From a virus, in IMG/VR virus record IMGVR_UViG_3300034522_000016, positions 1-21,666 of that record: 21,666 bases of DNA; one strand, 5' to 3'. The position numbers and the translations under genes are program-made. Each line of letters begins with the position of its first letter. Positions within the stretch are counted from its first letter, which is position 1. Positions 1 to 21,666 of this stretch are shown here, one piece after another. Under the pieces are notes generated by a model, which had not been told where the DNA came from, did no database searches, and was given only the letters and a program-made list of their open reading frames with translations.

Positions 1-1
1 A

Positions 2-601
2 AAAGACACTATTCAAAAGAAAGAAAAACAAGATCCCCCCATACCCCCCGAGGGGGATTTGGAAGGGGCGATTAAGGCTCTTGAGTATTACAACGAGCTA
101 ACCGGTTCATCGTGCCGTTCTGCCGAGCACTATCTGAAGCTGATGACGGCAACCAAGACCAGACAAGCCTACACCCTGCAAGACGTCACCCTGGTTACCA
201 GATGGGTAATTCAAACCTGGAAGAAAAAAGGGAACTCATTTCCTAAGCCGGAAAATATCTGCCGCGTTAAATATTTCGACGGATACCTGTCTGACGCCGA
301 GAAGTGGCAGCGAGAAGGTGTTGATATTGACTGTCAGGCAGTAATCGACGCCTACAACGAAGTTACTGATGGACGTATGCCATTTGCTGAATTGTATCGG
401 GATCGGGAAATCGCAATTCGTGAGATGGCTACCCACCTTGCCAAGAAGAATGTTGAAGGTTTCCGTAACTATTTCAAAGCTTTCCTTTCATCTGCCAGAG
501 AGTTTTACTTTGGTGGACCGGACGGATCCGGATGGTGTGCGAACTTCGACACCCTGATGGAATTGAAGACGCTTCGCAAGGTCAAGGAGGGTTCACTATG
601 A
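2..601 (+). CDS. Phage replication initiator, C-terminal part (cut by window edge)
   Basis: The reading frame is open from base 2 without a start codon, so the gene begins before the window and only about 199 C-terminal residues are present. A TTG at 59 is not a convincing start because the frame continues upstream through a charged, proline-rich linker. Next comes a segment of the type found at the C terminus of phage O/gp18-like replication proteins (LEYYNELTG near residue 23, then VIQTWKKKG and FPKPENICR). In P22-type phages the initiator binds the origin and loads the phage helicase. The stop overlaps the helicase start as ATGA, which fits translational coupling. The origin normally lies inside the earlier part of such genes and is not visible here. 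The family is fairly sure; the exact subtype is not. Confidence 0.75.
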
Positions 602-1965
602 GACAGGATATCGAGGCCAGTGTGATTGGCGGGTTACTTCTCGGCGGACTTACCCCGGCGGCAACTGACGTTCTCGCCCGGATTGATGCTGAAGCGTTCA
701 CCATTCCACTCTACCGGAAAGCCTTTGAGGTGATCCGCAAGCAAGCCAGAAATCGTAAACTGATTGACGCTCTGATGGTGGCTGAGGAATGTGGTGATCA
801 GCATGCTACCGATGTGATGATGACTGCCAGAGCATGCCCCAGCGCTGCAAACCTGACTGGTTACGCAGATATGCTCGCAGACCAGCATCAGCGCCGATTG
901 TTCCTGCATGCCATAGACGAGCTACGCGGTGATGTGAGCAACGGAACGCTGGACGGTGCAGCATCGGCAATGGACGAGCTAATGCGCCGCCTGAGCACCA
1001 TCAGGAAGCCAAAAGGCGAGGTTAAGCCAGTTCGGTTGGGTGAAGTCTTGAATGACTATGCCGAAACGCTGGAGAACAGGCTTAAAAACGGTGAAGAGTC
1101 AGACACCATGAAAACCGGTATTGACGAACTGGACGCGATTACCGGCGGAATGAACGCCGAGGATTTGGTGATTATCGCTGCCCGTCCTGGTATGGGTAAA
1201 ACCGAATTGTCGCTGAAGATTGCTGAAGGCGTAGCGAGTCGACCGCTGCCGGGAACTGACACCTTGCGTGGGGTGCTGATTTTCAGCATGGAGATGAGCA
1301 ACCTGCAGATCGCCGAGCGAAGCATTGCCGGACGCGAAAACATGTCTGTCAGCGTTCTGCGCAACCCGGCAAACATGGATGATGAAGGATGGGCGAGAGT
1401 CTACAACGCCATATGCCACCTGAAAGACCTTGATGTCTGGATGGTTGATGCCTCCAAACTGACAGTCGAAGAAATCCGCAGCATTGCTGAACGGCACAAG
1501 CAGGAAAACCCGGCGCTATCACTCATCATGGTTGACTACCTCGGCCTGATTGAGAAGCCAAAAGCAGAGCGAAATGATCTGGCTATAGCGCACATCTCTG
1601 GCAGCCTGAAGGCGATGGCTAAAGACCTGAAGACGCCAGTTATCTCTCTCAGCCAGTTATCCCGCGAAGTTGAGAAACGGCCTAACAAGCGACCGGTTAA
1701 CGCAGATCTGCGCGACTCAGGAAGCGTAGAGCAGGATGCTGACTGCATCATCATGCTCTATCGAGAAGCGGTATACGACGAGCATAGCCCCGCGGCGAAG
1801 TTTGCGGAAATAATCGTTACCAAAAACCGTTTTGGCTCGCTTGGCACTGTATATCAGCGATTTGTTAACGGTCACTTCATGCCATGCGATCAGGATGAGG
1901 CCCGCATGATTTCAACCAGCAAGCCTTCAACTGGAAAGCGTTATGCCAAAGGAGCAGATGTGTGA
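598..1965 (+). CDS. Replicative DNA helicase, DnaB family (P22 gp12-like)
   Basis: A 455-residue hexameric helicase that unwinds phage DNA at the fork, replacing host DnaB rather than recruiting it as lambda P does. The N-terminal DnaB domain covers about residues 1-110. The RecA-like domain carries Walker A ARPGMGKT (195-202), Walker [10 protein letters not shown] (about 309-317) and the DnaB signature SQLSR followed by [13 protein letters not shown] (about 352-382). The length matches P22 gene 12, and the N terminus resembles it from memory. ATG 598 is chosen because AAGGAGG lies just upstream and it forms an ATGA overlap with the initiator; an in-frame extension to 532 lacks that support. 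The next gene starts on an overlapping GTGA. Confidence 0.93.
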
Positions 1966-2249
1966 ACAAAATACCATCACAAATCATTCTTGAGTTTATC
2001 AATAACCCTCGGTTTGTAACCGTTCTCGATCGCTGCCTTGAGGAAGAGGATTTGATTGAACAATTCGAGCGGCTGTACGGAATTAAACGACCAGCCGAGC
2101 GCCAGCATCCACTTGAGCGCATGGTTGATGAAGTGACCGGGTTTCGAAAATCACAGTGGAGTGATTTTTTCGAAGCGTTCATCCCGTTTATTTACGATTG
2201 CGTATGGCTTCGATGGGAAGGGCGCAACGATGAAAGGTGCTGGAAATGA
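1962..2249 (+). CDS. Hypothetical phage protein, 95 aa
   Basis: The GTG start at 1962 overlaps the helicase stop (GTGA), so translation is probably coupled. The product is acidic in its first half ([15 protein letters not shown]) and aromatic in its second ([22 protein letters not shown]). No catalytic motif, signal peptide or clear membrane span is visible; the aromatic stretch looks like an amphipathic helix. A role linked to replication is possible from position alone. It ends in an ATGA overlap with the next gene. I do not recognise a family. Confidence 0.75.
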
Positions 2250-2551
2250 CCAATAAAGAACCGCTTAACACTCGCCAGATTATCGAAACTCAATACCCGG
2301 AATTCCCTGAAACCATCCTCCACGCAGAACTATGCCGCGCATGTGCTCGCGTAGACGGTCGAAGCATCAAGCAGTCACTCAAGGCATTTGCTCTGGCACG
2401 TATCGAAAAGGTTGAGAGCAAGCCACTTAAAGGCGCACTGGAGCAGATGGCATCCAGCATGTTTCCAGAGACAGAGATAGCCCGTATCCGCGCCTGTGTA
2501 GGTCGCATGGAGTCGGCGTTGGTTAAGACATTCGGAGTGAAGCGAGCATGA
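2246..2551 (+). CDS. Hypothetical phage protein, 101 aa
   Basis: ATG 2246 forms an ATGA overlap with the preceding stop; this is preferred over a non-ATG start nine bases upstream. The protein appears soluble and helical, with a basic C terminus (KTFGVKRA) and scattered cysteines (ELCRACARVDGR near residues 28-39) that do not form an obvious zinc site. No known domain is recognised. It is the second gene of an overlapping chain that follows the helicase, so it is probably expressed early with replication functions. Confidence 0.75.
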   Translation: MTNKEPLNTRQIIETQYPEFPETILHAELCRACARVDGRSIKQSLKAFALARIEKVESKPLKGALEQMASSMFPETEIARIRACVGRMESALVKTFGVKRA

Positions 2552-2727
2552 AAGACAAAGAAATTTTAGATCAACTAAAAATCAAAGCTAAAGAAGCAAA
2601 AGAGTGGGCATCTAAATGCTTCCAGTACCAGAAAAGCCTAAGCCAAGCTGATATTGAATTTAACAGAGTTCAGCAGGAAATATACGCGCTTGCTGAGAGG
2701 CTCGGAGAGGAACCAAGCCATGACTGA
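2548..2727 (+). CDS. Small coiled-coil-like protein, 59 aa
   Basis: A short gene supported by an ATGA overlap with the preceding stop at 2548-2551 and by a complete frame to TGA at 2725. The product is highly charged and almost certainly helical (KDKEILDQLKIKAKEAKEW at the start, then FNRVQQEIYALAERLGEE), as in small coiled-coil phage proteins. No catalytic motif is seen. The next ORF begins inside its last codons at 2720. Function unknown; position suggests early expression. Confidence 0.7.
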   Translation: MKDKEILDQLKIKAKEAKEWASKCFQYQKSLSQADIEFNRVQQEIYALAERLGEEPSHD

Positions 2728-2800
2728 ACCTTACATAGCAGAGCTATCTGCCAGCGTGGCCGTGATAGTCGGCCTTTTTTATGCCCGGAGGAAATGGTGA
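2720..2800 (+). CDS. Very small membrane peptide ORF, 26 aa
   Basis: The ATG at 2720 lies inside the end of the previous gene, and the stop at 2798-2800 overlaps the start of the next (ATG 2794). The peptide begins MTEPYIAEL, has one hydrophobic segment (SASVAVIVGLFY) and ends in the basic tail ARRKW, as expected for a single-pass membrane peptide with its C terminus in the cytoplasm. Its codons run through a complete terminator hairpin and T-tract (2758-2780). This frame could be accidental: the hydrophobic VGLFY is partly forced by the T-run. The overlaps at both ends are the best argument for a gene. Confidence 0.4.
   Translation: MTEPYIAELSASVAVIVGLFYARRKW
2758..2780 (+). terminator. Intrinsic terminator inside the nin-type operon
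   Basis: GGCCG (2758-2762) pairs with CGGCC (2770-2774) around a 7-base loop and is followed directly by six T. The form is a short, strong rho-independent terminator. It sits within an operon expected to be read under N-type antitermination, like the terminators of the lambda nin region. It also lies inside the 26-residue ORF. Confidence 0.7.
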
Positions 2801-2985
2801 AAGAAACAATATTTTTATGCGCTCTTTATCTCACTGCCGGATTTGCTATTGGCTTTGCTGTTTTTTCTCCCGGGAAGGAGAGCGTAAACGAACTCAAGGC
2901 AAAGGTTGCTGTAGCGGTATACGAGGGAAGAGCAGTCTGCGAAAAGGCGCTAGATCAATGGGTATGCAGTATTCCAAAAGATTAA
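2794..2985 (+). CDS. Small inner-membrane-anchored protein, 63 aa
   Basis: ATG 2794 follows a good Shine-Dalgarno (CGGAGG, 2786-2791). Residues 5-24 form one hydrophobic helix (IFLCALYLTAGFAIGFAVF) after the basic start MVKE, so the protein is probably anchored in the inner membrane. The rest (about residues 28-63) is charged and helical with two cysteines (EKALDQWVCSIPKD at the end). A longer frame starting at 2781 overlaps it in another phase and is not preferred. The gene is flanked on both sides by terminators of the same design. Function unknown. Confidence 0.65.
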   Translation: MVKETIFLCALYLTAGFAIGFAVFSPGKESVNELKAKVAVAVYEGRAVCEKALDQWVCSIPKD

Positions 2986-2987
2986 CA

Positions 2988-3010
2988 GGCTCGCATCGCG
3001 GGCCTTTTTT
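2988..3010 (+). terminator. Intrinsic terminator after the small membrane gene
   Basis: GGCTCGC (2988-2994), loop ATC, GCGGGCC (2998-3004) with one G-U pair, then six T. It starts three bases after the preceding stop codon. The bases GGCCTTTTTTATG also occur at the terminator centred near 2770, so the two sites share the junction sequence as well as the fold. Confidence 0.75.
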
Positions 3011-3024
3011 ATGAGGGTAGGATT

Positions 3025-3333
3025 ATGAGCGTTAAACGTTATGAACTTTGCCATTTAGGCGGTGGGCTTTATTCAATGATGGAAGATTCGGATGGCGAAT
3101 TTGTCAGGTATGAAGACCACACTTTGCTCGAGCAAAAGCTCACAGACATGGCAGTACAGCTCGCTAACGCCGAGAGCAAGTGCAGGGAGCTGTCATCAAA
3201 AGCAATGGAACTGGTATGTGAAGCCAGCCTGGTTTACAGCAAGTACAACGATACGCAGATGCCAGATCGTGACCTTGTCGATATGCAGACTCTTCAGGAA
3301 ATGCACGACCTGTGCAAAGGAATCGCGCTATGA
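3025..3333 (+). CDS. Hypothetical phage protein, 102 aa (Ead/Ea22-region type)
   Basis: ATG 3025 follows a purine-rich AGGGTAGGA. The N terminus (RYELCHLGGGLYSMMEDSDGEFVRYEDH) looks like a small beta fold, and about residues 35-65 form a charged helix (LEQKLTDMAVQLANAESKCREL). This arrangement of a short N-terminal fold and a coiled coil is common in accessory proteins of the lambdoid Ead/Ea22 region, but I cannot name a family. No catalytic motif is seen. The stop overlaps the next start as ATGA. Confidence 0.7.
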   Translation: MSVKRYELCHLGGGLYSMMEDSDGEFVRYEDHTLLEQKLTDMAVQLANAESKCRELSSKAMELVCEASLVYSKYNDTQMPDRDLVDMQTLQEMHDLCKGIAL

Positions 3334-3743
3334 GCAAGTATTCTCACACCAAAGCGCGCATCGAGAAGAAATTTTCTAAAAACGCGAAAGAGTTGCTGAT
3401 TTCTCTGTTCCCGAGTCTATCTGGAAATGAGTTCTCTTTAGAAAGTGAATCATTCGAGTCGTATCACGGAACTGTTTACCACGATGAGTGGGTTATCTGG
3501 TTCGGTCCTGATTACTACGGTGAGAGCGATTACCACAGTTGCGAATGGCTGCTCTATTCATGGCTCATCGACAACACCACGGACTTTAGCGGGATCATGA
3601 AAGCTCAGGAGGAAGCCGGTTGGTGTGTTCCTATTGATGAAACTCCTTTTTATTCACCGTGGCGCGGAGCCTCGCGCGCGGAAATTATCAGCCATTGCCG
3701 CGACTTGGTTCATGCTGGCGTAACACTAGATCGCATGCGCTAA
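3330..3743 (+). CDS. Hypothetical phage protein, 137 aa
   Basis: ATG 3330 makes an ATGA overlap with the preceding stop and is preferred over the in-frame upstream start at 3312. The N terminus is basic (SKYSHTKARIEKKFSKNAKELL). The middle is rich in aromatic and acidic residues (YHDEWVIWFGPDYYGESDYH), followed by SCEWLLYSWLIDN. No known catalytic pattern or membrane span is visible. The balance of a basic start and an acidic aromatic core suggests a compact soluble protein. Function unknown. Confidence 0.75.
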   Translation: MSKYSHTKARIEKKFSKNAKELLISLFPSLSGNEFSLESESFESYHGTVYHDEWVIWFGPDYYGESDYHSCEWLLYSWLIDNTTDFSGIMKAQEEAGWCVPIDETPFYSPWRGASRAEIISHCRDLVHAGVTLDRMR

Positions 3744-3755
3744 GGAGGCAGCCCA

Positions 3756-4133
3756 ATGACAGCACTCAACAAACAGGCGCTGCGCGAAGCGGCGCAGGAA
3801 GAAATAATGCTCCGCTCTGTCAGTGACACCTCTGATGCCTGGCAGGATGAAGCAAGTCCGGAAGCTGTTCTGGCGCTGCTGGATGAACTGGAGGCGGAGC
3901 AGCGAATTTGTTCGACGTGGAGAAAAACGGCTGAGTCGAACAGTGAAAAGCTGGAAGCCGCAGAGAAGCGCATAGCAGAACTGGAGACGCGGGATATCAA
4001 CATCAAGCGACAAGCGCAGGCTTTATTTGAGGCAATCGCAAATCCTAATGACTGTTACATACCGGCATACGTTCGGTGCTTAAGAGAAGCGCTGAATGGG
4101 AATAGCGCTGGCATTGGCGTGAAGGGGGAGTGA
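3756..4133 (+). CDS. Ead/Ea22-like protein, 125 aa
   Basis: ATG 3756 follows a strong TAAGGAGG that overlaps the preceding stop. The opening TALNKQALREAAQ and the segment SPEAVLALLDELEAE followed by a long coiled coil (WRKTAESNSEKLEAAEKRIAELE) are typical of the Ead/Ea22-like family of lambdoid early accessory proteins. These proteins have a conserved N terminus and variable coiled-coil and C-terminal parts. Their function is not established. The family call rests on remembered N-terminal and coiled-coil patterns and is fairly good. Confidence 0.7.
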   Translation: MTALNKQALREAAQEEIMLRSVSDTSDAWQDEASPEAVLALLDELEAEQRICSTWRKTAESNSEKLEAAEKRIAELETRDINIKRQAQALFEAIANPNDCYIPAYVRCLREALNGNSAGIGVKGE

Positions 4134-4137
4134 GTCA

Positions 4138-4338
4138 GTGGAAAAATGTAATCGCTGTATTGTCGGCCTGATTGGATCGCAGCCAGTTCTTTCAGGTGAC
4201 TGGGATAATGCGGTCGCAAATTTTGAAATCGTAATTGCTGACTGGAACGAGAAAACCAAACGCTTTGCCGTTCCGCATCCTGGATTCGCCTGTAAGTTCA
4301 ATTACTGCCCGCATTGCGGAAACAAGGTAGAGGACTAA
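4138..4338 (+). CDS. Zinc-ribbon small protein, 66 aa
   Basis: The GTG start at 4138 is preceded by a G-rich Shine-Dalgarno (GGGGGAG, 4125-4131) that overlaps the previous stop. Two cysteine pairs frame the protein: C4-x2-C7 near the start and CPHCG (C57, C60) near the end. This is the layout of a single zinc ribbon closed by both termini. The middle (FEIVIADWNEKTKRFAVPHPGF) looks like beta strands inserted in the ribbon. No enzyme motif is seen. Small zinc-ribbon proteins are frequent in this part of lambdoid genomes; the target is unknown. Confidence 0.7.
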   Translation: MEKCNRCIVGLIGSQPVLSGDWDNAVANFEIVIADWNEKTKRFAVPHPGFACKFNYCPHCGNKVED

Positions 4339-4341
4339 CCC

Positions 4342-4716
4342 ATGACAACTATTACCAAAAAGCAACGTGCAGAACTGCGCATGAAGTTTGGCGGCCGCTG
4401 TGCTTATTGCGGTTGCGAGCTTGGTGAAAAATGGCATGCAGACCATGTGAAGCCAGTGTTGCGCCACATGAATGGAAGCGGAATGATTCATGCGGAGAAC
4501 GACACTGAAGAGAATATGGTTCCGGCGTGTCATCCATGCAATCTGCACAAGCACTGCAATAGCCTGGAGGACTATCGGAGAATTATCGGCGATGGTCGTC
4601 GCGAGTTCCTTGTATCCGGGAAAGGAAAAGCGCTGGTTCGTATGGGATTGGTTGAAATGAAATCTGACCCAGTGGTGTTCTGGTTTGAAAAATATCAAGA
4701 AGGGGCTACGGCATGA
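4342..4716 (+). CDS. HNH nuclease-domain protein, 124 aa
   Basis: A compact HNH (beta-beta-alpha metal) protein. The zinc pairs are CAYC (C20, C23) and CHPC (C63, C66). The catalytic stretch WHADHVKP carries H32, D34 and H35, and N58 and N67 of the NMVPACHPCNLHK segment complete the pattern. All key residues are present, so it should cut or nick DNA using one metal ion. It starts three bases after the zinc-ribbon gene and overlaps the next gene by ATGA, so it is embedded in the operon rather than inserted into a split gene. A role as a free-standing homing nuclease or in DNA processing are both possible. Confidence 0.82.
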   Translation: MTTITKKQRAELRMKFGGRCAYCGCELGEKWHADHVKPVLRHMNGSGMIHAENDTEENMVPACHPCNLHKHCNSLEDYRRIIGDGRREFLVSGKGKALVRMGLVEMKSDPVVFWFEKYQEGATA

Positions 4717-5378
4717 CAACTAACCACCCGGCGCACGGCCCTGTATCACTCGATCGCCTGCACCAGATACGCGAAATACTCAGCAAAGCATCCGCACAAA
4801 GCGACGGCGGCAATCTCGGCTACGCAATGTCTGATGCTGTGAAGGTGATTGATGTGGCGATAGCAGAGTTTGGTGCTGAGCCTGTGCTTTATGCTGCTGA
4901 GGAAACTCTGGCTTATGCCAAGATGGGTGAGCTACACCTTAAGTTCCTGTCTCGGCCAATGGGAGATGCGGTAATTCCACTCTACGCAGCACCACGGTTA
5001 CCGCAGCCAGAGGTGCCGGATGAAAAAGTAATCGGTGCATTCAGTCCTGAACGCAATGAGATTTCCTTATTTGATAGCGCGGTTTCAGTAGATAGGTTCG
5101 CTCACTGGCATTGTCACAATGAGTTCGAGGTGGTGATAAGGCCTTGCCGCGCCGCCATGCTTCAGGGTGCCGAACCTGTGCAGGAGTGGATTCCGTGCAG
5201 TGAGCGGATGCCGGATAAGTTAATCCCGGTAATGGTCATGTATGAAGACGGTGAGATGTGGTCTGCAATGTGGAATGGCAATCACTGGGATGATGGCACC
5301 GAATATCCGGATCCGCGCTCAGTTACTCACTGGCGTAAAATGCCAGCAGCACCGCAGCAGGAGGTGAAGTGTGAGTAA
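4713..5378 (+). CDS. DUF551 C-terminal domain protein, 221 aa
   Basis: ATG 4713 overlaps the HNH stop (ATGA). The C-terminal 60 residues carry the DUF551 pattern EWIPCSERMPD, then a strand-rich stretch (VMVMYEDGEMWSAMWNG) and the closing VTHWRKMPAAP. The N-terminal part (VSLDRLHQIREILSKASA) is like the helical start of other lambdoid accessory proteins, and the repeated EPV and YAAPRLPQPE segments look like linkers joining shuffled modules. This is the usual mosaic build of such proteins. DUF551 has no established function. No catalytic residues are evident. Confidence 0.75.
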   Translation: MTTNHPAHGPVSLDRLHQIREILSKASAQSDGGNLGYAMSDAVKVIDVAIAEFGAEPVLYAAEETLAYAKMGELHLKFLSRPMGDAVIPLYAAPRLPQPEVPDEKVIGAFSPERNEISLFDSAVSVDRFAHWHCHNEFEVVIRPCRAAMLQGAEPVQEWIPCSERMPDKLIPVMVMYEDGEMWSAMWNGNHWDDGTEYPDPRSVTHWRKMPAAPQQEVKCE

Positions 5379-5598
5379 TGAAAAGAGCACTTTCTCCTAC
5401 AACAAAGGCGTAGCAAAGGATCCCGATATCACCCTTGATAAGGTCACTCACATTGACCTTGATAGCCTTTTTATTGGAATGGAAATGGGATTATTTGCAA
5501 CGGTAACTAGCCAAGGTTTTATGTATCTGACAGATATAGGGGATATTACTGGAGCATATAAGTCAGGATGCCTGTACGCGATTAGCGGTAACTACTGA
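5371..5598 (+). CDS. Hypothetical phage protein, 75 aa
   Basis: The GTG at 5371 overlaps the end of the DUF551 gene by eight bases and is preceded by a strong CAGGAGG (5358-5364). The product is mainly hydrophilic at the start and beta-rich later (SLFIGMEMGLFATVTSQGFMYLTDIGDITGAY in two parts). No membrane span or enzyme motif is clear. Its stop TGA shares its last base with the following ATG (TGATG), suggesting coupling. Function unknown. Confidence 0.65.
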   Translation: MSNEKSTFSYNKGVAKDPDITLDKVTHIDLDSLFIGMEMGLFATVTSQGFMYLTDIGDITGAYKSGCLYAISGNY

Positions 5599-5891
5599 TG
5601 TATAATCCCTCTCAAAGCATCGAGGGGGATTCATCAGTGGGATGTCTCATTGTAAGCGGCATCAAGTTTTACACTCTGGCAGAAGGCGAGTCGTATCCTG
5701 ACCCGCATGCCGATAACCGGTATGTCGGAGCGTATGCCGTATTCCCGTTCGAGGGAAAGTGGGTAGCTCAGAAGTATTTCAGGGGAGGGAGTTGGCGTGA
5801 TATTACCGAGCGCCGATTCAACAATGAAAACGAGGCGTTCAACTTCACATACGAATACGCGTTTCTCCCGGAAAACCGCTACAAATATTAA
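5598..5891 (+). CDS. Hypothetical phage protein, 97 aa (start uncertain)
   Basis: The frame runs from ATG 5598 (TGATG overlap) to a TAA at 5889. An alternative GTG at 5637 has a clear Shine-Dalgarno (GAGGGGG, 5622-5628, eight bases away) and would give 84 residues; the upstream ATG has a poor ribosome site. The protein is aromatic and glycine-rich (ADNRYVGAYAVFPFEGKWVA, then GGSWRDITERRF) and probably all beta. No known domain is recognised. It is the last gene of the accessory chain before the ninB leader. Confidence 0.65.
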   Translation: MYNPSQSIEGDSSVGCLIVSGIKFYTLAEGESYPDPHADNRYVGAYAVFPFEGKWVAQKYFRGGSWRDITERRFNNENEAFNFTYEYAFLPENRYKY

Positions 5892-5912
5892 TCCGCGCAA
5901 CGTCAAGCAACA

Positions 5913-6003
5913 TTACCCACTCTCAAAATTAGTGTTATAATTATGTCGCAGTCGGATTGAGCACCCGGCTGTGACCTCTGCATCTGATTGGGAAATTAGA
6001 TGC
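5913..6003 (+). promoter_or_regulatory. Possible promoter and folded leader upstream of ninB
   Basis: The 200 bases after 5891 lack a long gene. TATAAT at 5936-5941 has a poor -35 (TTACCC, 5913-5918, 17-base spacing), so the promoter is weak or false. Two hairpins follow: CAGTCGG (5949-5955) with CCGGCTG (5965-5971), and GCATCT (5980-5985) with AGATGC (5998-6003). The second contains the start codon of a 32-residue ORF in its 3' arm and a GGGA ribosome-site candidate in its loop. Confidence 0.4.
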
Positions 6004-6098
6004 GAAACACAAAGAGTACGACCTACCATATGCCATCAGCGTTATCTAATGCTGAGGGTTTCCTGCATTCTGCGTTACCTATCGGGGGTGGCGTATGA
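6000..6098 (+). CDS. Short ORF, 32 aa, overlapping the ninB start
   Basis: ATG 6000 to TGA 6096, ending with an ATGA overlap on ninB, the same coupling seen between most genes here. The peptide starts MRNTKSTTYHMPSALSN and ends in SALPIGGGV; it is neutral to basic and has no membrane span. The start codon is held in a predicted hairpin. It may be a leader peptide whose translation opens the ninB start, or a small effector. A longer overlapping frame from 5971 runs into ninB and is judged spurious. Confidence 0.45.
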   Translation: MRNTKSTTYHMPSALSNAEGFLHSALPIGGGV

Positions 6099-6544
6099 AG
6101 CAACAATTCCACCTCGTAAACGAATCCGTAAAGCAGAACGCCATCAACTACATTCGTGAGTTGCCGGTAGATGCTAAGCGCCCGCTGATTCTCGACATAA
6201 AAGAGATGACCCGCACCGCTCAGCAGAATCGGAAATTATGGCCGCTTTTGAAAGACCTATCCGATCAGGTTCTCTGGTTCGGCAATAAATACGATTCTGA
6301 TGATTGGAAAGACTTGATAACCGCGATGGTCGCCAAGTCCAAGAAGCAGGAGCAGCGCATGGCTCCTGGTCTGGATGGCGGCATTGTGATGTTCGGTCAG
6401 CGTACCAGCAAGATGACTGTACGCCAGATGGTAGAAGTCATCGAGGCCATTTACTGGTTCGGTACTCAGCAGAACGTCAAATTCAGCGACAAGTCCCGCA
6501 TTGAAATTGAATGGGCTAAGCAGTGGGGTGATCGCAATGCGTAA
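6095..6544 (+). CDS. ninB: NinB recombination mediator (lambda Orf-like)
   Basis: A 149-residue homologue of lambda NinB/Orf, which binds single-stranded DNA and SSB and can replace host RecFOR functions in phage recombination. Family features are the start KQQFHLVNESVKQNAINYIRE, the segment EMTRTAQQNRKLWPLLKDLSDQV, the DDWKDLITAMV motif and the end DKSRIEIEWAKQWGD. Length is close to lambda Orf (146). ATG 6095 follows a GGGGGTGG ribosome site. The stop overlaps the ninG start by eight bases. Confidence 0.92.
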   Translation: MKQQFHLVNESVKQNAINYIRELPVDAKRPLILDIKEMTRTAQQNRKLWPLLKDLSDQVLWFGNKYDSDDWKDLITAMVAKSKKQEQRMAPGLDGGIVMFGQRTSKMTVRQMVEVIEAIYWFGTQQNVKFSDKSRIEIEWAKQWGDRNA

Positions 6545-7127
6545 ACCAACCCGCCGCAGCTGCAAAATCTGCAAGACAAAATTCACTGCTACCTACGACA
6601 ACGTCTGGTGGTGCTGTCCTGAGCATGGCTTCGAGTACAGCCAGCTGCTGTTGGCCAAGAAGAAGTTGGCAGCCGATCGCAAACGCAAGCAGGAGGCGCA
6701 GCAGGAACGCCGTGAGCTGAAGATTCGCAAGAAGGCCTTGCAACCACTTAGCCAATATCACAAACGCGCTCAGACAGCGTTTAACGCGTTTATTCGCCAG
6801 CGTGACGCAGGACACCCATGCATCAGTTGCGGTCGTAACTCCGGCGCAAAGATGAACGCCGGTCACTTTCGCACAGTCGGCGCATCGCCAGAAACCCGCT
6901 ACGACGAAACCAACTGCCATATCCAGTGTGAGGCCTGTAACTCCTATCTGTCAGGGAATATCGGTGAATACCGCCCGCGGCTGATCGCCAAGATTGGCCA
7001 GGAAGCTTACGACCGCCTGATGGGCCCGCATGAAGCAAAGAAATGGACACGTGAAGAACTCGACGCACTGGCAGCGCACTACCGCGCAAAGCTCAAAGAA
7101 CTGAAACAGCAGGAGATTGCAGCATGA
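6537..7127 (+). CDS. ninG: NinG recombination protein (lambda Rap-like)
   Basis: A 196-residue NinG/Rap protein; in lambda this structure-specific endonuclease acts on branched recombination intermediates such as D-loops and Holliday junctions. Visible are an N-terminal zinc site (CKIC, C9 and C12, then WWCCPEHG), a basic helix (KKKLAADRKRKQEAQQERR), the conserved TAFNAFIRQRDAGHPCISCG, the histidine motif NAGHFRT and CHIQCEACNSYLSGN. The start at 6537 is chosen for its match to the lambda N terminus; an extension to 6501 lies inside ninB. With ninB it forms the recombination pair of this region. No RusA or NinH homologue is seen. Confidence 0.93.
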   Translation: MRKPTRRSCKICKTKFTATYDNVWWCCPEHGFEYSQLLLAKKKLAADRKRKQEAQQERRELKIRKKALQPLSQYHKRAQTAFNAFIRQRDAGHPCISCGRNSGAKMNAGHFRTVGASPETRYDETNCHIQCEACNSYLSGNIGEYRPRLIAKIGQEAYDRLMGPHEAKKWTREELDALAAHYRAKLKELKQQEIAA

Positions 7128-7351
7128 ATAAAATCCATTACCCATGTGAAACGGCGGCAATCTTCCAGGATGTGCTGTTTGTTATCCGAGTTAACCATGC
7201 ATCAGAGCTTCTTTGCGCCGCCGACAAAGCAGCAGAGTTCTATCTCAATCATTTCCCTTACGCGACGTTAGAAAACATCCGTGAAGGAATCCTGTATAGC
7301 TTTGGCGGCCTGTACCTGAATGACTTTGAGCTTATCAGGGAGGCTGCATGA
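7124..7351 (+). CDS. Hypothetical nin-region protein, 75 aa
   Basis: Starts in an ATGA overlap with ninG and ends in another with the next gene. The product is small and helical, with the start NKIHYPCETAAIFQDVLFVIRV and the later stretch AAEFYLNHFPYATLENIREG. It is mildly hydrophobic but without a clear membrane span. No catalytic or metal site is visible. Co-expression with ninG and Q is likely from the overlaps. Function unknown. Confidence 0.7.
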   Translation: MNKIHYPCETAAIFQDVLFVIRVNHASELLCAADKAAEFYLNHFPYATLENIREGILYSFGGLYLNDFELIREAA

Positions 7352-7494
7352 CATTCGAATCATACTTTGCTGATCACCTTCGTCTGCGCTGGACTCGGTT
7401 ACGCATCTACCGTCACCCAGGTTCATTTGCTACGGACTACCGAATTTTACGCAATTACATCAGCCGCTATAAACCATCAGGAGCAGAAGCATGA
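7348..7494 (+). CDS. Small basic protein before Q, 48 aa
   Basis: ATG 7348 overlaps the preceding stop and the TGA at 7492-7494 overlaps the Q start, both as ATGA. The product is strongly basic and aromatic (ADHLRLRWTRLRIYRHPG, then YRILRNYISRYKPS), consistent with nucleic-acid binding. Its place directly before Q is that of the small variable nin-region genes such as ninH or ninZ, but I cannot assign one of those names. Confidence 0.7.
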   Translation: MTFESYFADHLRLRWTRLRIYRHPGSFATDYRILRNYISRYKPSGAEA

Positions 7495-8255
7495 ATCTCG
7501 AAAACACAGTGAAATACCACTTCGCGAAGTCAACGATGATTAGCGATGCTCCACGTGCAACCGCATCTGACTCATTAACTGGTACTGACATCATGGCGGC
7601 GATCGGAATGACACAGAGCCGGGCTGCTCTCGGGTTCAGTGCATTCCTCGGGAAGATGGATATCAGCGATTACGATCGCGAGCGAGCGATTGATCTGCTG
7701 ACCAAATATGCAATTGAGCACTGCGATAAGGTTGCCGCCTTACGCAAGCTTGAGAGTGATGTTAAGCCAAAGGTAATGCAAGTTCTCGCAACTTTCGCCT
7801 TTGCTGATTACTCCCGGAGCGCCGCCAGTACCAGAACGTGCGACTGCTGCAACGGAAATAAGTTTGTCGAAGCTGAAGTAATGACGATGAAGCATATCGG
7901 ACAGCCACATCTTAGCGAAAAAAGAGAGACAGTTAAGGTGCTTTGCCACAAATGCAAAGGTAAGGGAGTTCTGACCAACGCCTGCCAGTGCAATGGCAAA
8001 GGAACGGTATTAGACAAAGAGAAAACTATTCTACAGCGTGGCGTTCCTGCATATAAAACCTGTTCACGCTGCAATGGGCGTGGTTATGCCAGATTACTAC
8101 CGGATAGCGTGCGTAAATACATCTGCGCAACGGTGATTGATATACCTGAAACCACATGGCGCAGGTCTTACAAGAATTTCTTTGAAAGCCTGGTAGGAGA
8201 GTGCATCAAGCAGGAAGAGTACGCAAACCAGATGTTGAACAAAGTCACACGATAG
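7491..8255 (+). CDS. Q: Late antitermination protein Q (zinc-finger type)
   Basis: A 254-residue Q of the Antiterm family (probably PF03589). The second half contains four DnaJ-like cysteine motifs: CDCC (117-120), CHKCKGKG (152-159), CQCNGKG (165-171) and CSRCNGRG (191-198). The N-terminal half is helical. Q binds near the late promoter, loads onto RNA polymerase paused just downstream and makes it ignore terminators. Its position right before a promoter, pause element and terminator supports this strongly. It starts in an ATGA overlap and is the last gene of the early operon. It is a different family from lambda Q. Confidence 0.9.
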   Translation: MNLENTVKYHFAKSTMISDAPRATASDSLTGTDIMAAIGMTQSRAALGFSAFLGKMDISDYDRERAIDLLTKYAIEHCDKVAALRKLESDVKPKVMQVLATFAFADYSRSAASTRTCDCCNGNKFVEAEVMTMKHIGQPHLSEKRETVKVLCHKCKGKGVLTNACQCNGKGTVLDKEKTILQRGVPAYKTCSRCNGRGYARLLPDSVRKYICATVIDIPETTWRRSYKNFFESLVGECIKQEEYANQMLNKVTR

Positions 8256-8294
8256 AGAATATTTTCTATGAAATAGGATTTACCTAGAAAATTA

Positions 8295-8339
8295 CACTTT
8301 ACAAAGTGGCGATTTTTGTTTAATCTCGATTCTAACGAT
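8295..8339 (+). promoter_or_regulatory. Late promoter PR' with pause element and -35 palindrome
   Basis: TTTACA (8298-8303), a 17-base spacer and TAATCT (8321-8326) form a promoter 40 bases after Q. The likely start is near 8334, where AACGATGGGTTA matches, from memory, the lambda PR' initial sequence; AACGAT at 8334-8339 would be the -10-like element that holds sigma70 and causes the early pause needed by Q. A perfect inverted repeat, CACTTT-AC-AAAGTG (8295-8308), covers the -35 box and is a candidate Q-binding element. No reading frame of note lies here. Confidence 0.75.
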
Positions 8340-8433
8340 GGGTTACTGACTTCGTTGAGCGATAAAAGTTGACGCCGGAGCCGTGCAGAACTGCAAAGAG
8401 CATGGGATATAAACGAGTAATCGCACCATTCGA

Positions 8434-8462
8434 AGCCCTGAGTTAATAGCTCGGGGCTTTTT
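8434..8462 (+). terminator. Late terminator tR'
   Basis: AGCCCTGAG (8434-8442) pairs with CTCGGGGCT (8450-8458) with one G-U pair, followed by a T-run (8458-8462). In the absence of Q, the late transcript would end here as a short RNA of about 130 bases, the counterpart of lambda 6S RNA (194 bases). The position between the late promoter and the lysis genes is the expected one. Confidence 0.88.
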
Positions 8463-8848
8463 CGTATCTGCACAACAGGTAAGAGCGCTGACTGGGTAAA
8501 CAAAGCTCCGCACCCTACCAGACGAGGAATGCGGCAGTGCTCTTTCCGTTGTGGTGAATGCGCAGGCTGATGCGCTAACTTATCAGCTAGATGGTGAGGT
8601 AAAGGCTCACCATAGCGACGACGGGTAGTTCATTTACATACCAGAAAACACAGCGCCGGTCACCACACACCAAATACCTACCAGGACCATAAGAGCGAAA
8701 GCTCAACGCACTACCCTCATATTGCCAGCATCGCCGCTGGCTTTTTTATTCGCGCCCATCCAGACAGCTAATCACTTATCCCTTACCGCACTGGATGAGG
8801 CGCTTTCCTATGACTCGCACAGCACCCCCTGATAACTGGAGGTGTGGA
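8463..8848 (+). other. Long structured leader between tR' and the holin gene
   Basis: 386 bases without a convincing gene. AAGAGCGCTG (8481-8490) can pair with CAGTGCTCTT (8535-8544), enclosing CCGCA (8508-8512) with TGCGG (8530-8534), so the two stems abut. ATGGTGAG (8591-8598) pairs perfectly with CTCACCAT (8606-8613). A second terminator follows at 8724. No tRNA or toxin gene is seen, although other phages carry cargo at this position. It may be an untranslated leader or the remains of lost genes. Confidence 0.5.
8724..8747 (+). terminator. Intrinsic terminator upstream of the holin gene
   Basis: GCCAGC (8724-8729), loop ATCGCC, GCTGGC (8736-8741) and six T. It is the second terminator between the late promoter and lysis genes and would further silence lysis until Q has modified polymerase. 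Confidence 0.85.
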
Positions 8849-9148
8849 ATGTATCGCATGAATACAAACAACGGCTTTTGGTCGTATTTCTGGTCTTCAA
8901 TAACAGGATTTCTGACCATGCTGACATTGCAGGATGTGCTGTTTGCGTTCGGCGCGGTGGTGTCTGCGTTATTCGCATGGCTAACCTACCGATCAAATGA
9001 CAGGAAAAACAAAGCTGCTATTGAGGAAGACCGTAAGCGGACAGAGATACTCAAGGCAGCCTACGCCCGTGGGGATGTGTCAAACATTCCTGAAGCGGCG
9101 AAAGTCACTAAAGAAATTGACGCGGCAATCCAGCCACTGGAGCAATAG
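8849..9148 (+). CDS. Pinholin-like holin with dual start
   Basis: A 99-residue lysis protein. ATG 8849 has GGAGG six bases upstream (8838-8842); a second in-frame ATG lies at 8858. The N terminus MYRM resembles the dual start of phage 21 S (MKSM), where the longer form with an extra basic residue is the antiholin. Two hydrophobic stretches follow (about residues 10-26 and 30-46), the second ending in LTYRSNDRKNK, like the second helix and basic tail of S21. The C-terminal half is charged and longer than in S21. Such holins depolarise the membrane through small holes, and the next gene is a SAR endolysin, their usual partner. An in-frame extension to 8795 lacks a ribosome site. Confidence 0.75.
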   Translation: MYRMNTNNGFWSYFWSSITGFLTMLTLQDVLFAFGAVVSALFAWLTYRSNDRKNKAAIEEDRKRTEILKAAYARGDVSNIPEAAKVTKEIDAAIQPLEQ

Positions 9149-9149
9149 C

Positions 9150-9686
9150 ATGGCATCGCGAAATAAGCTTAGCGCCGCTGTGCTTGGACTCATTCTTTCT
9201 GGCGCATCTGCAACAGTAATCCTCGACCAGTTCCTCGACGAGAAAGAAGGCAACAGCCTGACCGCCTACCGTGACGGTTCAGGTATCTGGACAATTTGCC
9301 GTGGTGCCACGCTGGTGGATGGCAAGCCGATTCGTCAGGGTATGAAGCTGACGCAGGCCAAATGTGACCAGGTGAATGCTGCTGAGCGCAATAAAGCTCT
9401 GGCATGGGTGGACCGAAATATTCACGTTCCGCTGACTGAGCCACAGAAAGCCGGCATCGCGTCCTTTTGTCCGTATAACATCGGTCCGGGCAAGTGCTTC
9501 CCCTCGACGTTCTACAAGCGCATCAATGCCGGTGATCGAAAAGGTGCTTGTGAAGCGATCAGGTGGTGGATCCGTGATGGTGGGAAAGACTGCCGCTTAA
9601 CTAAAGGCCAGAAGAACGGATGTTACGGGCAGGTGGAGCGACGTGACCAGGAGAGCGCGCTGGCTTGCTGGGGACTCGATAAATGA
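9150..9686 (+). CDS. SAR endolysin, lysozyme family GH24 (phage 21 R-like)
   Basis: A 178-residue muramidase that cuts peptidoglycan between N-acetylmuramic acid and N-acetylglucosamine. The N-terminal segment (KLSAAVLGLILSGASATVIL, residues 6-25) is rich in Ala, Gly and Ser, as in signal-anchor-release domains: the enzyme is exported and stays inactive at the membrane until depolarised. The catalytic triad fits E33, D42 and T48 in EG-x6-YRDGSGIWTICRG. Several cysteines (C50, later ones near CPYNIGPGKC) may control activation by disulfides. It starts two bases after the holin stop and overlaps the spanin gene by ATGA. Confidence 0.92.
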   Translation: MASRNKLSAAVLGLILSGASATVILDQFLDEKEGNSLTAYRDGSGIWTICRGATLVDGKPIRQGMKLTQAKCDQVNAAERNKALAWVDRNIHVPLTEPQKAGIASFCPYNIGPGKCFPSTFYKRINAGDRKGACEAIRWWIRDGGKDCRLTKGQKNGCYGQVERRDQESALACWGLDK

Positions 9687-10033
9687 AAATCCGCTACGTG
9701 ATTGCTCTTTGTGCCGTGCTCTGCTGTATCACAGGCCTGTTTAGTTGGCGATCCGGCTGGAACGCTCACGCAGACCATATCAACACCCTTGCCGCCGATA
9801 AGCGCGCTAAAGCAGAAAAGGCTATTCAGCCTGTAGAGCAGAAAGCGGCTCAGGCGAGCGATGAAGGCCGGATCATCTACAAAACAATAACCCGTGACGT
9901 GGTGAAATATGTACAGGATCCGAACCGTACTGTGTGCCAGTTTGATGATGAGTCTGTTCGGTTGCGTCAGCGTGCCATCGACGCTGCCAACTCCATCAGC
10001 GGATTTGATGGAGTCACCGTGCAGGGCAAGTGA
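9683..10033 (+). CDS. Rz: i-spanin (Rz-like), 116 aa
   Basis: The inner-membrane spanin subunit. One N-terminal membrane helix (about residues 5-22, RYVIALCAVLCCITGLF) is followed by a periplasmic, mostly helical domain (AADKRAKAEKAIQPVEQKAAQ). It joins the outer-membrane lipoprotein subunit across the periplasm and fuses the two membranes in the last step of lysis. The length is somewhat shorter than lambda Rz (153). ATG 9683 overlaps the endolysin stop, and the o-spanin gene starts inside this gene in another frame. The family is assigned by fold and context rather than by detailed sequence match. Confidence 0.85.
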   Translation: MKIRYVIALCAVLCCITGLFSWRSGWNAHADHINTLAADKRAKAEKAIQPVEQKAAQASDEGRIIYKTITRDVVKYVQDPNRTVCQFDDESVRLRQRAIDAANSISGFDGVTVQGK

Positions 10034-10148
10034 TGCAGGTACCGATAGTGACACAGACCTGCAAGCGGACGTCGAGACGGCGGAGTGCATGCGCCAGTTG
10101 CGACTTGATAAGTACCGCTGGCAGGCGTACTACAACGCCGTGAAATAA
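9909..10148 (+). CDS. Rz1: o-spanin lipoprotein (Rz1-like), 79 aa, overlapping Rz
   Basis: Encoded in a shifted frame, starting within the last third of the i-spanin gene and continuing 115 bases beyond it. The N terminus MYRIRTVLCASLMMSLFGC is a lipoprotein signal with basic residues R3 and R5 and the lipobox LFGC at 16-19, so Cys19 would be lipidated after cleavage. The mature chain begins with a serine- and proline-containing stretch (VSVPSTLPTPSADL) typical of Rz1. A ribosome site is not obvious, so it may depend on coupling. This overlap arrangement is the lambda-type embedded/overlapping spanin pair. Confidence 0.87.
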   Translation: MYRIRTVLCASLMMSLFGCVSVPSTLPTPSADLMESPCRASDAGTDSDTDLQADVETAECMRQLRLDKYRWQAYYNAVK

Positions 10149-10153
10149 AACGA

Positions 10154-10177
10154 GCCTCGCAAATGCGGGGCTTTTTT
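10154..10177 (+). terminator. Terminator after the lysis cassette
   Basis: GCCTCGC (10154-10160), loop AAAT, GCGGGGC (10165-10171) with one G-U pair, then six T. It follows the o-spanin stop by five bases. Late transcription must pass it under Q control to reach the packaging and head genes. Confidence 0.87.
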
Positions 10178-10185
10178 ATTGGGGC

Positions 10186-10296
10186 ATGACAAACCCCAAG
10201 AAGAACTGCCACCCGAAATGGCAGAGCATCATGAACGGATTCCCGTCAGTTCCTGATTGGCTATCCGTTGATATGCATAATGACACCGAACCCTAA
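10186..10296 (+). CDS. Possible small ORF after the lysis terminator, 36 aa
   Basis: ATG 10186 to TAA 10294. The peptide starts MTNPKKNCHPKWQSIMNG and ends VDMHNDTEP; no motif is recognisable. The only ribosome-site candidate, GGGG, is just one base away from the ATG, which is too close. The bases also form a hairpin, CTGCCA (10206-10211) with TGGCAG (10219-10224), so the stretch may instead be leader RNA. Low confidence as a gene. Confidence 0.25.
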   Translation: MTNPKKNCHPKWQSIMNGFPSVPDWLSVDMHNDTEP

Positions 10297-10301
10297 CCTG
10301 T

Positions 10302-10366
10302 GAAATGAGCCTTTGGAGACGTCAGTTTAGTGCTGGCGAGCCTTCGGTGGGCTGGCGTTTCATTTC
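10302..10366 (+). other. Structured leader upstream of rha
   Basis: GAAATGA (10302-10308) pairs with TCATTTC (10360-10366), with the adjoining GCC (10309-10311) facing GGC (10354-10356). Inside, AGCC (10339-10342) can pair with GGCT (10350-10353). The fold ends 34 bases before the rha start and could affect its expression. An in-frame extension of rha from 10305 passes through this stem and is considered noncoding. Confidence 0.4.
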
Positions 10367-10400
10367 GGCAAAGGTTCATCTCACAAGTACGGAGTACGCG

Positions 10401-10928
10401 ATGAATGATGCAGTCTTAGTTCAAGAGTTCGACTTCTCAAAAATGGTTATGGCAATTCAGGGCAAGGCATTTACGACAAGCCAGAAGATTGCTGATTACT
10501 TCGGCAAGCGCCATGACAACGTATTGAGAAAAATAAGACAAGTAAGAGAAGAATGCCCGCCTGAATTCGCCGCCCTCAATTTTGAGGAGGCTGATTTCAT
10601 TGATAAAAATGGTGAAGCCCAGCCAATGTTCAAGCTGACTAAAGACGGCTATATGCTGGTCGTAATGGGCTTCACTGGTGCGGCGGCCACGCTAATAAAG
10701 GTTCGATACATTCAGGCGTTTAACTGGATGGCAGATCAACTTACGCGCTGGCATGAAATGGGCGAGCAGGCCCAGCACCGACACGCACTGAAGGTTGCGA
10801 AGTCAGAGGTAAAGGCGCGCATAGGGAGCAAGATGATGAATGCCAGAAAGCGAGAGAAGAAACTACTCGCGCTGGAGTTTGATCAGATCCTCTCGTTAAC
10901 ACAGCCGAAGCTGATTTTTACTGACTAG
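10401..10928 (+). CDS. Rha-family phage regulatory protein, 175 aa
   Basis: The N-terminal two thirds match the pRha domain (PF09669): FTTSQKIADYFGKRHDNVLRKIRQV is the conserved DNA-binding-like segment, followed by FKLTKDGYMLVVMGFTGAAATLIKVRYIQAFNWM. Rha proteins are reported to interfere with phage growth in hosts lacking IHF and are seen as regulators. The C terminus is basic and helical (KSEVKARIGSKMMNARKREKK). ATG 10401 is used because the preceding ACGGAG is a ribosome site. P22 carries a comparable rha-like gene between lysis and packaging modules, so the position is expected. Confidence 0.88.
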   Translation: MNDAVLVQEFDFSKMVMAIQGKAFTTSQKIADYFGKRHDNVLRKIRQVREECPPEFAALNFEEADFIDKNGEAQPMFKLTKDGYMLVVMGFTGAAATLIKVRYIQAFNWMADQLTRWHEMGEQAQHRHALKVAKSEVKARIGSKMMNARKREKKLLALEFDQILSLTQPKLIFTD

Positions 10929-10933
10929 CACCT

Positions 10934-10951
10934 AAGGACAGAAATGTCCTT
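10934..10951 (+). other. GAAA-tetraloop hairpin after rha
   Basis: AAGGACA (10934-10940), loop GAAA, TGTCCTT (10945-10951): a perfect 7-bp stem capped by a GNRA tetraloop. No T-run follows (next bases TGAGAGCC), so it is not a standard terminator. It lies six bases after the rha stop codon and may protect the mRNA 3' end. Confidence 0.5.
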
Positions 10952-10974
10952 TGAGAGCCACTTTCACAACGGCT

Positions 10975-11014
10975 TTCATCACAAGGCGCATTTACGAGTG
11001 CGCCTGATGATGAA
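10975..11014 (+). repeat. Hairpin H1 of a matched pair around a mini-gene
   Basis: TTCATCA (10975-10981), CA, AGGCGCA (10984-10990), an 8-base loop, TGCGCCT (10999-11005), GA, TGATGAA (11008-11014). It has two 7-bp stems separated by a CA/GA internal loop. The same design, with the same internal-loop bases and loop length, recurs at 11119-11156. It ends 20 bases before the start of the 27-residue ORF. It has no T-run. Confidence 0.6.
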
Positions 11015-11034
11015 TATCACATGAGGTAAATGGC

Positions 11035-11118
11035 ATGCACTGCACTAACTGTTCTGAAGGCTTCGACAACCCTAGCAAATTCCGTGAAGAGTGGGATAAG
11101 CAAACTACTGACCAGTAG
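11035..11118 (+). CDS. Mini-gene between twin hairpins, 27 aa, CxxC
   Basis: ATG 11035 has a good ribosome site (TGAGGT, 11022-11027, eight-base spacing) and the frame ends at TAG 11116-11118. The peptide starts MHCTNCSEGFDNPSKFREEW: C3-x2-C6 could bind metal or form a disulfide, and the rest is hydrophilic. Hairpin H1 ends just upstream, and hairpin H2 begins on the first base after the stop. A longer overlapping frame from 11030 is thought spurious because it runs antisense through the leftward gene. Function unknown; the ribosome site and flanking structures are the evidence. Confidence 0.5.
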   Translation: MHCTNCSEGFDNPSKFREEWDKQTTDQ

Positions 11119-11156
11119 CCATTACAAAGCGTCTCACCCGGGGCGCTTGATAATGG
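11119..11156 (+). repeat. Hairpin H2 of the matched pair
   Basis: CCATTA (11119-11124), CA, AAGCGTC (11127-11133), an 8-base loop, GGCGCTT (11142-11148, one G-U pair), GA, TAATGG (11151-11156). It has the same geometry and internal-loop bases as H1, although several stem positions differ. It lies between the mini-gene stop and the 3' end of a leftward gene. It has no T-run on either strand. Confidence 0.6.
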
Positions 11157-11177
11157 CATCCATGCCCTTTGGAACTT

Positions 11178-11405
11178 CTAAAGCACAGAAAATATTTGCA
11201 GAAGAAAGCTTATTGCTATCAGTGATAGTCCGCTCGTCTGCCCTATTTTACGGCGCTTATTGCGAGCATTCACGAACGCTACATCATCCTCCCCGCCACA
11301 TTGAGCGAGGGGGTAAGGCTCTATTCCAAACGTGAAGGCGGCAGAAATGAGAGAGCCGGCAAGCCCAACAACAGCAGAAACCAACTGAATATCTGATGGA
11401 GACAT
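11178..11405 (-). CDS. Leftward small membrane protein, 75 aa
   Basis: Transcribed against the late operon. On the minus strand the ATG (11403-11405) is preceded by an AAGGGG ribosome site. There are two hydrophobic helices: residues 8-27 (LVSAVVGLAGSLISAAFTFG) and about 58-75 (GLSLIAISFLLQIFSVL), joined by a polar basic loop (NARNKRRKIGQ). The basic loop should lie in the cytoplasm. Leftward genes at this site in lambdoid phages are often prophage-expressed accessory genes (morons), some altering the host surface or excluding other phages; this is inference here. I do not recognise a family. Confidence 0.6.
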   Translation of the reverse strand: MSPSDIQLVSAVVGLAGSLISAAFTFGIEPYPLAQCGGEDDVAFVNARNKRRKIGQTSGLSLIAISFLLQIFSVL

Positions 11406-11477
11406 AGAAAACCCCTTATCGTGACGTGTGAGAAAGACTTCACTATTTCAATACACCATTTATAAGCTAATGAAAAG

Positions 11478-11495
11478 ATTGACGAATTCGTCAAT
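11478..11495. promoter_or_regulatory. 18-bp perfect palindrome, possible operator
   Basis: ATTGACGAATTCGTCAAT is a perfect palindrome in the gap between the leftward membrane gene and a rightward gene. It carries TTGACG, a good -35-like hexamer, on both strands, but I see no well-spaced -10 for either direction. The only nearby -10-like sequence leftward is TATAAA, 24 bases from the hexamer. It looks like a dimeric repressor site; the protein is unknown. Confidence 0.5.
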
Positions 11496-11555
11496 AGCAC
11501 GATTTGTTTTGGGTCTGTCATTTAACAACGAAAATCACTGAAAAAGGGCAGGTAA

Positions 11556-11759
11556 ATGTCCGACATCTACAAAATCACGATCACCAAAAAATCCAAAGAG
11601 ACATTCACCGGCCTGATGAAGCGTAGTCAGCCTGAAATCATCAATGGGTTTGTCGCACTGGCTAATGATAAAGGCGAGTGGCGTTACTTCAGCCCGGATA
11701 GCGTGGAGCAGTTCCACTTTGTGCCGGTGGCGGAAGAGTTAGTATTAGATGGCGCTTAG
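11556..11759 (+). CDS. Hypothetical phage protein, 67 aa
   Basis: ATG 11556 follows GGGCAGG. The product is a small, mostly beta protein: DIYKITITKKSKETFTGLMK, then PEIINGFVALANDKGEWRYFSPDSVEQFHFVP. The pattern of strands ending in FVPV is like small SH3-like or PH-like beta proteins, but no family can be named. It lies upstream of the small terminase in the same direction, with one leftward gene between. No membrane span or catalytic motif is visible. Confidence 0.65.
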   Translation: MSDIYKITITKKSKETFTGLMKRSQPEIINGFVALANDKGEWRYFSPDSVEQFHFVPVAEELVLDGA

Positions 11760-11782
11760 TTGCCGCCCTCTAATGGGATTTG

Positions 11783-11956
11783 TTATTGCTCTACTATTAC
11801 ACTGTGAATAGTAAGGCCGTTCTTATCTTTGAAAACCACCGTTAAAGGCAGTTCTTTGTCTTGCTCTGGGTTCCCCGTTTTGAGGGAGAGGACGTCAATT
11901 TTCAATTCAAAATTCCCAGTACGGATAAGCATTTTTGCGAAGTCTTCGATTGTCAT
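11783..11956 (-). CDS. Leftward small protein, 57 aa
   Basis: On the minus strand, AGGAGG (11959-11965) precedes the ATG at 11954-11956 by a few bases, a near-ideal ribosome site; this start is preferred over one further upstream at 12028, which lies in the small terminase. The product begins TIEDFAKMLIRTGNFELKID and continues as beta strands (LPLTVVFKDKNGLTIHSVIV). It is soluble with no known motif. A candidate leftward promoter lies at 11978-12006. Together with the membrane gene at 11178 it gives two leftward genes in a rightward operon. Confidence 0.6.
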   Translation of the reverse strand: MTIEDFAKMLIRTGNFELKIDVLSLKTGNPEQDKELPLTVVFKDKNGLTIHSVIVEQ

Positions 11957-11977
11957 TAATCCTCCTATTAAAAAATT

Positions 11978-12006
11978 ATTATCGGGAGGCGACACATAAT
12001 CTTTAA
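11978..12006 (-). promoter_or_regulatory. Candidate leftward promoter for the 57-aa gene
   Basis: Read on the minus strand: TTAAAG (12001-12006), a 17-base spacer, GATAAT (11978-11983). The -10 matches five of six consensus bases and the -35 matches three. Transcription would begin just before the AGGAGG of the leftward gene. The -35 overlaps the ribosome site of the small terminase on the other strand. Confidence 0.35.
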
Positions 12007-12014
12007 GGAAATAT

Positions 12015-12449
12015 ATGGCGACCATCAAAAAAACTGGCCGCCCTTCTGATTATTTACCAGAGGTGGCTGCTGACATCTGTTCACTGCTTGCCGATGGGGA
12101 AAGCCTGCGCAAAGTTTGTGAGCGACCAGGCATGCCTAACAAGGCTACAGTGTTCCGCTGGCTAGCGCAGCATGCAGAGTTTCGCGACCAATACGCGAAA
12201 GCCTCTGAGACACGCGCAGACGCAATTTTCGAAGATATGTTCGATATCGCTGACGGTGTGAATGAAGAGGCTGCCGCAGTAGCTAAAGCACGCCTTCGCA
12301 TCGACACGCGGAAATGGGCTTTAGCCCGCATGAATCCGAAGAAGTTCGGCGACAAAGTCAGCCAGGAAATCGACCACAAATCATCTGACGGAACCATGAC
12401 GCCGAAGCCCACAATCATCCAGCTACTCCCTGTTGAGACGAAAGCATGA
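12015..12449 (+). CDS. Terminase small subunit (Sf6 gp1-like)
   Basis: A 144-residue DNA-recognition subunit of the packaging motor. GRPSDYLPEVAADICSLLADGESLRKVCERPGMPNKATVFRWLAQH is the helix-turn-helix half that binds the pac region. AEVAKARLRIDTRKWALARMNPKKFGDKV-type sequence (about residues 90-118) forms the oligomerising core. It resembles Shigella phage Sf6 gp1 (about 140 residues) closely from memory, mainly differing at the C terminus. The ribosome site is AAGGAA. Sf6-type terminases package by headful from pac, and pac is usually in or near this gene. It overlaps the large subunit by ATGA. Confidence 0.93.
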   Translation: MATIKKTGRPSDYLPEVAADICSLLADGESLRKVCERPGMPNKATVFRWLAQHAEFRDQYAKASETRADAIFEDMFDIADGVNEEAAAVAKARLRIDTRKWALARMNPKKFGDKVSQEIDHKSSDGTMTPKPTIIQLLPVETKA

Positions 12450-13693
12450 GTGAAGCTGTTCAACTGCCGATCCCCGCGAAGCTTGCGTCACTGTTCACTG
12501 CGGTGAATAAGCGGTACCGGTGCTCTCACGGTGGGCGCGGCAGCGCCAAGACGCGCACATTCGCGTTGATGACTGCCGTAAAGGCTTATCAGTCGATGAT
12601 GAACGGTGAGAGCGGCGTAGTGCTCTGCGCGCGTGAGTTCATGAACTCTCTGGAAGAGTCGAGCATGCAGGAGGTGAAACAGGCGATCCTGTCTGTTCCA
12701 TGGCTGGCTTCCAACTTTGACATCGGCGAGAAGTACATTCGGACCATCGACAAGAGCGTTAACTACGTGTTCTGCGGTCTGCGGCATAACCTCGACAGCA
12801 TCAAGTCGAAAGCGCGCATTCTGCTGTGCTGGGTTGATGAGGCTGAATCAGTCAGCGAAATAGCCTGGCAGAAGTTAAGCCCGACCGTCCGTGAGGAAGG
12901 TTCAGAAATATGGGTGACGTGGAACCCGGAGAGAGATGGTAGCGCCACGGATAAGCGCTTCCGCAAAGAGGCTGGCGACGACTGCATCACTGTCGAGATG
13001 AACTATACGGATAACCCCTGGTTTCCCGACGTGCTGGAAGGTGAGCGCCTGAATGACCAGCGACGTCTCGACCCGGCAACTTACGCCTGGGTGTGGGAAG
13101 GTGCTTATCTCGAAAACTCTGATAAGCAGGTGCTGGCCGGTAAATACCGGATCGCAGAGTTCTCAGAAAACCTCTGGAAAGAGGCTGATCGTTTGTTCTT
13201 TGGCGCTGACTTCGGTTTCGCCAAAGACCCTAACACGCTGGTGCGTTCGTTCATCCTGCACAACCGGCTGTACATCGAATACGAGGCATACGGTCAGCAG
13301 ACAGAGCTCGACCACATGCCAGAGTTGTACGACACAATTCCCGGCGCGCGTGACTGGCCCATCAAGGCCGACTCCGCGCGACCCGAGACGATCAGTTATC
13401 TCAAGCGGCAGGGCTTCAACATCTCAGCCGCTGAGAAATGGCAAGGAAGCGTTGAGGACGGGATAGCCCATCTTCGTGGGTTCGACGAAATCATTATCCA
13501 CCCACGCTGTAAGAATGTTGCCCGAGAGGCGCGCATGTGGTCGTACAAAACGGACCGCATCACCGGCGAGGTGTTACCGAAGCTCGCAGATGGATATGAG
13601 CATTGTTGGGACGGTATTCGCTACAGCCTCGACGGTCACATTAAGCGTAAGGGCCAGATGGCCGGGATGATGATTCCGAAACGCCTTCGTTAA
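12446..13693 (+). CDS. Terminase large subunit (PBSX-type)
   Basis: The 415-residue ATPase and nuclease that drives DNA into the prohead and cuts it. Walker A is GGRGSAKT (29-36), Walker B ILLCWVDE (125-132), and the coupling motif WVTWNP lies at 156-161. The RNase H-like nuclease starts at FFGADFGFAKDP (first Asp near residue 254), with further acidic candidates in IKADSARPETI and DGYEHCWDGIRY. Length and motifs suit the PBSX/terminase_3 family. The start overlaps the small subunit, fitting equal expression. All key motifs are intact. Confidence 0.95.
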   Translation: MSEAVQLPIPAKLASLFTAVNKRYRCSHGGRGSAKTRTFALMTAVKAYQSMMNGESGVVLCAREFMNSLEESSMQEVKQAILSVPWLASNFDIGEKYIRTIDKSVNYVFCGLRHNLDSIKSKARILLCWVDEAESVSEIAWQKLSPTVREEGSEIWVTWNPERDGSATDKRFRKEAGDDCITVEMNYTDNPWFPDVLEGERLNDQRRLDPATYAWVWEGAYLENSDKQVLAGKYRIAEFSENLWKEADRLFFGADFGFAKDPNTLVRSFILHNRLYIEYEAYGQQTELDHMPELYDTIPGARDWPIKADSARPETISYLKRQGFNISAAEKWQGSVEDGIAHLRGFDEIIIHPRCKNVAREARMWSYKTDRITGEVLPKLADGYEHCWDGIRYSLDGHIKRKGQMAGMMIPKRLR

Positions 13694-13708
13694 CCAAACG
13701 GACAAACC

Positions 13709-15061
13709 ATGACTGACAAATTAACTCTCGCCGTCAACCATGCGTTGAACGATGCGCGGATGGCGCGCGCCCGCATGGAGCTGCTTAACCCTTCGATGGG
13801 GCTGGATGCCAAGCGAAATTCTGCATGGTGCGAATACGGCTTCAAAGAAGAATTAACCTTCGGCGACCTCTACAAACTCTACCGCCGTGGTGGTATTGCT
13901 CACGGAGCTGTCGAAAAGCTTGTTGGTAAATGCTGGCAATCAAACCCTGAGATTATTGAGGGTGGGAAGTCTGATGAAGCTCGCAAGGAGACGCAATGGG
14001 AGTCCAAAACAAAGCAGGTTTTCACTAACCGACTTTGGCGCGCGTTCCTTGATGCCGATCGTCGGCGTCTCGTTGGTCGCTATGCAGGGATTCTCCTCCA
14101 TATCCGTGACGATAAATCATGGAATCTGGAGCCAACGAAAGGACGCGGTCTGGAGAAAGTCAGTATTGCATGGGCTGACTCGCTGAAAGTCAGCGAATGG
14201 CATGACGGACTGGTTTCAAAGAACTACGGCCAGCCCAAGATGTGGCAATACACAGAGATTCTACCCAACGGTTCCTCTCGTCGTGTCGATATCCATCCAG
14301 GTCGCGTTTTCATCCTTGGTGACTACTCTAACGACGCTATTGGCTTCCTTGAACCTGGTTACAACGCAGCGGTGAGCCTTGAGAAGGTTGAAGGTGGTTC
14401 TGGTGAGTCTTTCCTCAAAAATGCTGCACGACAGCTTAATGTTAATTTCGAAAAGGAAATCGACTTCAACAACCTCGCGTCACTGTATGGGGTGTCAGTT
14501 GATGAGTTGCAAGAGAAATTTAATGAGGTTGCAGGTGAGATAAACCGTGGCAATGACGTTTTGATGACGACGCAGGGGGCCACCGTAACGCCACTTGTTA
14601 CTGCCGTAGCTGATCCGACCGCAACTTATGATGTGAACCTACAAACCTTCGCTGCATCTGTTGATATACCTGTAAAAGTTCTGGTTGGGATGCAGACGGG
14701 TGAAAGGGCAAGCACCGAGGACCAAAAATACTTCAATGCCCGCTGCCAGTCTCGCCGTGGCGACCTGTCATTCGAGATTGAGGACTTTTGCGACAAGCTA
14801 ATCGATCTCGGCATTATCGACCCGATAGGGCAGAAAACAGTAATCTGGGACGATCTTAATGCGCAAACCGACAGTGAAAAACTGGATGCCGCGCAGAAGA
14901 TGGCGCAGATAAACAATGTGTCCCTGGCAACTGGTGAGCAGCCTTTCACTGGCGAAGAGATTCGTGTGGCGGCCGGATATGAGGGGTCACCAAAACCTCT
15001 TGACGAGGGAGATGATGACGATGACGAAGGCAAAGTCACCGATACTACCCGGAAACCTTAA
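13709..15061 (+). CDS. Portal protein (DUF1073/Phage_portal_3 type)
   Basis: A 450-residue portal that forms the 12-fold ring at one capsid vertex through which DNA passes and to which the connector binds. Family features are the early ELTFGDLYKLYRRGGIAHGAVEKLVGKCW, the middle ILLHIRDDKSWNLEP and the late VLVGMQTGERASTEDQKYFNARCQSRR. The C terminus is an acidic tail (EGDDDDDEG). I see no added C-terminal domain of the kind sometimes fused to this family. The ribosome site is weak. The next gene starts within the last 47 bases. Confidence 0.9.
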   Translation: MTDKLTLAVNHALNDARMARARMELLNPSMGLDAKRNSAWCEYGFKEELTFGDLYKLYRRGGIAHGAVEKLVGKCWQSNPEIIEGGKSDEARKETQWESKTKQVFTNRLWRAFLDADRRRLVGRYAGILLHIRDDKSWNLEPTKGRGLEKVSIAWADSLKVSEWHDGLVSKNYGQPKMWQYTEILPNGSSRRVDIHPGRVFILGDYSNDAIGFLEPGYNAAVSLEKVEGGSGESFLKNAARQLNVNFEKEIDFNNLASLYGVSVDELQEKFNEVAGEINRGNDVLMTTQGATVTPLVTAVADPTATYDVNLQTFAASVDIPVKVLVGMQTGERASTEDQKYFNARCQSRRGDLSFEIEDFCDKLIDLGIIDPIGQKTVIWDDLNAQTDSEKLDAAQKMAQINNVSLATGEQPFTGEEIRVAAGYEGSPKPLDEGDDDDDEGKVTDTTRKP

Positions 15062-15944
15062 AGATCCGACAGGTGCTGACCGCCTTGAGCGCGGAGCAAT
15101 GAACGAGTTCGCCAGGCGAATGAAGCGTATCAGCAAAGCCTACAAGTACATTCTCGACCGCATTCCTGCATCACCATCAGTAAACCAGCGTTACACCTTC
15201 GACCTTGACTCCACTCAGTTATCAATGCTTCTCAGCAATGCCTCATTGCTGGTGGATGAGATTTTGGGTGCTGATAACGAGACGGGGTTCTGGTTCTGGA
15301 CTGAATACGTTAACCCGGCTTATCAGCGCGGCACGGCGCAGGAGTTCGCCAATCTGTCACAGCAGTCTGCCGTGTACGCAGCTGGACAGGAAAGCATATC
15401 GACAATCCTTCTGAGTGAGCCGTACCGGCGCAGACTGATTCTGGTTCGCGCTCGCACCTTCGAGGAAATGAAGAACCTCAGCGCCACTGTGAAAGCCGAC
15501 ATGGCGCGGATACTGACCGATGGGCTGGGTCGCGGACAGAACCCGCTGGAAATAGCGAAACGCATCACTGAGCAGACAGGTATTGAGTCTCGTCGGGCTA
15601 ATCGCATTGCCCGAACGGAGATTACCACTGCGCTGCGCCGTGGGCGTCTGGACGAGGACGACGAAGCCAGGGAGCAATATGGCATCCGTACAAAGCAGAT
15701 GCATATATCAGCGCTAAGCCCGACGACCCGTAGCACGCATGCCGCGCGCCACGCTCACCTGTACACCGCAGAAGAACAGCGGAAATGGTGGGCTAAGGAT
15801 GCAAACAGCGTGAACTGCAAATGCTCCACGATCGCGGTATTGGTTGATGAAAACGGCAAGCCGTTAAGCGACACCATCGTCGATAAGGCTCAGAAAACAT
15901 TTAACACAATGAAAGCCCGTGGTTACCAATGGGCTAAGGGTTAA
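15015..15944 (+). CDS. Head morphogenesis protein (Mu F / SPP1 gp7-like)
   Basis: About 309 residues. The conserved Mu F-like domain lies at the end: RIARTEITTALRRGR, then SPTTRSTHAARHAHLYTAEE and the VNCKCSTIAVLVDENGKPL closing motif. These minor head proteins associate with the portal and are packaged in small numbers. Three in-frame ATGs (15012, 15015, 15021) compete; 15015 is chosen because the upstream GAGG (15005-15008) is six bases away. A frame extension to 14916 lies inside the portal gene and lacks support. Confidence 0.88.
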   Translation: MTMTKAKSPILPGNLKDPTGADRLERGAMNEFARRMKRISKAYKYILDRIPASPSVNQRYTFDLDSTQLSMLLSNASLLVDEILGADNETGFWFWTEYVNPAYQRGTAQEFANLSQQSAVYAAGQESISTILLSEPYRRRLILVRARTFEEMKNLSATVKADMARILTDGLGRGQNPLEIAKRITEQTGIESRRANRIARTEITTALRRGRLDEDDEAREQYGIRTKQMHISALSPTTRSTHAARHAHLYTAEEQRKWWAKDANSVNCKCSTIAVLVDENGKPLSDTIVDKAQKTFNTMKARGYQWAKG

Positions 15945-15947
15945 CTC

Positions 15948-17213
15948 ATGCCATCTCAAATTCAGGTAAACACCAAAGTAAACAGCCAGTCTATTCGTCG
16001 GGAGACATATAACGGGCGAGAGCATGTGGTGATCCCAAGTTACACGCTTCCCGCCAACGTGATTATGAACAGGGAGTTCTATCCAGAAGCAGAGATAGCC
16101 GCTAACTATCAGAGCATGGAGGGGACGATCGCTCCGCTAGGTCATCCCACGGTTGATGGTCATCATGTTTCTGCATTCTCACCTGAAGGGCTGTGTACTG
16201 GCTTCATCGGCGCGTGGAATCGAAACGTGAGCCTGAAAGGAAACCGTGTTTATTCAGAAAAGTGGGTGGATGTTGAGCGCGCGATGGAATCACCTGGCGG
16301 TCAGCGCCTTATGGGGCGCATTACTGCACTGGAGAACGGTGAATCATCAGAGCCTATCTGGTCGAGTGTTGCTGTCTATCGTGAGCAGATCCCCGCCCCT
16401 GAAGAACTCAAAAAGCAGGGTGCTGATTGGGTAGTAAAGATTCACTCAATTGATCATGACGCAATCCTTCTCGACGAACCACCGGCAGCCGGGCCTGAAA
16501 AAGGCGTCGGACTGATGGTGAATGCAGATCAGGCAATATCTCTACAACCAAACTCTGGAGCATTGATCGGTGAATCTTATCGCGAGCGCGAGAGCCGACT
16601 TGACCGGGCTGTAAGAGAAAAATTTGCATCCGGCCCAGAGGAATATGCCTGGGTAGCGGATTTTACCGACACACAAGTGGTGATCGTCCGCAATGGTGGC
16701 AAGGCCGAGGTGTACGGATATTCCAGCGACGGCGGAAAAATTAAATTCGACGATTCAGGAACGGCAGTTGCCCGTCAAGAGTCCTGGGTAACCATCGCCG
16801 CAAACAAATTCAAAGCTCTATTCACACCGCAGGAACAGCCTGCAACAAACCACAAAACGGAGGGCGACATGCCTTTAACCAAAGAAGATACAGAACTGCT
16901 TCGCAAAATCGTTGGTGAGGCCATCGCCGCTAATAACGACGTGACCATTAAGCCTCTGAGTGAAAGCATTGCAGCTATCCAGACGAACCAGCAGCAACTT
17001 TCTGAAGCCCTGACTGCCAACTCCCGCGCCGAAGAGAAAACGAAGCGTGAAGCGGTGGCAAAAGTTCACGGCGAGATTGTGGCCAATGCACTGTCAGGTG
17101 AAGCGCTGGACGCGATGTTTAAAACAATCGGTGAATCCGCGCCGCTGGGTACCAACTCTGCGCAACAGCAGAAAGTAACCGGTGCGCCGAACCCTGACGA
17201 ATACTTCAAATAA
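15948..17213 (+). CDS. Head maturation protease with C-terminal scaffold region (DUF2213)
   Basis: A 421-residue protein. The N-terminal half is DUF2213-like: REFYPEAEIAANYQSMEGTIAPLGHPTVDGHHV holds the likely catalytic His66, and EPIWSSVAVYREQIPAP the candidate serine 139 or 140. This is the pattern expected of prohead proteases of the HK97/U35 type, though catalysis is inferred. The C-terminal 114 residues are helical and charged (TKEDTELLRKIVGEAIAANN, then LTANSRAEEKTKREAVAKVHG), like a scaffold. An in-frame ATG with a strong ribosome site at 16869 would make that part separately. Only the decoration and capsid genes follow, so the position fits. Confidence 0.85.
   Translation: MPSQIQVNTKVNSQSIRRETYNGREHVVIPSYTLPANVIMNREFYPEAEIAANYQSMEGTIAPLGHPTVDGHHVSAFSPEGLCTGFIGAWNRNVSLKGNRVYSEKWVDVERAMESPGGQRLMGRITALENGESSEPIWSSVAVYREQIPAPEELKKQGADWVVKIHSIDHDAILLDEPPAAGPEKGVGLMVNADQAISLQPNSGALIGESYRERESRLDRAVREKFASGPEEYAWVADFTDTQVVIVRNGGKAEVYGYSSDGGKIKFDDSGTAVARQESWVTIAANKFKALFTPQEQPATNHKTEGDMPLTKEDTELLRKIVGEAIAANNDVTIKPLSESIAAIQTNQQQLSEALTANSRAEEKTKREAVAKVHGEIVANALSGEALDAMFKTIGESAPLGTNSAQQQKVTGAPNPDEYFK
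16869..17213 (+). CDS. Probable nested scaffold protein, 114 aa, in-frame internal start
   Basis: CGGAGGG (16858-16864) lies four bases before ATG 16869, which is codon 308 of the protease gene, in frame. The product (MPLTKEDTELLRKIVGEAIA at the start) is an almost pure charged helix ending in NPDEYFK, as scaffold proteins are. Lambda C/Nu3 uses the same nested design to make protease-scaffold fusion and free scaffold from one gene. No other scaffold gene is seen in the head module. The start is inferred from sequence only. Confidence 0.65.
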   Translation: MPLTKEDTELLRKIVGEAIAANNDVTIKPLSESIAAIQTNQQQLSEALTANSRAEEKTKREAVAKVHGEIVANALSGEALDAMFKTIGESAPLGTNSAQQQKVTGAPNPDEYFK

Positions 17214-17225
17214 GGAGCCAGACTA

Positions 17226-17684
17226 ATGGCACGTTATCGTCGCATTAATATCGACGGTCAGTCTCTGTACAAGACCGAAACACGCAAAGTTGCCGCCGAG
17301 TCACTGCCGGGGACTTTCGTTACCATCAACGGTAACAATGAATTCGCAGCAGCTGCAGCAACGGTTGGGCGCCTGTATGTTCTCGACCCTGCCTTCAGCG
17401 AAGGTCTGGGTATTACTGACTCTATCCCTGCTGGTCACTCTACCTCTGGAAACTACGTAGAAGAAGGCCGTGAACTGGCAATCCTGTGTCCTGCTGGTAC
17501 TTATGCCAAAGACACCCCGATCAAGCTGGGCGCAAATAGTCAGGGAGCTATTGCGTCTTCTGACACCGACACCGTTCTTGGCTACAGCCAGGACGATGCA
17601 ACTATCGCTGCCGGCGCTACCGACTTTATCCGCGTGCGCTTCCGCGTAGGCACTGTAGCCCCGGCAACTGGCGGCGGCGAGTAA
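17226..17684 (+). CDS. Capsid decoration / cement protein, 152 aa
   Basis: Lies between scaffold and major capsid genes, the usual place of decoration proteins such as lambda gpD. The ribosome site is AAGGAG. The sequence is rich in Gly, Ala and Thr with many beta segments: EGLGITDSIPAGHSTSGNYV, CPAGTYAKDTPIKLGANSQG and DATIAAGATDFIRVRFRVG. This kind of small beta-tulip-like or cement fold is common for capsid stabilising proteins. I cannot assign a precise family, so the name depends partly on order. Confidence 0.7.
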   Translation: MARYRRINIDGQSLYKTETRKVAAESLPGTFVTINGNNEFAAAAATVGRLYVLDPAFSEGLGITDSIPAGHSTSGNYVEEGRELAILCPAGTYAKDTPIKLGANSQGAIASSDTDTVLGYSQDDATIAAGATDFIRVRFRVGTVAPATGGGE

Positions 17685-17697
17685 AAGGAGAATATGA

Positions 17698-18801
17698 ATG
17701 TACTTCACTAAAGAAACGCTTGCCACGAATAGCCGCCTGCGCCTTCACTGGAACTCTCTGTGGGCGCAGCGCAACATCTGGGATACCGCGCATAACATCA
17801 TGGTTAACCAGTACCGTGGCGCGATGGACGCAGAAACGCTGGCTGCCAATGCCCTGGCCGGTGATGGGCTAGGGCGTGAGTTCTGGGCTGAAATTGACCG
17901 CGAAATCGTCCAGTCTCGCGATCAGGTGATCGGTATGGAAATTGTCAACGACCTGATGGCTGTGCAAACCGTTCTGCCGATCGGTAAAACTGCCAAACTT
18001 TACAACACGATTGGCGATATTGCTGACGACGTGTCTGTAAGTCTTGACGGTCAGGCGCCGTACTCCTTTGACCACACTGATTACGGTAGCGATGGTGATC
18101 CGGTTCCGATTTATACCGCTGGCTTCGGTGTTAACTGGCGTCTTTCCGCAGGACTGAACACCGTCGGTATTGATCTGGTGCTGGATTCGCAGACGGCTAA
18201 AACCCGTAAGTTCCATAAACGCCGCGTGACTGGTTATCTGGATGGTAATCCGACAATTCAGGTTCAGAACTACCCGGCACAGGGCCTTCGCAACCACCGC
18301 AACACCGCTAAAATCAACCTTGGCTCTGGCGCAGGTGGCGCTAACATCGACCTGACCACTGCAACCCCGGCACAGGCGCTGGCCTTCTTTGGCCCGACCG
18401 GTGCATTTGGTGTGACTGCCCGCGCCAACCAGGTTACGGCCTATGACGTTTTGTGGCTGTCTCCTGAAATCATGGCGAACCTCTCCAAGCCATACACTAT
18501 TGAGGTGGGTGACGGTACAAACGCGATCATCAGCGGTTCTGTGCTGGATGCTATTCGCAAGTTTATTCCGGTGAAAGACATCCGCCAGACTTATGCGCTG
18601 AGCGGTAACGAGTTCCTGGCTTATGAGCGCCGCAAAGATGTGATCTCCCCGCTGGTTGGCATGGCCGTTGGTGTTGTTCCGCTGCCGCGTCCTATGCCTC
18701 AGAGCAACTACAACTTCCAGATCATGTCTGCTGAAGGTTTGCAGATTAAACGTGATGACGAAGGTCGTTCTGGCGTGCTGTACGGCGCGAATCTGGCATA
18801 A
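17698..18801 (+). CDS. Major capsid protein (HK97 fold)
   Basis: 367 residues; the main shell protein. A clear ribosome site, AAGGAG, lies seven bases before ATG 17698. Features fit an HK97-type shell protein: an N-terminal helical region (SRLRLHWNSLWAQRNIWDTAHNIM), a P-domain-like core (GKTAKLYNTIGDIADDVSVSLDGQ) and a C-terminal A-domain-like part (VKDIRQTYALSGNEFLAYERRKDVISPL). It seems to belong to a family labelled as major capsid by position in many siphophages. Codon use appears biased to common codons, as for a highly expressed gene. The call is by order, size and pattern. Confidence 0.88.
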   Translation: MYFTKETLATNSRLRLHWNSLWAQRNIWDTAHNIMVNQYRGAMDAETLAANALAGDGLGREFWAEIDREIVQSRDQVIGMEIVNDLMAVQTVLPIGKTAKLYNTIGDIADDVSVSLDGQAPYSFDHTDYGSDGDPVPIYTAGFGVNWRLSAGLNTVGIDLVLDSQTAKTRKFHKRRVTGYLDGNPTIQVQNYPAQGLRNHRNTAKINLGSGAGGANIDLTTATPAQALAFFGPTGAFGVTARANQVTAYDVLWLSPEIMANLSKPYTIEVGDGTNAIISGSVLDAIRKFIPVKDIRQTYALSGNEFLAYERRKDVISPLVGMAVGVVPLPRPMPQSNYNFQIMSAEGLQIKRDDEGRSGVLYGANLA

Positions 18802-18811
18802 GGAGATCAAC

Positions 18812-19096
18812 ATGGCTAAATACCAGGTAACCAGAGCATGGCATGGAGTGAGAGTCGGTGATGTAGTTGAAATTGAGAAACTGCATCCGGCACTTAAGCC
18901 TCATGTTATGAAACTCTCTGATGCGGCATTAACACCGGCGACGCCAGAGGCTGGCACGGATGTGAAATCCCGAAAAGAGATTATCGCAGCGCGCCTGACG
19001 GAGCTGGGTATCGAGTTTAAAGGCAATCTCGGGGCTGAAAAGCTCGGTGAATTGTTGCCTGATGGTGAACTCGAAAAACTGTTCCCTGCTGAATAA
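18812..19096 (+). CDS. HeH/LEM-like small protein after capsid gene, 94 aa
   Basis: ATG 18812 follows AAGGAG that overlaps the capsid stop. The N terminus is a small beta unit (KYQVTRAWHGVRVGDVVEIEK) and the C terminus (SRKEIIAARLTELGIEFKGNLGAEKLGELL) fits the helix-extended-helix HeH/LEM pattern seen in phage head-tail region proteins. An earlier in-frame extension lies inside the capsid gene. A terminator starts on its last codon. It may be a head-completion or DNA-binding accessory protein; the function is not known. Confidence 0.7.
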   Translation: MAKYQVTRAWHGVRVGDVVEIEKLHPALKPHVMKLSDAALTPATPEAGTDVKSRKEIIAARLTELGIEFKGNLGAEKLGELLPDGELEKLFPAE

Positions 19097-19118
19097 CCGC
19101 CGCGAAAGCGGTTTTTTT
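19095..19118 (+). terminator. Terminator after the capsid cluster
   Basis: AACCGC (19095-19100) with GCGGTT (19108-19113), or the alternative inner stem CCGC-GAAA-GCGG (19100-19111), followed by seven T (19112-19118). A second GC-rich hairpin, GCCCCG with CGGGGC (19121-19126 and 19133-19138), follows at once. It would reduce transcription into the connector genes relative to capsid. Confidence 0.78.
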
Positions 19119-19154
19119 ATGCCCCGTTCCGGCGGGGCTAATAAGGTGCATAAC

Positions 19155-19361
19155 ATGATCCCAGAAGATATGAAGCAACCATTGCCGTACACGAATTTTG
19201 CTGAGATTTCATCGTTGAGCGTCGCCAATGAGATCAGTCTGGCGATATCCAGTACCACCGAACTGGTTAAAGACTCGTCGAGCGTGGAACGACTGATTCT
19301 CCTGAAGCATCTTCGCGCGCTTTGCGATCTGCAACTCAATAAATTATCAGGGCTGGAATAG
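19155..19361 (+). CDS. Hypothetical structural-region protein, 68 aa
   Basis: ATG 19155 follows AAGG and comes after the terminator. The product is mainly helical and polar: IPEDMKQPLPYTNFAEISSL, then ISSTTELVKDSSSVERLILL and a closing helix. The frame could extend upstream to 19047, but that would cross the terminator and overlap the previous gene, so it is rejected. It ends two bases before the next gene. No family is recognised; expression with connector genes is likely. Confidence 0.65.
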   Translation: MIPEDMKQPLPYTNFAEISSLSVANEISLAISSTTELVKDSSSVERLILLKHLRALCDLQLNKLSGLE

Positions 19362-19363
19362 CT

Positions 19364-19762
19364 ATGGTAACGCTGGAGAAGGCCAAAGAGTATTTGCAGG
19401 GCCAGGGAATAAATCTTCCTGACTTCATGCTTCAGTCGTTAGTGGATGATGTTAACAGCATTCAGGAATGCCTTGATTCTCACTATCCGGCATCAAAGGC
19501 GTTGGCAATCCAGATGTATTTGCTTGCACTGATGGGCCTGGGGCAAGGCGATAAGTACATCAGCTCCCAGACCGCACCCAATGGTGCATCGCGTTCATTC
19601 CGATACCAGTCGTTTTCCGACCGATGGAAAGGGGCGCTGGCACTGTTGCGTGGCGCTGACAAACACGGCTGTGCTAATGACCTCATCCCTCCTGACCCGA
19701 CCAATACAGCGTTTGCTGGTATCTGGATTGGCCGAGGTGGATGTATGTGTGGGAGTAAGTAA
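19364..19762 (+). CDS. Head-tail connector (adaptor) protein, 132 aa
   Basis: ATG 19364 follows the previous stop by two bases. The helical N-terminal half (TLEKAKEYLQGQGINLPDFM, then SIQECLDSHYPASKALAIQM) and the SFRYQSFSDRWKGALALLRGAD segment are like head-tail adaptor proteins that bind the portal ring (gp6/Ad1-like). The C terminus has a cysteine pair (CMCGSK). The position, two genes after the capsid cluster, supports this. The exact family is not certain. Confidence 0.7.
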   Translation: MVTLEKAKEYLQGQGINLPDFMLQSLVDDVNSIQECLDSHYPASKALAIQMYLLALMGLGQGDKYISSQTAPNGASRSFRYQSFSDRWKGALALLRGADKHGCANDLIPPDPTNTAFAGIWIGRGGCMCGSK

Positions 19763-19941
19763 TGGCATGGGTATCGGTTAAGCAGCGATTGCCTGAGCCG
19801 TTCGTTAAGGTCTGGGTGATGACCGACAGTGGTAAGCGCGTTACCGGCTATGTGAAAAGTAACGGTGACTGGTATCTGCTGTGCCGGAAGGTTGCGTCGG
19901 AGAATCCGGAGGTGATCCGGTGGGAGGATAACGGTGTCTGA
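19762..19941 (+). CDS. DUF551-like mini-protein in the connector operon, 59 aa
   Basis: ATG 19762 shares one base with the preceding stop (TAATG). The product reads as one DUF551 unit: WVSVKQRLPEPFVKVWVM, then a strand pair (KRVTGYVKSNGDWYLL) and the closing VIRWEDNG, matching the WI-x-V-x-ERLPE and THW ends of the family. It is a single-domain version of the module found at the C terminus of the protein at 4713. Why it is in the structural operon is unknown. The next gene starts inside its end at 19934. Confidence 0.7.
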   Translation: MAWVSVKQRLPEPFVKVWVMTDSGKRVTGYVKSNGDWYLLCRKVASENPEVIRWEDNGV

Positions 19942-20296
19942 AACAGCCGCATGGAGTTATACCAATGTTGCCACTGTTTACCCGCGCGTCTACGACGACT
20001 GGAACAGCACCTGGACAAACGGAACTCCCTACCTGATTGACTGCACCTGGACAGCAAACAATGAAGTTGCTGTAGATGCCAGCGGGAAAGAGTTCACCAC
20101 GAACCTGATTTTCTTCACTGAACTGAAGCGTAATGGCATCGATGCGACCATGCCGAAGCGCGACTGGTATATCGCCAGAGGTGACACAACATCTCAGGCC
20201 GATCCGCTGAAAGCTGGTGCAAACGTCATCAAGGCGGTGACGGAATGGGATATGTCGCCATTCGGCGAGGAGCCGGATTATAAGGTTATGACGTGA
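19934..20296 (+). CDS. Head-completion / connector protein, 120 aa
   Basis: The GTG start at 19934 has a strong GGGAGG ribosome site (19922-19927) and overlaps the DUF551-like gene. The product is beta-rich with several tryptophans (AAWSYTNVATVYPRVYDDWN, then PKRDWYIARGDTTSQADP) and ends DMSPFGEEPDYKVMT. By order, size and content it is a head closure or stopper protein between portal adaptor and tail. The family is not recognised with certainty. Confidence 0.65.
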   Translation: MSETAAWSYTNVATVYPRVYDDWNSTWTNGTPYLIDCTWTANNEVAVDASGKEFTTNLIFFTELKRNGIDATMPKRDWYIARGDTTSQADPLKAGANVIKAVTEWDMSPFGEEPDYKVMT

Positions 20297-20304
20297 GGTG
20301 ATTT

Positions 20305-20394
20305 ATGTTCTCGCTTGGATTAGCTTGTTTTGCCCTGGGTTTTTCTTGCTGCGCTGCATTTATTCAAATAATCAGGTGGTGGTATGCCCGTTAA
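20305..20394 (+). CDS. Very small membrane peptide in the connector operon, 29 aa
   Basis: ATG 20305 has a good ribosome site (GTGAGGTG) and the frame ends at 20394, overlapping the next start by 11 bases. Almost the whole peptide is hydrophobic (MFSLGLACFALGFSCCAAFI in the first 20 residues), with the basic aromatic end RWWYAR: a single-pass membrane peptide. Its compact fit between two genes supports it. Function unknown. Confidence 0.55.
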   Translation: MFSLGLACFALGFSCCAAFIQIIRWWYAR

Positions 20395-20821
20395 AGGTAT
20401 CAAGCGTGTTCAGATGAACACCCGCAAGGTGCTGGCAGAAATTGCCGGGCCACGCACAGAAAGAGTGCTGACCGAGGTCATGATTGTAGGATCGTCTCAT
20501 GCAGCACTACTTACTCCCATTGACACCTCCACGCTCATCAACAGCCAGTACAGAAAGCTTGAACCTATATCTGGAGGGATGCAGGGAAAGGTTGGGTACA
20601 CGGCTGCATACGCTGCCGCCGTTCATGGCATGTCAGGGAAGCTAAAAGGTCAGCCACGTGAACATTTTGGCAGAACTCGCGCCGGAAAAGAATTCGGTGG
20701 TGGAACGGGGAAAGGCAATTATTGGGATCCTGATGCTGAGCCGGGATTTCTGACCAAAGGCTTTGAGCGCGACGGCCTTAACGAGATTAAGGCCATCATC
20801 AGGCAAGGATACAAAGTATGA
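20384..20821 (+). CDS. Tail-completion protein (HK97 gp10-like), 145 aa
   Basis: The sequence is like the HK97 gp10 family (PF04883): an N-terminal helix (NTRKVLAEIAGPRTERVLTE), the conserved SSHAALLTPIDTSTLINSQYRK and a glycine-rich loop (GKVGYTAAYAAAVHGMSGKL), ending in a helical tail. These proteins act at the head-tail joint or the tail end. The ATG 20384 lies within the end of the membrane peptide ORF. It overlaps the next gene by ATGA. Confidence 0.82.
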   Translation: MPVKGIKRVQMNTRKVLAEIAGPRTERVLTEVMIVGSSHAALLTPIDTSTLINSQYRKLEPISGGMQGKVGYTAAYAAAVHGMSGKLKGQPREHFGRTRAGKEFGGGTGKGNYWDPDAEPGFLTKGFERDGLNEIKAIIRQGYKV

Positions 20822-21204
20822 CGCGTAGCGAGGTGTATGACGCTCTGAGAGCGTGGTTGCAGTCCCACGGTTTTGATGTCGGCTATCGCGTCCAGAAACG
20901 CTTCTGGAACGAGCTGGAAGGAACTGAAGGGGAAAGATACCTCGTCATCCAGCAGGGCGGTGGCGGCAAGCCTGATGAGGCCATAACACTAGATTATTTC
21001 AGATTCCTTGTTCTTTCCGGTCAGAACGACAGCGACATTAACGAAGTTGAAGACCACGCTGATGCAATACGTCAGGCGATGATCGACGACTACCAGACTG
21101 AGTGCATCATCTCGATGCAGCCAATCGGCGGTATCCCCGCCATCCAGACCGAAGAAGGTCGCTACCTCTTCGATATTTCCTTTCAAACCATCATTTCCCG
21201 ATAA
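20818..21204 (+). CDS. Tail terminator-like protein, 128 aa
   Basis: ATG 20818 overlaps the preceding stop. The helical start (RSEVYDALRAWLQSHGFDV) and strand-rich core (ERYLVIQQGGGGKPDEAITLDYFRFLVLSG), ending YLFDISFQTIISR, have the design of lambda gpU-like tail terminator proteins. These form a ring that stops tail tube growth and joins the head. It lies directly before the tail tube gene, as expected. Confidence 0.75.
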   Translation: MTRSEVYDALRAWLQSHGFDVGYRVQKRFWNELEGTEGERYLVIQQGGGGKPDEAITLDYFRFLVLSGQNDSDINEVEDHADAIRQAMIDDYQTECIISMQPIGGIPAIQTEEGRYLFDISFQTIISR

Positions 21205-21219
21205 CACGGAGATAAAGAC

Positions 21220-21666
21220 ATGGCATGTGAAGCAGGTGCTTTCACAGGGCGTGATGTCGTCGTTTACTACGCGATTGGCTGCCCCGAATCACAACCCGCC
21301 AACGGTGACTATAAGCGCCTTGGCATGATGCGCGGGAAGACTGTTTCCGCCGAATGGGATACCGCAGACGCTACTGCTGATATGAGCGCAGCGTACACGC
21401 AGGAAAATCTCGTAACCTACAAAAACATCTCGTTCTCTGGAGATGGCGTAACTCGCAAAGAAGATGTTTATGCGCAGAACGCGTTGAAGCGTCACGTATA
21501 CAACCCGCCGGCAGAGACCAGCAACCAGCCGTATGTCTGGCTGAAAATCATCTCTCCAAACGACATCACCGAAGGCCCGTTCATGGTGACTTCTTGGGAA
21601 GACGAAGCCCCTCATGATGACGTGGCCACATGGTCAATTGAGGCTTCAAGCGCGGGTCAGGTGGAT
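21220..21666 (+). CDS. Major tail tube protein, N-terminal part (cut by window edge)
   Basis: The first 149 residues of a gene that continues beyond the window. ATG 21220 follows ACGGAGA. The product is beta-rich: ACEAGAFTGRDVVVYYAIG, VSAEWDTADATADMSAAYTQ, then ISFSGDGVTRKEDVYAQNA and GPFMVTSWEDEAPHDDVATW. This is the usual look of major tail (tube) proteins of long-tailed phages. Position after a tail terminator supports it. An antisense frame here is a shadow. Confidence 0.8.
   Translation, partial: MACEAGAFTGRDVVVYYAIGCPESQPANGDYKRLGMMRGKTVSAEWDTADATADMSAAYTQENLVTYKNISFSGDGVTRKEDVYAQNALKRHVYNPPAETSNQPYVWLKIISPNDITEGPFMVTSWEDEAPHDDVATWSIEASSAGQVD

Follow-up and report, generated by a model that had tools for sequence, protein, structure and literature searches.

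The locus described here lies in a window of 21,666 nucleotides, the whole stretch of viral DNA analysed (IMG/VR record IMGVR_UViG_3300034522_000016), and it occupies the interval between a rha gene and the genes that lead into the terminase. Within this interval a 27-residue mini-gene is accompanied by hairpins termed H0, H1 and H2, the coordinates of which are collected in Table 1.

Table 1. Genes, hairpins and predicted processing positions at the locus (window coordinates).
Feature	Position	Strand	Details
Rha-family regulator gene, upstream of H1	10305..10928	+	PHROG 518, Rha-like, E 2.8e-63
H0, extra hairpin behind rha, GAGAGCC-ACTTTCACAAC-GGCTTTC	10953..10977	+	Read in the sequence
H1	10975..11014	+	Lower stem 10975-10981/11008-11014; CA 10982-10983; upper stem 10984-10992/10997-11005; UACG loop; GA 11006-11007
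Predicted RNase III cut in H1	between 11008..11009	+	Predicted from the T7 R1.1/R1 ruler, 3 nt past the upper stem
GAGG ribosome-binding sequence of the mini-gene	11023..11026	+	Sequence
Mini-gene, 27 aa, MHCTNCSEGFDNPSKFREEWDKQTTDQ	11035..11118	+	12 distinct DNA versions in the family
H2	11118..11157	+	Lower stem 11118-11124/11151-11157; CA 11125-11126; upper stem 11127-11135/11140-11148; loop ACCC; GA 11149-11150
Predicted RNase III cut in H2	between 11151..11152	+	Predicted from the T7 ruler
Next clear gene downstream	11556..11759	+	PHROG 6581, unknown function; followed by the small and large terminase genes

H1 and H2 are built to a common design, in which a 7-bp lower stem is followed by a 2x2 CA/GA internal loop, a 9-bp upper stem and a 4-base loop. 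H1 folds at -23.8 kcal/mol with its flanks (z -5.9) and H2 at -24.4 kcal/mol in a short context (z -5.2), and in both cases none of 200 shuffles folds as well. A covariance model built from 24 sequences (R1, a label not to be confused with the T7 site R1) assigns 57.9 bits to H1 and 56.0 bits to H2, which are its only matches in the window; similarly, a hairpin scan of the whole window scores them at 14.3 and 11.0, with the next best candidate at 2.9. A first-pass annotation made from the sequence alone had described the same CA/GA loop in both hairpins and stems that differ, in part by compensating pairs; both points are borne out, and the second is extended by covariation in relatives. The hairpins themselves are real, but the lower stem that it gave as 6-7 bp measures 7 bp in both, and its 7-bp upper stem and 8-base loop become 9 bp and 4 bases, the two inner pairs including a U.G wobble. 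It had rightly placed the end of H1 20 bases before the ATG at 11035, and wrongly the start of H2 on the first base after the stop codon, since the first base of the H2 stem is actually the final G of the mini-gene's stop codon TAG (11116-11118), with a CATTA core from 11120, one base beyond the stop.

The 3' arm of H0 overlaps the first three bases of H1, and given this overlap the two hairpins could compete or stack. H0 is kept behind rha in ES18, SPN9CC, ENT47670, E. coli PCP06021 and Hafnia yong1; in several phages both the loop ACTTTCACAAC and the stem are conserved at this place. As had been noted at the outset, no T-run follows the stems of H1 and H2, and no sense-strand terminator was found in 10850-11600, so intrinsic termination was rejected as their role. 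No Rfam family reaches its gathering score in the window, and near the element only sub-threshold antisense chance matches occur.

The mini-gene, as judged from its relatives, is a real phage microprotein family under coding selection, because third-position changes dominate (297/172/532 differences by codon position among the 12 distinct DNA versions from fetched loci) and a core, GFDNPxKFREEWDKxT, is conserved. The CxxC motif singled out in the first-pass annotation is not a feature of the relatives: it is found in the window copy only, with a CxC in one relative. A family hairpin lies directly 3' of the mini-gene in the window and at two further loci (L074 and L202), and other relatives have no adjacent hairpin; moreover, each hairpin type is found alone elsewhere. 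One relative sits within annotated orf53 of phage Emek. Mini-gene and hairpins are separable, and the earlier proposal of a duplicated structured element that controls or stabilises a small mRNA holds only in part. A structured repeat acting on mRNA agrees with the covariation, the sense-strand fold and the likeness to T7 RNase III sites described below, whereas control of this mini-gene by the pair of hairpins is not well supported, given this separate occurrence. H1 is a 3' element behind rha and H2 is the 3' element of the mini-gene. A 101-codon ORF (window 11030-11335) overlaps the mini-gene in a different frame; its last 60 codons, for which there is no PHROG match, begin with an ATG at 11153 in the 3' arm of H2.

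The hairpin family is real, widespread and apparently undescribed, no description having been found in a literature search that covered few subscription papers. DNA searches return H1 together with H0 in Salmonella and Cronobacter phages and in E. coli prophages; a 70-base query of the element matches 182 phage records, and the hairpin alone matches 1,357 of 5,426 complete E. coli genomes, with a median of one copy and a maximum of four. Pattern scans add many more viral loci, plus prophages across Enterobacterales. A covariance search across lambdoid phages, which the first-pass annotation had suggested, recovered the two-stem CA/GA motif in whole genomes of HK022 (two copies), Sf6 (two) and P22 (one), all in the gap that runs from the lysis genes or rha to the terminase genes, a location that recurs in ES18 and in many enterobacterial prophages. 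The phage lambda genome holds no copy by covariance model or by hairpin scoring, and none was found within the segments searched of the K-12 prophages DLP12 and Qin. A match in a Vibrio phage was rejected as a family member, being an ordinary terminator, and pattern matches in 18 non-enterobacterial genomes, none with all four inner pairs, were set aside as chance behaviour. In many relatives there are two family hairpins, which differ in their stems, are separated by about 150-600 nt and often enclose a small ORF (for example, L005 2731-2771, L010 809-852, L013 13242-13285 and L025 1204-1244), and the annotated orf25 of P22 (40329-40406) begins inside such a hairpin.

Pairing in the family is maintained by compensating change. 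Of the 16 pairs in the model alignment, 14 have changed on both sides, and 96% of cells are paired, a level reached in 0 of 500 shuffles. Since many model members had been chosen by pattern or pairing, the test was repeated without a pairing filter and with the inner positions free, whereupon 81% of inner cells were paired, against a mean of 58% and a maximum of 69% in 2,000 re-deals of the 3' arms. Among 185 distinct hairpins, collected by a scan that required CA/GA (a requirement absent from the covariance search and BLAST), whole upper stems have been exchanged, with compensating changes in the stems around a constant CA/GA internal loop. The loop is of 2 to 20 bases, mostly 4, with UNCG loops in 82 of the 185, and upper pair 8 is a U.G wobble in 154. 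Mismatched pairs comprise 325 G.U and 45 A.C; because G.U so far outnumbers A.C, the mRNA-sense strand is the one that folds. This strand bias bears on the suggestion in the first-pass annotation of a protein-binding DNA site, considered here as a palindrome or cruciform. The palindrome is present, although imperfect; however, the accumulation of G.U rather than A.C on the sense strand, the UNCG loops and the variable arm spacing make such a DNA site highly implausible.

The family is further distinguished by its position behind stop codons. In 66 of 186 upstream ORFs the final base of the stop codon opens the 7-bp stem, and 74 different upstream C-termini end within 12 nt of that point. When one representative is taken per unrelated left flank (n = 101), 55 have a stop codon at positions -4 to -2 relative to the CATYA core, as compared with approximately 5% at other offsets (binomial P ~5e-40). 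H2 obeys this rule, and H1, the stem of which begins 46 nt behind the rha stop with H0 in between, is an exception to it; in E. coli prophages, the RefSeq annotation likewise ends genes at the same spot before the core. The 55 stops are 22 TGA, 21 TAG and 12 TAA, and TGG is absent. Because all three stops are used and TGG is absent, the stop itself seems to be selected, and a stop supplied by the element through a GTRR motif was rejected on the same grounds. Translation starting at the ATG of the 3' arm was also rejected, as downstream frames are no longer than control frames, single cases excepted, and so was read-through past the stop, the frame not being kept open. Among the independent cases in which a stop codon abuts the hairpin, 73% have a G immediately before that codon.

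The closest resemblance is to the RNase III signals of phage T7 (R0.3, R0.5, R1, R1.1, R1.3, R4.7 and R18.5), which, like the family, are sense-strand hairpins between genes, several of them soon after stops, with a lower stem and an upper stem of 9-10 bp mostly starting AAG. At several T7 sites a CA also directly precedes the upper stem and the 3' side of the internal loop contains a GA, and R0.3, R1 and R1.1 share the U.G wobble at pair 8. The positions of the sites other than R1.1 are those reportedly given by Dunn and Studier in 1983, and a TAT^GA pattern at several of these sites is consistent with them. Run on T7, the covariance model gives sense matches at R0.3, R1, R1.1 and R18.5, plus the terminator TE. 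When all 35 stable T7 sense hairpins are scored with the family's upper-stem pair table, RNase III sites take ranks 1, 2, 3, 4, 6, 7, 8 and 11 (Mann-Whitney P ~1e-6), the top four being the proven sites R1.1, R0.3, R18.5 and R1, although part of this match could be generic, since the RNase III sites also rank high in stability among T7 hairpins. R1.1 scores 13.7, against 11.0-15.4 for the best family member in HK022, Sf6, P22 and the window, and T7 R1, TTACAGGTCATC-TGCG-GGTGGCCTGAATAG (TTACA-GGTCATC-TGCG-GGTGGCC-TGAATAG), is close to the family core. From stop codon to upper stem there are 7 nt at R0.5 and R18.5 and 8 nt in the family. In T7-like Pectobacterium phages (Autographiviridae) the family design itself occurs as TATTA-CA-...-GA-TAATA with a UUCG loop; in CB5 the gene in front of it bears a capsid annotation. 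The family nevertheless differs in its symmetric 2x2 CA/GA loop, where T7 loops are larger and uneven, in a CATYA/TRATG lower stem conserved beyond what RNase III alone would demand, and in its hosts, which are lambda-like temperate phages in which cutting is a prediction.

T7 R1.1 is a model RNase III substrate, and cutting protects T7 mRNA (PMC8708148, PMC4858673); the site is cut at nt 5887 and drives the maturation and protection of the message, and a 12-bp stem with a tetraloop is enough for single-strand cutting (PMC8708148). Because the model and the pair table match T7 sites, the stop spacing is alike and R1.1 offers a precedent, we propose, with somewhat better than even confidence, that H1 and H2 are RNase III processing signals of the T7 type, acting in late transcripts of lambda-like and related enterobacterial phages; family hairpins do lie between genes of the late polycistronic mRNA in HK022, Sf6, P22 and E. 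coli prophages. The late transcript would fold into the hairpin (7 bp, CA/GA, 9 bp, short loop), usually immediately after a stop codon, and host RNase III would most likely cut in or next to the internal loop on its 3' side, as at T7 R0.3 to R18.5. After such a cut the 3' end of the upstream message, rha in the case of H1 and the mini-gene in that of H2, would be a stable hairpin, and the downstream message would acquire a new 5' end; the exact cut and any effect on mRNA stability are likewise predictions. If this is right, a class of mRNA processing site so far undescribed would be present in P22, HK022, Sf6 and roughly one in four E. coli genomes, in a region that has received much study, late expression in lambda-like phages would include a post-transcriptional step best known from T7, and there would be a reason for the sharp gene-end edges of gene exchange in these phages.

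Other RNA-level readings draw on the same observations. An uncut hairpin might act on the terminating ribosome or block 3' exonucleases, much as the REP/BIME elements of E. coli, which are imperfect hairpins often just behind stops, a setting reportedly treated by Liang, Rudd and Deutscher in 2015. The exact stop-codon spacing across many unrelated C-termini, the great stability of the hairpins and the G favoured before the stop would suit this reading, yet the likeness singles out the RNase III sites from the other T7 hairpins, and the H1 stem stands well away from the rha stop. Moreover, the family is phage-borne with one to four copies per genome and differs in sequence, as judged by eye, from the REP consensus, and we regard an uncut hairpin as unlikely. 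Recognition of the CA/GA loop and the U.G wobble by an RNA-binding protein, from phage or host, would account for a near-invariant CATYA core and wobble beyond structural need; however, no gene is linked to the hairpin and its neighbours differ freely, so that the protein would probably have to be supplied by the host, and this reading is held to be quite unlikely.

The arrangement of flanking genes is best considered together with a recombination site, in which gene plus hairpin would form an integron-like cassette. Left and right flanks assort freely: among pairs that share the right flank, 14% share the left flank at the hairpin, as compared with 75% and 53% at points 400 nt either side. 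Identity stops at the edges of a 36-nt core, most often exactly at +36 from the left and at 0 from the right, and the same right flank can stand behind hairpin one or, in other phages, behind hairpin two. Against a recombination site, stem sequences vary freely, breakpoints lie at the edges instead of at a single internal step, and a conserved functional element between exchanged genes would yield the same pattern. Integron attC sites are likewise folded elements at the 3' end of exchangeable genes, but their AAC/GTT ends are absent here, where the core ends in CATYA/TRATG and it is the sense strand that folds; to our knowledge, no integrase is associated with the hairpin family. In sum, recombination as the primary function is improbable. 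The suggestion in the first-pass annotation that the hairpins are the ends of a small mobile cassette is accordingly retained in the weak sense that they are joints of gene exchange, and not as regards mobility, neither a site-specific breakpoint nor a recombinase or other mobility enzyme having been noticed.

Returning to processing by RNase III, the 36-nt core, as far as these flanks indicate, is a mosaic joint at which neighbouring genes are exchanged, probably as a by-product of RNA function. The stem variant tracks the left gene more than the right (0.38 vs 0.175, base 0.096), and in our reading the hairpin belongs to the upstream gene as its 3' portion and is retained when neighbours change. 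More tentatively, and with rather little confidence, a stop-anchored RNA element might both process late mRNA and define exchangeable units of gene plus 3' hairpin; if so, an accessory gene ending in a hairpin could enter the lysis-packaging gap with its own mRNA 3' end. The stem-loop behind the coat gene of P22 and Sf6 is likewise a late-gene 3' hairpin, annotated as a putative stem-loop in P22 and as a likely terminator in Sf6, whereas the family has no T-run. In many Enterobacteriaceae phages, tandem short palindromes, TATCCCC...GGGGATAA, lie 3' of the hairpin just before the next gene (right flanks of, for example, L114, L036 and L092). In lambda, the best plus-strand hairpin under the family pair table (27479-27504, L129) has a weak score of 1.4-2.0 and lies near attP, in the region of the RNase III site sib.
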